A DNA stretch of 64,000 bases from Mycoplasmataceae bacterium. Lineage in GTDB: Bacteria > Bacillota_I > Bacilli_A > Mycoplasmatales > Mycoplasmoidaceae. The stretch spans positions 1-64,000 of the forward strand of contig JAITDD010000014.1 of NCBI GenBank assembly GCA_031282725.1, read 5' to 3'. The notes beneath the pieces are model-generated. The model searched no databases. It saw only the letters and a list, made by a program, of their open reading frames with translations, and was not told the origin of the DNA. The position numbers were made by a program, and so were the translations under genes. Shown piece by piece: positions 1-64,000 of this stretch (within the stretch, counting starts at the first letter, position 1; the number at the start of each line of letters is the position of its first letter).

Positions 1-2
1 CT

Positions 3-500
3 TTAAACAGTTCATCTTACTTGAAGAAGCCAAAAGACTTTAAAGAGATTTTTTCTAAGTCAATAATCTATAACACATTGATGGCCGGAATTTGAATCTC
101 GATTATTTCGATTGTTGGATATATTATCGGGACTGCTTGTTTTGATAATAAATATGCCGGAATGTCGATCGCTTTTGTCACATTATCCTTTTCTCAAACC
201 GTGCATGCTTTTAATATGCAAAGTAATACTGTTTCAATGTTTAGTAGACAAAACAAGTTTAATAAGTGAATTCCGATTCTTTCTCTATCATCCTTATTAA
301 TCGTGGTTTGTATGATTATTGCTGCTTATTATGGTGGTTCAATTACAAGTACGATTTTAGGAATTGATACTGACTTTGCTTGATGAGTCTGACCAATTAT
401 TATTGTCTTTGGGATTACTATTATTCCTTTCTTAGAAGTTTTAAAGTTTTTTGAAAGAAGAAGTATAAAAAAGAATGAGGAAAGAAACCAAAGGGTATAA
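3..500 (+). CDS. Cation-transporting P-type ATPase, C-terminal part (gene runs off the left edge)
   Basis: The last 165 codons of a membrane ATPase are present; the start and catalytic domains lie outside the window. Read with TGA as Trp, the chain shows membrane helices around GIWISIISIVGYIIG, the family-typical stretch MSIAFVTLSFSQTVHAFNMQ, then two more helices (SLLIVVCMIIAAYYGG and WVWPIIIVFGITIIPF) and a short basic tail. The SFSQ-HAFN pattern in the second-last group of helices is typical of the C-terminal domain of Ca2+-type (PacL/YloB-like) P-type ATPases, so calcium export is the likely role. Which ion is moved cannot be decided from this part. The gene converges on speE, with only 16 bases between the two stop codons. 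Confidence 0.85.
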
Positions 501-516
501 AAATAGGTAGGAGTTT

Positions 517-1398
517 TTACTTACTTTTCTCTAAGATATCAATCACATAGTTAGGCAAAGCGAAAGCACCTATATGAACATTTGTATTGTAATATTGAGT
601 TTTAATCTTTAAATCATTTCATTTAGCGATATTTTTGTTTATAGGGTCGATGTCACTTTTAGAGGCAAAATTATACATTCAGTGTCCAGAAGAATAGGTA
701 GGAATATAAGCTTGATACATTCAGTTTTTAAAAAAGTATTTTTTAAGGTAATGGAAGGTTTTTAAGGCGACTTTTTTAGTGACGTCATAGTATAAAGATT
801 CTCCCTGACAAACAAACAAACCTTTTTTATCTAAGATTCTGTTGCAGTTTTTATAAAAAGCATCAGTGAATAAGGCTTTGCCAGTGTCAGTAGGATCTGT
901 TGAATCGCAGATGATAAGGTCGTAGTTTTTGCCATTATAATCTTTTACTCACTTGATCCCGTCAATATGCATTAAATTAACTCTTTTATCTGATAAGGAA
1001 ATAGCAACTTGGGGGAAATATTTTTTTGAGATTTCGCAAACTCTTTCATCTATTTCAATCATGTCAATATGCTTAATTGTTTTGTATTTACACAACTCAC
1101 GAACTACTCCGCCATCTCCAGCTCCGATAACAAGAACATTTTCGATTTTCGGATTTATCGCTAATGAGACATGAACCATCATTTCATGGTATATAAATTC
1201 ATCTTTGTCCGCAACTTGTAATCAATCGTCTAATGCAAAGAAAGTACCAAAGGTTTGCGACTCATATACTTTTAAATCTTGGAATTTAGTTTTTTCTTGA
1301 TGAATAAGTTTAGCATCAATAACTCATCTAGTATCACAAGCTTGAACATCGACATATTGAACTAGTTTTGTGGTTGGAGAAGAAATAGGTTTTTTCAT
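517..1398 (-). CDS. speE: Spermidine synthase (polyamine aminopropyltransferase)
   Basis: The 293-residue protein has the normal length for SpeE. This enzyme moves an aminopropyl group from decarboxylated S-adenosylmethionine to putrescine in the cytosol. Visible motifs are the nucleotide-binding VLVIGAGDGGVVREL (residues about 92-106), MIEIDERVCE just after it, and the catalytic loop ICDSTDPTDTG, followed by GLFVCQGESLYY. It lies 13 bases after speD. A TATAAT box overlaps the speD stop codon and sits 12 bases before this ATG, so speE may have its own leaderless promoter as well as read-through from speD. A related aminopropyltransferase with another acceptor cannot be excluded. Polyamine synthesis is unusual in Mollicutes, which normally import polyamines. 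Confidence 0.9.
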
Positions 1399-1411
1399 GT
1401 CTTTATTTTTA

Positions 1412-2191
1412 TTATACAGTCGATTTGACTTGAGCGATTTCATTAATTTCTTTTCTGATTGCTTTTAAAACTTCTTTCATTTGTACTTTTTTCTCCAATT
1501 GCTTTTCGGTATTATTAAAGAAATATTGACTTGGATCGAATTCTTTGATTACAAGTTTGCACATTCATAGATTTTCATCGGCATAATTTTTATCATAAAC
1601 AGTATAATTGTTCAAATATTTTTTATGAATAAAACTTTGGATCGGTTTTGGTTTGTGATCAATGAAAATTTTTTTGTTTTTACTAGTTCTTGTAAATCCA
1701 CGAACGAAATAGTCAATTTGAATAACATCAGCGCAATAGTTTTTACTAAATTTTTCTAAAAGATAGTTAATAGATTTTAAAGGAGAAATGATTCCACAAG
1801 TAGATATGTGGACATCAACTCGAATAGTGGATATATTAGTTTTTTTTGAATATTCTGGGTATGTATGAATGGCGATATGACTTTTATCTAGATGTCCTAA
1901 ATTACATGTGCGGTCTACTTGTTCTTCTTTTAAAGGTTCTTCAGTAATCAAAATATTAACACTCGAACCCATCGGCTCATAATCTTGTTTGGAAATGTTT
2001 AAAAGATTAGCTCCAATTTTTTTTGTAACAGATCTCAAAATCTTAACTAATTTTTCTGAATCATATTGACGGTGAAGATAATTATCGCAAGTTATTTTAT
2101 CTTCCGGCAATGCATAGTTTACATCAAAAAAACTGATGATTAAATTCTTCGATAAGTTGTTGAAATTGTGTAGTTTTATTTTCCTTCCCAT
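1412..2191 (-). CDS. speD: S-adenosylmethionine decarboxylase proenzyme, E. coli type
   Basis: The 259-residue protein is close in length to E. coli SpeD (about 264) and much longer than the 120-130 residue Bacillus/archaeal form. It makes decarboxylated SAM, the aminopropyl donor used by SpeE, which is encoded directly downstream. The self-cleavage site is in GHLDKSHIAIHTYPE, where Ser104 would become the pyruvoyl group; other family stretches are VHISTCGIISPLKSINYLL and IDYFVRGFTR. The start is fixed by TATAAT ending 10 bases upstream and no ribosome binding site. No ornithine or arginine decarboxylase is in the window, so putrescine must come from elsewhere or be imported. The resemblance to the enterobacterial class suggests horizontal acquisition, which is inference. 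Confidence 0.93.
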
Positions 2192-2288
2192 ATACCAAAT
2201 AATTATATCAAATTTGTGTTTATTTTATAAAAAAATAAAGGCAGGAAAATGAAGTAGAAATTTGGTGATATAAAACGAAATGTTTTGA

Positions 2289-3176
2289 ATGAATTTAATT
2301 GATATTTTAATCGATAAAAAATATTATTGAGAGTTTGCAACATTGCTTTCTGGAAGGTACATCTCTTTTGAAATCTCTACTTTATCATTCAATGAATTTA
2401 TCAATTTTAGAAAAGAAAATAATTTCACCGATAAAGATTTATTAAACAAATATATTCAAATTGGGGGATTTCCTTTATTTTCCACAATAGAATATGACGA
2501 TGAACAAGTTGAAATATTATTAAATGACTTGCATCGTTCGGTCGTTATTACTGATGTTGTTTCCCAATATAAAATTACAAATGTTTCTTTATTAGAACGA
2601 ATAATATTGTTTGTTTACAATAATATCGGAAATATTTTTTCTGCCAGAAAAATAGCTGATTTTCTTTTAAGTAATAATAAGGAGAAAACAAATGTTTCTA
2701 AAATTAATGAATATTTAACTTATCTTGAAAATGTATTCGCTATTAGAAAAGTTAAAAGATACAATATAGATGGAAAAAAATTAGAAACTAACTGCAAATA
2801 TTATTTATCCGACCACAGTTTGCAATATGCGGTTGGCAAATTTCAAAAAACAAAACTTCCAGGAATTTTAGAAAATATCGTTTTTAATGAATTAATAAGA
2901 AGAGGATATAAAGTGTTTGTGGAGAAGCTTAATGAAAGAGATAACAGAGAAATAGATTTTATTACAGAAAAGAGTGCAAGTAACGAGAGAATATATATTC
3001 GGGTTTGCAAAGAATTTAATTCACAATAGACTATTAAAAGAGAATTTGACGTATTATTAGAAATAAAGGATAATTTTCCCAAGTATGTAATTGCCATAGA
3101 CGAATATTGGCAAGAATCTGCATGTGTCATTAAAAGCATTCGTTTGAAAGATTTTTTATTACGTGAGAAGTTTTAG
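2289..3176 (+). pseudogene. DUF4143-type AAA ATPase, 5' truncated and interrupted by TAG
   Basis: This is the C-terminal two thirds of a DUF4143/AAA_14 ATPase. The first in-frame ATG is at 2289 and the family resemblance begins only at LLSGRYISFEISTLSF, the stretch containing the conserved GR arginine. The P-loop and Walker B domains are missing. Family landmarks that remain are CKYYLSDHSLQYAV and NREIDFITEK-IYIRVCKEF. A TAG at 3027-3029 then interrupts the frame, and about 48 further codons (TIKREFDVLLEIKDNF to LLREKF) continue to a TAG at 3174-3176. Compared with the intact relatives at 7.5 and 28.4 kb, this copy has lost its start, ATPase core and continuity, so it is most likely dead. Confidence 0.8.
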
Positions 3177-3250
3177 ATAAAGCTGATAAGTAATCGATTC
3201 TGTTTATAAATAATAGATCGTTTAAAAGATCACAGAAAGAGTTGTTAAAT

Positions 3251-3613
3251 TTAATCTGTTTTTTTACGGAATTTAGCGACTCTGACAACGTTTTGCATTA
3301 TACGGCTCTTCATTGTTTTATCTATACCTAATTCGATAAACTTGAGTGTTTCATAAACACTTTGTGTTGGTTCAGGTGTTTTATATTCTATGTAATGGAC
3401 TACATAAAGGGTTTTAAGTAAATATAAAGTGTACGAATATTCTTTAGTATTTTCTAAAACTTTTTTTTCTAAAACATTTTCTTGTAAATAATCATAAAAT
3501 TCATCATCAGGAAGTTTTTTTAAATCGAAAAATTTGAAGTCAATTCCTGCCTTTGGTTTGTTTGAAGCTGGAGATTTTTTATTCTTTTTTGCAATATTAA
3601 CTTTGGGGCTCAC
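3251..3613 (-). CDS. Hypothetical protein, 120 residues, basic N-terminus
   Basis: I do not recognise this protein. It begins with a Lys-rich, probably disordered segment (SPKVNIAKKNKKSPASNKPK), followed by about 85 residues predicted to be helical (FDLKKLPDDEFYDYLQ, then YTLYLLKTLYVVHYIE), and ends in another basic stretch. There is no signal peptide or membrane helix, so it is probably cytosolic. The start is a GTG: TATAAT ends 8 bases before it and no ATG lies upstream in frame, which fits the leaderless pattern seen across the window. It is divergent from yidC and shares the 240-base upstream region with it. Confidence 0.6.
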   Translation of the reverse strand: MSPKVNIAKKNKKSPASNKPKAGIDFKFFDLKKLPDDEFYDYLQENVLEKKVLENTKEYSYTLYLLKTLYVVHYIEYKTPEPTQSVYETLKFIELGIDKTMKSRIMQNVVRVAKFRKKTD

Positions 3614-3753
3614 TTTAAAAAATTATATAACATGGCGACATACTTTCCGTTTATAAATACTAATTCTGTTGATTTCTTTTTTGTTGAATGTTTTTTTATT
3701 CTTCTTCTAATCAGTATTCTTTATTTGACTCAATAAACCGATTGCAATTGAGG

Positions 3754-3821
3754 TAGACTGTTTGAATAATTGTAGACAACTATTTGAAACAATAAATGTC
3801 AACAAGAATTCAAACGGTCTA
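3754..3821. repeat. Inverted repeat upstream of yidC with a third related motif in the loop
   Basis: Arms TAGACTGTTTGAAT (3754-3767) and ATTCAAACGGTCTA (3808-3821) are complementary at 13 of 14 positions. Between them is the related TAGACAACTATTTGAAA (3773-3789), of which an exact 17-base copy occurs near 48057-48073, upstream of another gene. The element ends about 20 bases before the yidC -10 box (3841). It is probably a protein-binding site. The rest of the 3614-3853 intergenic region shows only promoters. Confidence 0.5.
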
Positions 3822-3853
3822 GAGGTATATTTTTAAAAAATATAATTAATTAT

Positions 3854-5002
3854 ATGAGCAATAAACCAGCCTTGAATATATTCAATTCAAGTAACCAAAA
3901 TAAAACAACATCTATATCTAGCCCTTTTTGAACATCATCTCCTGTAAAAAAAACTAATAATACGAAAAAAATCTTCAAACAAGTATGAAAATGAACTAAA
4001 CTTTTAATTCTAATTTTCTTTCTTGTTATGGGTCTTTGGGGTTGCATGCAAAGTATGTGAGACACGAATATAAAAACTTCAACCACAATCGGAGAGGGAA
4101 TGGAATTTGGTTTTGCTATTGGAACTAGCGGGGATTTTCGTTATGACTTAATTAGTAATGGTTCGAATGGTTATTTTGCTTTCGATTCCTTTACGATGCA
4201 GTTTGGTCCTTTCTTTGGTCTTTTCATCTATCCTGGAGCTTTATTTGCTACTTTTATTTCTTATCTTGGAAAAGACTGATGAGGTGGATTAAATGTCCTT
4301 TTAGCAATCTTTCTCCTTCTTCTTATTATTCGAGCTTTCTCTGTCGTTGTTTCTATAAGAAGTACTTTGCAAAACGAGAAGATGAGTGAGATTCAAGGAA
4401 AAGTAAGTGAGATTAATGCGAAATATAAGGGATTAAATGATACATTCAGCAAACAACAAAAAAGCAGGGAAATAATGGAATTGTATAAAAAGAATAATGT
4501 AAAACCTTTTGCCGCTTTTGAACAAGTAATGATTACTCTTCCAATCTTCATGATTATCTATCGTGTTATTACAATATGTCGTCCAATGAAAACCGCTACC
4601 TTATTCGGAATCTGAAACTTTGCTTGTGTTCCAACAACTGAAATCTTCTCTAATTTTCTAAATGGCGGATGATTATATATCTTCCTAATCATGATTGTTG
4701 TTCCTGTTCAATTTATATCAATGAAATTACCACAAATGTTAGCAAAGAAAAGAAGTAGAAACTCTGTTGCTATAAGTTCCGCTGGAAGTAAACAAATGAA
4801 AAAAACAAAAATGATTCAATTAATTTTCACAATCGTAATGTGTGCAGTTGTTATATTCAGTGCGACCGGTGTTGCCATATATTGGTTCCTTTCTGCTTGT
4901 TTTACTATGGCTCAAACCGCTATCCTTCACACCATTATTATGAAGAATAAAAAGAAGAATGGCACCTTAGAAAATAAATTAGATAAAATCTTTAATGTGT
5001 AA
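3854..5002 (+). CDS. yidC: Membrane protein insertase YidC/Oxa1
   Basis: The 382-residue membrane protein inserts proteins into the cytoplasmic membrane, alone or with the Sec translocon. It has a cytoplasmic N-terminus with a first membrane helix ([15 protein letters not shown]), an external segment, [19 protein letters not shown], then the core [20 protein letters not shown] followed by the charged coiled loop [20 protein letters not shown]. Next come the helix [16 protein letters not shown] and the C-terminal pair ending [20 protein letters not shown], the usual YidC signature. TATAAT ends 7 bases before the ATG. The stop codon overlaps the start of def (TAATG), so the two are an operon. 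Confidence 0.93.
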
Positions 5003-5592
5003 TGACAAAGAAAACTTCCGAATTAATTCCTAGTAATAAATGAATTAAACACGATGATGATAAAGATGATATTAAAATTCTAAGACAAAAATTGGAACCC
5101 TTAACATTTCCTTTAACAGAAGAGGATGAATCTTATTTAGATAAAATGAAAGCTTACATCGAATCCTCTTTTTCCGGCAAATGACAAGAACAAGGAATTA
5201 AACCAGGGATGGCTGTGGCGGCAAACCAAGTAGGGTGAAATAAAAGAGTTATTTATGTCCACTTTGATAGTTTAGGGAAAGAATACCAATATTTACTAGC
5301 GAACCCAAAGATTCTTGCTTTCAGTCAAGGAATTTCGTACATCCCTACAGGAGAAGGATGTTTAAGTGTAAAAAAGCATCATGATGGAATAATTCCTCGT
5401 CGTGCAAAAATTATTGTAGAAGGCGTAGACATGCTAAATAATAATCGTGTTGTTAAGTTTAGTGCCGATGGGATTTTATCTATTAATCTTCAGCATGAAA
5501 TCGATCATTTAGATGGAATTTTATATTATGACAGAATTAACAAGGATAATAAGTTCTTTGTTGGGGAAGGATGAAGTAGTGTTGAAGGGTAA
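5002..5592 (+). CDS. def: Peptide deformylase
   Basis: The 196-residue metalloenzyme removes the formyl group from the first methionine of new proteins. All three family motifs are visible: GMAVAANQVG (motif I; the usual form is GxGLAAxQ, so the third position is changed here), EGCLSV (motif II, with the metal-binding Cys) and QHEIDHLDG (motif III, HExxH). The start codon overlaps the yidC stop as TAATG with no ribosome binding site, which implies re-initiation by ribosomes finishing yidC. Confidence 0.95.
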
Positions 5593-5655
5593 GTTGAAAA
5601 GACTTTGGACACAAACAATGTCACATTCTTCTTTTAATGTCATAGTTTGTCAAGT

Positions 5656-6480
5656 TTAGATTGTCCCTTTGTATTTTTTATACTTCAAAATATCTCAAAT
5701 TCACGTGAATGCACATCAAATAATTACTGTGGTTAACACTATGATAAAAATAATCATTCCATTAGTGTTAATAAAATGAGAAACTGCATTGCGAACAATC
5801 ACTATGATAAAAGGGATTAGTAATGCAAAAGAAAGAAACGCTAGTGTAAAAAGGTTGTAAGCAATGGTTGGCGATTTCTTTTTAATGTTATCTGCACTTT
5901 CGTTTTTTAGATCTTGTGTTAAAGCATAGAAAAAGAAGGGTGTAAGCATTAAAACTTTGTCGCCATAAAATTCGTTATATATGGGATAAAGTATTGGGTC
6001 ATCTCACATTAGTTTTTTTAAATTTTCTTTATTCTGTTCTGAAAAATCAATTTGGTTAACTAAAGATCGAATGGTTTGTTTTGTGTCTTTTAATTGTTTA
6101 TTGGCTTTTACTATTATGGAGATGTTCACGGATGCGATTAACAAATACAAGAGATAGACTGCGAAAGCTTCAAAATAGTATTTCATTACAAAATCTCTTA
6201 CGTGAGGGATTAAGAAAGTTGACGATGATAACAAAACAAAAAAGAAAACAATTCCAAGAAACAAGAAACATCATTTTTTAGTTCTTGTCGGGTTGATTAA
6301 TGAACCATCAATATAATTTGCCGCAAATCCCTTTCAAGCAATTATTGAAGGACCAGCAGAAGTAAAATTTGAGGAGTAGATTCTTTTTCTTCGAAGAAAT
6401 GGTTTACCGGGATTATATCCTGTTTTTTTATCGTTATAGATATCAGTTATTTTATCTAATATTTCTTTTGTTTGTGACAT
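5656..6480 (-). CDS. Hypothetical membrane protein, 274 residues
   Basis: I cannot name this protein. After about 80 mostly soluble residues (including the basic FLRRKRIYSS) there are four likely membrane helices: CFLFLGIVFFFVLLSSSTF, FEAFAVYLLYLLIASVNISI, LFTLAFLSFALLIPFIIVIV and MIIFIIVLTTVII. A charged loop of roughly 90 residues separates the first pair from the second. Four TGA codons are read as Trp. TATAAT ends 12 bases before the ATG. It follows the paralog gene at 6502-7155 closely on the same strand and converges on def. Confidence 0.7.
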
Positions 6481-6501
6481 TTTAATAAGAATATTATAAA
6501 A

Positions 6502-7155
6502 TTACGATTTTCGGTATCAAATATTTAATGCGTCGGCTTGTTGGCTAGTATAAAACAGACTATCGGCAATGTAAATACAACCAAAACTACCATCATCTCC
6601 TATGTAATTTGTTTTTTTATAGGAGAAAGTTATATTGTAACTGTCTTTCGTAATTGTGAATCTAGGACGATAAAAACCCAAACTAGTATCCATAGGCGCC
6701 CAATCATTGTAAACAAGATAAACTTGATAGGGTGGTGGTTTAACTCCTGAATAAGTAATAAAGACTTGACTCCCTTGTTCTATTGTGGAAAAGTTGAGAC
6801 CACCATTATACGAATCGTATTGATGATATACAAGATATCCGATTTGTTTAATAATGAATGCAAATTTGTTAGCATTTGATCCTAAAAGCGCATCAAAGAA
6901 TGGAGTTGGTGTTGCTGTTCCGGTTGCGACTTTATCAGTATAAACTCATTCATATTGTCCTTCATATCCCAATTGTGCTGGAGTTGATGCACCATGTATT
7001 GTGAGAGTTGAATTTATTGGGATATTTAACTGTTTGGAGGATATTTTGCTAGTACCTAAACACAATAAAAGGGAAGGAATTGATAAAATAGATAATCCAA
7101 CTAAAATAGAACTAAAAAAAGTTATTTGTTTTTTTTTTTTTTTTGATATATTCAT
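6502..7155 (-). CDS. Secreted/anchored surface protein with a poly-A tract at its start (paralog of 37232-37849)
   Basis: The protein has 217 residues. Immediately after MNIS a run of 16 A (on the coding strand) encodes five lysines, followed by the hydrophobic leader ITFFSSILVGLSILSIPSLL and then LLCLGTSK. The same leader is almost identical in the protein at 37232-37849, although the rest has diverged. The remainder is a Tyr/Gly-rich extracellular domain with no further membrane helix. The LLLC segment is a poor lipobox, so signal cleavage or simple anchoring are both possible. TATAAT ends 7 bases before the ATG. With 16 A the frame is open (ON), and a change of one base would shut the gene. 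Confidence 0.75.
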
Positions 7156-7254
7156 ATTATTAATTATATTTTTTTAAAATTAAGCCCCAGCTTAGTTTTT
7201 TATTTGTTGAACTATACTAACAAACCAGGAGTAATTCCAAAAAAAATATCAAAT

Positions 7255-7457
7255 TTAAATAGAATTTAATAGTTCGTTTATTTTTTTCACTGTTGCTTTG
7301 TTAATATCATCGAATTTCCTTGCAAAATTAATAGTCATATTTTTTTATTATCACTTGGATTTAAAACACTAATAACTTTTTCCAAAAAAGCAATTCATGG
7401 TTTTAGAACTCCTTTTGTTTTAATGGAACAGCGGGTGTCAATACTAATTAAGGTTTG
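7255..7457 (-). pseudogene. Small unrecognised gene remnant in an intergenic region
   Basis: Between the poly-A gene and the DUF4143 gene there is an open stretch without a start codon that reads QTLISIDTRCSIKTKGVLKP, then AFLEKVISVLNPSDNKK. One frame over it continues as MTINFARKFDDINKATVKK to a stop at 7255. It looks like the C-terminus of an old protein broken by a frameshift. I cannot assign a family. The rest of 7156-7503 holds the promoter of the poly-A gene and nothing else that I recognise. Confidence 0.3.
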
Positions 7458-7503
7458 TTAGCATAGTTTATTTTATACTGGCGATATATTTTATGATGAA
7501 TAT

Positions 7504-8727
7504 TTAAAGTGTTGTTTCTCCTTTTAATCATTTTAATAAAAAAATAATTTTTACACCATTATCTTTTTTTGGAACATTCATTGCGTTTGTGATTATTATT
7601 TTCGTTGTTACGTTTTTAGCTTTTTCTAATATATGATATTCTCGATTTACATTTTCCTTATTGATTTGATCACTAACTTGAATATATAGTTTTTCATCGC
7701 CGGATATTGCAATAAAATCAATAGTGTTTTCACCTTTTTCATTTCCAGTAACAACTTCGTATCCCAATGATAATAATTGCAATAAGACAAGGTTTTCCAA
7801 TCGATAGCCTCTTAAATAATGAGTATCAAAACCAATAACAGAAGATAGAATACCTAAATCGCCTGCATAGTACATACTGCTATACTTCAAAGTTTTCAAA
7901 CCTTTAACATTGTAAAAAGGTATGCGTTGCAACAATTGGGAATCACATATTCATTCAATGTAATTTAAAATAGTTTTAATTCCGACGTTTTGTTCTTTTA
8001 AATATTTCTCCAAATTTATCGAATTAACATTTCTTCCAATATGTTCAAAACAATATGTTACAATATTATTGAACAAGGTAATATCCTTTTTAATTTTGTG
8101 TTTAAAAACAATATCTCTATTTATAGTGTCGAAAATTATTTTCTTTAAATTTTCAATTGTTTTTTTATCATCATAATATGTATCCAATGTTATTCCTAAT
8201 CCTCCATAAACCAAGTATCTTTGCAAAAATTGTTCATCAGTTTCATCTTTTTTTTTAATATTTTCATAAATTTCTTTAAAACTTAATGGAAAGATTTTAA
8301 GTTCACTAGTTCTGCCAGTGAATAATGTGGCATTTTTTTTCGAAAACATCGCTGAATTTGAACCGGTGATATAAATATCAAATTGTTTTTCTTTATTCTC
8401 AAACAGGGTGATGATTGTATCTTCGAAATTAGGAATGTCTTGAATTTCATCCAAAAAAACATAAGTCGTGTGTTGTTTATCGCCTTTTTCTTCTATGTAT
8501 TCTATTAATGATTCTCAATTGTGTTTTTTTCTAAGTCTAGCATCATTAAAATCCATATATATGATTCGATCAGCATCCACCATAAATTTTGTTTTAAGTT
8601 GATTAATAAATTGAATTAACATCGTTGATTTTCCACATCTTCTAATACCGGTTAAAACTTTAATAAACCTCGAATCCTTCTCTTTTTCTAACCATTCGAG
8701 ATATTTTGTTCTAATTATTTCGTTAAT
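7504..8727 (-). CDS. DUF4143-type AAA (AAA_14) ATPase, complete domain set, no standard start codon
   Basis: 407 codons cover the complete two-domain protein. The ATPase has Walker A KVLTGIRRCGKSTML, Walker B VFLDEIQDIP, the sensor-like YITGSNSAMFS and the arginine-bearing FTGRTSELKIFPLSF. The C-terminal DUF4143 domain has YYAGDLGILS, RLENLVLLQLL and TIDFIAISGDEKLYIQV, which may be a nuclease-like fold. Its role in the cell is not established. No ATG, GTG or TTG exists before the Walker A motif. An ATT lies 6 bases after TATAAT, exactly where the related gene at 28366-29556 has ATG. Alternatively, a 31-codon ORF at 8735-8830 lies one frame off and could be the true N-terminus after slippage in A8 or T7 runs. 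It may be expressed, phase-variable or recently inactivated. Confidence 0.75.
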
Positions 8728-8733
8728 GAATAA

Positions 8734-8771
8734 ATTATATCCAAAAAAATGCTAAATTGGCTTTTTTTTGG
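8734..8771 (-). promoter_or_regulatory. -10 box with abutting inverted repeat, DUF4143 gene promoter
   Basis: On the coding strand, TATAAT lies 6 bases before the presumed ATT start. One base further upstream begins an inverted repeat with arms CCAAAAAAA and TTTTTTTGG (8741-8771, 9-base arms). The same layout, with different sequence, is found at the 29556 gene, which suggests an operator over the -35 region. It could also act as a hairpin. Confidence 0.5.
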
Positions 8772-9021
8772 AGTTGGTGAGTGCTTTTATTGAATATTTT
8801 AATAATCTGTTGTTCATTACTTCTTGGCATAGTTTTAATTAAATTTTCGCAAAAACTAGGTGAGAAACTTCAACTATTACTTTTTGTATCAAATTTTGCT
8901 TACTCAATCTAAAATCCCAGTAAGTAACATTAATTCATATATAGCACAACTTTCCTAAATTTTAGGTAGGGGTAAAAATAAAACCTCCCGGTGTTTTGGC
9001 AGTTTTTTAGGCACTCTTTTT
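8772..9021. other. Intergenic region between the BspA-like gene and the DUF4143 gene
   Basis: This holds most of a 31-codon ORF (minus strand, 8735-8830, starting MPRSNEQQIIKIFNKS) and a weak palindrome CCTAAATTTTAGG near 8953. A 36-base segment at 8980-9015 recurs imperfectly after rluD at 55263-55300. The segment is a possible 3' processing or termination site; a short CC/GG hairpin with a T-run follows the BspA stop on the minus strand. I see no RNA gene here. Confidence 0.35.
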
Positions 9022-12000
9022 TTAGTTTTTACTTCCTTTTTTTGTTTTTGTTTCGACAGTGGCTGCTATTTTGTTTATTTTTTGTTTTTTTAAAGCAATA
9101 GCTGCAATTGTTGTTGAAACGATAAATAAAGCTCCTAAAACACCAACTAAGATAAATGCGATAGTGATTTTTTTCTCATCGGAAGATATTTTGTTAGAAT
9201 CAGTATCATCTTCAATAATGAAATCACCGGATTTATCAACATCTTTCTTAATTTCTCAAACTGAACTGTTTAAACCTTTAAAATCAGCGATTGTTACACT
9301 TGAGTCTTTCGGAACATGTACATATAGTTTTTGAGTTGACGAATTATTGGACGAATCGTTAAAACTTTGTTGATTTATTATGGAGGCATTATCGGCCATT
9401 AATCCACCAAAAGCATTTGTCCCGATATAAATATTGGCAGGATCAGCTTTTTCTCAATTAACAATGATGGTTGTGATAAATTCCAAATTAGCAAAAGCAT
9501 CTTTTTCAATTCTAGAGATTTCATCAAATATTTGTAATTTACCATTTAACCCGTCACAGTTGTAAAAAACTTGTTCACCAATAGTTTTCAAATGTTTTGG
9601 CAGAATAATGTTTCCTGTTAATAATGGACAATTATAAAAAGCTCTATTACCTAAGTGTAACAAATTTTTAGGAAGATTTAATTGACCTTTTATTTTTGTA
9701 CAGCTGTAGAATGCATTTAAATCAATTGAAGTAATTGAAACAGGAAGAGTTATTTCTTGATCCAATCCTGAACAGCCATTAAATGTGTTTGGATAAATTT
9801 CTGTTAAGTTTGTTTTTGTTAAATCAATATGTGTTAGTTTAGAACATTCATAAAATGCACCTTGTCCTAAATAAGATAAATTATGGAAATTAATTTTGCC
9901 AGCTAAATTTAAACATTCACCAAAAGCTCCATCACCAATTGATAGGATATTTTCGGGTAAATTTATTCCCGTTAATGCCCGACAGTTTTTAAAAGCAGAA
10001 ATTCCAATAGTTGTTAATGAGTTTGGAAAAGTAATAGGGTTGGTTAAATATTGACAATTTTCAAAAGCATATTCATCAATAGAAGTTAAATTAATACTTT
10101 GTGAAAAATCAATTCCAGTAATATTTGTATCTTTAAAAGCATTCGCTCCTATTTCTTGCATATTTGAAAGTAATCGGATTGAAGTTGATGCAAGAGTAGA
10201 ACCTTCAAATGTATGCGGGGCTATTCTAACAATCTTGTAATCTTTAGAATCGTTTGCTACTGTTTGTGGGATACTAATTGGGTTAGTGCCGGCAGGAGTA
10301 TATGTCGTCGAACCATCTACTTTTGCAATTTCACATGTTAGAGCAATCTCATCTAAAATATTGATTTTAAAATTTGGATTGGAAGAAAAAACTGAAGCAC
10401 CAAACAAAGTATCTGTGGCGACAGTAAATGAAGTGGTGGTGTCAATAACTTGTCATGAAGCTGGGGATAAATTCAAACTGGCAGGAATAATTGTTGTGGT
10501 ACAATTGGTGATTATTCGGTTTTTGCTTCCACCACCACCACTAGGAGCAGTTGTATCTCATAAATCAAATGCACTGGGAATAATACTTTTTGTGTTAATG
10601 GAATTTCATTGGTTTAAATATAGAGTTTTCACGTTGTGCATGTTGTAAAAAGCATGGATTCTAATTGTGTTTACAGTTGAAGGGATAAAAACCGAAGAGA
10701 AATTAACACATTCAGAGAAACAGGCATCTTCAATAGTTGTGATTGAATGTGGAATAATTAAATCTCCTGAAAATAGGGTTCCTCGAAATGCATACACTTT
10801 AATATCTACTAGCGATTCTGGTAAAGTTAATGTTGATGTGCTTCCCATTTGTGTAGAATCATTAAAAGTCTGATCAAATGAATATCCGCCGATTATTTTC
10901 ATTCCATTAGGGATAGTTAAAGAACCACTAAAATGAGTGTTTCGGAATGAAGCTCGTCCTAGTTCTTCAATGTTAAAAGGTTCATTGGCATTACCGACAT
11001 GAACAAAAGAAAGAGTTCTTGTACCGCCGCCTACGTTCGCAATATTAGCGAAACCATTTTGCACAATACGTTTGACGATGTAAAGTTTACCTCCATAATT
11101 TATCGTGTCGTGGATTATTAAAGATGTTCCTATTGTTGTTGTGGTGTTTAAATCGGCAGAGTTTTCATTTTCGGAAGAAGAGCTTGGATAACCCATTGCT
11201 CCGATTTTTACATTATTTTCATCTTCAATATCAACATACAGCCCACCACTTGTTAATCCTCAGGAAGAAATACTAGTATCGTTTCATGGAATGGTAAAAA
11301 ATGTTTGATGATATGTGGCGAATGAAATTGTGGAATCTGGATATGGATTGGGTTGTCTATGTCAATTATCAAATGAAGAATTATTTCGAAACCATTCTAA
11401 ATTAAAAGAAGAATTTTGCGGCAATTCTAACATGATTCGAAAATCATAATAACCCTTATTAAAATTTGAATTAGTTTCATAAGTTAAAAAACTGCTTGAG
11501 TCAAATATTCTACCGTCGAAGGTATAATCAGTTGTGTTACCTGATAAATTAAAAACAACTTTAAAATCAACGGTTTTATGTTCAGTTGAAGTAGAACCAC
11601 GATATGGTCCATCATATTGCGGTCGAGGTTGAATAATATTACTTCCATAATGATTGCCGGTAACAGAATTAATTTCTGGGTGTCCAAAATCAAATGTTTC
11701 AAAAAAATAAGGAGATCAACTACGAAAGGCATTTTCTTCAACTACTCTAATTTTATTTAACGAAATTTTAGCTGTTGGTGAAAGATTATTTGGAACAACC
11801 GACATAAAAGCACACGTACCAATTCAAAGCAATTTATCAGGAAAAATAAAATCAGAATTGTCAAAATCTATATGAGATGATTCAAAAAAATGTTTAAATA
11901 TCTTAATTATCGAACATTTTGATGAAAATTTAAGTTTGAATTCGTATCCAGGACTGCTAAATCTATCGCTTAATATATTAGGTTCGATCGGTTCATTAAA

Positions 12001-12460
12001 TTGATCAAATGATTCATTCATCCCAATTCCATAAACAGGTAATGCTGTTCCACCATTTATGGAAATCTTTGAATCAGTTTCTGTGCTTCCTCCCAAAATT
12101 AATGTGTTGTTTAAAAACGGAGCGTCTGCACTATTTTCAAGTCTAGTTGGAACCAAAATATATCCAGGACCAGTTTGGGTTGAAGAACCTGCGGTTGGAG
12201 TTGTGCTGTAAATATCAAATGTTCAATGTTGCGAAAACCCCCAAGTTGATAAATTTGTAATATTTGCGGTTGTATATGTACCTACTTTACTACCAACAGG
12301 AAGGAAATCGGTTGCATATGAATTAACTATTGAATTATCATATTTAGAATCTAATTGTGATGGGGGGGGGGGTGGATTTTTGCATTGAGTAAGAAATTAC
12401 AATAGGTGTGATTGCGATGGCGGAACATGCAAACAATATTGATATTTTAGTTATTTTCAT
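9022..12460 (-). CDS. BspA-like leucine-rich-repeat surface protein, frame closed by a G11 tract (phase-OFF)
   Basis: A 1145-residue protein if one base is removed from the homopolymer at 12362-12372; as written, the frame stops 35 codons in. It starts MKITKISILFACSAIAITPI (signal/anchor), then the C tract encodes a few prolines. A Thr/Ser-rich domain of about 450 residues follows, then BspA-type repeats such as IGANAFKDTNITGIDF, IDEYAFENCQYLTNPI and LGQGAFYECSKLTHID. Near the C-terminus is a single membrane helix, ITIAFILVGVLGALFIVS, with a basic tail, so the protein would be anchored with its repeats outside. BspA repeats commonly mediate adhesion to host or protist cells. TATAAT ends 11 bases before the ATG. 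An 11-base G run at the start of such a gene is the classic arrangement for phase variation; an assembly error is the other explanation. Confidence 0.85.
12362..12372 (+). repeat. Homopolymer tract G11 (C11 on the coding strand)
   Basis: Eleven consecutive G lie 31 codons into the BspA-like gene. Counting from the ATG at 12460, ten C keep the downstream frame open to the stop at 9022. Eleven (as here) give a TAA five codons after the tract, and twelve give TAG. Confidence 0.9.
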
Positions 12461-12721
12461 TTTTTAACTTTATTATATGCCTATTGTTTTTAACTTATAG
12501 TTAATACATTTCATAGAGAATAAAAGTAAAGGAATAATATCTGAATATTGAATGTGATTAATTGAATGAAATATTAATTATTACATTTGCTTGTATCTAG
12601 GATAGACTAGTCTAGGTGTTTTTACACAAATCGTTAATTCAAGTGCTAGGGGATGGGTTAAATTCAACTTAGTTTTGAAGAATTATCAAATTTTGTATAT
12701 AAAATTATTTAGTATTAAATA
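12461..12721. other. Intergenic region with a 12-base palindrome
   Basis: This contains the leaderless promoter of the BspA-like gene and, at 12603-12614, the perfect palindrome TAGACTAGTCTA flanked by GGA and GG. TAGAC is also the arm start of the inverted repeat upstream of yidC. No gene or RNA is visible. Confidence 0.4.
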
Positions 12722-13144
12722 CTATTCTATAAAACAAAAATTTTTTCACAAATAGTTATCATCATAAATATTTGTAACAATTCAATCATTATCATCGAAA
12801 TGATAGGAGTCAGTGAACCATGAAGCTTCTGAAGAACCGTAGAAAGGACATTCGACGCTTTCGGTATTATTTTTTCACAAACATAATGTATGATCGGATG
12901 AATTAGATGTTATTAAATCGAAATTATTTTGAAAATGAATACCAAACACTTTACCAACACAAAAATTATTTAAATTTATACTAGTATCAAATTTAATTGT
13001 TTTATTATTAAAATTAAAGCCAACTCCTATTTCAGAAATATCAAGGCCTTTAATAGGCACAGCGTGAGAAGAACAAGAGGCTAAATGCAGTAAAAAAGGA
13101 AGAATAAAAAAAGAAAGAAAAGTAGTTTTTATTGATTTTCCCAT
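12722..13144 (-). CDS. Lipoprotein, 140 residues
   Basis: It begins MGKSIKTTFLSFFILPFLLH then LASCSS: a basic start, a hydrophobic core and a clear lipobox LASC with Cys24, so it should be lipid-anchored at the outer face of the membrane. The mature part is short, Asp/Asn-rich and holds several aromatic residues; I recognise no domain. Three TGA codons are Trp. TATAAT ends 11 bases before the ATG. It is divergent from the hydrolase gene at 13256. Confidence 0.75.
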
Positions 13145-13255
13145 TTCTACAATACATTATATTTTCTATCTTAATAATGAGATCCTGAAAACCGGAACGG
13201 GTATATTTTTTCGCATGTAATGCAAAACAATTACACACAAAAATATAATTAAAAA

Positions 13256-14017
13256 ATGACAAGAAACATCTATTTCATTCATGGGATATGTGACTTTTCT
13301 TTAAGTTTCATCCAAATGTTCCGTTTCTTAGGAAGAGAAGGATATAAAGTTTACTTCAATGATTTGCCAGGACATGGAAGCAAAATTAGTGATTGGGAAA
13401 AAGGAAGCATAACTTTCACAAAAATATGCAGTGCAGTCTCTTTGGACATTAAAAAGCAAATAAAGGGAGAAAAATTCATTCTTATTGCTCATTCTATGGG
13501 TTGTGCTGTTGCTAGTAATGTGTTTTTGAAGCATAAGAGCCAGATAGAGAAGATTATTTTCATTAACCCTTTCACTCCTATGGGTCCTTTTAAAAAAATC
13601 GATAAGAACCCCGAATTGCCGAAAAAAGGGAAAGATTATTATGTAACGATTGTTAAGTTTGGAAAAAAATATGATTTACCAGAAAAGGAAGAAACGTTGA
13701 AAAAAACATTCTTTGGCTGGCTTCCTCAAGATTATAAATTTTTCCTTCCCTTAATGTTAGAATTGGCGAAACAGAGAAGAATGAGAATGATCAATCTTGA
13801 TTATCGTGAAATAGCTAAATATGTGAAAAAGATTCCAATTAGTTTAATTACTTGTGATAAGGATACTGATATTCCTAACAACTTAACACTGAACTATTTT
13901 AATAATATGTATAAAAAGTTTTCTCATTACACTTTAAACTGTGGTCATAACCCTTGTAAAGAAGTGCCGAATGAGTTTAATTCTTTAATTAAAACTATTG
14001 TTAGTAAGGAGGAATAG
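13256..14017 (+). CDS. Alpha/beta hydrolase (lysophospholipase/esterase-like)
   Basis: The 253-residue soluble protein has the alpha/beta-hydrolase layout: the oxyanion-hole region IYFIHGICDF near the start, NDLPGHG, the nucleophile elbow IAHSMGCA (Ser about residue 81), the acid in LITCDKDTDIP and the histidine in LNCGHNPCKE. The substrate cannot be told from sequence; lipid or small-ester hydrolysis is typical for mycoplasma members. TATAAT ends only 6 bases before the ATG, one of the clearest leaderless starts in the window. Confidence 0.85.
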   Translation: MTRNIYFIHGICDFSLSFIQMFRFLGREGYKVYFNDLPGHGSKISDWEKGSITFTKICSAVSLDIKKQIKGEKFILIAHSMGCAVASNVFLKHKSQIEKIIFINPFTPMGPFKKIDKNPELPKKGKDYYVTIVKFGKKYDLPEKEETLKKTFFGWLPQDYKFFLPLMLELAKQRRMRMINLDYREIAKYVKKIPISLITCDKDTDIPNNLTLNYFNNMYKKFSHYTLNCGHNPCKEVPNEFNSLIKTIVSKEE

Positions 14018-14092
14018 GGTTAGATATTAACCTTTATTACAGAATGGAAGCATATCTTTTACTTATCTCTGCAAAAACGAATAAAAAGGATA

Positions 14093-16219
14093 CTATAGAT
14101 TAATAGCTCTGGTCACTGTAACAACAGCGTCATCATCTTTTTTAGCTTTTGGTTTAGCACTAGTAGGAGGAGTTAACGAAGAAGAGTCTATTTGATCATC
14201 AGGAATAGGGGTAGTAATAGGACTTTGGTTACTAGAAGATTCGGGAGTTACAGGAGCAACAACAGGAACAGGGATAGGAGCTGGAGCCGGGTATAAAATA
14301 GGTTCTTCATCAATTGTAACTGCATCATCATATGTTTCTAAAACTTCATCAGCAACAGTTTCTTCTTCAAAAAAATCAACTTTTGGAGCAGGAATCATGT
14401 GTTTTCCATATACAGGTTTGATAAGTTGTAAATGTTGTTCCACTTTTTGAGAGATAACTTCTGTCAATGTTGGTTGACTAGCTGCTACATAACTGTCGAT
14501 TTCTTTAACTTGAGAAACTAATTGTTGTTGTTGTTTTACGAAAGAGTGAGATTTTGGTAATTCAACAGCTGTAGAAACATGTTCTAGTAACATTTGATTT
14601 CTAGCTATTATTGAAGAACCTAAATCTCTAATGAAAGGATTAGGATCTGTTGCACTTATATCGCTAACTGTTTTTGTTTCTTGAATAATTTTTTTCTCAG
14701 TTGAGGCTATTGTGTCTAAGGCTTTTTGTTTTAAAGATGCAAGATATTTAATTCTTTCTTTCTTATCTTCAGGATGTTCAATAGTATCACTTCCGAACAT
14801 AGCTTTAAATTCTTGGGTTTTCGTTTTATTGAATCGGAAGAATGCGGACTCATAGCTTTCTTGATATTTTTTAATTCTTTCTAATACAATTAATTGTTCA
14901 TTGATTTCGTCATCATACATTGTAGAGCTTTTTTGAGCATACGCTACTAAGGCTTCGGTTTTTGCTTCAACACTATCAGAGGTAGCAAATGGAACTGCTT
15001 TTAATTCAACTTGTTTAGAAGGAAGTGTGTGGTATTGTTTATTGAATTGTTCTATAGCTTGAAGTCTTTCTGGATTAAGTTTTAAATCACTAGAATCTTG
15101 AATTTGTTGTTTTAATTTTGCATTAACGAGTTCTAATTCTGCTTTTTTCTTTGCCAATTCATCAACAGGAGGAAGTGCTTTAATTTTAGCAATTTGTTTA
15201 TTTTCAGCTTTAATTGAATCTTCAAGTTTTTTAATAGCGATACCAGCACCAGGGATTAAAGCTTTCTCTAATTCAATAGCAGCATCTAGCGGTTTTGTAC
15301 TTTCTCGAGCTGTTCTTATTAAGCCATCAACATAATTGGTAGCGATTTGTGAAAAATGGTAATCATATTCTTCAGATTCTGCTAATGCTGTTAGAATGTT
15401 AGGGAATTTTTTTGCATAATCGGCAGTTATTTTAATTCCACCAGAAGGACTAATTTCAGCATTTCTGATTTCTTCTTTACTTAATTCATAAGAACCGATA
15501 AAATAAGAACCATTAGAATATTTAACTAGAGGGTAAGATTCAAGTAATTCAGGGTTGTTTGAAAGAATAGCACTTCTTACTTCAATAGGATCGGGAGTTA
15601 CACCTTTTGCAAGTTGTGTTCGAATATTTTCAATGTAACCATTAGAGGAGGCATATAAAGCTAAAGCAGAATCTATGGTGATAATGTTTATGATTTTGGA
15701 TGCATTAGTAATAGAGGTTGCATTTTTGGAGAAATTGACTAATTTTTCTTTTTCTTGGTTAAGTTTTTGTATTCTTGTTTCCGCTTTAGCAATAGATTGA
15801 CTTCGATTTGAAGCTTCAGAAATTAATTGTTCAGTTTGAGCGATTTCAGAATTTAATAATTTAGATTTGAATACAGGTTCGTTTTCACTAGCAACAAGAG
15901 AGGAAGCAAAAGAAGATGCTGTTTTTGGAGAAAAATCAGGAAGTGAACCAGTGGATGAATAAGAATGAAGAATTTGTTGTTTAATAGCTTCTTGTTCTTT
16001 TTCAATTGTGGCTTTGCTAGATGTTCCTTTATCAACAACAGTTACTTCAACGATAGGCAAATAATCATTTCTAAAATTAGGATTAACTTTGCTTAAATCA
16101 ACAGGATTGTCTGAAGAAAATACTAATGGAGAGTTTTTTCAATCGTAAGAAACTGTACCATTAGGAGTTATTGAAGCTCTTGGAAATTTGACTGTGTAAG
16201 AGTATTTTGAATTAGCCAT
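14093..16219 (-). CDS. Large soluble helical/coiled-coil protein, 708 residues, unknown
   Basis: I do not recognise this protein. It has neither signal peptide nor membrane helix. A small N-terminal region (SKYSYTVKFPRASITPNGTV, then NFRNDYLPIVEVTVVDKG) is followed by about 500 residues of mostly charged helix with coiled-coil character, for example ISEASNRSQSIAKAETRIQK and AKKKAELELVNAKLKQQIQD. The C-terminus is an acidic, Pro-rich disordered tail (APAPIPVPVVAPVTPESSS) ending in a basic patch. The composition resembles mycoplasma cytoskeletal or attachment-organelle proteins, but that is only an analogy. The start is taken at 16219, where TATAAC ends 9 bases upstream. Confidence 0.7.
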
Positions 16220-16266
16220 ACTATCAATGTTATATAAAATAATTTCTAATTTAACAATTAGGGGTG

Positions 16267-16917
16267 TTAATTTTGCATGATTTTTGACTCATTCAATACA
16301 TCGATCACTGGTTTATAGGAAAGACGATAAAGGTTAGGAATAATCCCGTATTTATGTAAGCATTGCATATGTAAAGGGGTAGGATAACCTTTATGTTTCT
16401 TAAAAAAGTATTGTGGGTATAAAGAGTCGAGTTTATCCATATACTCATCCCTTTCCACTTTTGCAATAATACTGGCCCCGGCGATACTAAAAACTCTTGC
16501 ATCCCCTTTTACATAAGAGATGGTTTTATATCCTGCTTCTTCTATCTTTTCATAATCTAACAAAAATAGGGTTTCTTCCTTAGGAAAGGGGCATTGTTTG
16601 ATAAGCGTTTTCATTCCTTCTTTGGCAGCATTTTTGATATTAATTTTGTCAATCGTTTTTTCGCCTATGAAAATGGTGGAGTGATATAGGGCGTTTTCTT
16701 TTATTTGTTTTGCAAGGATTTGTCTTTTCTTTAAAGAAAGTTTTTTTGAATCATCAATTAAATCGTTGCGATAAGTTTTTGGAAAAATAACAATTCCGAC
16801 ACATAAAGGACCAGCTAAACATCCTCTTCCTACTTCGTCAATTCCGGCAATATATTTGATTTTTTCATCCTTATACATTTCTTCCTCGATTAGGTAAAGG
16901 TTGGGCCTATCTTTCAT
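16267..16917 (-). CDS. rnhB: Ribonuclease HII
   Basis: The 216-residue enzyme cleaves the RNA strand of RNA-DNA hybrids and removes ribonucleotides built into DNA. The catalytic motif IAGIDEVGRGCLAGPL is near the start (residues about 23-38), DSKKLSLKKR follows, and FLLDYEKI and IAGASIIAKVERDEYM carry the further catalytic acids. Its ATG overlaps the stop of the upstream aldo/keto reductase gene (TAATG), so it depends on that gene's transcript and on re-initiation. Confidence 0.96.
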   Translation of the reverse strand: MKDRPNLYLIEEEMYKDEKIKYIAGIDEVGRGCLAGPLCVGIVIFPKTYRNDLIDDSKKLSLKKRQILAKQIKENALYHSTIFIGEKTIDKINIKNAAKEGMKTLIKQCPFPKEETLFLLDYEKIEEAGYKTISYVKGDARVFSIAGASIIAKVERDEYMDKLDSLYPQYFFKKHKGYPTPLHMQCLHKYGIIPNLYRLSYKPVIDVLNESKIMQN

Positions 16918-17753
16918 TATTTTCCTAGCAATGGATCAGGGAAGAATCGTTCTTGTTTCATTCCGTCAATCTGTTTCATTTCTTTAAAAGAAAGGGTAAA
17001 ATCAAAGATGTTAATATTTTCTTTTATTCTTCCTTCGTTAGTTGATTTTGGTAAAGGAATAACACCTTTTTGCACACACCATCTTAAAGCAATTTGGGAA
17101 GGGGATTTATTGTGGGATATTGCAATTTCTGATAATACTTCATTCCCTTGGATTTTTCCACTTCCTAAAGGAGAATAGGCTTGGACAATGATATTGTGTT
17201 TCTTACAATATTGTAAAAGGTCGGTATTGTTTAATCCAGGATGCATTTCGATTTGGTTTACCATTGGTTTTATTTTGCATCCTTTTAGCAAATTTTCTAA
17301 ATGAACAATTTCAAAGTTAGATACTCCTATTGCTCTTACAAGTTTCTTTTCATAAAGGTATTCGAAAGCTTTTCAAGTATCGAGATTTTTTTCCTTTCAT
17401 TTCTCTTCCTCCCCTTTAACAACAGGCCAGTGGATAAGGAATAAATCAATATATTTAACCCCGATTTCTTTTAACGAATTTTTAAAACTTTTAATGGCGT
17501 TTTCGTATCCTTGCATGTCATTTCAAAGTTTTGTTGTGATGAATATATCTTTCCTTTTTATTTTAGAATTTTTAATCCCAATGCCCACGTATTTCTCGTT
17601 TCCGTAACGTGTTGCTGTGTCGATAAGAGAATATCCGTTTTTTATGGCAAAAGTGATAATTTGCGAGGTTTTTTCACTTGCCTCTTCCTTATATGTACCA
17701 TAACCGATTCGAGGGATTTTTATCTTATTTGCTAATTCGAAATCTTTGTCCAT
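16917..17753 (-). CDS. Aldo/keto reductase
   Basis: The 278-residue NADPH-dependent oxidoreductase reduces aldehydes or ketones in the cytosol. The family tetrad is visible: Asp and Tyr in SLIDTATRYGNE, Lys in ITTKLW and His in LFLIHWP. GVSNFEIVHLENLL, NQIEMHPGL and VIPLPKSTN complete the signature, the last binding the cofactor phosphate. The substrate is unknown; YvgN-like methylglyoxal reductases are the closest in feel. TATAAT ends 8 bases before the ATG. It is the first gene of a two-gene operon with rnhB. Confidence 0.93.
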
Positions 17754-17811
17754 TTAGTTGTATTATAGAAAAGAGGATAAACCTGGAGATTTTAGATTTT
17801 AAAATAGATTG

Positions 17812-18163
17812 TTATCTTCTAAGATTATTCTTTTTAACAAATGTTCTGTTTTCTTTTCTTATCTTCTTCAAATTGTTTCATTATTGTTTCTTTTCCATTT
17901 TCTCTCTTTGAAGTTTTTCATCATCCAATCGTTTTGCTAATTGCTTGTTTTGTTGTTGCATTGTTACTACTACTTTCAATATTTCTTTCAATTTTCCGTC
18001 ATCTGTGTTAGGTTTTTCCGCCTCTTCGACATCATCCATTATTGCAATAAACTCTTTAATTAATTCATCTTGTTTATTAATAAAACGTCCTTTAACTCTT
18101 TTATTTATGAATGGTTCTTTCTTTGCTATACGATAATATAGGCGATTATTTTTTTGAATTTTT
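17812..18163 (-). pseudogene. Degraded duplicate of the coiled-coil gene at 27.9-28.3 kb
   Basis: The minus strand reads NNRLYYRIAKKEPFINKR, then VKGRFINKQDELIKEFIAIM. For about 200 bases it is almost identical in DNA to the plus-strand gene at 27.9-28.3 kb. It then has internal deletions, ends early (EKMEKKQ stop) and rejoins out of frame with the same tail, VKKNNLRR. There is no start codon. It sits between the reductase gene and pyrG and is best read as a decaying copy. The remainder of 17754-18176 is empty. Confidence 0.75.
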
Positions 18164-18176
18164 ATTCAATTCCACC

Positions 18177-19784
18177 TTATTTCTTTTTCTTCAAACAAGC
18201 TTTTAAAAGACCAGAGAAGGCAGGATCGGCTTTGGTAGGGGAGGAGGAGAATTCAGGGTGAAACTGACCACCAAAGAAGAAGGATAAGGAAGGAATTCCA
18301 GCCATTTCCACAGTCTTTTCGCTATCAGAGGAAATCGCATAAACTTCAAAACCTTTTTTCGCAAAATCTTGAAGATATTGGTTATTGAATTCTCATCGGT
18401 GTCTATGTCTTTGTAAAACGATATCTTGATTATTGTAAAGTTTATAAGCAAAGTTTTTCTTGTTCACCATTACACATTTTTGTTCCCCTAATCTCATTCT
18501 TCCATCAATATATTTAAAAATAGGGTGGGATGTATTTGGATCAATTTCGGTAGTATTTGCATCTTTTCATCCTAACACATTTCGTGCAAACTCGATCATC
18601 GCCAATTGCATTCCATAACAGATTCCAAGATAAGGGATGTTGGAAGTTCTTGCATATTTAATAGCCACCATAATTCCTTCTACCCCTCTACTACCAAACC
18701 CGCCTGGGACAATAATTCCATCAATTCCTTTTAAAGAGCTTTTTACATTCTTATCGGTTAAAGGTTCTGAGTTGATTCATTTAAGTTCGACACTAGCGCC
18801 ATTCTCGTATCCGGCCAATTTGATACTTTCAATGACAGAGGCATAGGCATCGTGCAATTCAATATATTTTCCCACGATAGCAATAACAACCTTTTTCTTC
18901 GCCTCTTTGATACTGTTAGTGAATTTCTTTCATTCGTTTATGTTGGCTTTGGGAGAAAGAGGAAGTTTAAAGTATTTGTATATTGCTTTATGTATATCTT
19001 GTTCGAATAAAGAATCAGGAAGCATATATACATTAGGAAGGGTCTTAGCACAGAATACATAATCATTAGGAATGTGACAATGAAATCCCATCTTCTCCAC
19101 TACATCTTTCGTAATATCCTGTTCAGTTCGCAGGATCATCATTTCTGCCACTATCCCTAATTTGCATAATTCTCGATAAGCGTGTTGGGCTGGTTTTGTT
19201 TTCAATTCTCCACTTGTTCCACCCAAATAGATAAGGGGTGCTAAAAGGATAGGAAGGAATCGTTCTTTCCCTACTTCCTTATTTATTTCACACAAAGATT
19301 CGATCATGGCCAAAGATTCAAGATCCCCAACAGTTCCACCCACTTCGATAATCAGGAAGTCAAGTTCTTGTGAAGAGATTATGTTGTAGATTTTTTGTTT
19401 TATTTTTCCTGTAACATGAGGGACAACCTGAACTGTTTTTCCATTATAATCCCCATTTCGTTCTTCTTGAATAATCTCATTGTATATCTGTCCACTTGTT
19501 ACATACTGATTTCGACTTATCCTATTTCCCCCGATTCTTTCATAACTTCCCAAATCCAGATCCGTCTCCCCTCCATCATAGGTAACATACACTTCCCCGT
19601 GTTGGTAGGGAGACATTAATCCTGGATCGATATTTAGATAAGGTTCAAGTTTCATCATTTGCACTTTATTCCCCAATTCTTTTAAGATTCGAGAAATAGA
19701 AGAGGCACAAATCCCTTTCCCAAGTGAAGAATAAACTCCCCCGAAGATAATAATGATTTTGGTATTATTATTTAGATTAGGCAT
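18177..19784 (-). CDS. pyrG: CTP synthase
   Basis: The 535-residue enzyme makes CTP from UTP using glutamine nitrogen and ATP. The synthase domain has [13 protein letters not shown] (P-loop), [30 protein letters not shown] and [11 protein letters not shown]. The glutaminase domain has [11 protein letters not shown], the nucleophile motif [18 protein letters not shown] and the His-Glu pair GQFHPEFSS. Small changes from consensus (Tyr after the nucleophile Cys, Trp for Tyr in HRHRYE) do not remove key residues. The ATG lies 3 bases after the stop of the giant surface-protein gene. No promoter box is visible in between, so pyrG is probably transcribed with it. Confidence 0.97.
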
Positions 19785-19787
19785 ATT

Positions 19788-22700
19788 TTATTCAACAAGA
19801 CCGGGTGATGTAACCATTTTAAATGAAGAATCAGGAAGGTATAAAGAGTATCTGATATCCGGTTTATTGTTACGATAATTACCAATACGAGGTCCTAAGA
19901 TTTTAGGGTATGGTGCATCTTGGGTATACATTTGATCGAAAATAGTTTTATTGATATAAACACTAATCAATCCACTAGCTTTCTTAGGGAATAGGAAGTA
20001 AGTGTGTCCATCATCTGTTACATTATCGCCACTTTTTTTTGAAGCACTTCAATTATCACTAGAATAATAATTAACATAGATATTAGAATATCCGGAAGTG
20101 TCTATGGGGTAATTACCTAAATCGTAGTTAGCGTCCAAGAATTTAAAATTTAAGAAAGCATCTGTTTTTTCAGTAGGTTCAGCTTCAGCCAAATTAGTAC
20201 CAATATCAGACACGGCCTTCAAATTGACAGTGGTTAAATCAGTACATCCAAAGAAACAAGCGGTATATTTTGTTCCTGTATGATCGTAAGGGTCTAATGC
20301 GGCATGTTTTGCGGCCTTATCTGCATCAGATCCAGTAGTAGCATCAGCTTTGTCAATAACATATCCAGTACCACTATTCAAAGCAGTAAGAGTGGAGCAA
20401 AGTTCCACTGTTTTAATCTTGGATTGATTAGAGAAAGAGTTGGATTGGATTAAAGTGACATTTTTAGGAACAGATAGGGTGTTGGTGCTTTGGAAGGCTA
20501 GGGGTTTTTTGGTAAGAATGGTGGTTCCAGAACCTTCCACACTACTATAATTAGCATTCAAAGCATCCTGAGCAACATTCACAACGTCGGTAAAGAGATT
20601 TGATGATGAAACAGCAGTGGTAGCGTATGAACTAACAACACCATAGTTCACCAATACTTTTTCGGCAGAAGAGGAGTTTTTGCTGTTATTAGTATAATCA
20701 CCAGGAAAGATAGTGAATCGGTAAACAGAAGTATCAATACCAGTTACTCCTTCACATTTCACAAATTCATCAAAGACTTTGTTGGTAATTTCTGTGTTAC
20801 CAACAGAAGCACCACCATTTGACAATTCAGCATTAGGGGCTACAGTTCTTCCTTGGGTGAAATCAACAAGAATTTCTTTTGTATTGAATTTGGAGAAATT
20901 TATTGGACAAGTACACTGACCAGATATTATAGCATTAGTTTCGCCTCCTTTGTTATTAGAAAAGAAGTTGGCGTTTCTTAAATCAACACATGTGTCAGGA
21001 AGTTGAAGATTAATAACAGGAACACCAGTTGTATCTGAAGTATAGATGTAATTGAAACTGTCGTTGACACTTCCATAGATTCCTCTTACCAAAAGCTTCT
21101 TACCACCTTCTGTAGCAATATATTTTGGGATTTTGATGAGGTTGTTGTCTGAAACAGAGCTACCATTTTCAGAGTAGGATTTATTCAATTTTAATGCACC
21201 CAAATAGATATTGGTACAATCATGGAATCCGTCTTCTAAGAAAGATTGGGGTTTTAGATAAGAAACATTGGCACCAGTTTTTGAAGTTGAAGAATTCTTT
21301 GTTAAAACAGTGGAAGAAGAGTCAGTTCCTGGGAAAGGTTTAGATTTATCAGTTTCATGATAATCGGAAGAGGCATATAAGGAAGAGTCTCATAATATTT
21401 TGGCAGTACCATCAAGGGTTGCAGCAGTAAAAGCTTCAGTTGTTAATGGTGTTACTAGTTTATTGTATGTATCAGTTTTTTTAACATCAACAGGTAATTG
21501 GCCAGTAGAATAATAATTTTGCGATTTGATGTCAGGGATGATATATACAGCTTCAGAATCAACAAGGTATATAGTACCAGTATTCTTTAATTCTTTTCAT
21601 AACTTATCATTCATTGTCTCACTTGGGAATAGTTTATTGTTTAAATCTTTTGTTTCTTTTAAAGCAGAAAGGAATTCGTCAATATAGTTGTTTGCTTCTT
21701 TTGGGGTGATGGTAATGGTGGTGCCACCTACATCATAAGCAATATTCATATCTCTTCAGAAAAGACCATAGGAGGTAGCGGAACCGTTAGATACTGTTGC
21801 ATATAAAGGTCAAGCTAATTCACCAACATTAGAGGTTTTGAAATCACTAAAATCATTACCAATATCATCTCTTGAAGACACTTGGAAATCAAGTCTAAAG
21901 ATTAAAGGGAAGAAAGCATCACTTCCTGGTCAGCATAGGTAGATAGTTGTGTTGTTAATAAGGAAGTCAGGAGTTCATGAAATAGTGAAAGCTAATTTGT
22001 AAGCATATTCACTACCGGTTTCGCCAAGAGAAGTCATTGCAGTTGACAATGTGAAAATGGTTGTTTCAATATCAGTCATTTGTTTTGTTACAGAATCGGC
22101 AGTATATAGTTTGAAACCGTAGTTATCTACACCACTGTCGGTAGTGGTAGGACCGTTTTGAGTAGGAATAATGATACTAGGGCTAGTTTCTTTAGTAATT
22201 ACTGTTTCAGGTTTTTCCATTTTCAAAACTTTGTAATTCTTTTCACTTACTGGAACGTTAGACGCATCTCCTAAAAAGAAATTGGAATAGGTAAGAGTGT
22301 TTTCGGGGACTGTATAGGATAAACTAGCTTTTTCTGCCCTAAGGGTGATAGTTGTTTGTATTGGTTTGTAGTTATTGGTATCTGTGTAAGTAGTGTCATT
22401 ACGAATAGCTGGGGTAAGGATCAGGTTGAAGCTAATGGAGGAGTTTACAGGCATACATTTTCCACTAGAAGATTTTGTTCGGAATGATATTTCGGCGTAG
22501 GAATAATAATTACTACTAGTTTCATGGGAATTAGTAAAAGTAATAAAATTTGTATAGTAGTAATCTCCAGAGCTAGCAGTATCCAACCCTTCAAATCCGT
22601 TATATGTTACTTGGCCAATAGAATAATTACCAGTTTTATATCAATCGTTGAATACTTTTGAATCATATCCTCCGGCAGTATAATATTCAGTTTTTGTAGA

Positions 22701-25700
22701 AGCTTGAGCATAGTCCATAGTAATGGAAGTGTTAGATGTAGCAGTAGGAGTGGTTTTAGCATTATCACTAGAACTGTATATTCCAACATAAGTATCTTCT
22801 TTTGGTATTACAGTAATGGTATATGTTACTTCAACTGAATTATATCCTGGAAGGGTACATGATAAATGCACATCATATGACCCTACTGGAAGGTATTCGT
22901 AAGGATCGGGATCATTTTGTTGTGGTGCACCTAGTGCTTGGGGTTGGAGATGTTCACTATACTTCTGCAGAGTAAGATATATTTCGATCTTTGAAGTATA
23001 GATGGAGTTGATTTTGAAGTAATCGGAAATATTGTGATCAGTACCAACGGTTGTTGTATTATTATCATCATGTATATTCGCACTCGTTATTTTTCAATTA
23101 AGGGCATTTCCATCAGTATATGTATACCCCTGAGCATCAACACTGGCAGCTAATAAGGAAACTCCTGTAAGCTCATATGTAGTTGATGTGGAAGAACCTT
23201 TAGGATCACCAATTAGTTTTAAAGAACCTTCATATATGTTTCCTGTAACATAAAATCATAGTTTGGCATTAGTGTCAGTAGAACCATCAAAGCTTAACTG
23301 GATAGCGATGTGATCGTATTCGGATTGAATATCTCCTGTTTTAAGGGGAGTTTTTTTTGGATCAAATTTTAAACATAAACCAAGAGGGGTGGATCCAGTG
23401 GAATCGTATTCTAAAGAGAAAGGGGAAGTGGTTGTACCACTTGAATAAGGTTCAAAGGAGAATGTAGTAGATCCCCCTTCACCACTAACTGCTTTATAAG
23501 TTCCTAGAGAAATGGTTATGTTAGATGAGGCTTGACCACCACTAGAACCATTTCCGATAGTTCCTTTAATTTCGAAAGGGTTAACTGGATCTTGGGGAGA
23601 ATTTGTGAAAGCGGTTTTGATAAGTTTGCCTTCTCCATTTTTGTGATAAAGAGTTAGAGGAGATTTTTTCTCTTCTTTAATCGAGATATTTCCCAAGTTA
23701 GTTCCCATAATGACATTAGGTTTCGCTTTTAAAGGGTTAATTGTAATAGGGTAGTATTTTTCTTCGTGGTTATCAAGTGAAGCAACAAGAGTAACAACGA
23801 AAGAGTTTGTTCCTGGTACTAAATCTTGACTAATATCATCTCTAGCAAATATATCAGGAATGAAATAAGTAGCGTTTGAGAAACCAATACGGAAACTTGA
23901 TACTAATCCTGTAATATTACCGGATGCATCAATGGTTCCACTTGTTCTTGCTGGAAAAGAAGAATCAGTATTTCCCTCAGTATTTACTTGAAGCTTTTCA
24001 AAGATTTCGAGTGGACATTTAGTAGTACTTGTTACTAATACACCATTCTCATCAACTGCTTTATTTTCCAATCTAAGGTTCATTACTTGATATCCATTAT
24101 CAGAAACACAACCAGAATAGATTCCTAACGGTTCTTGGATTTCACCTTCTGATGCTGTTCCTGTATTAGAAGAAGCATAGTTTACTCCAGAATAAGGTAC
24201 TAGAGTAGTAGGTCCTACAAGAGTGGAAGAATCTAAAGGGGTTACTTTTACTAATATCTTTTTAGGAGCAGAAGGGTTGTAACTAGATTCGTCATCAGCC
24301 ACTGCACTTGTTGCTTTAAGTTGGATTTGGAAAGAATAGGTTCCTACTTCTGGGAAAGTAACACCAAGAGGGGATTTCATTTTTACCACTGCTTCATATG
24401 CTTTGGTTCCAGTTTCTGTTGCAAAGAAACTAACGGTGGGTATTTTGTCATCATGGGTTATTATGGTGTAATCAGTTTTTGTGTCTAAATCTGTAACAGT
24501 GGCAAGGACAAAAGAAGTGTTGGCTGCAATATCAGGGGATAGGGTGGAAGGAGATCCTGAAACAGCCTCAGTATTAAAGTCTTTGATTACAATGGTACCA
24601 TCGTCTGTTATTGCAGCATGGGCATAGACGTTTTTTTCTGAATTATAGTTAAATTTCAAATAGGCATTAGGGATGTTTTTTAAAAGGGTAGCGTTGTTAC
24701 TTGCATCATTATAATAAGCCTCATTGTTAACTAAAGTATAAGGAGGAACAGTGTATAAGTCTAGATATGTAGAAAAATCAGGTTCACCGCCAGAGGAAGT
24801 GTTCACAAATTCATATTTTAATTGGGGAATAGTAGTGTTGGAGTATAAGGAGGAGAAAGTATGTTGAACAGTATTATCTCCATATTTTACATAAATTTCA
24901 TCACTACCTGTAATAGTAGGAAGATCAGCACCTTTAACATTGATTGTAATATCCTTTACTGCATCCTCAAACCCTGGAATACAATAGGAGATAGATACAT
25001 TATACACACCAGAAGGAACAAAGGCAGCATCATTGGTACCTCAGGAGTAAGTACCACTTCCAGTTACTTTTGACGGGTCAGCTCATCATAAATAGACATC
25101 AGAGACGGAGTCATTCTGGCCTTTTGATAAAGGGGCACCATCTTTCAGTCCTAAATATATCTTTTTGGCAGAAACACCTGATTTTTCGCCTACCACAGTG
25201 ATGGAATAAGGATCTCTGTTCTCGCCAAATTGTTGACCTTTTTCATTTGTATATCTTAAATCTCAATGTCCATTAGGATAAACAGATGTAACGGAATATA
25301 AGTGTTCATCTTGAAGGGTTTTGACTGGACCAGAATTACTAGTGTAACCAACAGCCTCTAAAGCTTTATAGTCATATCCGAAAGAACTTAAACCGGTTCC
25401 GATGATTCGGTTATTGGAGTTTTTAACGAATTTAACTTTAAGATTGTAATAAGAAGGGAAATAGTTAGTGGCAGAAGCGGTGATGGTGTAGTTATATTCA
25501 TCAAGAAGAGTGGAAGATAAGGCAACTCAAGCATCTTCATTATCAACAATTTCGAAGTCAGTACAATTTGGTTCTGTGTGGGCCATAAAGTCATTGGTAA
25601 TATGATAAGAACCGTTTAAAGAGTTAACGTCTGTTTTTGTGATTTCAATAGATTGGATTTTGTGAGTTAATCCCCCTTCCAATGAATCTCCTAACATAAA

Positions 25701-26879
25701 AGTACCATCCACTGACATGTTGTCATTGTCTATCTTAACAGCATGGAAAGGGTAAGTAGTACTAGTACTAACAGCAGAAGGTAATTCAGCATCAGTTACA
25801 ATAGCATTTGTTTCATTAGGGGTAATAGTGGTTGGTCCTATTGTGAAATATCCTGTGTCTGGGTTTATCTTAGCATCAATTTGTTTATAGGCATCACTAT
25901 TGGCGTCTTCTTGATTGGAAGGGGTTACACTTCATTTAACAGAAGGCATTGAGTAATTATCAGGATTGGATTTGGTGTCAAAAGAGAAAGGAATACCAGA
26001 GGAAGAACCAAAGGAAGCGTTAAGGATTACATCTTTCTTCGGTTGGGTTTTTGCATCTTCACTTTCTTTTGTTTTGATTACGATGTATGAAAGGTTTTGA
26101 TCGTTTGCTGTTCATCCTGGTTGGGTTATTTTGATAGTGTAATAATTGGGGTTGGTTGAGTCAGAACCTGAACTATTAGTATAGTAAGCTGCGTCTTGAA
26201 GATTGGTAACTTTGACTGAATTGGCTGTAATTTTTCAAGAGGAGGCATCATAAGTAAGGCCTAAAGTACCTTGCAATTCAACACCGTTCTTGTTAGTGGC
26301 GATGAATTTTATATTATTTTGAGCACCAGAAAGTGTTGCAGAGTTGGTTCATGTTTGAGAAGTAGTAGGCACTTCATATTGCAAATTAGTGGTAATGTAT
26401 TTGTTATTTGCAACAATTTGCGGAATAACGTTTTGATAGACATTGAAAAGAACTTGTTTTTGAATTATGTGTCTAGAACCATGTTGGATGTAGTTAGCAT
26501 TTAATGTTACTTTGTGAGTTCCTACAGGGGTGTGTTGATTAATTTGTAAAGTAATTTGGCCTTCGTTATCATCTTGACCATCCGATTGAGTTGATATTCC
26601 GATGTTTCCGTTGTAACAGTCTTGTCCAATAACGGTGAATTTTAGTTCTGATACAGCATCACTATCATCAGAACTTGGGTTAAAGAAAGTAAAGCTGGCT
26701 GTGGAAACACTACCATATTTTGCGTAGATATAATTCTTTCCTTCTATAGTGCATCCTTGTTCTTCTGCAAGATTCATGTTTTTTGAGAAGGCGGCACCAA
26801 TGGTAATTGTGGCAATTGCAACAGTACATAAAGCACCAAACAATATAGTAGACAGCTTAAACTTAGTACCCTTGTTCAT
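19788..26879 (-). CDS. Giant surface protein, 2363 residues, Ig-like and BspA-like segments
   Basis: A single open frame spans 7.1 kb once TGA is read as Trp. MNKGTKFKLSTILFGALCTV and AIATITIGAAFSKN form a signal or N-terminal anchor. What follows is a very long Ser/Thr/Asp-rich extracellular chain with recurring beta-type segments of about 100 residues, such as VSISYCIPGFEDAVKDITIN and LSCTLPGYNSVEVTYTITVI, which look like Ig/cadherin-like repeats. Towards the C-terminus there are BspA-like leucine-rich pieces (LIQSNSFSNQSKIKTVELCS, CFFGCTDLTTVNLKAV). There is no C-terminal membrane helix, so it is held by the N-terminus or secreted. An adhesin or coat role is inference. TATAAT ends 10 bases before the ATG. 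Its stop is 3 bases from pyrG. Confidence 0.85.
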
Positions 26880-27063
26880 TGTTGTATATATTATATACAC
26901 TAACAGGGGTAATTTGGTGAAAGATTTTAGAAGGAAAGAGGGGTAAGGAGTGTTAATGTGTTTTTTTGCAACCTTTATATATAGAGAGAAGGGATTGGAA
27001 GAAAGAAAAGAGGCGAATAAAAAGAGATCTTAAAAGATAATACTTTCGTTTGCTTAGAATTTA

Positions 27064-27775
27064 TTACCAATCTTTTTTTACAAGAAAATCTCCAAGATAA
27101 ATAATTTTAATCCTCCTAGTTCGAGAAACACTAATAGTTGAACAAATAATGAATTTATCGTAAGCGTCTTTAATTTTTAGTAAGCTTCTGCTCTCTGTTT
27201 CAAAATTTTTATCATCTAATGTTTCACAAACTTGTACATATTTGATAATATTGTCTTTTTTAATTACGAAATCAATATCATCCCCACTTCGATTCTGCCG
27301 AAAAAACTTCATAATCCAATGAAAGGAATTTTAGCAAAACCGCATTTTCGATTCTGAACCAAGATTAAAATAGTAGTTGTTTTTAGTTTTGGCAGTTAAT
27401 AAACTGAGATCACTAGCGTAGTATTTGTATTTCGTTGTTAAAATATTTTTGCAATTTGAGTCGTATATTTTTATTCGATAAAATAGAAAAGCTTCACATA
27501 AACAATTGAAATAGTTTTGTAAGGTATTTGCACTTATTTTGATTTCATTATTAGTTTTTAAATAATTCTCTAAATTTTTGCATTAATATTCTTTCCTATG
27601 TGATTGTATAAATATTCGCATATTAATTGTATTCATTCAAGATAACGAATTTTATGACGGCGCTTAATATCTTTCTCGATACTATTTTCACAAATATTAA
27701 TTAATATTTTAATCTATCGTTCGGCATTATCATAGGGGTGAAGAATCATTCCAATTCCACCTTGCATTGACACAT
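27064..27775 (-). pseudogene. DUF4143-type ATPase remnant with several frameshifts
   Basis: Only the second half of the family is left, and it changes frame several times. Read in order: MQGGIGMILHPYDNAER (stop), RHKIRYLEWIQLICEYLYNH, NLENYLKTNNEIKISANTLQ, KYKYYASDLSLLTAKT, RIENAVLLKFLSLDYEVF and DDIDFVIKKDNIIKYVQV, ending FLVKKDW. The pieces match the copy at 29772-31058 most closely. No ATPase core, start or promoter remains. Confidence 0.85.
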
Positions 27776-27887
27776 TCCCAAAAAACTAAGTTTACAATAG
27801 CTTTAGTTAAGAATAAATGTTAAATTTTGGATTTTGTTGAGTTTAAATCGGTTAATTCCTGTGTTTTTTGGGCCGGGATATAAATAA

Positions 27888-28343
27888 AATAAGGATATAG
27901 CAAAGAAAGAACCATTCATAAATAAAAGAGTTAAAGGACGTTTTGTTAATAAACAAGATGAATTAATTAAAGAGTTTATTGCAATAATAGATGATGTCGA
28001 AGAGGCGGAAAAACCTAACACAGATGACGGAAAATTGAAAGAAATATTGAAAGTAGTAGTAACAATGCAACAACAAAACGAATTACTTTTTAAACAAAAC
28101 GAGCAATTAGCAAAACGATTGGATGATGAAAAACTTCAAAGAGAGAAAGAACGAGAAGAACTAATAATGAAACAATTTGAAGAAGATAAACTTCAAGCAC
28201 AAAAAGAAAGAGAAGAAGATAGAAAAGAAAACAGAACATTCCAAAAAGAGGTAATAGCCGAATTTAAAGAAGTTAAGGATGATATTAAAGAAATAAAGAA
28301 AGATATCGACAATATTGTTAAAAAGAATAATCTTAGAAGATAA
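27888..28343 (+). CDS. Coiled-coil protein, 5' end uncertain
   Basis: The open frame runs from a stop at 27885. It reads AKKEPFINKRVKGRFVNKQD, ELIKEFIAIIDDVEEAEKP, then an uninterrupted charged coiled coil (NELLFKQNEQLAKRLDDEKL, QREKEREELIMKQFEEDK) to KKDIDNIVKKNNLRR. No ATG precedes the conserved N-terminal part; TTG at 28035 and ATG at 28065 are the first standard starts. It is either truncated at the 5' end or uses a non-standard start. The tail motif DNIV-KN-L-R is shared with the gene at 35774-36127, and an almost identical but broken copy lies at 17812-18163. The function is unknown; it resembles in style the DUF16-type coiled-coil proteins of mycoplasmas. Confidence 0.55.
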   Translation, partial: NKDIAKKEPFINKRVKGRFVNKQDELIKEFIAIIDDVEEAEKPNTDDGKLKEILKVVVTMQQQNELLFKQNEQLAKRLDDEKLQREKEREELIMKQFEEDKLQAQKEREEDRKENRTFQKEVIAEFKEVKDDIKEIKKDIDNIVKKNNLRR

Positions 28344-28365
28344 ACACGATAACAAGATTCAAAAA

Positions 28366-29556
28366 CTACAAACTAATCTTATCGCTTAGCCAGTCTTCTA
28401 GAATAATTATTGAGATTCCATCGGTATTTTTCGGAATTTCAATTTTGTTACAAATAATAACTTTTTTAAAATTGTTTTTAACAGACAATAAACTTCTTGA
28501 CTCTCTTGAATAATTCTCTTGCGTTAAAATGTCGCAAACCTGAATGTATACGAAATCATCATCTTTTTCACAAATAAAGTCTATCTCTTGTTTATTAACT
28601 GGGTTTTCATATGTGTAGACTTCATAACCTAAAAATTGTAAATGTAATAAGACCAAATTTTCAAGTCTAATTCCTTTTAAAAAATTCAAATCAAAAGAAA
28701 TATTCGTTGATAATATTCCCAAATCCGTAGCATAGTATTTATTTTTTAATAATAGTTTCTTTTTCCCAACAATATCATAATATTTAATTTTTTGCAATAA
28801 GAAAACTTGTGTTAATCAATCGAAGTATTTTATGATTGTATCTTTGGAGACATTTTGTTCTTTATTACTTTTTAAATATTTTTCTAGATTAGAGGCAGAT
28901 ATTCGTTTCCCAATATGAGAAAAAACATAATTAACGATACTATTGAAGCTTTCAATGTTTTTGATTTTGTGTCTTGACTTGATATCACGGAATATGGTGT
29001 CATTAAAAACTTTTTTTAGTCATTTCTTTATTTCTTCTTCTTTGTCATAAACGCCGTAAACAATTCCTAAACCCCCATATTTTAAATATTTTGTTAAATC
29101 TAAATTGTTTTTGTTTTCTTTCAATTCTTTATATGTTAATGGAAAGACCTGGATTTCGCTTGTTCTTCCTGTCATAAGTGTCGCCAATTCTTTGGAAAAC
29201 ATGTGAGAGTTACTGCCTGTGATAAATATGTCAAATTTGATTTTTTTATTTTCGAAAAGACCAATGACGCATTTTTCGAACTCTTTAACTTCTTGAACTT
29301 CATCCAAGAAAACATAATTAATTTTATTAGATAGGGATTGCTTAATAATGATATTGTAAAGTTCTTTGGCGTTTAAGGAAGCCAAATTAGGATCGTTAAA
29401 ATTAAACTCAATAACATTTTCTTTTATTAATGTTTTTTTATATTGTTCTAAAATAGTAGACTTTCCGATTCTTCTAATTCCAGTTAATACTTTTATTGAG
29501 TTATTGCTCTTTTGTGAATTTAATCAATTGATGTAATGCTTTCGAATAATCTCCAT
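28366..29556 (-). CDS. DUF4143-type AAA (AAA_14) ATPase, intact
   Basis: The 396-residue protein is the best-preserved family member here. It has MEIIRKHYINWL, Walker A KVLTGIRRIGKSTILEQY, Walker B VFLDEVQEVKEFE, FITGSNSHMFSKELATLM and TGRTSEIQVFPLTYKE with the conserved arginine. A helical winged region (HIGKRISASNLEKYLKSNKE) follows, then the DUF4143 domain with KYYATDLGILS, RLENLVLLHLQFLGYEVYTY and QEIDFICEKDDDFVYIQVC. The last motif resembles the acidic core of PD-(D/E)xK folds. The cellular role of this widespread family is not known. TATAAT ends 6 bases before the ATG and is preceded by a 10-base inverted repeat. Confidence 0.88.
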
Positions 29557-29562
29557 ATTAAA

Positions 29563-29602
29563 ATTATAAGTCGACAAAAATTAAAAAATCGTTTTTTGTC
29601 GA
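29563..29602 (-). promoter_or_regulatory. -10 box with abutting inverted repeat, DUF4143 gene promoter
   Basis: The TATAAT on the minus strand (29568-29563) is preceded after 2 bases by a perfect 10-base inverted repeat, TCGACAAAAA (29571-29580) and TTTTTGTCGA (29593-29602). The position matches that of a different inverted repeat at the 8727 gene. An operator for a dimeric repressor, perhaps the gene product itself, is the simplest reading. Confidence 0.55.
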
Positions 29603-29655
29603 GTTGGGGAATAAGAAAGAGCATGCGTAAAAAAATAAATTTATATAATATTTGT

Positions 29656-29741
29656 AATCAAAGGTTGTCTAGTTTGTCCGCGGGGGTTAACCCAAAAAAG
29701 CTTGTAAATAAAAGCATCGGTGTAAAAGCTGGTGCTTTTTT
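29656..29741 (+). ncRNA. Possible small RNA of about 85 nt
   Basis: On the plus strand a TATAAT box (near 29644) is followed by an AT-poor patch containing TCCGCGGGGGTTAACCCA, with the palindrome GGGTTAACCC, and then by the strong hairpin with a T-run. There is no ORF. This is promoter plus structure plus terminator only; no known RNA family is recognised, and the hairpin may serve only the gene on the other strand. Confidence 0.25.
29707..29741. terminator. Strong hairpin terminator, usable in both directions
   Basis: The stem AAAGCATCGGT / GCTGGTGCTTT (11 pairs including G-U, loop of 6) at 29711-29738 is followed by TTTTTT on the plus strand and TTTTATTT on the minus strand. It most simply ends the DUF4143 copy that stops at 29772 on the minus strand. 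On the plus strand it would also end a short transcript from the TATAAT at about 29644. Confidence 0.7.
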
Positions 29742-29771
29742 ATTTTACACTGTTCAAAAAAACAAACCTTA

Positions 29772-31058
29772 TTAATTATTTATTTTAGTCTTTCCTAACA
29801 AAAAATCAGATAAAATTAGTATCTTTATTCCTTGCGTTGAAGAAACACTTATGGAATTTGTAATGATATATTTGTCGTATGCGTCTTTTACGCTTAATAG
29901 GTTTGTAGATTCGCGAGTAAAGTTTTTATCGTTTAACACATCGCAAACTTGAATATATTTGATTTCATTATCTTTTTTTATTACAAAATCTATTTCATGT
30001 TTCGCTTCATTTTCTGCAGTATATACTTCATATCTTTCTTCCAACAATTTTAAAAGTACTGCATTTTCTAATCGATAACGTTTGTTGAATCCGATATTAG
30101 AAGATGTTTTTAATGTCAGCATTCCCAAATCAGTAGCGTAGTATTTAACTTTTGTTTTCATTATTTGTTTACCTCTAATATCGTAATATTTGACTTTATA
30201 AAATAAGAAAGCATCACACATTCAACTGAAGTAGTTAATGATGGTGTTTTTGCTAATTTTTGGTCCAATCACAAATCGAGTGGAATTAATTTTTATTTCT
30301 TTATTAGAAACCATGTAATTTTCCAAATTATTAGCAGAAATTTTTCTTCCTATGTTATTAAACAGATATTCACAAAGCTTTTCTAAAACTTCGAAATATC
30401 TTATTGAGTGTCTTGTTTTAATGTAATTTTTAACACAACTCGAATAAATTTTAAACAAAGCTTTTTTAACAGAATCGAAATTTTTGTATTCAGGAATAAC
30501 TAACCCAATACCACCCTGCATTAAATATTTTTCAAAGTTTTCTTCATTATTCTTAAAATTTTTCAAAAAGGTACATATTTCTTTGTAATCGAAAGGGAAA
30601 ACTTGAATTTCACTAACTCTTCCAGAAAATAATGTTAATAGTTCTGTTGAAAACATTTTGGAATTAGAACCTGTAATGTAGATGTCGTATTTAAAGTTTT
30701 TGTGGCTGTACAACGTAATTATTGCTTTTTCAAATTCTTTAATTTCTTGGACTTCATCTAAAAAAACATAATTAACTTCATTGGGTTCGCTTTTGCTTTC
30801 GACATATTCTATTAGTTTTCTTCAATCAAATTGTTCAACTAACCTTGCATCATTAAAATCCATGTCGATTGTATTTGAAGAATCAAATAATTTGCGATAT
30901 TGATTTAAGATCGTGGTTTTTCCAACTCTTCTTATTCCGGTTATTACTTTAATATAGTTTGTATCTTTTCCACTCTTTAACCATTTTAAGTATTTTTCTC
31001 TGATAAATTCCTGTTTTTCCGGATTTTGTTGAGTTCTATCTCGGAAAAAAGTATGGTT
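29772..31058 (-). pseudogene. DUF4143-type AAA ATPase, start codon lost
   Basis: The frame is open for 428 codons after an in-frame TAA at 31059-31061 and contains the whole domain set: EFIREKYLKWL, Walker A KVITGIRRVGKTTILNQY, Walker B VFLDEVQEIKEFE, YITGSNSKMFS, FSGRVSEIQVFPFDYKE, KYYATDLGMLTL and KHEIDFVIKKDNEIKYIQV. However, no ATG, GTG, TTG or ATT lies before the Walker A motif, and no TATAAT box is placed as in its relatives. The 5' end coincides with a 19-base direct repeat (31053-31071). It was probably functional until the promoter and start were displaced. It ends at a strong terminator. Confidence 0.7.
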
Positions 31059-31071
31059 TTAGACTATGCTG
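31053..31071 (+). repeat. Direct repeat, copy 1 (19 bases)
   Basis: ATGGTTTTAGACTATGCTG differs at one base from the copy at 31487-31505. The two copies flank the small-gene segment between them. The core GTTTTAGA-CTATGCTG looks like the first half of type II-A CRISPR repeats, but there is no array. Confidence 0.6.
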
Positions 31072-31103
31072 GGTAATTTTTAATAAACAAGTATAATGAA
31101 ATT

Positions 31104-31403
31104 ATGGAATTAAACAAAGACTATGGAGTTTATTTGGAATATGATATTCCTAATGATGAAGAAAAAAAAGAATTCGAAAAAGAATTAGAACGAATCTGCT
31201 GTTCTGCGAGACTTTATAAAGCTGGAAGGTGATATCATCCAAATATTTCAGAAGATTATAAATACGAAACATGCAATTCATTTGCTTTCATCATAGCAGA
31301 CCGAGAAAAAAAATTTCACAAATATATTTCTAAATTATTATTTAAAAAGTGCGACAAAACAACCGATCGTATCAAGGAAGCTATCGATACTAATATATGA
31401 TAG
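31104..31403 (+). CDS. Small hypothetical protein, 99 residues
   Basis: I cannot place this protein in a family. It reads MELNKDYGVYLEYDIPNDEE, then ERICCSARLYKAGRWYHPN, FAFIIADREKKFHKYISKLL and ends DTNIW. It is soluble, with alternating strand and helix character. TATAAT ends 6 bases before the ATG, so it is probably expressed. Just before its stop, one frame over, a further 34 codons (31397-31501, MIEEDKKSYCLSFDFDTEKL) continue in a similar style. The original protein may therefore have been about 133 residues and is now frameshifted, or the second ORF may be a coupled small gene. The segment lies between two 19-base direct repeats. Confidence 0.5.
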
Positions 31404-31501
31404 AAGAAGATAAAAAATCATATTGCTTATCATTTGATTTTGATACTGAAAAATTGCCAAGATTCACTAAAACAAAAACTGGGTTAATGGTTTTAGACTA
31501 A
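31397..31501 (+). CDS. 34-codon ORF overlapping the end of the previous gene
   Basis: ATG at 31397 overlaps the last codons of the 99-residue gene. The product would be MIEEDKKSYCLSFDFDTEKL followed by a short basic end, with the stop inside the second 19-base direct repeat. It may be the displaced C-terminus of the upstream protein rather than a separate gene. Confidence 0.3.
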   Translation: MIEEDKKSYCLSFDFDTEKLPRFTKTKTGLMVLD

Positions 31502-31505
31502 GCTG
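31487..31505 (+). repeat. Direct repeat, copy 2 (19 bases)
   Basis: ATGGTTTTAGACTAAGCTG matches copy 1 at 31053-31071 in 18 of 19 positions. It contains the stop codon of the 34-codon ORF. Confidence 0.6.
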
Positions 31506-31564
31506 TTTCAATAAAAAAACACGATTTTTAGAGAAAATAACGTACAAAATTGACTTATCTTTTT

Positions 31565-32746
31565 TTATGCAATATTGAAAACTAATCTCGCTTTACACAT
31601 TACTTTTGTAGAGGTTCTTTTATCAGTAATATTCACAAATCCATAGACAGAAGTAACAGAAGTGGACAAAGCAGTTGTATATGCCGCATTAAATCCAGTG
31701 GTAGAATCATACAAGGTGGTGCCGACAGTGTTTCCGTCTTGATCGTATAAAACATTATCATCACAACTGCTTAATTGAAATTCATTAAAATAATCGTTAT
31801 CATCATTCATGGCAGATCCCGTTATTTGGACAACATCAAAGTTTTTGTCACTTGTTGGTTTAAAGGGAGTGAAAGCGGTTCTGTTTTGTGTGGGTAAATC
31901 GGTTCTTGAATTTATTGCTCCAATATTCATACATTGAGTTTTATTGGAATCGTTTTGGGTGAATTCTGTGAAACTAACTCCAGCATCAGTAGTAGAAAAA
32001 ACAGGACCACTATCGAAAGCATCATTTGATCATATGTCAGCAGTATCTTTTAAATAAGCTTTAACAGAGAATTGAATTTGTTTGGTTGATGTTAATGTGG
32101 CAGTGTGGTGAACATCGTTCCCTATTCTGATATTGAAGTAGTTTTGAACAGGTTCCTGTAAAACAATGCTTAATCATCAATCAGAATAAGAGTCGGTTAA
32201 ATTTCAAGTGTAGGTTTGATTATCGCTAGCACATAAAGCACACATCTTCACGGTTTGGATATCATAATCGGTTGTACCTCTATTATTTTTAACACTTTCT
32301 TGGATGTGAAAGGTACCAAACTCTAATTCTTTATCTTCTCCTCCTTGCCCAAATCCTAGATAGATGTCCTCCACCATTCCATCTTTAACAGCGGTAGATA
32401 AGGCGATATCATTACCATATCCATATTTTTTATCCCAATCAGTAAGATTCATCATACTAGTCCCGATTGTTAAAAAATCTTCCACTATTGTAACAGAACA
32501 TGTAAATATAGTAGTTCCTCCAACTTCAACATTGGCTGAACTTTCTCCGACTGAATCGATTTTTGATTGAGAAAAATAATTATTACTTCAATTGTTTATT
32601 AGTTTGAAAGAAGGGGTGTTTCCTAGATTTGTTCCGATTTTTCATTTTACTTTGTTTTGATTACAAGAGGTTAGGAAGATGGTTGGGGAGGAAAAAGATA
32701 GAAATACACAGGGTAGGATGAAAAAAAGATTCTTCGTTATTTTCAT
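31565..32746 (-). CDS. Lipoprotein, 393 residues
   Basis: The signal is MKITKNLFFILPCVFLSF ending in the lipobox FLTSC (Cys28), so the protein is lipid-anchored outside. The mature part begins KWKIGTNLGNTPSFKLINNW and is a Thr/Asp-rich beta-type chain with several Cys (for example MCALCAS). It ends STKVMCKARLVFNIA. No known domain is recognised; a variable surface antigen role would fit. Several TGA codons are Trp, including paired ones in YSDWWLSI. TATAAT ends 12 bases before the ATG. Confidence 0.8.
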
Positions 32747-32813
32747 TTTACAAAGGATATTATATGGGGTTGTTTTTTTAATGTTTACATTAAGGTGAGA
32801 AGAAAATGAAAGA

Positions 32814-34598
32814 TTAAATCTTCATTTGATTAATTAAGTCTTCTATGAATGAAAAACATTCATCATATATTTTCGGATCTTGCAAATCGATTCCTAAAAT
32901 CTTGATTGTGTCTAGAGGAGATTTGGATGTTCCACTTTTTAAAAATTCATAAAATTTATCTAAAATTCCTTTTTCCTTGTTAATAATTTTTCTTGCCAAA
33001 CAAATAGCGACAATCTGGCCGACAGCATATTTGTATACATAGAAATTTCCGGCATAAAAGTGACTAATTCGGAATATTGTGGAAAGAGAATAGGAATAAG
33101 GTTTTTTTGCTTTTTTATCAGTCTTTGAAGAATATTTAAAAATCATTTTTTCATATAAATCTTGTAAACTTTGTTCAGTGAAAGGGACGGATTCATTAAC
33201 CATCTTGTTCGCTTCATATTCGAAATTGCTAAATATGATTTGTCGAGAAACAGTACTGAAAAAACCACTAACGATTTCGTTAATAAAATTGTTTTTTAGT
33301 TCTTTATCATCCTTATACTTTTCAATCATATAAAGGCCAAGTAAGGTTTCATTGAGGATACTTGGAATTTCGGCAGTAAAGATTGTTGTGTCAGCATACA
33401 CAGGTTGAGAAGAAACAAAATATAAGGAATTCATACTGTGTCCCAATTCGTGGGCTAAAGTGCTTACAGAGTCGAAAGAAGAGTTGAAGTTCAGAAGAAT
33501 GTAATATTTTTTTAATCCTTTGGCTTCTCCTATTGAATAGGCTCCGGTGTATTTATTTTTTTTAGGCATATATGAAATTCAATTCTCATCTCTGGCTTTT
33601 TTAAGGTTTGTTACATATTCTTTTCCTAATATCTTAAAACAAGAAAGAATTAAATCTCATGATTGTTCGATGGTGTATTTTACTTTTTTCTTACATAAAT
33701 CAATGCTGCAATCTCATGGCTCTACTTTTTTAAGATGTAATTGTTTTGCTAATATTTTTTTTACTTTTTCTTTATATTTAATGTAAATAGGTTTAAATTT
33801 CTCAACATTTTTGTAAAGATCAAGAATGAAATCTTGGCTCACTTCGTCATGAAAACAAACAGAATCTAGATAGTCATTAAAATTGTGAAGTTTTGCATAT
33901 GTGTTAAGTTGTAAATAATTGTAATATAAGGTTTTGGTTAGTGTGGAACGGAAATTATAGTATGTTTTATTAAAGGTTATTCAAACATTTTTTCGCAATA
34001 TCCGATCCTTTGATTTTAAAAGAGTAAAAACTTTGGCCATTGTTGAAAGTTCTACCTTTTTCCCTTTTCCATCTACAACATCGTTAAATTTGATATCGGT
34101 TGTTGTTAGAGTGGAAAAAATAGAATGAACCGCGGAATTGTTAATGGAGATTTTACTGATCAATTGATTTTCTTTTTTGTCAAGAATATGTTTTTTCGTT
34201 TTAAATAAAAGTTCATAGGACCTTTCATATTGTTTCAGATAAGGATCTTGGGATATGTATTTTCTAATTTTTTCTTCATTCTCTAAAACAGTATTGACTA
34301 ATCCGGAGAATTTTTTAGAAAACTCGTGGCCTTTCATATCTAATTTTTGTTCTCATGCTTGAAATTCTTGATTAGACATGTCTTCATTAACTTTGTTTGA
34401 AATATAGTTGGATAATCTATTTGAAATATTTTCTTCTTTATCGTTTATCTTTTTTCATTCAACAAAATTCTTTATGTTATCTAAGAAGGTAGGAACCATT
34501 TTAAGAATTTTCTCGTTTATATTGACTCATTCATCATAAAGATGTTGCAAATCTTTTCCTTCTAAAACAGCTTCTAAATCTCAATTATTTTTTTCCAT
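32814..34598 (-). CDS. pepF: Oligoendopeptidase F (M3 family zinc peptidase)
   Basis: The 594-residue cytosolic peptidase matches the usual PepF length of about 600. It cuts short peptides, here probably those taken up from the host. The zinc motif is STLAHELGHSMNSLYF (HExxH), and the third zinc ligand is in SILNETLLGLYMIEK, as in M3 enzymes. SYSLSTIFRISHFYAGNFYV and YKYAVGQIVAICLA make up the C-terminal substrate-binding region. Its ATG lies inside the end of the glycosyltransferase gene (14-base overlap), so the two are co-transcribed and translation is coupled. Confidence 0.95.
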
Positions 34599-35526
34599 AT
34601 TTCTTTAAAAGCTTTTTATAAACATTTTTTCCTTGCCAAACTATTATATTTCGCCATAAATTAACTTTTTTTAAAATATAATCATATTTTCTTAGTCAAA
34701 GGAATAAGGTTTCGTAGCTCATTAATCTTTTATCATCATCGCCTTTTTTTGAAATAAGTAAATAAGACATAATGGTGATTAAATAATTCAAACATAATAT
34801 ATTTTCTCTTTCATAACAACATTTATCGATATTTAATGTAATTTCGTATATTTTTTCACAAGAAGGTTTGATCGATAATGAATTGACTGCTTTACGATAA
34901 AAATAGGTGTGTTTCATATTGTATTGAATATCTTTATTAATGGACAAAAAATATGAAATAAAAAAATGGTCTTCTGTTAGAGTTGGTCAATATCCAAGTT
35001 TTTGTAAAAAAAGCATTGCAGATACATATTTTTCTTTTTTAAATAATTTGTTTCATAAATAGCCATAATCGTTTTTAAATATGAATTTTTCAATACTATC
35101 TTTATTGCTAAAATTATCAACAGCGAAAGCTCTAATTCAATAGCATTTAGGAACAAATAGTTTATTCTTTCCCACAATACAAGAGGATTCTTTTTTTGCC
35201 AATATTTTTGCAAATGAAGAAATGAAGTTTTTGCTCACTCAATCATCAGAGTCGACAAAAATAAAATATTCAGTTTCACACAATTCAACGAGTCGAACTC
35301 TTGTTTTGATTAGTCCGATATTGTTTTGGCTATATATTTTGATATTTAAAATGTTCTTATTTTTTACGCTAAATTCTTTAATTAAATCGTAGGTATTATC
35401 GATAGATCCATCATTAATAATTACGAGATTAAAATTTTTATCTTTTTGTTTTAAAAGGCTAGAAAATAATTTTGGTAGTCATTTCGCAGCGTTGTAGCAC
35501 GGAATTAGTACAGAAATTCTATTCAT
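34585..35526 (-). CDS. Family 2 glycosyltransferase
   Basis: The 313-residue enzyme moves a sugar from a nucleotide-sugar to an acceptor, probably a membrane glycolipid or surface polysaccharide. The GT-A fold motifs are clear: RISVLIPCYNAAKWLPKL at the N-terminus, LVIINDGSIDNT, the metal-binding YFIFVDSDDWVS, and LTEDHFFISYF at the acceptor side. There is no membrane helix. Start: TATAAT ends 13 bases before the ATG, at the long end of the range seen here. The end overlaps pepF. Confidence 0.9.
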
Positions 35527-35626
35527 TATGGTTTGGTAAATTATATTTATTTATTCATTAAACAAGAACTGGCATTGGGAGCGAGATTGGTGATTTTTCT
35601 TCCAAAACCTTCTTATAAAAATAGGT

Positions 35627-35640
35627 AAAAGTTAACTTTT
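35627..35640. promoter_or_regulatory. Palindrome AAAAGTTAACTTTT upstream of a small-gene operon
   Basis: A perfect 14-base palindrome ends 30 bases before the ATG at 35671. The identical palindrome occurs at 60074-60087, 27 bases before the comEC start, and both are followed by a T-rich stretch and a TATAT-type box. It is probably a shared operator. Confidence 0.55.
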
Positions 35641-35670
35641 TGTTTTTTGGCGCTATATATATGTATAGAC

Positions 35671-35766
35671 ATGAACCGAAAAATTCAACAAAATTACAAA
35701 ACTAAACAAGGAATATTATGCACAGCATTCTGTTATTTTGACGAAAAGAAAGGATGGTGAATATAA
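35671..35766 (+). CDS. Small ORF, 31 residues
   Basis: It would read MNRKIQQNYKTKQGILCTAF then CYFDEKKGWWI, with two Cys and a Trp pair (one TGA). The ATG follows a TATAT-type box and the shared palindrome, and the coiled-coil gene starts 7 bases after the stop. The promoter position argues that it is translated; its function is unknown. Confidence 0.4.
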
Positions 35767-35773
35767 CTAAATC

Positions 35774-36127
35774 ATGAGCGATATAGTAAAAGATGGAAAA
35801 TCGGAAGAAATCGAAGTTAAAGTAACAAAATCCGAAAATAAGTTTGTTAAGGTAAACGAAATATTTAAAGTTGCAATCATTAAAAACAAAAAAGGCGGTA
35901 AAGGAACCGACACAAAACCTCCTTCGAAGTTAGATATATTTATTGATCTCGTTATGACTAGATTTGATGAACAAGCGATTGTAAACAAAGCTATTTTAGA
36001 AAAAGTTGGTAATATAGAAACCAAGGTCGATAAATTAGAAGTCAAAGTTGATAATCTAGAAACTAAGGTTAACGAGGCGAAAGATGATCTCGATAATATT
36101 GTCGAAAAAAACGATTTAAAGAGATAA
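35774..36127 (+). CDS. Coiled-coil protein, 117 residues
   Basis: It starts MSDIVKDGKSEEIEVKVTKS, passes through a Lys/Gly-rich linker (KNKKGGKGTDTKPPSK) and a helical LDIFIDLVMTRFDEQAIVNK, then ends in heptads GNIETKVDKLEVKVDNLETK and DLDNIVEKNDLKR. The final motif is shared with the coiled-coil gene at 27.9-28.3 kb. The layout recalls the DUF16-type coiled-coil families of mycoplasmas, whose role is unknown. It lies 7 bases after the 31-residue ORF and would share its promoter. Confidence 0.65.
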   Translation: MSDIVKDGKSEEIEVKVTKSENKFVKVNEIFKVAIIKNKKGGKGTDTKPPSKLDIFIDLVMTRFDEQAIVNKAILEKVGNIETKVDKLEVKVDNLETKVNEAKDDLDNIVEKNDLKR

Positions 36128-36205
36128 TACTTTTTCATCATAAACTACACAAACAAAACAATAGTAAATTAACCTAAACTAGCTAAGCTATATAATAAAA
36201 AAGTA

Positions 36206-36718
36206 GTGTTCGGAAAGAAGAAAAATAAGGAAAAAAAAGAAAAATGATGGAGGAATCCTGACGATACCACTGAATTGGAATCTGTATGAGGAACTAAATA
36301 TAAAATCGCTAGTGGTCTTTCTGTCACTTTTATTGTTGGTCTAATACTTCTTGCGCTATCTCTTACTGTTTTTCGGACAAATGTTGATATTTCCGAAAAT
36401 GTTTGCCGGACTATTTTATATATTGCTATTGTTTTAATCATTGCAAGCCTTATCGGAATTTTTGCAACCTTATTTATCCGAATAAAAGAACAAAAAGAAT
36501 TTCAAAGAAAAGTTAATAAGGAAAACGAAATCGCCATCAAAATGAGATTAAGAGAAGAAGAATATGAACGAAGCTTAAAAGACATTAATACCGACAAGGA
36601 AAGACTAGACAAATTGAAACAAAGGAACGAAATGAAAAGAAAACAAATGCAACAATGAGAAAAAAAGAAACAAAAACAGATGCAAAAAGAAAAGAAGATT
36701 TCAGAAACTATTAATTAG
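36206..36718 (+). CDS. Membrane protein with C-terminal coiled coil, 170 residues
   Basis: I cannot name this protein. A basic start (FGKKKNKEKKEKWWRNPDD) leads into two membrane helices, IASGLSVTFIVGLILLALSL and ILYIAIVLIIASLIGIFATL. About 85 residues of highly charged coiled coil follow (QRKVNKENEIAIKMRLREEE, ERLDKLKQRNEMKRKQMQQW) and face the cytoplasm. The start is GTG, with TATAAT ending 9 bases upstream. It ends 5 bases before ruvX and is transcribed with it. Confidence 0.7.
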
Positions 36719-36723
36719 AGAAC

Positions 36724-37155
36724 ATGCGTTTATTAGGTATAGATTTAGGCACCAAAACGATGGGACTCGCTATTTCTGATGTTGAACAAAAATACATAAG
36801 TCCTTTAAAGAAATTCGATTTTAAAAACGAGAATTATAGCCTTTGTGTCAAAGAAATTGAGAAAATAATCATCCAATACCAAAACGAAATCGAAAAAATA
36901 ATTCTTGGATACCCAACAAAAATGAATAAAGAGAAAACCGAATGAACTTATAAAGTTATTGAGTTTAAGAAAATACTGCAAAAAGCGACACATCTTCCGG
37001 TTCATTTACAAGATGAAAGAATGACAACGATCGAAGCAAACACAATCATGAAAGAAGAATTGAATTTTAAAGGTTCGATGATGAAAAAGAAGAAGGATAT
37101 CATCAGCGCAATCGTCATCCTTGAACAGTATTTAAATTCTTGTAAAAAAAAATAA
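36724..37155 (+). CDS. ruvX: Holliday junction resolvase-like RNase YqgF/RuvX
   Basis: The 143-residue protein has the RNase H-like fold of the YqgF family, which works in rRNA 5' end maturation and possibly junction resolution. Motifs are MRLLGIDLGTKTMGLAISD, KIILGYPTKMN, LQDERMTTIEA with the catalytic Glu, and KKKKDIISAIVILEQYL with the last Asp. The size is normal for the family. Confidence 0.93.
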
Positions 37156-37231
37156 AAAATATGAGTTTTAGTGTCCCTAAATCGGGGGAGTACTTGGCGA
37201 AATAAAATTAAAGGAATATAATGTTGATAAT

Positions 37232-37849
37232 ATGTCTTTTTCTAAAAAAAAAATTGGCTTTTTTAGCACATTTTTAGTTGGATTATCTATTTTATCAATT
37301 CCCTCCCTTTTGTTGTGTTTAGGAACGAGCAAAATGAAACAAAATCAGATAAATATCAGTTCTAACCAATCTGTTTCTATATACGGTACCAGCACTCCTA
37401 ATTTAATTTTTGGTGGTAATGCGGATGACTATACATTTCAATATTGTGATGAAGAAATTTATATGACAGAAAATGATTACGAAAAAATTAATCCTAGCTA
37501 TATTAATGTCAACTATATTAGAGGTTATATTTTTCATAAAACGGTTTTTTTATATTTCCGATTTTATTTCGAACAAGAATCAAGTGGTACTTCTGTATGA
37601 ACGAAATTATGTAAAATAAAAACAAATTGTTTTTTACCTTATAATTATACCTTACAATATTCCGCATCAGAAGTAGGTGCCTCTAAACAAACTCCTATTT
37701 TAGTTTATGTAGATAAAAATGGGGAAATTTCCCTTGGCTATATTCCTGCTGGAACCAAAGGAACATGCACCACCCTTTTTTCTTACGAAACCCAGAAACC
37801 TATTACAAACCCAGTTGCTGATAAGATTAATGTTTGAAGAAAAAAATAG
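37232..37849 (+). CDS. Secreted/anchored surface protein, paralog of 6502-7155
   Basis: The 205-residue protein starts MSFSKKKIGFFSTF then LVGLSILSIPSLLLCLGTSK, almost the same leader as the protein at 6502-7155. The lysines are encoded by a run of 10 A. The mature part is Tyr/Ser-rich with three Cys (KLCKIKTNCFLPYNYTL) and no helix; both paralogs end in a Trp-basic tail (NVWRKK here, NIWYRKS there). TATAAT ends 9 bases before the ATG. The frame is open with the present tract length. Confidence 0.75.
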
Positions 37850-37909
37850 AACGGTTTTTTGTTTTAAAAAGCCAATCTAAAATGTTATTTTTTCTAACCT
37901 CTTCCACCT

Positions 37910-38800
37910 TTATTTTTTACCTGAAAAAGTTTTGCCAATTTCAATTAATTTTTTTGCAAATATATCGTTATCTATCAAATCTTTAGCTGATTCATTGTAA
38001 TCTCTTTTTATTTTTTCTTTACATCAAAGTATGTCATCTTCGCTAATATTTTTTCAATCTTTAACCAATCTAGTATTTTCTTTGTCATTAATCAAGTTAT
38101 AAGAATATTCACAATCTGTTAATATTTTGATTTGATTTTTGATGCAGAAAGTTATTGTACCTGTAAGATATTTGAGGTCATTACGGAGATAAACGACACA
38201 ATTTGTGCAAGGAAAATAGTCTTTGCATGAAGTTGGCTTTTGTTCACAAATAATTCGTTCTTTATTCAAAAAACCATTCACATCATTCGCATAGAAAAAA
38301 TGGTTAATTTGGTTTCATTTAGGATTTGAAAAAATATCAATTAAACTTTGTTTTCTTGCTCCATCTGTTGCTACTGAAGTAATTAAAACAGAGTCTCATT
38401 TTCTTTCACCTCCACCCGCGAATTTGTCTTCAAAAACTGGGTCGATTAACGGTATTTTGTACTTAAGCGAATCTTCATAGCAATAAGTGACTACAAACGA
38501 AAAATTTTTTGCAAAAGAACGGTTAAAAATGAAACTTCAACTTTTGTGACTTTTTTTGGTAAAAGTTAAAGATTGGTCGATGTGATACATACAAGTGTTA
38601 AAATATTTTTTTGCATATTTTGCTAATAAAGTTTTTTTAATTCTTTCTATAAAACTTGTATAAAAATAAGCTCCAGGAAAACAAATTAATAAATGTTTAT
38701 CTTTGTTTTCTTTGATTCATTTTTTGTTAAATTTGGAAGAACAAATATAGTATTTTGTTTCCTTTTGTACAAATCAAGGAAAAGTTTCATCAATAACCAT
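37910..38800 (-). CDS. Hypothetical soluble protein, 296 residues
   Basis: I do not recognise the family. The sequence runs MVIDETFPWFVQKETKYYIC, LLICFPGAYFYTSFIERIKK, IPLIDPVFEDKFAGGGERKW and CKDYFPCTNCVVYLRNDLKY, with many Cys and aromatic residues and no membrane helix. It may be a carbohydrate-active or nucleic-acid enzyme, but no motif settles it. The ATG at 38800 is the first standard start. An in-frame ATT at 38836 lies 6 bases after a TATAAT, so a leaderless start 12 codons earlier is possible. Confidence 0.55.
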
Positions 38801-38899
38801 GTAAACTTTTGTGTCTTTTGAATACTGTTTGATAATAAAATTATTATATTTTTTCCTCTTTAAAATAAAGAGTGCGAAGTTATAATATATTTATATATT

Positions 38900-41563
38900 A
38901 TGCATTCAATTTTAGCAACAATCTATAATCATGCAACTGTTGCAAATATTCTTGACACATTAATCAATGCCCTCGTTACTGTTTTTACTGAAGTTATTCA
39001 AAAAATTCTTTCACCAATCCTTTTATTAGTTTGACAAATTCTTGTTTACCTTCCTTTGCAAATAATTCAAGCTATGGTGACATTATTCAATTTCTTTGCA
39101 AATGGATTTTCTTCAACAATTTTCAGTTCTTCTTTTGATGGGGAGACTTGACATTATCAGTTTGATTTAACAAGTGGTATTGGACAAATAACTATGTTTA
39201 CACTTATCATCGCTTTACTTTTGTTTTTCGGAATTTGAGTGTTTAATTTAGGAGTAAAAAAAGGACCTATCGCAAATAAATTCAAACAATTCAAATGGCC
39301 TTTATACATGTTTTTCGCCCTTATTGCTTTCCCTATCATAATGATTATTTCCGATTCTTTACTTTCTCCCCTTCTTATGGCTTTCACAAGTACCGCTCCG
39401 ATTAAACTAATGAGTATTGACGTCAGTAACTTAAACTCCTATTGCTTGGGAAATAGTGATAATTGTGATTTTCAACTGTTAGCTACCATCGGTTCAAAAG
39501 TGCAAGTTGGGGGAAGTTTTTTGCAGAATTATCTCGACACTTATGTTACTAATTTGAATAAGGCGATTGATAAGATGCAGGCTGAAATGGCAAAAGGAGA
39601 TGATGCGAAACAGGAGTTTGGAATATTAGCAACTTATCTTGGAGATTTAAAAGTTTCTATTACCAAAGTCCAAAGTTATGTCGATAAAGATTTAGCCGCA
39701 TTGCAAGGGAAAATTAATAACTTTTTTACAAGTCTCGGAATGATTCCATCACAAGGTATTTTTATGACCAAAGAAGAATCAGATACAATTCATGGTTTTA
39801 TCAATTCATTAAACGATTTTTCCTCCAGCTTCTATGATCTTTCAACCCTTTCTGATAAAATGGGTTCTTCCTATTGCGATGTCGGGTGAGATTCTTTGGC
39901 TAAACTAGATGAAACTTTCACAAAAAATAATCTCTACACACCTTTAAAAAATATCATTAATTCATTCAATGATGATAAGATTACTGATATTGGTTACTAT
40001 GTCAATGGCCGTAGTTCTATCATCTACCGAATTATTAATGGGTGTGAACAGTATAACGGTCTTTCTTATATTCGTTGATGTACAAACTCCACTCCTCCTC
40101 TTCCTCTTGTTCAAGCTCTTTATTCCGCAATTACCGGAAATCCAGGTTCTGAATGAGACCAATCCCCTTCCCTTTCATATGTTGCCAATATGAACCTTTT
40201 AAACTTTATTCTAGGTGGATTTGCTTGTTGATCAATGATTCTGATTATCTACACTTTCGTTGCCTCTGCTGTTAAAAGAACTTATTATATTTTAGGATAT
40301 TGGATTATTGGTTTCTTTTATATTGCTAATGGACAAAATGATGCAAAATCCGTTCCTAACTGATACAAAACTATATTCGGAAAATGAATTGGTGTTTTAG
40401 TTATGTACATTCTTTTCAATCTTGCAGGAGTTATTATGAGTCTAATTCAACCAGCTGTTACCGCGGGTCTTACTTCTTCTGATTGAAGTTTTGGAAATAA
40501 TGGACAAATAAATCTTTTAGCTTCATTAGGAGTTATTCTTTCTATCCAAGCAGCTTACGAAACCGCTTACCAAATTAGTCAACAATATCTATCTGCCTGA
40601 GGAGCAAAGGATGAGAAATTCTCTAATGCTGAAATGTTTGGTTCTTTAAAACAAGGTGCCGCTTTATTACAAAGTACCACTGCAAGTGCAAAACAATGAA
40701 CTGGAACTTTAACAGGATATACTGCCGGAAAATCAATATATGATTGAAATGAGACAAGAAAAGAAAATAAGGAAAAAAAGATCCAAGCAGAAGAGAAAAG
40801 GTTGAAAAGAGCCGAGATGTCAGCAGGATTGACTAAAAAGAAACAAGAGATGAGAGAAAAGGGTTATGATTTGAAAGAAACAACAGGAAGTGCTTTAAAA
40901 GACTTTTTCTTAACAAGTCAAACAAGAGATAATACTGGAAAAGTTAATGGACGAGAAATGAATGCTATTGGTCGTTTCTTTAACTCTTCATTTGCGGGAC
41001 TTGAATCAAATAACCATGTCCCTAATTGGTTGGGAATGGGAAGTGCCCAAATGTCTGAAGAAAGAAAAGCAGAATACAAACCTTTACAAGTCCCTGCTGT
41101 TAATGGTTTAAACTCTCCTCCTAACGCCAGAGCTTCCAGACCCGTTGATCAAGATGCAAGGGATTTAGTATCTCACTTAAATGGACAAACAGATTCTAAT
41201 GGTATTGCCGGAGAACCAGATCCAGCAGCATGATACGGAAGAGTTTGTAGAGGACCAGCGGATGGACAATCACATGAAGAATGACAAAGAGAGGCTGACG
41301 CTTATAACAATATGGCACGTAGATTAAACTCTGGAGAAGATGTTGGATTAACTAACCCTAACTTGAAGAAATTACGTCAAGCTCAAAATGTTCATGAAGA
41401 TACTGGTAAATTAATGACAATAAATACTGCCCATGGCGCTGTTTCTGATCCTGATACCGGACTTAGTATGTCTCCTTTTGAACCTGTTCAACCTAATATT
41501 CCAAGTTTGCCTAACCCTCAACAAGGCCCAATGAAATATTCTCCAACACCTCCTGCTGGTTAG
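38900..41563 (+). CDS. VirB6/TrbL-like polytopic membrane protein of a type IV secretion-like system
   Basis: The 887-residue protein has three N-terminal helices (LSPILLLVWQILVYLPLQII, ITMFTLIIALLLFFGIWVF, PLYMFFALIAFPIIMIISDS) and a long external domain of about 240 residues. A second helix group follows (ACWSMILIIYTFVASAVKRT, ILGYWIIGFFYIANG, GVLVMYILFNLAGVIMSLI), then a cytoplasmic tail of roughly 300 residues that is charged, then Pro-rich. This layout is like the membrane protein carried by mycoplasma integrative conjugative elements (Mbov_0396-like) and VirB6/TrbL proteins. The VirB4-like ATPase encoded 1.1 kb away on the other strand supports a secretion role. The assignment is by topology and context. 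Confidence 0.6.
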
Positions 41564-41566
41564 TCT

Positions 41567-42352
41567 ATGATTTTTATTGAATCCAAAAATAATAAGGTTG
41601 TAAAATTAGCGTCTTCTTTATTCTCTGACAAGAAGTATCGTGTTTCTACTGGCCTTTTTATTTGCGAAACTTATCGGGTTTTTCTTCATTTGCAAAATAA
41701 TGGGATTAATCCGGAATTTGTTATTATTAATAAAGCTTCCAAATATTTTTCTTTTTTTTCCAAGAAAGAGAATGTTTATAGTGTTGATAGTAAGCTTTTT
41801 TCTTCCCTTTCTAAATTGGGTAATAGCGATGGGATTATTATGGTTTATAAGAAGAATGAGAGAAAGATGGAATTGAGCAAGGAAAAGAAGTATCTAATCT
41901 TAGATAAAATCCAGAATCCGAATAATTTAGGAAACATTGCTCGAACTGCTTCTTGTTTTAATGTTGATGGGTTAATAGTTACTAATTGCAGTGTTGACAT
42001 TTATCATCCTGATGTCATTCGTTCAAGTATGGGAAGTATTCTTACGTTCCCTGTAATGTTCAGCACTAGTTTGAAAGATACTGTTACTTCTTTAAAAAAG
42101 GCTGGAGTGAAGGTTTATGTCTCTTCTTTATCTAAAAAGGCTGAAAGTATTGTTAATGTTAAATTCCCCTCCTCTGGTTTAGCAATAGCTTTTGGGAATG
42201 AAGGGAACGGAATAAGTGAGAATGATTTAAAGCTTTTTGACAACAATATTGTTTACATTCCTATTAACGATAAGACTGATTCGTTGAATGTAGGGAATGC
42301 TGTTGCTATATTTCTATTTGCTGCTTTTGTCCACGGTAATAGTCCTTCCTAA
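41567..42352 (+). CDS. SpoU/TrmH-family RNA 2'-O-methyltransferase
   Basis: The 261-residue SAM-dependent enzyme methylates ribose in rRNA or tRNA. The SPOUT knot motifs are visible: LDKIQNPNNLGNIARTASCF (motif 1), GLAIAFGNEGNGISENDL (motif 2) and IPINDKTDSLNVGNAVAIFL (motif 3), after a small N-terminal domain with the typical SLFSDKKYRVSTGLFICE. The ATG is 3 bases after the VirB6-like gene, so they are co-transcribed. Its last 39 bases overlap the end of the membrane protein gene on the opposite strand. Confidence 0.93.
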   Translation: MIFIESKNNKVVKLASSLFSDKKYRVSTGLFICETYRVFLHLQNNGINPEFVIINKASKYFSFFSKKENVYSVDSKLFSSLSKLGNSDGIIMVYKKNERKMELSKEKKYLILDKIQNPNNLGNIARTASCFNVDGLIVTNCSVDIYHPDVIRSSMGSILTFPVMFSTSLKDTVTSLKKAGVKVYVSSLSKKAESIVNVKFPSSGLAIAFGNEGNGISENDLKLFDNNIVYIPINDKTDSLNVGNAVAIFLFAAFVHGNSPS

Positions 42353-42688
42353 TTTCGAGTTTAAATCACCAATCCTTATCTTCTTTATTTTTGATTCATT
42401 AATTCGACAGATTATGAAGCCGAGAAGGAAAACGAAACAAGGGACGGAAAAGAAGAAGATCCAAGGGGGTGTTTTTCTTAAATTGTCTCCAATATTCTCA
42501 TTTCTTATGGAGACGAAAAGGATGAAGACGATTATGATAAGAGTGAAGGCAAGGATGAAGGAAGTTGAAAGACAGTGATAAACATTCTCTTTTAAATATT
42601 TTTCACTAGATCAGAAGAATTTGATGTTTCGGGCATTGTGAGTTCTTTTATCTCCAATAACATTGCCTTTATTCAATAATTTGCTCAT
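42314..42688 (-). CDS. Small membrane protein, 124 residues, coupled to the VirB4-like gene
   Basis: It begins MSKLLNKGNVIGDKRTHNAR, then two membrane helices (LSTSFILAFTLIIIVFILFV and IFFFSVPCFVFLLGFIICRI) and a basic C-terminus. I recognise no family. Its ATG overlaps the stop of the VirB4-like gene (TAATG). That overlap and the membrane topology suggest a small accessory part of the same secretion machinery. It converges on and overlaps the methyltransferase gene by 39 bases. Confidence 0.6.
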
Positions 42689-45585
42689 TATAACTTTTTC
42701 TCTTCCACAAGATTACTAACTGTTACAGTTTCTGCAAGTTGTTTTAAAGTGTTAACATCGACAGTTTTGGCATCAATTCTTTTTTGCAATGTTAAAGCTA
42801 TTTGTTGCTTCTCATTCTCTAATTGTTCTTTATATAAAGGTTCTAAATCAGTTTCTCAAATCTCTTTTCAGAATGATATATCAAACTGGATTCGGTATCT
42901 ATCATAGGCAGTCATGACAAGAAGGGATTTACCTCTACCTGCTCTTGTGATAAAGCTTCGTTCGCTTAATGATAATGGGTTGCCACTTCCTTCTAACATT
43001 TGAACTAAGAATAATACATCATCTTCCCCAGTTGTGAAGAAGAAGTTATATTGACTCATTGTAAAGATTGATTCATAATATTCGGTTTTTTTCGGATCAT
43101 TTCCTGCACGGATAGAGTTAAAGTTTTGGTTAATAAGACACAAAGCACCACCGAAAGAACGGTCAACACGAGCAAACTCATCTAATCTTTGTAATACTCC
43201 ATCAATATCGTGGATTAAGTGGAGCTCATCGATATATAAGGATACTTTCTTGTTCGCATATAAGAAGGTGGAAGCAACACGGATAATGTTAATAGTTCAG
43301 ACAGCAAGAATGTTTTTGTTACCATAGTTTAAAGCAATATCACGAACGATTAGGTTTCACATTCTGTTAGAAGTTCAATCGATGTTTGAATAGTTGTTGA
43401 ATAAAGGAGCAGAAATACCAACAGCATGTTCTTTCATTAAAACAATTAATTTGTTAAAAGCAGATTTGGTTTCTGGAACTTTCTCGATTTCATATCTTCT
43501 TTTCGCTTCGTCATAGAAATCTTTCATTAAAGGGTAAGATTTTCTAGATAATTTGTTAAAGTCGGAATCGATGGTAATTTTCTTAATTTGTTCATAAACA
43601 TATATTTGGACATCGTTAAAACAAGAAAGAATCATTTTATCATCAGGTTTGTTAATGTCTAGGGAAAGTAATATAGACATCGAAGTTAGATTAGCTTGGT
43701 ATTGAGATAATAATGGGTTTTGTTTTGACTTATTAACACTTCCCTCTTCCGTCGGGACAAGAAGAACATCAAATATGTTAATGTAGGAAGCATCTTTATC
43801 ATTAGCACCAATCAATAGGTTTTTTCCTCCTAAGTTCTTAGTCATAATATCACGCTCTGGTTTCGGGTCAATAGAAATAATAAATTTGTTGTCTAGTCTG
43901 TCAGATACTATATCAATATTGGCAGTATATGACTTACCAGACCCGTTACGACCTTGATAGAATCGGTTGAATGAGTTATACATTTCATTCTTTTTCCAAT
44001 AGTCATTAAAGAAAGGGTTAAAATCGCCAGTTGCTTCATCGATCTCAAATCCTTTAAATCATGTATCTTCTGTCGCAATTGAAGAACGAGTGAAGAAAGG
44101 GTATCCGATTCCCAAAGAGGCAGTTAATAGTTTGTGATCGATCGTTTGTCAAAGAAAAGTATCTTTAATATAATCCCCGCCAGTATTGATTTTTTTTGTA
44201 AACATACTTGTCTTGGCTTTTTGGATAAAGGGAACGTCATGTAATCTTGTAGCAGCGAAGGCATCAGATTGCAAGAAACGACAATCAAAGGTAGTTCATC
44301 CGGTACTAAATGAACCGATTTGTTTTACATATTCAGCAATAGCTTTCTTTAATTCTTTTCTAGTAGAAGAACGGAAAAGAAGATAGAAACACATATTCTT
44401 CATTTGAACATCACCATTAGCCAAAGCAACTGTAACTCCATTAGCTAAATCTTTAATGTGGGATATTTTTAATCTTTCAGCGTCGGTGGCTCTTTTTTTG
44501 AATCACTTTGTTGTCATTAAACTTTCACTAATTCCATCAAGCTTTTCCATGTAACGGGAAGATTCAGAAGGACTCATAGGAGCACAATCAACAATAAGAG
44601 AAAAGGTAGTGGAGTTAAAGATTTTTCCTAATCAACCTAAGGTTCCGCTTTCTGGCAAAGAGTTAAATGTTAAAAAAGAACCATATTGGAAGGTGCCATT
44701 CTTATTCGAAATTTTAATAATATTTTTGTCAAAGGTAACATTTTTTACTTTCTTTTCTTTTAAATTATTAATATCAAAAGCATCAAACCATATATCTTTC
44801 ATTACTTCATTGATTTCAATTTGAATAGCTGGACGAATAATTAAATGAGCATCAGAAATGGGAGAGTTTAATAAACGGTAAGCTTCTTCGTTTTTAATAA
44901 TGCTTTTTCCGTCAATCACAAGAAAGTAAGCCTGTTGTTTTAAATTTTCATCGCTATTAATTTGATCGACTCGACTTAGATAACGGTTCTTTGCAAAATT
45001 TAAACCATAATGATCAATCTTTTCTTCATCAATAGGGAATTTTTTTGCAGGAATGGTATATGTAATTCTGGCAGAAACTAGTTTAAATCGGATATTGGCA
45101 CTGAAAAAGTTAGTTAGGTTATCAACAATATTTTGAATTTGAGATTCGGAAAGCAAAGAGATATCAAAACCTTCAATTCGATAAATACTTAAAACTCCTT
45201 CATTCCCTTGTCCTTTATAGTGTAAATGGTTGTCTTTAACTTCTCTAATGCAGTTTAAGGCATCAAGTTCAATAGGAGATAAATATTTTTTTTTGAAAAC
45301 GAACTTAATTCATCTTCAAACTCGTCATCTAAACTTTCCTTGGGATTTCGATTGTAAGAAGGCAAGGGCGGAAAAGAAGGCAAAGATTGGAGAAACATAA
45401 CCTAATCTTCATAAAAAAGCAATAGCAGTACCACTTCCTGAAGGTACAGGAATATTCATAAGAACGAAAGGTAAACAAAGAATAATTCCAGCAAAAAATC
45501 AAATTCAGTCGAATATAGAAATATCTCCCATATTCATTATGTAACGTGCGGATTTTGGATTTATTAATTTTATATCATCAACCAC
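42688..45585 (-). CDS. VirB4/TraE-like ATPase of a type IV secretion-like system
   Basis: The protein has about 965 residues. Two membrane helices lie near the N-terminus (FDWIWFFAGIILCLPFVLM and TAIAFLWRLGYVSPIFAFF), as in VirB3-VirB4 fusions and mycoplasma ICE TraE. A long middle domain is followed by the motor: Walker A FYQGRNGSGKSYTANID, IISIDPKPERD, Walker B VSLYIDELHLIHDI, then LCLINQNFNSIRAGNDPKKT. VirB4 proteins power assembly and substrate transfer. The start is placed at GTG 45585 because TATAAT ends 9 bases before it; an ATG at 45594 directly abuts the -10 box and could not be on a normal transcript. The small membrane protein follows by TAATG. Confidence 0.85.
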
Positions 45586-45657
45586 GATACCCATATTATA
45601 TTTGCAATATAATGAGGGATAAACAATGCTAACAAAGTTAGAATATACTATGCCGGT

Positions 45658-46533
45658 TTATGACAACTCTTCAGAAGGAACTTGAAAATATCCAACCGCT
45701 ATTGTAACAAGTTCTTCGAATTTATCAATAAAATTTTTAAAAGCCCCGAAGGTTGATGATAAATTTTGTATTAAACTACCGGAAGCATCTATGTCGACAA
45801 ATATTGCGATCATTTCTGAAATTGAATTAACTGAAAGTATTTCATCATATTCAAACGTATCTGTTAACATAATTGTTGAATTCGTTACCATTATTTGCTT
45901 GCTCAATCCCAACAGGGGAAAAAGAAGTAACATTATGTGAAAACTGTGATAATGTTGTACTGCTTGTTGGTTTTAAACTAGATGAAGTTTTAGGAAGCAA
46001 TGCAGAAAAACTATCAGTGATTTTTGTAATCAAACCTTGATTATCAATAAGATTGCAAACCTCAGAAATAGATTTAGAAGCATATTTGCCAACTATCATG
46101 TCAGAATCAGCAATGTTACGGGTGATGTATTCACAAATAAATGCTTTTCATTGCGTTTGTTCATTGGGAAGTTCGTTTTTCAATTCGATAACCTTATCTT
46201 TTAATTTGCTTCATTTTTCATCATTTGGATCAATTTTTGAACTAGTTAAAAAACCATTTTCGCCAACTGTATCCGTCAATGTGGAAAGTGTTGAATTATT
46301 GAATAAATAATACCATCGTCGTGAATCTTTTCAGTAAATACTTGATAGGTATATGCTTCACCTCAATCAAAAAAATGATTATTCTTCAAACTTTTAATTT
46401 CAGACAAAGTTTCATCCTTTATTGTTTTCGTTATAGGTTTGGAACAAGAAACTAAAGTAGCAATGGTAGTAATTATGCTAACAGAAACAAGCGGTATTGC
46501 GATGAATTTAATAATTTTTTTATTTAGATTCAT
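45658..46533 (-). pseudogene. Lipoprotein gene with two frameshifts
   Basis: It starts MNLNKKIIKFIAIPLVSVSI then a lipobox LVSC, and continues to EAYTYQVFTEKIHDDG before closing. The chain resumes in another frame (YLFNNSTLSTLTDTVGENGF to SPVGIEQANNGNEFNNYVN) and changes frame again to DTFEYDEILSVNSISEMIAI, ending FQVPSEELS. Breaks lie near 46300-46380 (a T7 run is at the upper end) and near 45850-45900. Either the gene is decaying or the sequence has two indel errors. TATAAT ends 11 bases before the ATG. It lies just upstream of the VirB4-like gene on the same strand. Confidence 0.65.
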
Positions 46534-46560
46534 TTAACGCCTTTATTATATCGACCGCTT

Positions 46561-47994
46561 TTATATAGCTGAATATTGTCTAACCATAGTTCTTGCTTGT
46601 TTCATTATTGGATTTGCTTCAATACCTGATTTTCCTGATAACTCTTTTCTAGCTTTCTCATATTGATATTGGTAAGTGTGTTTTTGTTGAAGCTGTTTTT
46701 TCATTTGCTCTTCATATACACCTTTAATTTCTCTTTTAATTCTCCATTTTTTAAAGAATCGATCATCTTTATGCTTATCACAAATCTTTTTAGCGTTGTT
46801 AAGAACAATCACATCAGCATTCCTTCTATTAAGATCAGACTCAACAGAATATCTTTCTAATGCTACTTTTCTAATTCTTTCCTCTTCAGATAAATTTAAA
46901 TCGGCACCTAATCCGGGTTTTGCCAATTGTTCTTTAACCATTTTAGTTTGTAAGATTCCGTTTTCATAATATTCTTGCAACACTTCTTCTTTTCCTTGAA
47001 CCAATACATCAAGAAACATTTTTTCCTCTTCTGTTAATTCTTGATTTCCTTCTTTTCCAAATATTAATCGTTTTTGATTTTCTTGCGGTTCTAAGATTAT
47101 TTTAGAAGCTAGTTTCCCCAATTCCATACCTACTAGTCTTTTAGATTCGGCAGTATTTAAAGCTACAACGTCAGATATCATTAATTCAGGGGTAAGTGTT
47201 ATTAATCCCGTATCTTCATTACTTGCCACTACTCTTTTTTTCCCCGAACACATTTCACAAAGAACTGGAAAAGAATAAAAAGTATCTGTTTCTTTCCCAT
47301 CGGTGAATTTTTGAAAAGTTTTATCATAGTTAGTTCCATAAACAATTTCAGTCATCATATTTCCTAAATAAGCAGGATTTTGAGCTATTATGTCAGTAAT
47401 TGATTTGCTGGCTTTTGGAACTGAACGTACTTCTGCTTCAAATTGTCCAGCTGAAGTTCTTGCATGTTCTTGTTGTATAGCCTCAAACTGACTAATTACA
47501 GTGGGAAAATCAACATAAAGATAACCTCTATGAGCATCATTAATTAGAGTTTGAAATCTTGCTAGGGATAATTGGGATTCACGATAAGTTCCGAAATCTT
47601 TTGCTTCTTCAAATGTTAAAGGTTTGCCACTATTAATCTTATCAAAAATAGCTTCAAGAGCAAAAGTCGTTAATGAGGTTAATCTATTAGTCGAACCACC
47701 TTGTGGTAAATCGGAGGCACTTCTGTCTTTTTGTAAAAAGAAGGTCCTATACATATTATTAAATTGAACTATTTGACTAGGTGTTAATGCAGATCTTGCT
47801 CCTACCAATTCATCTGAGGCTACAGGTGCATTTCATTCATCAGTAGTTGGTTCACGATTTTGGATTGTTCGAATTCTGTGAGCATAGAGATTTCTGTCTA
47901 AGCGAGTAAAGAATTCAGCAAAATCTTCAGCACTATCTTTATATCGAACCATTTCATTGAATTCATCAATATAATGTTGCAAATCGAAGTTCAT
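46561..47994 (-). CDS. Large soluble protein, 477 residues, unknown
   Basis: There is no signal, no membrane helix and no known motif. It starts MNFDLQHYIDEFNEMVRYKD. Helical charged stretches dominate (SAGQFEAEVRSVPKASKSIT, EEERIRKVALERYSVESDLN), with a single CEMCSGK pair of cysteines and a basic coiled C-terminus (EQMKKQLQQKHTYQYQYEKA). TATAAT ends 6 bases before the ATG. It lies between the 634-residue protein and the broken lipoprotein gene, all read in the same direction as the VirB4-like gene, so a link with secretion is possible but unproven. Confidence 0.65.
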
Positions 47995-48086
47995 GCCAAA
48001 ATTATAGATTGGTTTTATTAATATTTAACAATATTAGTTTGAGAGGATTAAATGAATAGACAACTATTTGAAAGAAAGATTCCGAC

Positions 48087-49991
48087 CTAAATTTTAGTCG
48101 CTGATGCTTGTGTATCCAATAGCAAAACTCGATGCAAATTAGCAACTTCCTCATTATTTTCTGCAGTGGATGACTCGATTCTTTGGGTTATTAAAGCTAT
48201 TTCATTCACAGCGTTATTAATTTGTGTTCGTCGGATAAGCTCTGGGCTGGTTTGAACTTCAAGAACATCCGCATCTACATCTGTTGAGGGATTTAATGAA
48301 GAGGCGATTAAACTAGATTCATCATGATTTATTTGAGAACTATTTAATTCTTGTGTGGCTAATGCATTTTCGTGTTGAATTCTATCTCTCTCTATATCAG
48401 TTTTTGGAGAAGACAAAGTTATAGCAGTGTTGCTTCGAATAGCATATAATTTCATTCCTACAGATTCATCAATTTGATCGCAAACATCGGAAGGTAAATT
48501 AGTAGTAGAAGCATTATTTGTTTCTTCAACTCGAGAAAGTAAACTTTCCGCAGAAGCACGAGTTCTACGTGAAAAACGGAAAGGGTCAAGTGTTTCTCCA
48601 CTAGTTGTACGAATAGGCGGCACTGGTATACGTTGTAGTATATAAGGGAGCGCTCTTTCTCGTTCCGCTGCTTCATCATTTCGAGTAAGGATAGTTGAAA
48701 CTTTATCAACAAATTTAAAATCTTTAGCTTCGTCGCATATTGATTTAATAGTTATTTGAAAAGCGTAAATGGTAGCGTTTATTTGTTCGACAACTTCAGG
48801 ATCGGTTTCAGAAGCGGTAAGTTTTTTTAACATATTAATAGAAGCATCAAGCCTTCCTAGCGAATTTCCCATTGTTTGGTCAATAAATATTGTGGAAAAT
48901 GTATTATCGGCTTCTTTTATAAGATTTTGATCGGTGTATGTGTCAATATCAGGTAGACCAGTAGACAAACGCAAAAATTCACGAGATAAATCTGCTAATT
49001 GTTTGGTTAAACTTGTATATTCTCGTTCTGCCTTATCTTTTGTAGATTGGAACCTAAATCATTGATTTTTCTTTTTTTCGCATGCAGCAATTTTTTGTTT
49101 TAATTCTTGTGAATCTTTAAAATATTTGATACCTTTAGCGAAAACACTATAACAACCAGAAATTATATCTTCTCGTCGAGTTGCAATAGTTTCCATCTTT
49201 AATTCTTTAGACATACTATTTCATACAAACTTACAGAATTTTGCAGAATCAACAAGTCTATCAGAACCATCTTCTGAACGAATGATAGCATCTGGTTCTA
49301 GTGAATGATTAGAAATTGGGTGAGTGGAAAAATATCCAATTATTTCACGGACACAGAAATATTGTTTTTCATGATAACTGCCAGCATTGCCAAAAAGCTC
49401 GTTTATAATTCCAAGTTGAGGATGAGTAGAAGATGCTCCTCTGGCTTGGGGTAAACTTTCATTATTAGCATCAAGACAAAGATCAATTACATGTTTTGCA
49501 TGAGCTGCTTGATTAGTTCTTTGAGTAATAATATATTTTGTGTTATTTTTTAATCTTGTTATACTGGAGAATTTAAAAAAATCGCCATAACTTACACTTT
49601 GAAGAAGTTTTTTTCTTGCGTTAACCTTATCATTTGCTTGTTGAACAACAGGTTGAAAAAAAGAGATAGCGGCCGCGGCTTTTCCAATCTCTTCAACAAT
49701 TTTTTTAAAATAAGGATTTTTTGTTGAATGATAGGAGATGCGATATAATGCCTCTTGTGGGTTTTCAATTGCATTTGGAGTTTTAAGAAATTCTTGTGCT
49801 TCTTCAATTGTATTTCTTTCATTTTCGCTTAAATCCCTACTTCTTAGCATTCTAGAGATAATAGCATAAATTGTTATGTATTCATTAGAAAAGGAAATAC
49901 CAACATTATTGTAAAATTGGGAATAATCATAGTCTTGCGGCAGGGCAGAAGAACCGATTCGTGATAGAAATAATCTTTCTTTTAAAGTCAT
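48087..49991 (-). CDS. Large soluble helical protein, 634 residues, unknown
   Basis: Reading TGA as Trp joins what would look like two genes into one frame (through FCKFVWNSMSKELKMETIA). There are no signal or membrane segments. The N-terminal half includes EYITIYAIISRMLRSRDLSE and IEEIGKAAAAISFFQPVVQQ-like helices; the middle has a charged coiled segment (KQKIAACEKKKNQWFRFQST); the C-terminal third is Ser/Asn/Glu-rich. No family is recognised. Start: TATAAC ends 10 bases before ATG 49991; another ATG two codons earlier is only 4 bases from the box. It is the most upstream of the unknown genes on this strand. Confidence 0.65.
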
Positions 49992-50459
49992 ATGCATATA
50001 TGTTATACAAATTCTCTATAAATTCGCGTGGGTTCGTATTTTCGAAAATTACAAATTGATGGTTAGTTGATAATTAATTCAAAAACAGCTTCTTTGCGTT
50101 TTCGCACTATTAAAATAAAGGATAAAAATTTCGTAAAGTTCGGTAATTCAATCCCGTAAATTTCGGGAGTAGACTCCATAATTTTACATAAAATCATCTG
50201 ATATTTTCCTAAAAACAATAATAATTAGGTAGGAATTGTTCATTTTAAGAAATTCGTTTATTTTTAAAATTATTCTAATTTAATCAGCTAAACCGCCATC
50301 AACAATAAAAACAAATGTTTCATTGAAAATTGGCGCTTTTTCCGCAAATATATTACATAGCTTTTCCTCCATTCTTTTTATCATTAATGAGTTCATAGAA
50401 AATGGTGTCATCATAGCGAAACAAGTTTTTAAAAATTGTATTTAAATATAATTTAATTC
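49992..50459. other. Intergenic region upstream of pheS
   Basis: This is a divergent promoter region. The only coding trace is a minus-strand ORF of 44 codons (50280-50414) reading MMTPFSMNSLMIKRMEEKLC then NIFAEKAPIFNETFVFIVDG, probably a gene remnant. A short inverted repeat TCCCGTAAATTTCGGGA lies near 50152-50168. I find no T-box or other riboswitch in front of pheS. Confidence 0.35.
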
Positions 50460-51521
50460 GTGAAGATTGACATTGAGAAAATATTAAAAGATTTAGAAAA
50501 ACATTTGGATGATTCTTCCAATTCTACCCAAGTTATCGAAAATAAAAATAAATGGTTCAAAGCCAACATTACTCCTTTAAATATGCAAATCAAAAATATC
50601 CCAAATGATGAAAAAGCAGATTATGGAAAACAATTGAAAATCTTAAATGATAGTGTTAACAAAACATTCGAGAAAAAACTAAACGAAATTTCAGAAATTG
50701 AAGAACAAAAAAATCACGTTGTTAATTATGACATCAATATCAATACCGCAGATTTAAGAAAAGGTGCTTTAAATCCAATCACTATCATTTATCATGCTTT
50801 AATTGAATATTTCGAAAAGATGAATTTTGATATTTCTTTTGGTGAAGAGATTACTACGACTAAATATGGATTCGATTCTTTAAATGTTCCAATAACTCAC
50901 CCAACAAGACAAACTAGCGAAACCTTCTATTTAAACGACACCAACACCATAATTATGCGTCAACAAAATACTGAAGGAACCGCAAGAGCTTTAGCTAATG
51001 CAGCTATTAAATATAAAAAACATCCAGAAGAAGTTCGTGTTGTTACTTGTGGAAAAACTTATCGAAACGATGATGATGACGCTGTTCATTCTCACCAATT
51101 TCACCAATTAGATTTCGTTTGAGCAAAAAAAGGTGGTCTTAGTGTAAAGAATCTTAAATGAATCATCAATGGTTTTATCCACACAGTTTTTGGTGAAGAT
51201 GTAAATTCGCGTTTTCGTTTATCTAATTTTGGTTTTACAGAACCCTCTTTTGAAGTAGATGTTCAATGTCCTTTTTGCAATGGTAAAGGTTGTTCGAAAT
51301 GTAAAAAATCTGGATGAATTGAATTAGGCGGAGCTGGAATTTTACACAAAAACGTGATAAAGGCGGCAGGACTTAATGAAAACGAATTTGGGGGAATCGC
51401 TTATGGACTTGGAATTGATCGAATCGCAATGATTAAGTTCGGAATTGAAGATATCCGTGACATCTATTCGGCTGATTCTAAATTTATGCGACAATTTGCT
51501 AATGAAGAACTAAGAAAATAA
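50460..51521 (+). CDS. pheS: Phenylalanyl-tRNA synthetase alpha subunit
   Basis: The 353-residue catalytic subunit charges tRNA-Phe as an alpha2-beta2 enzyme with PheT. The N-terminal coiled region is followed by the class II core: motif 1 area [14 protein letters not shown], motif 2 with [20 protein letters not shown] and FHQLDFVW, and motif 3 [19 protein letters not shown] with the final GADIR-like [17 protein letters not shown]. The insertion [17 protein letters not shown] may bind a metal. The start is GTG, with TATAAT ending 7 bases upstream. PheT starts one base after the stop. Confidence 0.97.
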
Positions 51522-51522
51522 T

Positions 51523-53898
51523 ATGCTATACTCTAAAAAACTAATCGAAAAAATATTACCTGATTTCAAAAAGAAATCAAATAAAGACTTTGTTGATGCT
51601 GTCGCCAGCACTGGAAACGAATTGCCTGACAAAGACATATTTTTCCATCCTAAACTAAATAATCTTGTAGTTGGAAAAATCATTTCTTTTGAACCGATTC
51701 CTTCCACTCATTTAAATTACTGCAAAGTCCAAATTGATAAAAAAGGAACTGTTAGAAACATTATTTGTGGCGCAAGCAATGTAACGAAAGGAAAACTAGT
51801 TATTGTCGCATTAGAAAAAGCTGTATTATATGATGGACGAGTTATTGAAAAAAAAGAGATAAAAGGATATAAGAGTGAAGGGATGTTATGCGGATATAGT
51901 GAACTTACTCCATTAAATAGCAAAACAATTTCTAAATACGACAACGAAGGAATTATTCTTTTAGAAGAAAAAGATATTAAGATTGGTGATGATGTTAAAA
52001 AAATCACCTCTTTACTTGGATTAGATGATGTTATTTATGATATTGAAGTACCTTTCTCTAATAGACACGATATTCAAGGTTTATTATGTTTTTTACAAGA
52101 TATTGCCGGATATTTCAAAATGAATTACTCTTTGCCTAAAATCTCATTCAGTAAAAAAACAATCACTAATTCCATTAGTTTTGACAAAAAGATATGTAAC
52201 GGTTATTGTTTGATTAAAATTGAAAAAGTTAAAATAGAAGAAAGTTGTTGAGAAGTTAAAAGATACTTAATGAATAACGGAATCAAACCAATCAACAATA
52301 TTCTTGACACTTTAAACATAGTTACTCTTCTTACAAATGTTCCTACCGCTGTTTATGATGCGGATTTGGTGAAAAATATTGATGTACAGTATGCTAAAAA
52401 AGGTGAAAAATTTACTGGATTCAACGAGAAACAATATATTTTATCCGATTCTGACATTGTTATTAGAAATGAAAAAAAAGATATTATTTGTCTTGCTGGA
52501 ATATTGGGAGATAATAAATACGGTTTAACAAATGGTACAAAAAATATTTTAATTGAAGTTGCTAATTTCGATTTTGTTAGTATCCGAGAAACTGCTAAAA
52601 AATTCGATATTCAAACAGATGCTGCTTCGAGAATGAGTAAAAAAATCCCTAATTACACAACATTATTAGCTGCCTCTTTAATTCAAGAAGTTTTTGCGAA
52701 ATATGGCATTGGAAAATATGTGGGAAATAAAACAAAATGTGAGGAAGAAAAGATAAAACCAATTTCAATAAATGAGAAATATATTAGCTCAATTTTGGGG
52801 ACATCAGTTTCAAAAAAAGAAATTGCTTCTTATTTACAATGATTTGGTTTTAAAATAACAAACAATCTTATCCTTCCCCCGCCTTTTAGAACAGATATTG
52901 AAAACGATCAGGATATATCTGAGGAAATTATTAAATCAATGCACGTTAACGACTATGATGAAGAACCAATTTCTTCTTCATCTTACAAAAACGAAAAATA
53001 TAACGAATGATACTTTATGAAAAACATTAATCGAGTTATGACTGATTCTTATTTTAATGAGACTATTACTATCAATATGGTTAGCGCTGAAAATAAGGAC
53101 AAATTCAACTTCTTTAATATTAAAAATATTAATGTGTCTACAAGTTTGAATAGTGATAAAGCTTTTTTAAGAACTAGTACCATTCATCAAATGCTTACTT
53201 CTTATAAACACAATCTCTCCTATAAAAATCCAATTTATCCGATATACGAATTGCAAAAAATATACGATCGAAATTTAACATCTTTTTGAACTTTAAATGT
53301 GGTAACTCCCGCAATCTATAAATTCGATAAAGTCAATTCTTCTCAAATAGTATACAACACCAACACTCTTATTTCACTTATTCAATCGATAGGTGATATT
53401 TTTAAACAAAGATTAACATTTAAACTTCATCCAAAAAGCGACTATTTTTATAACAATGAATCCTTATCTGTCGAATTCGAAGGGAAGACAATTGGATTTA
53501 TTGGATCTATTAAAAAAACTATTTTGAAACAATATGATATCGATCAACCCATATACTGTGCCTTCATTGATTGAAAACCTTTATATCTTTCATATAAACC
53601 TTCTTCTTTTGTTCTAAATTCAGTTCCAAGTACTAAGCTGATGAATATTAGTAAAGACTTATCCTTTATCGTGAAAAAAGATCTTCATTTATCCTCCGCT
53701 TTGGATCAGGCAAAAAAACTTGATTTTGTTAAGCAAATCCAATTCCTTGACTATTTCAAAAAAAGTGATGATTCTTTCTCTTACACTCTTAGATTCTTTT
53801 TTGATGAGTCTTCTTCCTATACTAACGATCAAATAACTAATATACTTGACCAAATTATTAAGATTTTTGCAAAACACGAGCTTGAACTTAACAATTAA
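51523..53898 (+). CDS. pheT: Phenylalanyl-tRNA synthetase beta subunit
   Basis: The 791-residue partner of PheS is near the usual length. An N-terminal tRNA-binding domain (LVVGKIISFEPIPSTHLNYC, VRNIICGASNVTKGKLVIVA) precedes the B3/B4 editing domain (FSNRHDIQGLLCFLQDIAGY). B5 (LPPPFRTDIENDQDISEEII) and the catalytic-like core follow, then the C-terminal anticodon-binding domain (TKLMNISKDLSFIVKKDLHL). Many TGA codons are Trp. ybeY starts in a TAATG overlap with its stop. Confidence 0.96.
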
Positions 53899-54332
53899 TG
53901 AAATATCATATTAACTACGATTCAAGTACTGAAACATCCTTTAAGCATACACTTGAACCATTATTTAGAAAGATTGTTAAACTGTTGGGAAAAACCTTTA
54001 ATATGAATGAAAAAACATTTTTTGAAACTACATTTGTCGACGAGAAAAAAATAAATGAATTAAACAAGAAATATCGCGGAATAGACAAACCAACTGATGT
54101 TTTAAGTTTTGGATTAAACAACGAATATTTATTGGGGGAAATCTATATATGTTCAAAAATCGCAATTGAAAATAGTAAGGAAGAAAAGGTTAGCGCCGAA
54201 TATGAAATTTGTTTATTATTTGTCCATGGTTTTTTGCATTTAATCGGAATGGATCATGCTACATTAAGAGAAAAAAATACAATGTTTTCCACCCAGGACT
54301 ATATTCTTGAAAAAGCTGAAATTAAGCCTTAA
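53898..54332 (+). CDS. ybeY: rRNA maturation endoribonuclease YbeY
   Basis: The 144-residue zinc protein acts in 16S rRNA 3' processing and ribosome quality control. The signature LLFVHGFLHLIGMDH gives the three metal-binding histidines. NKKYRGIDKPTDVLSFGLNN and LLGEIYICSKIA are the other conserved stretches. It is coupled to pheT and to the next gene by TAATG overlaps on both sides. Confidence 0.95.
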   Translation: MKYHINYDSSTETSFKHTLEPLFRKIVKLLGKTFNMNEKTFFETTFVDEKKINELNKKYRGIDKPTDVLSFGLNNEYLLGEIYICSKIAIENSKEEKVSAEYEICLLFVHGFLHLIGMDHATLREKNTMFSTQDYILEKAEIKP

Positions 54333-55261
54333 TGAAATCCTTTATTATTAAGAAAAACGAGAACGATCAAAGAATAGATAAGTTTTTAAAAAAGGCATTA
54401 CCTAAACTTTCATCTGATCTTATCTACAAATATATCCGTTTAAAAAAAATAAAAGTTAATGGAAAAAGAACCTTACCTTCCTACAAACTTGTTTTAGAAG
54501 ACAAAATTGATGTGTATTTAAATGATGATATTGTAGCAAACGAAACTAAAAAGAACGATTTCTTACTCGCCAAAAAACAATTAGAAGTTATTTATGAGGA
54601 TAAAAATATTATCATTGTCAACAAACCAGTTAATGTTACAGTTCAAGATGACGATTCGAAAAATCCTGACACATTGAATAACCGACTTCTTTTATATCTT
54701 TACCAAAAAAAAGAATGGGATTATCTTGTCCAAACAACATTTACCCCAGCCTTTGTTCACCGATTAGATAGAAACACTTCGGGACTTATTATTGCGGCAA
54801 AAAATGTTGAATCAAGTCGAATATTAAGTGAAAAAATCAAGAATCGGGAAATCGAAAAATACTATATTTGCAAGGTTCATGGAATAGTTGAGCCTAAACA
54901 AGGAGTGTTAAAAGATTGGTGAACTAAAAAGGAGGATAATTTTGTAACAGTATCCAAAAAACCTTTAAATATGAACTCAAAAGAAATAATTACCGAATAT
55001 AAACTTTTAGCCCATAAAAACAATGTTAGTTTGTTACAAATACATTTGATAACAGGAAGAACTCACCAAATAAGGGCTCACATGTATTTTTTTAACCACC
55101 CTTTATTAGGGGAAAGAAAATATACTAATATTGCAGAAAAAAACGATGGTGAATATCAATTTCTTTTTTCATATAAAATAATATTTAATTTCAAGCAGAA
55201 TAATGGAATTTTAGAATATTTAAAAAACAAAGAACTTTCCCTTCCTATTCCCAAATTTTAA
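54332..55261 (+). CDS. RluC/RluD-family 23S rRNA pseudouridine synthase
   Basis: The 309-residue enzyme has an N-terminal S4 RNA-binding domain (QRIDKFLKKALPKLSSDLIY, KKIKVNGKRTL) and a pseudouridine synthase domain. IIVNKPVNVTVQ is followed by the catalytic motif FVHRLDRNTSGLIIAAKN (Asp in HRLDR), VSLLQIHLITGRTHQIRAHM and the usual HPLLGERKY. It probably modifies large-subunit rRNA; the exact site cannot be told. It is the last gene of the pheS-pheT-ybeY operon. Confidence 0.93.
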
Positions 55262-55408
55262 AAAAACCTTCCCAGCCATTTGGCACTTTTTTAGGTAGTC
55301 CTTCCCCGATCAAATATTACCAAAAATAGCCTAAAATGTACTATAAATAGACCATTAACACGAAATTAGGCAAAAAAATTAAATCACTTCCTCAATAATT
55401 TTAATTCT
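55262..55408. other. Convergent 3' region between the pseudouridine synthase gene and pth
   Basis: A weak hairpin GCCATTTGGC followed by ACTTTTTTAGG lies just after the plus-strand gene (55274-55294). The surrounding 38 bases (55263-55300) resemble 8980-9015 near the end of the BspA-like gene. It may act as a terminator, but the stem is short. Confidence 0.35.
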
Positions 55409-55957
55409 TTAGTTCTCTGGTTTGTAAAAACTTTTGATAGGTTTGTCTACTAAAAAATCATTAATCATTAAACAAAACTCATCCATATAAGATTCAAGCA
55501 TTTTATATTGCTGAGCTGTGAATTTTTCTAAAACATAGTCTGATAAAATTTTATCCTCTGGTTTTTTTTCGATTCCAATCTTTATTCGATGAATATTTTT
55601 TGTTGCAAGCGTGTTGATAATATTTCCCATTCCATTATGTCCGCCACAGGATCCTTTGGGGGTGTAGACAAAGTTTCCGATACCAAAATTAATATCATCA
55701 TAAACAACTAAAACATCTTTAATTGGGATTTGATAAAAATCAACTATTTGTTTCACACAATTTCCACTTAAATTCATTAGTGTTTGCGGCTGAACAATAA
55801 TGAATTCACTATTCTTAAAAAGAAGGCCATCGAACTTTTTTATATCTAGTTTTATATTGTATTTATTACAGTAATAATCGATAGCAATAAATCCAGCATT
55901 ATGACGTGTTTTTTCGTACATTTTTTGTCAATTTCCAAGGCCAACTATCAATTTCAT
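55409..55957 (-). CDS. pth: Peptidyl-tRNA hydrolase
   Basis: The 182-residue enzyme frees tRNA from peptidyl-tRNA dropped by ribosomes. It starts MKLIVGLGNWQKMYEKTRHN followed by AGFIAIDYY, with the catalytic His in RHNAGF; the usual Pro after GLGN is Trp here, encoded by TGA. QPQTLMNLSGNCVKQI, VVYDDINFGIGNF and GSCGGHNGMGNIINTL are the other conserved parts. The start is divergent from secDF with only 20 bases between the two ATGs. TATAAT ends 13 bases before this start. Confidence 0.96.
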
Positions 55958-55977
55958 TAATATATAATAAATTATAT
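55958..55977. promoter_or_regulatory. 20-base bidirectional leaderless promoter (pth/secDF)
   Basis: The whole space between two divergent start codons is 20 bases and holds a -10 box on each strand: TATAAT at 55963-55968 for secDF (9 bases to ATG) and TATAAT at 55976-55971 on the minus strand for pth (13 bases to ATG). No -35 element or ribosome binding site can fit outside the coding sequence. Confidence 0.7.
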
Positions 55978-58900
55978 ATGGCTTATAGGTCTAAAAAATG
56001 GATAGTAAGTGTCTTAATTAGTTCCACGATCACACTGCTTTCTGTTGGCGGGGTCGCCTATTCTATTTATTACAGTTATAACAAATACGCTTTAGGTTCA
56101 GAGTTTGCAAAATCTTACAATTATCGTATTGAATTAGAAGATAATAAATTAGGTTTTGACAATGTTAAATTACAACAAACCGCTGATGCTTTCGCTCAAT
56201 ATTTAAAATACTGCGATATTGAAACTTATAAGAATGTTTATTTCGAGCATGTTGGTTCTAAAGCTTATTTAAATTTTACATTGCCTATTAAAAAAGAATT
56301 TCCAATCAATATTATCAATAGTGAATACGATTCTTCCGCTACTAACAAACCAAAATGAGAAGTCCCTGCTACTACTGAACTTTACAACACAATAAACTCA
56401 AACAATATCGATTTCATTTTTGATTGCAACACAGCTATTAAAGCAGAACAAGGGGAAAGCGATAAAATTCCCACAAACAATTCAGGTAAGGCTTTTGTTA
56501 CTTCTTTTACTTCCAATGATTTAATTGATTCTCCTAGCGCTATTTCGGTTGATAAGAATCGTCAAATAATAATCGATCTTAAAAACGAATCTACAGATAA
56601 GATTACATCAAAAAACTTTTTAAACATTTATGAACATTTGGTTTCTCCTGTTGATAATCCTGCTCCTGAAGATGACAAAGATAAAAAAACTGACGATACT
56701 AATAAAGGTGGAGATACTACAAAAAAAGCTATATTAACAGCCGATCCAGAGCCAAGTCCTACCCCTCCTTCTCCTTCACCTTCACCAGAACCTCCAAAAC
56801 CAACTCCAGTTTCTAATGCTTCTAAACCTGAGATATATATCATTCGAGACAAAAATACATTAATCACAAGAATGCATTACATCCTAAACTGTTATGCTAC
56901 ATATTTCCTTTTCCACAGTAATGACGATCACTCTTGGATTGAAAAGGATAATAAACTATGCTCCTATTTCTATGGTTACACTTTTTTAAGTGCTGATGAA
57001 AAACAATGAGCTGATACTGTTTTTAAAGATGCTTTCCTTCCTATTAACAGAACCGTAAATGGCATTCCTAACTTTCGTTTTTGATTAAATGGGAACCTTT
57101 TACAAACTGCGACCCACACTACTTTATATCCTTATGCAAAATGAACTGACTTATTTAAAGCTATTGATGATAACGAAAAATTCTACATCGACCCTATCGC
57201 TACTGTTCCTACTAACTATTCAAGTATGATAAATACTTCCAATATTGCAGGACAACCTTGACAAACTTCTGATTTTGCGGACACATTTTTTTATCGTTTA
57301 ATCGATTTCGGAAAAAACAACTTATTTAAAGAAAACACTGGTATTTTCAACGGTGAACTTAAAATCCCACCCGCCTTAGTTCACAAAGATAACGCGTATT
57401 TATGAGATTGAATGAAACCTTATGTTGTCGGAATTATTAATCAAACCAACTTCGACAAGTACTTTCCCGAAAAAGATCCTCACGATTCCACCGCTAAGGC
57501 TGATAAAAAGAATATTGGGAAATGATTTGTTTTAGGAAATAATGGAGCGAGCGACCTTATCCATTCTTCTAAAAGTGAAGTAGATTTACTTTATCATTCT
57601 CTAACTCCTTATAGTTCTTCTTCCTCTTCCTATAAAATGAACTATGAATTTAAAATAGTTACTGAACCTACCGCAGAGAATGATAACGAAAGTGTTTGAG
57701 CTAAGGCTATTGCATATACAGAAGTTGATCCTAACGGAAAAGAAGTTGCGAAACCCGTTACTTATCTTGAAAAATACGGAATGTTGAGCTCTTATAACAA
57801 TAACCACAGCTTCCTTATTAATGATAAAAAATTAAATAACGGTATCTTTATTCAGGATCCTTTTATCTCGACTATTGTTGGTATCTTAGCAATCGTTCTT
57901 ATCATCGGAATTATTGTATCTATCCTTTATCGTGTTCCTGGAGTTTTATATATTCTTAACCTTTTATCCATCAGTTCCTTATCTATCCTTTTGTTCATTC
58001 TTACAGGAAAAACCATTGGACTAGGTTTATTACTCGGTTTGATTTGTGGAATTTTATTAGTAACCTTGTGCTTTATTCTTTTTATGCAAAGGACGAAGAA
58101 GCATACAATGAAAAAGGATTTCTTAAGCAACTCCTTTAAAAAAGGTTTCAAAAACTCAATTTGACAAGTGATTGATATTCTTGTTGTTTCAATAATTTGC
58201 GGGTTATGTTTTCTATTCTTTAGTGGTAAAATAATCGCTGATTTTGGTTTATCCTTATTATTATTCTCAGCCATCGCAGTTGCAGGAATCGCTATCTGAT
58301 ATTTATCTATCTTCTTGATGTTTGGCAATTGAAAACTAGAACAACGAACCGGATTAGCCTTTTATAAAAAAACATTACCGAATTCCATAAGTATTGATGA
58401 AGAACAACAAACAACCTTTATCCGATTTAAGAAACTAACCAAATTTAATTTCTTTGGAAAATGAAAAGAAATTATTTCAGGCATTTGTATCGCAGTTATT
58501 ATCCTTGTTGGTCTTATTCTTGCCTTCACTCTTGGATTAAAAAATTCATATGAAATCTTTGGAGGAACTCGAATCTTAATCCTTTCTCACTCTGATCCAC
58601 AAAGCTTGTACGATCAACTTAAAAATATACCAGATTTAGGATTCTACAATATCCAAAAACAAACAGATTACTGAGTTCTTTTCACAAAAACCGATTTATA
58701 TGGTAATGATACCTTATTATCTTCGGTTCAAGCAATTTTAGGAACTAATGGGTTTGTGCAAAAAGTTGAGCCATTAGAAATGTTTAGTGCTATCCAAAAT
58801 GCATTAATGGGTATTTTAATCCTTTCTCTTTTCGCTACCTTATATTCTCTTATCCGAATTAATTGAACTGTTGCTGTTCCTGTTTTTGTTACAATTTGAG

Positions 58901-59406
58901 TTCAAACTTTACTTCTTTTATCCATTTGTGTTATCTTCCAAATCCAATTGAATGAAGAAACAATCCAATTCTTACCTTTATTCGTTTCAATAAACACAAT
59001 GGTTACAACTGTATTTGTCGGAAACCTAACAAACAGATGAATTAAACAAAAATACTTTGATTACAGTACTTTAAAAACAGTATTGAATGAGGAAATTAAA
59101 TCTTCTATATTCAATTACTTCCTTTATGTTTTCGGTGTTGTTGCGATTATTTCCTTTTCTTTAATCCTTTTCAGCTCCACAACCTTTATTATCCCTTTAA
59201 TAATCCTTCTTCTAAACTCTATTATTTCATTGATCGTACTTGTTACTGTAACAAAGTCATTAATCCCAATATTCGCTTGTCTAAGATACAAATTCTTAAT
59301 TAAGGTTAGTCAAAACAATATTTTCGTAAAAAACAATTATGATAAGATTGATGAACAAAGCATCGAAGGAATCAATAAACACAAATTTATTAAAATCTCA
59401 TTATAA
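55978..59406 (+). CDS. secDF: SecDF-like protein translocase subunit
   Basis: The 1142-residue membrane protein pulls secreted chains through SecYEG using the membrane potential. It has a first helix (WIVSVLISSTITLLSVGGVA), then a very large external domain of about 580 residues containing a Pro-rich hinge (PEPSPTPPSPSPSPEPP). A first six-helix group follows (PFISTIVGILAIVLIIGIIV onward), a second, smaller external domain (RILILSHSDPQSLYDQLKNI) and a second helix group (GILILSLFATLYSLIRINW onward). This duplicated layout is that of fused SecD-SecF. The external domain is larger than usual, and the SecD motifs are weakly conserved, as in other mycoplasmas. Many Trp are TGA. Confidence 0.8.
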
Positions 59407-59414
59407 TATTAACA

Positions 59415-60041
59415 ATGGATAATACCCAATATATTTTTGACGAAGCTATTGGTGAAAAAAATATATTTTTAATTGATGAAGACGGAACTAAATATCCTTC
59501 CATTTCCCTTTCTGATGCAATAGAAAAGGCGAAAGCAAAAAAGAAAAATATAGTTTTAGTTGTTACTTCTAAAGAAGGAAAAAATGCTATATGCCGTATT
59601 GTTGAGAAACAGAAATTCCTTTTTGAAATTAAGAAGAAGGAAAAGGAAAAACAAAAAAATATGAACGCTGTTCAAAAATTAAAAGAAATCTGTATCCGTC
59701 CTAAAATAGGAGAAGCCGATCTTTTACGTTACATCAAAAATACAAATACCTGAATCGATAACAATAATCAGGTTAAGATAAAGATTGATGCGAAAAACGA
59801 TATTGCTGAAATAAGTAGAAATCAGATAAAAGAAATCTCTCGTAAACTTGACAGAGATGAATTCAATAAGAAAAGATTAGAAATCTTAAACAACAACTCT
59901 CACCTTATTGATGATGTTGTTACGAAGCTTTATAACCGAATTGTAGAAAATCTTGCTAAAAATGTAAAAATTGTGCAACCTTTAAAAAGAGTCAATAATA
60001 CTACCTTTATCATCATGGTTTCTCCTTGCGCCAAGAAGTAG
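59415..60041 (+). CDS. infC: Translation initiation factor IF-3
   Basis: The 208-residue factor binds the 30S subunit and checks the start codon. The N-domain shows FLIDEDGTKYPSISLSDAIE and KNIVLVVTSKEGKNAICRIV. The linker and C-domain show KEICIRPKIGEADLLRYIKN, and the end reads NTTFIIMVSPCAKK. A TATAAT box that overlaps the secDF stop codon ends 7 bases before the ATG, so the gene has its own leaderless promoter. In many bacteria infC starts with ATT and is self-controlled; here the start is ATG. It is of interest because leaderless mRNAs dominate in this window. Confidence 0.9.
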
Positions 60042-60073
60042 GGAATAGCTACCTTCTGCCTTTTAAAAATCCC

Positions 60074-60087
60074 AAAAGTTAACTTTT
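60074..60087. promoter_or_regulatory. Palindrome AAAAGTTAACTTTT upstream of comEC
   Basis: It is identical to the palindrome at 35627-35640. It ends 27 bases before the comEC ATG and is followed by a T-rich run and TATATTTATAT. Confidence 0.55.
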
Positions 60088-60114
60088 TCATTTTTTCTCA
60101 CCATATATTTATAT

Positions 60115-61212
60115 ATGGTATACAAGAAAAAAAAGGAATATAACTTTACATTTTTATTGATATGTTGCATCCTTTTAATCTACACTTTTTTCTTTGATAT
60201 TGTCTATTTCGCTTTAATTCCAATCCCTTTAATCTACCTTTTTATAAAAAAACTTTCTTGGAAAAAAATATCTCTTTATTCCTTTATATCAATTTTGCCT
60301 TTATTTATCTATTTTTTTATCAAGGATTTTTCTTTATTTAAGTTCATTCCTAATAATTGGATAAAGACCGCGATCTCAAATTTTTTAACCAATAACTTTG
60401 ACCAGAATACAAGCATTGTTGCGGGACTTGTTTGTTTTAACATGAAAATATCAAAAGCTTCTTGACAGGTGTATGATCTTACCAAACAGCTTTCCATCGT
60501 TTACCTTCTTTGTGTTGGGGGATTACAAGTTAGTTTTTTAAAAATACTTGTTAGCAAAGTATGTGTAAAAAGGAATATTGCCAATTGCTTCAATATTATC
60601 ATTATCGGATTTTACACCTACATTCTTGGTTTTTCCAGTGGAATTTTGCGAGTTTTTCTTTCTTTGATCTTTTCCATTTGTTTCCATAAATGATTAAAAA
60701 AATATGATATCCTTGCTTTAAGCGGAATCTTTACTATTTTCATCGAACCTTCTTGTGTGTTTAACTACGGTTTTTGTTTAAGCTATCTATGTACCTATCT
60801 TGTAATGTATATTTATGATTTAGGCATATCCAACATCTTTCTGGAACAATTATTAATTAATGTTGGGTGTTGTTTTATTTCTCTTCCTTTTGTCACAATG
60901 ATGGATAAACAAATAAGCATTAGTAGTTTCATTATTGGAATCGGATTCGCTTATATCTTTATTTTCCTTTATCTTTGGTACATTCTAACCATCTGGTTCG
61001 TTTTCTTATCTCCAATCCACTCTTTCTTCGCCAATACTCTAATCTTTATCCTAGAAGGGTGCTTAAAAGTTAATTGGAGTGTAAATGTGTTAAAGTTTAC
61101 AAATGTCTTTTTTGTTATCTTTTATCTATTATCTTACTTCCTATTTGTTTGAATCGAGAAAACAAGATACCAAAGAATTAAAGCCCAGATACTTTTTTTA
61201 CTGAATAGATAG
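60115..61212 (+). CDS. comEC: ComEC/Rec2-like membrane protein, short form
   Basis: The 365-residue protein has about ten membrane helices. The competence-domain landmarks are LLCVGGLQVSFLKILVSK (equivalent of the SGLHI motif) and GFSSGILRVFLSLIFSIC (equivalent of PSVLRA), with PSCVFNYGFCLSYLCTYLV after them. The soluble N-terminal domain and the C-terminal metallo-lactamase domain of full-size ComEC are absent, which is common in mycoplasmas. It forms the channel for DNA uptake; whether the cell is competent is unknown. Its last 35 bases overlap the lipoprotein gene on the other strand. Confidence 0.75.
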
Positions 61213-61939
61213 CTCAATAAAAAGCTGTGGCATATAAAGGGCCTGCACTTTTTTTAACTTGAAATACATCGCCACTTGGGGCATATTCGAATCTTAATTT
61301 AGTTTTGTCAAATATTGAAACGATCTTATTCTCAGGACTGAAAAGAAGGGTGAACCAATTGTTTTTTAAACTATCAAATCCAGGAATAGCATTGCTTTCT
61401 CCAATGTAATCAGGAACAGAAGAACCAGCTGGACGATAAAATCTGGTGTCAGCAATCGATTCTCTTTCTCAACATCAAGCATCCAAAGAAACGGTAAATG
61501 TCTTTGAAGGAACACCACGAGTAGGAGAAACAAGAATTCGACGGTAAGAAGCAGCAGGATTATCTTTTAAAAAAGCAGCATCATCAGGATTAGAACAATA
61601 AAGATCCCCTTGAGCAGTAGAAATTCCTGAAAAAACCATATTTTCGGTGAAAGTTATTTTAACATTATTTCTTTGAGTTAAAGTGCTTATTTGATTGTTA
61701 AATGCATAATATCCCATATTACACAAATTGCTAGGCGTATCTCAATCAAGTTCCTTAGCGGTATCATGAGTAGTTAGTTTATTCATTCCGCTTTTTGTCC
61801 CAATAGTACCAACTGCTCCATTAGAAGTAATGATATATGTATTAGTTCCTCCGAACCCTAAACAGCTTGCAGAAGACATTACTGGAGCAATCATTAAAAA
61901 AGGAATTGATAAGAAGGAAAATATATGTAACTTGTTCAT
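61178..61939 (-). CDS. Lipoprotein, 253 residues
   Basis: It starts MNKLHIFSFLSIPFLMIAPV then MSSASC, a signal peptide with lipobox SASC (Cys26). The mature part has GFGGTNTYIITSNGAVGTIG, NNVKITFTENMVFSGISTAQ and FTVSLDAWCWERES, mostly beta-type, ending ATAFYWAIYSVKKVSGL. No known domain is recognised. TATAAC ends 6 bases before the ATG. The 3' end overlaps comEC by 35 bases in antisense. Confidence 0.75.
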
Positions 61940-61997
61940 ACTAATGTTATATAAAAATATATAAATCTGTTGAAAATTTTTACACAGATTCGCGGTT

Positions 61998-63296
61998 TTA
62001 TAAACACAAAAATTCTAAAGGGACAATTCATACATCATCCTCGATATGTAAAAAAGAACCAGTACCAACAATAATCATACAGAATTTTGGTTGTTTAAAT
62101 CCACCTTTTTCCATTTTCTGTTTAAATAGTTTTATATTTTTTATTCCTTTTTCTACACAATCTGTTCCAGTTTTAATTTCAATAGCCGCATATTCGCCAT
62201 CATCTAATTCTAATATGCAATCAATTTCTAGATTAGAATTATCTCGATAATGAAATAATTGACCATTTAAAACATTAGCATATACTAACAAATCTCGCAG
62301 AGCCAAGTTTTCAAAGAAAAAACCAAAGAGGTTAAGATCAGAGATAAATTTTTCACTTGTCAAATTCATAGCCGCACATGCTAAAGAAGGGTCGATGAGG
62401 ATTTTTTTAGTTAATGATTGAATTCTTACTTTACTTCTTAAATTGGGAACAAAAGAATTTATTTCTACAAAAAGGAACATATCTTTCAATGTTTGAATGT
62501 ATTTCACAAATGTTTTATCACTAATTCCTTTGTAGTGTGTGTTATTTATATCACTGTGCAAAGTAGAATAAGTAACACATGTTGAAATATTCCTTCCAAT
62601 TGATTTTAAAAGAACTTTAAATTTTTCTCTGTCCATTCTTACTCCGCTTTGTTTAAAAATATCTTCTGTTGAAATAGAATCTATGTATCCTTTGTTTTTA
62701 ATCAATGATTCATCGATATTTAAACTAATATTCTCTGGTCAACCCCCACGGATAACTAATGTAATTAAGTCTATTAGTTTATATTTCGAGTGTTTAATTT
62801 CATATTTAGCATCTGGGTTTTTAAACATTTTGCTTAGACTGAATATTTTCTCGTTATTTTCAGATTCTGATAGTGTCATAGGAAACATTTTCATTCGTTC
62901 AATTCTTCCAGCACCACTGTGCGAATGTGTTTTCTTTTTTGGTGAAACAGAACCCGTTAAAATAAAACAACCTTTTTGTCGGGAAAAATTAACTAATGAA
63001 CGTATATCATCCCAAATAGGTTGATATTCTTGTCATTCATCGATTAATTTTGGATAAGGTTCAGATAATAGTGTTTCAGGCTCTATTTTGGCAAGAGAGA
63101 TATTTGAATTCTTTGTTTTTGTATCGGAAAAATCAACCATTGAAGAACTATAAAATATTCCGGTTCATGTTTTTCCACATCATTTTGGGCCTTCAATTAA
63201 AATAGCTTTCGATACTTTTAGCATTTTTAATAAAGTGATGTCGGTTATTCTAGGGATATATTTTTCCTTAACAAATTTAATTTTTTTATCCGACAT
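61998..63296 (-). CDS. DUF4143-type AAA ATPase, divergent subfamily
   Basis: The 432-residue intact protein belongs to the broader COG1373 group rather than the subfamily of the other copies. Walker A is LIEGPKWCGKTWTGIFY, the Walker B region is YPKLIDEWQEYQPIWDDI, the sensor is FILTGSVSPKKK with the following SGAGRIERMKMFPMTLSE, and IRGGWPENISLN is typical of this group. The C-terminal domain has ILIDPSLACAAM, FGFFFENLALRDLLVYAN, NLEIDCILELDDGEYAAIEIK and ends WIVPLEFLCL. Its function is unknown. TATAAT ends 6 bases before the ATG; tandem 23-base repeats and the palindrome TTCCGGAA lie just upstream. Confidence 0.87.
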
Positions 63297-63302
63297 ATTT
63301 AT

Positions 63303-63369
63303 ATTATAATTCCGGAAAACAAATCACAAAATACCGAAATAACAAACGCCAAAATACCGTAATAACAAA
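63303..63369 (-). promoter_or_regulatory. Promoter with TTCCGGAA palindrome and tandem repeats, DUF4143-type gene
   Basis: The minus-strand TATAAT (63308-63303) is preceded by TTCCGGAA (63310-63317). Two copies of CAAAATACCG(A/T)AATAACAAA follow (63327-63346 and 63350-63369, period 23). A further AACAAAT partial unit lies near 63318. It looks like an operator array. The remaining bases up to 63556 show no gene. Confidence 0.6.
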
Positions 63370-63556
63370 TTTGGAAAGTCTAGAATAACACCAACTTTAA
63401 AAGCTTTTTTATCTTGTATGAACTTTGCCAAAATACTTTTTTACGATTTTGTAAAGGTGGTTTTTGCTCATTAATTTTGCATTCTAATTTGTTGATTTTA
63501 AATTTCACAAAAATACAAGAAAAAAAATCGCGACTTTATTTCGTGTATAAAACTTA

Positions 63557-64000
63557 TTAATTATTTTTTAAAATCAGCTTTTTAATCTTTTCATAAACAA
63601 CGCAAAAAACCTCATCAATCGTTTTCTCTGCATTTATTTCCACAATCCTATTTAACTTATCATTCTTAATTTGAAAGTTTAAGGCATCATAAACGAATTT
63701 GTGAAACTCTTCCTTCTCCTTATCGATTCGGTTATGTTCCCCTTCTTGATTAAGACGATTATTAATTCTTTGGCTTGATATTTCCGGTCTAACCATAAGG
63801 AATAATGTTAAATCAGGCAAAACACCTTGCATAGCAAACTCATTAATTTTTCATATTTGATCAACCCCTAATTTTCGAGCAAACCCTTGATAAACAATAG
63901 AGGAATCAATGTAACGATCACAAAGGATTAATGCTCCTTCTTCCAAACTAGGCTTCAAACATAATCCAACATGCTGGGCTCTATCTGCGGCAAAAAGCAA
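63557..64000 (-). CDS. tmk: Thymidylate kinase, C-terminal part (runs off the right edge)
   Basis: 147 codons of dTMP kinase are present; the N-terminus with the P-loop is beyond the window. Visible motifs are LLFAADRAQHV, ALILCDRYIDSSIVYQGFAR (the DRY/SS-AYQ region that binds dTMP), LPDLTLFLMVRPEISSQRIN and the lid Arg-rich NRLNQEGEHNRIDKEKEEFH. The enzyme makes dTDP for DNA synthesis. The family resemblance is clear despite the truncation. Confidence 0.93.

Follow-up and report, generated by a model that had tools for sequence, protein, structure and literature searches.

The window analysed here, a 64,000-nucleotide stretch of mollicute DNA, contains an intact speD-speE gene pair, which is likely to represent a two-gene spermidine module that was acquired horizontally from a Firmicute-type donor and that would act, in this genome (G000), on a diamine taken up or scavenged. 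Mollicutes are a textbook case of genome reduction accompanied by polyamine import. The original prediction, which had proposed an intact pair on the strength of its motifs and had called spermidine synthesis unusual in this group, was borne out in both respects: the quoted motifs, Ser104, GDGG and DSTDP are all present, and carriers are very few in the order. The enzymes themselves are ordinary and already known; it is the unusual host and the partly assembled pathway that make the case interesting. A mollicute lineage which gained and kept spermidine synthesis would show that the pathway can be re-acquired, and would provide a test case for when polyamine synthesis pays in a small genome.

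Table 1. Features at the start of the window, with their positions, strands and supporting evidence
Feature	Position	Strand	Evidence
P-type cation ATPase, C-terminal part	3-500	+	Pfam Cation_ATPase_C, E=2e-17; converges on speE
speE, polyamine aminopropyltransferase (spermidine synthase)	517-1398	-	NF002010, PDB matches
speD-speE spacer, 13 nt	1399-1411	-	Sequence
speD, class 1A S-adenosylmethionine decarboxylase proenzyme, 259 aa	1412-2191	-	TIGR03331 and Pfam AdoMet_dc
Promoter-like TTTATA-18-TATAAT with TG extension	2202-2231	-	10 nt before the speD start codon

Sequence and structural features of the pair

SpeD matches TIGR03331, the E. coli-type family, with E=1.1e-71 and aligns with it end to end (model positions 1-255 of 259), at a score of 241.3 bits that lies slightly below the curated cut-off of 255.8. 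The earlier description was of an E. coli-type SpeD of about 260 residues. The segments SHIAIHTYPE, STCGIISPLK and IDYFVRGFTR are all found, and the K103-S104 processing site, together with H105, H109, E113 and C132, is invariant in the alignment with the E. coli, Klebsiella and Firmicute SpeDs; self-cleavage at K103-S104 is predicted. A sequence search of SpeD against the PDB gave no match at E<=1, and fold comparison was used instead. The AlphaFold model (pLDDT 77) has confident structure matches only among AdoMetDC enzymes, namely those of T. maritima, A. aeolicus and human (Z 10-11.7), the T. maritima enzyme 1vr7 giving Z 11.7 and an rmsd of 2.4 over 114 residues. The modelled structure has the AdoMetDC fold.

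For speE, the mechanical open reading frame covers 517-1443 on the minus strand, the frame being open from 1443; translation more likely begins at the ATG at 1398, 13 nt past the speD stop. The protein scores above the cut-offs of both NF002010 (318.6 bits vs 260) and TIGR00417 (263.3 bits vs 249.6), and its sequence matches in the PDB are 1iy9 (E=2.6e-55) and 3o4f. SpeE retains the GDGG motif (G93-G96) and the DSTDP aspartates D164 and D167. Its glycine run is GAGDGG, not GGGDGG, a variant also seen in two other Bacilli SpeEs, and the gate loop departs from the usual GPGE. In the SpeE of a congener, G009 (L051:9829-10728), six extra residues follow DSTDP in the gatekeeping loop; these residues are absent in 28 other SpeEs.

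The short spacer is consistent with a single transcript for speD and speE. The promoter-like sequence upstream of speD might be considered a candidate promoter, from which the mRNA would be nearly leaderless; it is a weak candidate, since promoter-like sites are no more numerous here than in shuffled sequence. No RNA families were found near speD/speE.

Several other features were observed in the window. Adjoining speD, a remnant of a DUF4143 ATPase (2280-3175, plus strand) lacks its N-terminal half and is interrupted by an in-frame TAG near 3027, beyond which the reading frame runs on to its natural end. Inspection by eye revealed further DUF4143-type AAA ATPase-like ORFs at 7507-8751, 28369-29580, 29775-31058 and 62001-63440, an apparent expansion inside 64 kb. 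Very long ORFs are present at 9025-12396 (~1,100 aa) and 19791-27029 (~2,400 aa), the former with a sequence that resembles, again by eye, a leucine-rich-repeat-like surface protein.

Proposed pathway and source of the diamine

The activities of both proteins are assigned by homology, with the intact residues and the fold described above. SpeD would cleave itself, forming its pyruvoyl group from Ser104, and would decarboxylate S-adenosylmethionine; SpeE would then move the aminopropyl group of decarboxylated SAM onto a diamine, most likely putrescine, yielding spermidine. Genome searches of G000, which is 75% complete, found no fold-III ODC, no OKR_DC, no agmatine deiminase and no second SpeD. 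PotA was likewise not found in this partial genome; the best PotA-family matches in G000 and in a second congener, G017, proved on reading to be ABC ATPases beside a large permease. Since no diamine-forming decarboxylase was found, the diamine in G000 is probably acquired, that is, taken up by a putative route or scavenged, and then aminopropylated.

In G009, both an ODC-type gene and a potABCD-like cluster were found. At the G009 locus (L051:7470-11462, G009:C12), metK (-), ODC (+), speE (-) and speD (+) follow one another on alternating strands; parC-, tyrS- and methionine-transporter-like genes, named by reading and not by family search, lie on the same contig. The ODC, of fold III, shares 50% identity with a lysine/ornithine decarboxylase of Pseudomonas, and the solved structures closest to it are those of lysine/ornithine and ornithine decarboxylases; it appears to be a proteobacterial-type ornithine decarboxylase. 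The cluster would come close to a full pathway leading from ornithine and methionine to spermidine. It is possible, albeit somewhat doubtful, that de novo synthesis was regained piecewise, first through a Firmicute-type speDE and then through a proteobacterial-type ODC beside metK in G009, freeing at least one member of the genus from polyamine import. A clean trade-off between speDE and potABCD within the genus was considered and rejected, since both sets of genes occur in G009 and apparently neither in G002, G004 and G008. Elsewhere in the order, a mollicute of another family (G072) carries a gene of the agmatine-deiminase family that is full-length and contains nine TGA codons in frame (L095, G072:C1:4879-5922).

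It is difficult to deduce the acceptor of SpeE from its sequence, because agmatine, too, is aminopropylated by most of the spermidine synthases from bacteria that have been tested (PMC11107197), and putrescine and agmatine cannot be told apart in this way. This bears on the possibility that the pair does not make spermidine at all, SpeD being a neofunctionalised ornithine/arginine decarboxylase or SpeE using agmatine, cadaverine or another amine. Such a reading would be in line with the SpeD score just below the family cut-off, with the unusual gate loop and its extension in G009, and with the lack of a putrescine source in the searched part of G000. However, the neofunctionalised SpeDs described to date belong to class 1B, and the search for them was directed at cases lacking the partner SpeE or having an additional SpeD (PMC10407285), whereas the SpeD of the window is of class 1A, occurs as a single copy and lies beside SpeE; moreover, an ODC-like gene adjoins speE in G009. 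A neofunctionalised SpeD is unlikely, as is a pair that does not produce spermidine, and spermidine synthesis from an acquired diamine is preferred for G000.

Distribution and origin of the pair

Using a Pfam model that covers both SpeD classes, SpeD was detected in only three (G000, G017 and G009) of the order's 320 genomes, and SpeE in the same 3 of 317, with no others at a meaningful score; the 248 high-quality genomes of the order include no carrier. The carriers are three species of one genus, so that, instead of many mollicute relatives, only two congeners besides G000 have the pair. The literature searched, which covered only a minority of subscription papers, contained no previous description of a mollicute SpeD or SpeE.

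In the PheS-PheT tree, the carriers fall inside a 7-genome subclade (100/100), within which their grouping as a clade is rejected (AU p=0.0009). Between G000 and G009, SpeD and SpeE are 46-49% identical and PheT 46%; a divergence so similar to that of PheT is expected of descent with losses. Furthermore, a 4-residue insert is common to all three mollicute SpeDs and absent in 32 other SpeDs. Taking this private insert into account, the pair was probably gained once, in the ancestor of the subclade, and then lost in several members. Two separate gains from related donors, or transfer between congeners, may fit the tree as well. The arrangement of the genes also varies: in G017, speD stands alone (L049:9341-10126, G017:C7), divergent from rpsM-rpsK-rpoA, with speE on another contig. 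The pair is split or moved in this genome, and the operon is consequently not conserved.

The E. coli-type SpeD had been taken earlier as a pointer to gene transfer. Taken by itself, this argument is not supported, since a sample of 395 genomes from the window's own class includes 27 with class 1A SpeD at trusted score (weak matches of about 20 bits are not SpeD), and class 1A SpeD also occurs in Cytobacillus and in the clostridial genus Monoglobus (plasmid-record sequences, 42-45% identity). In 13 of the Bacilli class 1A loci, speE directly follows speD, in the same order as in the window. The idea of class 1A SpeD as a mark of enterobacterial origin is thereby corrected. Transfer itself is still the best explanation, supported mainly by the distribution within the order and by the SpeE tree; the most likely source of the horizontally acquired speD1A-speE unit is a lineage of Clostridia or of Bacilli other than mollicutes.

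The two protein trees differ in what they say of the donor. In the tree of SpeE, the mollicute trio is a clade with 100/100 support, nested in a wider clade (likewise 100/100) that unites Clostridia with non-mollicute Bacilli. The trio lies nearest to Monoglobus and the Bacilli family f28 (83/86), and the Enterobacteria (E. coli/Klebsiella/Stammera) and Priestia fall outside. In the SpeD tree, the mollicutes lie on one side of a branch (96/97), and their long branches leave the donor unsettled from SpeD alone. A grouping of mollicute and enterobacterial SpeDs is not rejected by the AU test (p=0.176), while holding SpeD with Monoglobus and f28 is nearly rejected (p=0.08), so that the precise neighbours seen for SpeE are not reproduced with SpeD. 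Plasmid records supply most of the named reference taxa, and the sampling of donors is accordingly thin.

Class 1A speD-speE pairs in other families of the same class, together with the branching of the mollicute SpeE trio among such Bacilli sequences, would also be expected if the pair were ancestral in Bacilli and had been lost everywhere in the order except in this genus. This vertical retention is rather improbable, because almost all of 50 genera would have to have lost the pair, and the carriers sit deep within one genus, in the 7-genome subclade. A gammaproteobacterial (enterobacterial) donor, to which the class 1A SpeD shared with E. coli and the standing SpeD grouping would lend some support, is quite improbable: the strongly supported placement of SpeE is with Clostridia and Bacilli, its identity is 45-51% to the Firmicutes of its clade vs 37-39% to the Enterobacteria, and the gene order is that of the Bacilli loci and the reverse of the speE-speD order of E. 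coli. Viral carriage was also considered and set aside, the single viral contig match being an enterobacterial SpeD and the phage matches Salmonella records.

Horizontal acquisition presupposes that the genes reside in the mollicute. G000 is a MAG of 876 kb in 51 contigs, 74.6% complete and 0.31% contaminated, and the window covers the first 64 kb of contig C20. The host reads TGA as Trp, and all 7 of the 7 Trp codons in speD and speE are TGA; the GC content of the two genes (0.28 and 0.32, respectively) is close to that of the window (0.31). Comparison of G000 with G017 gives pN 0.16 vs pS 0.76 for speD and pN 0.11 vs pS 0.70 for speE, with synonymous sites saturated in both, and the ATPase-speE junction recurs in G017 (locus L050), an independent MAG. 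Contamination, or a mis-binned contig of another bacterium, which the number of contigs and the position of the pair 517 bp from a contig end might suggest, is very unlikely and deserves almost no credence, in view of these UGA-Trp codons, the local GC, the purifying selection, the ATPase neighbour shared with the second MAG, and the homologues carried amid mollicute core genes by three separate MAGs of one genus.

Comparison with known polyamine systems

Mycoplasma haemofelis, an example of the usual state in mollicutes, has PotABCD polyamine import and lacks the synthetic enzymes (PMC3196708); it shares with the window's genome its mollicute affiliation and a reduced genome, and differs from it in relying on polyamine import only. 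The E. coli system resembles that of the window in its class 1A SpeD, which is 41% identical and has the catalytic residues in common. In contrast, its two genes are in reversed order, and its SpeE is only 39% identical and falls in another part of the tree. In Monoglobus pectinilyticus (Clostridia), the cluster reads speD - PLP enzyme - speE - speB, and thus includes an aminotransferase/decarboxylase-like PLP enzyme and an agmatinase, both absent from the mollicute window; as in the window, a class 1A SpeD lies upstream of SpeE on one strand, with identities of 45% for SpeD and 46% for SpeE. The loci of other Bacilli families (L006 and L007, family f28) belong to 1.9 Mb genomes, their genes need no TGA as Trp and their SpeDs lack the mollicute insert, but they share with the window the adjacent speD-speE arrangement, a SpeE about 50% identical and the GAGDGG variant.
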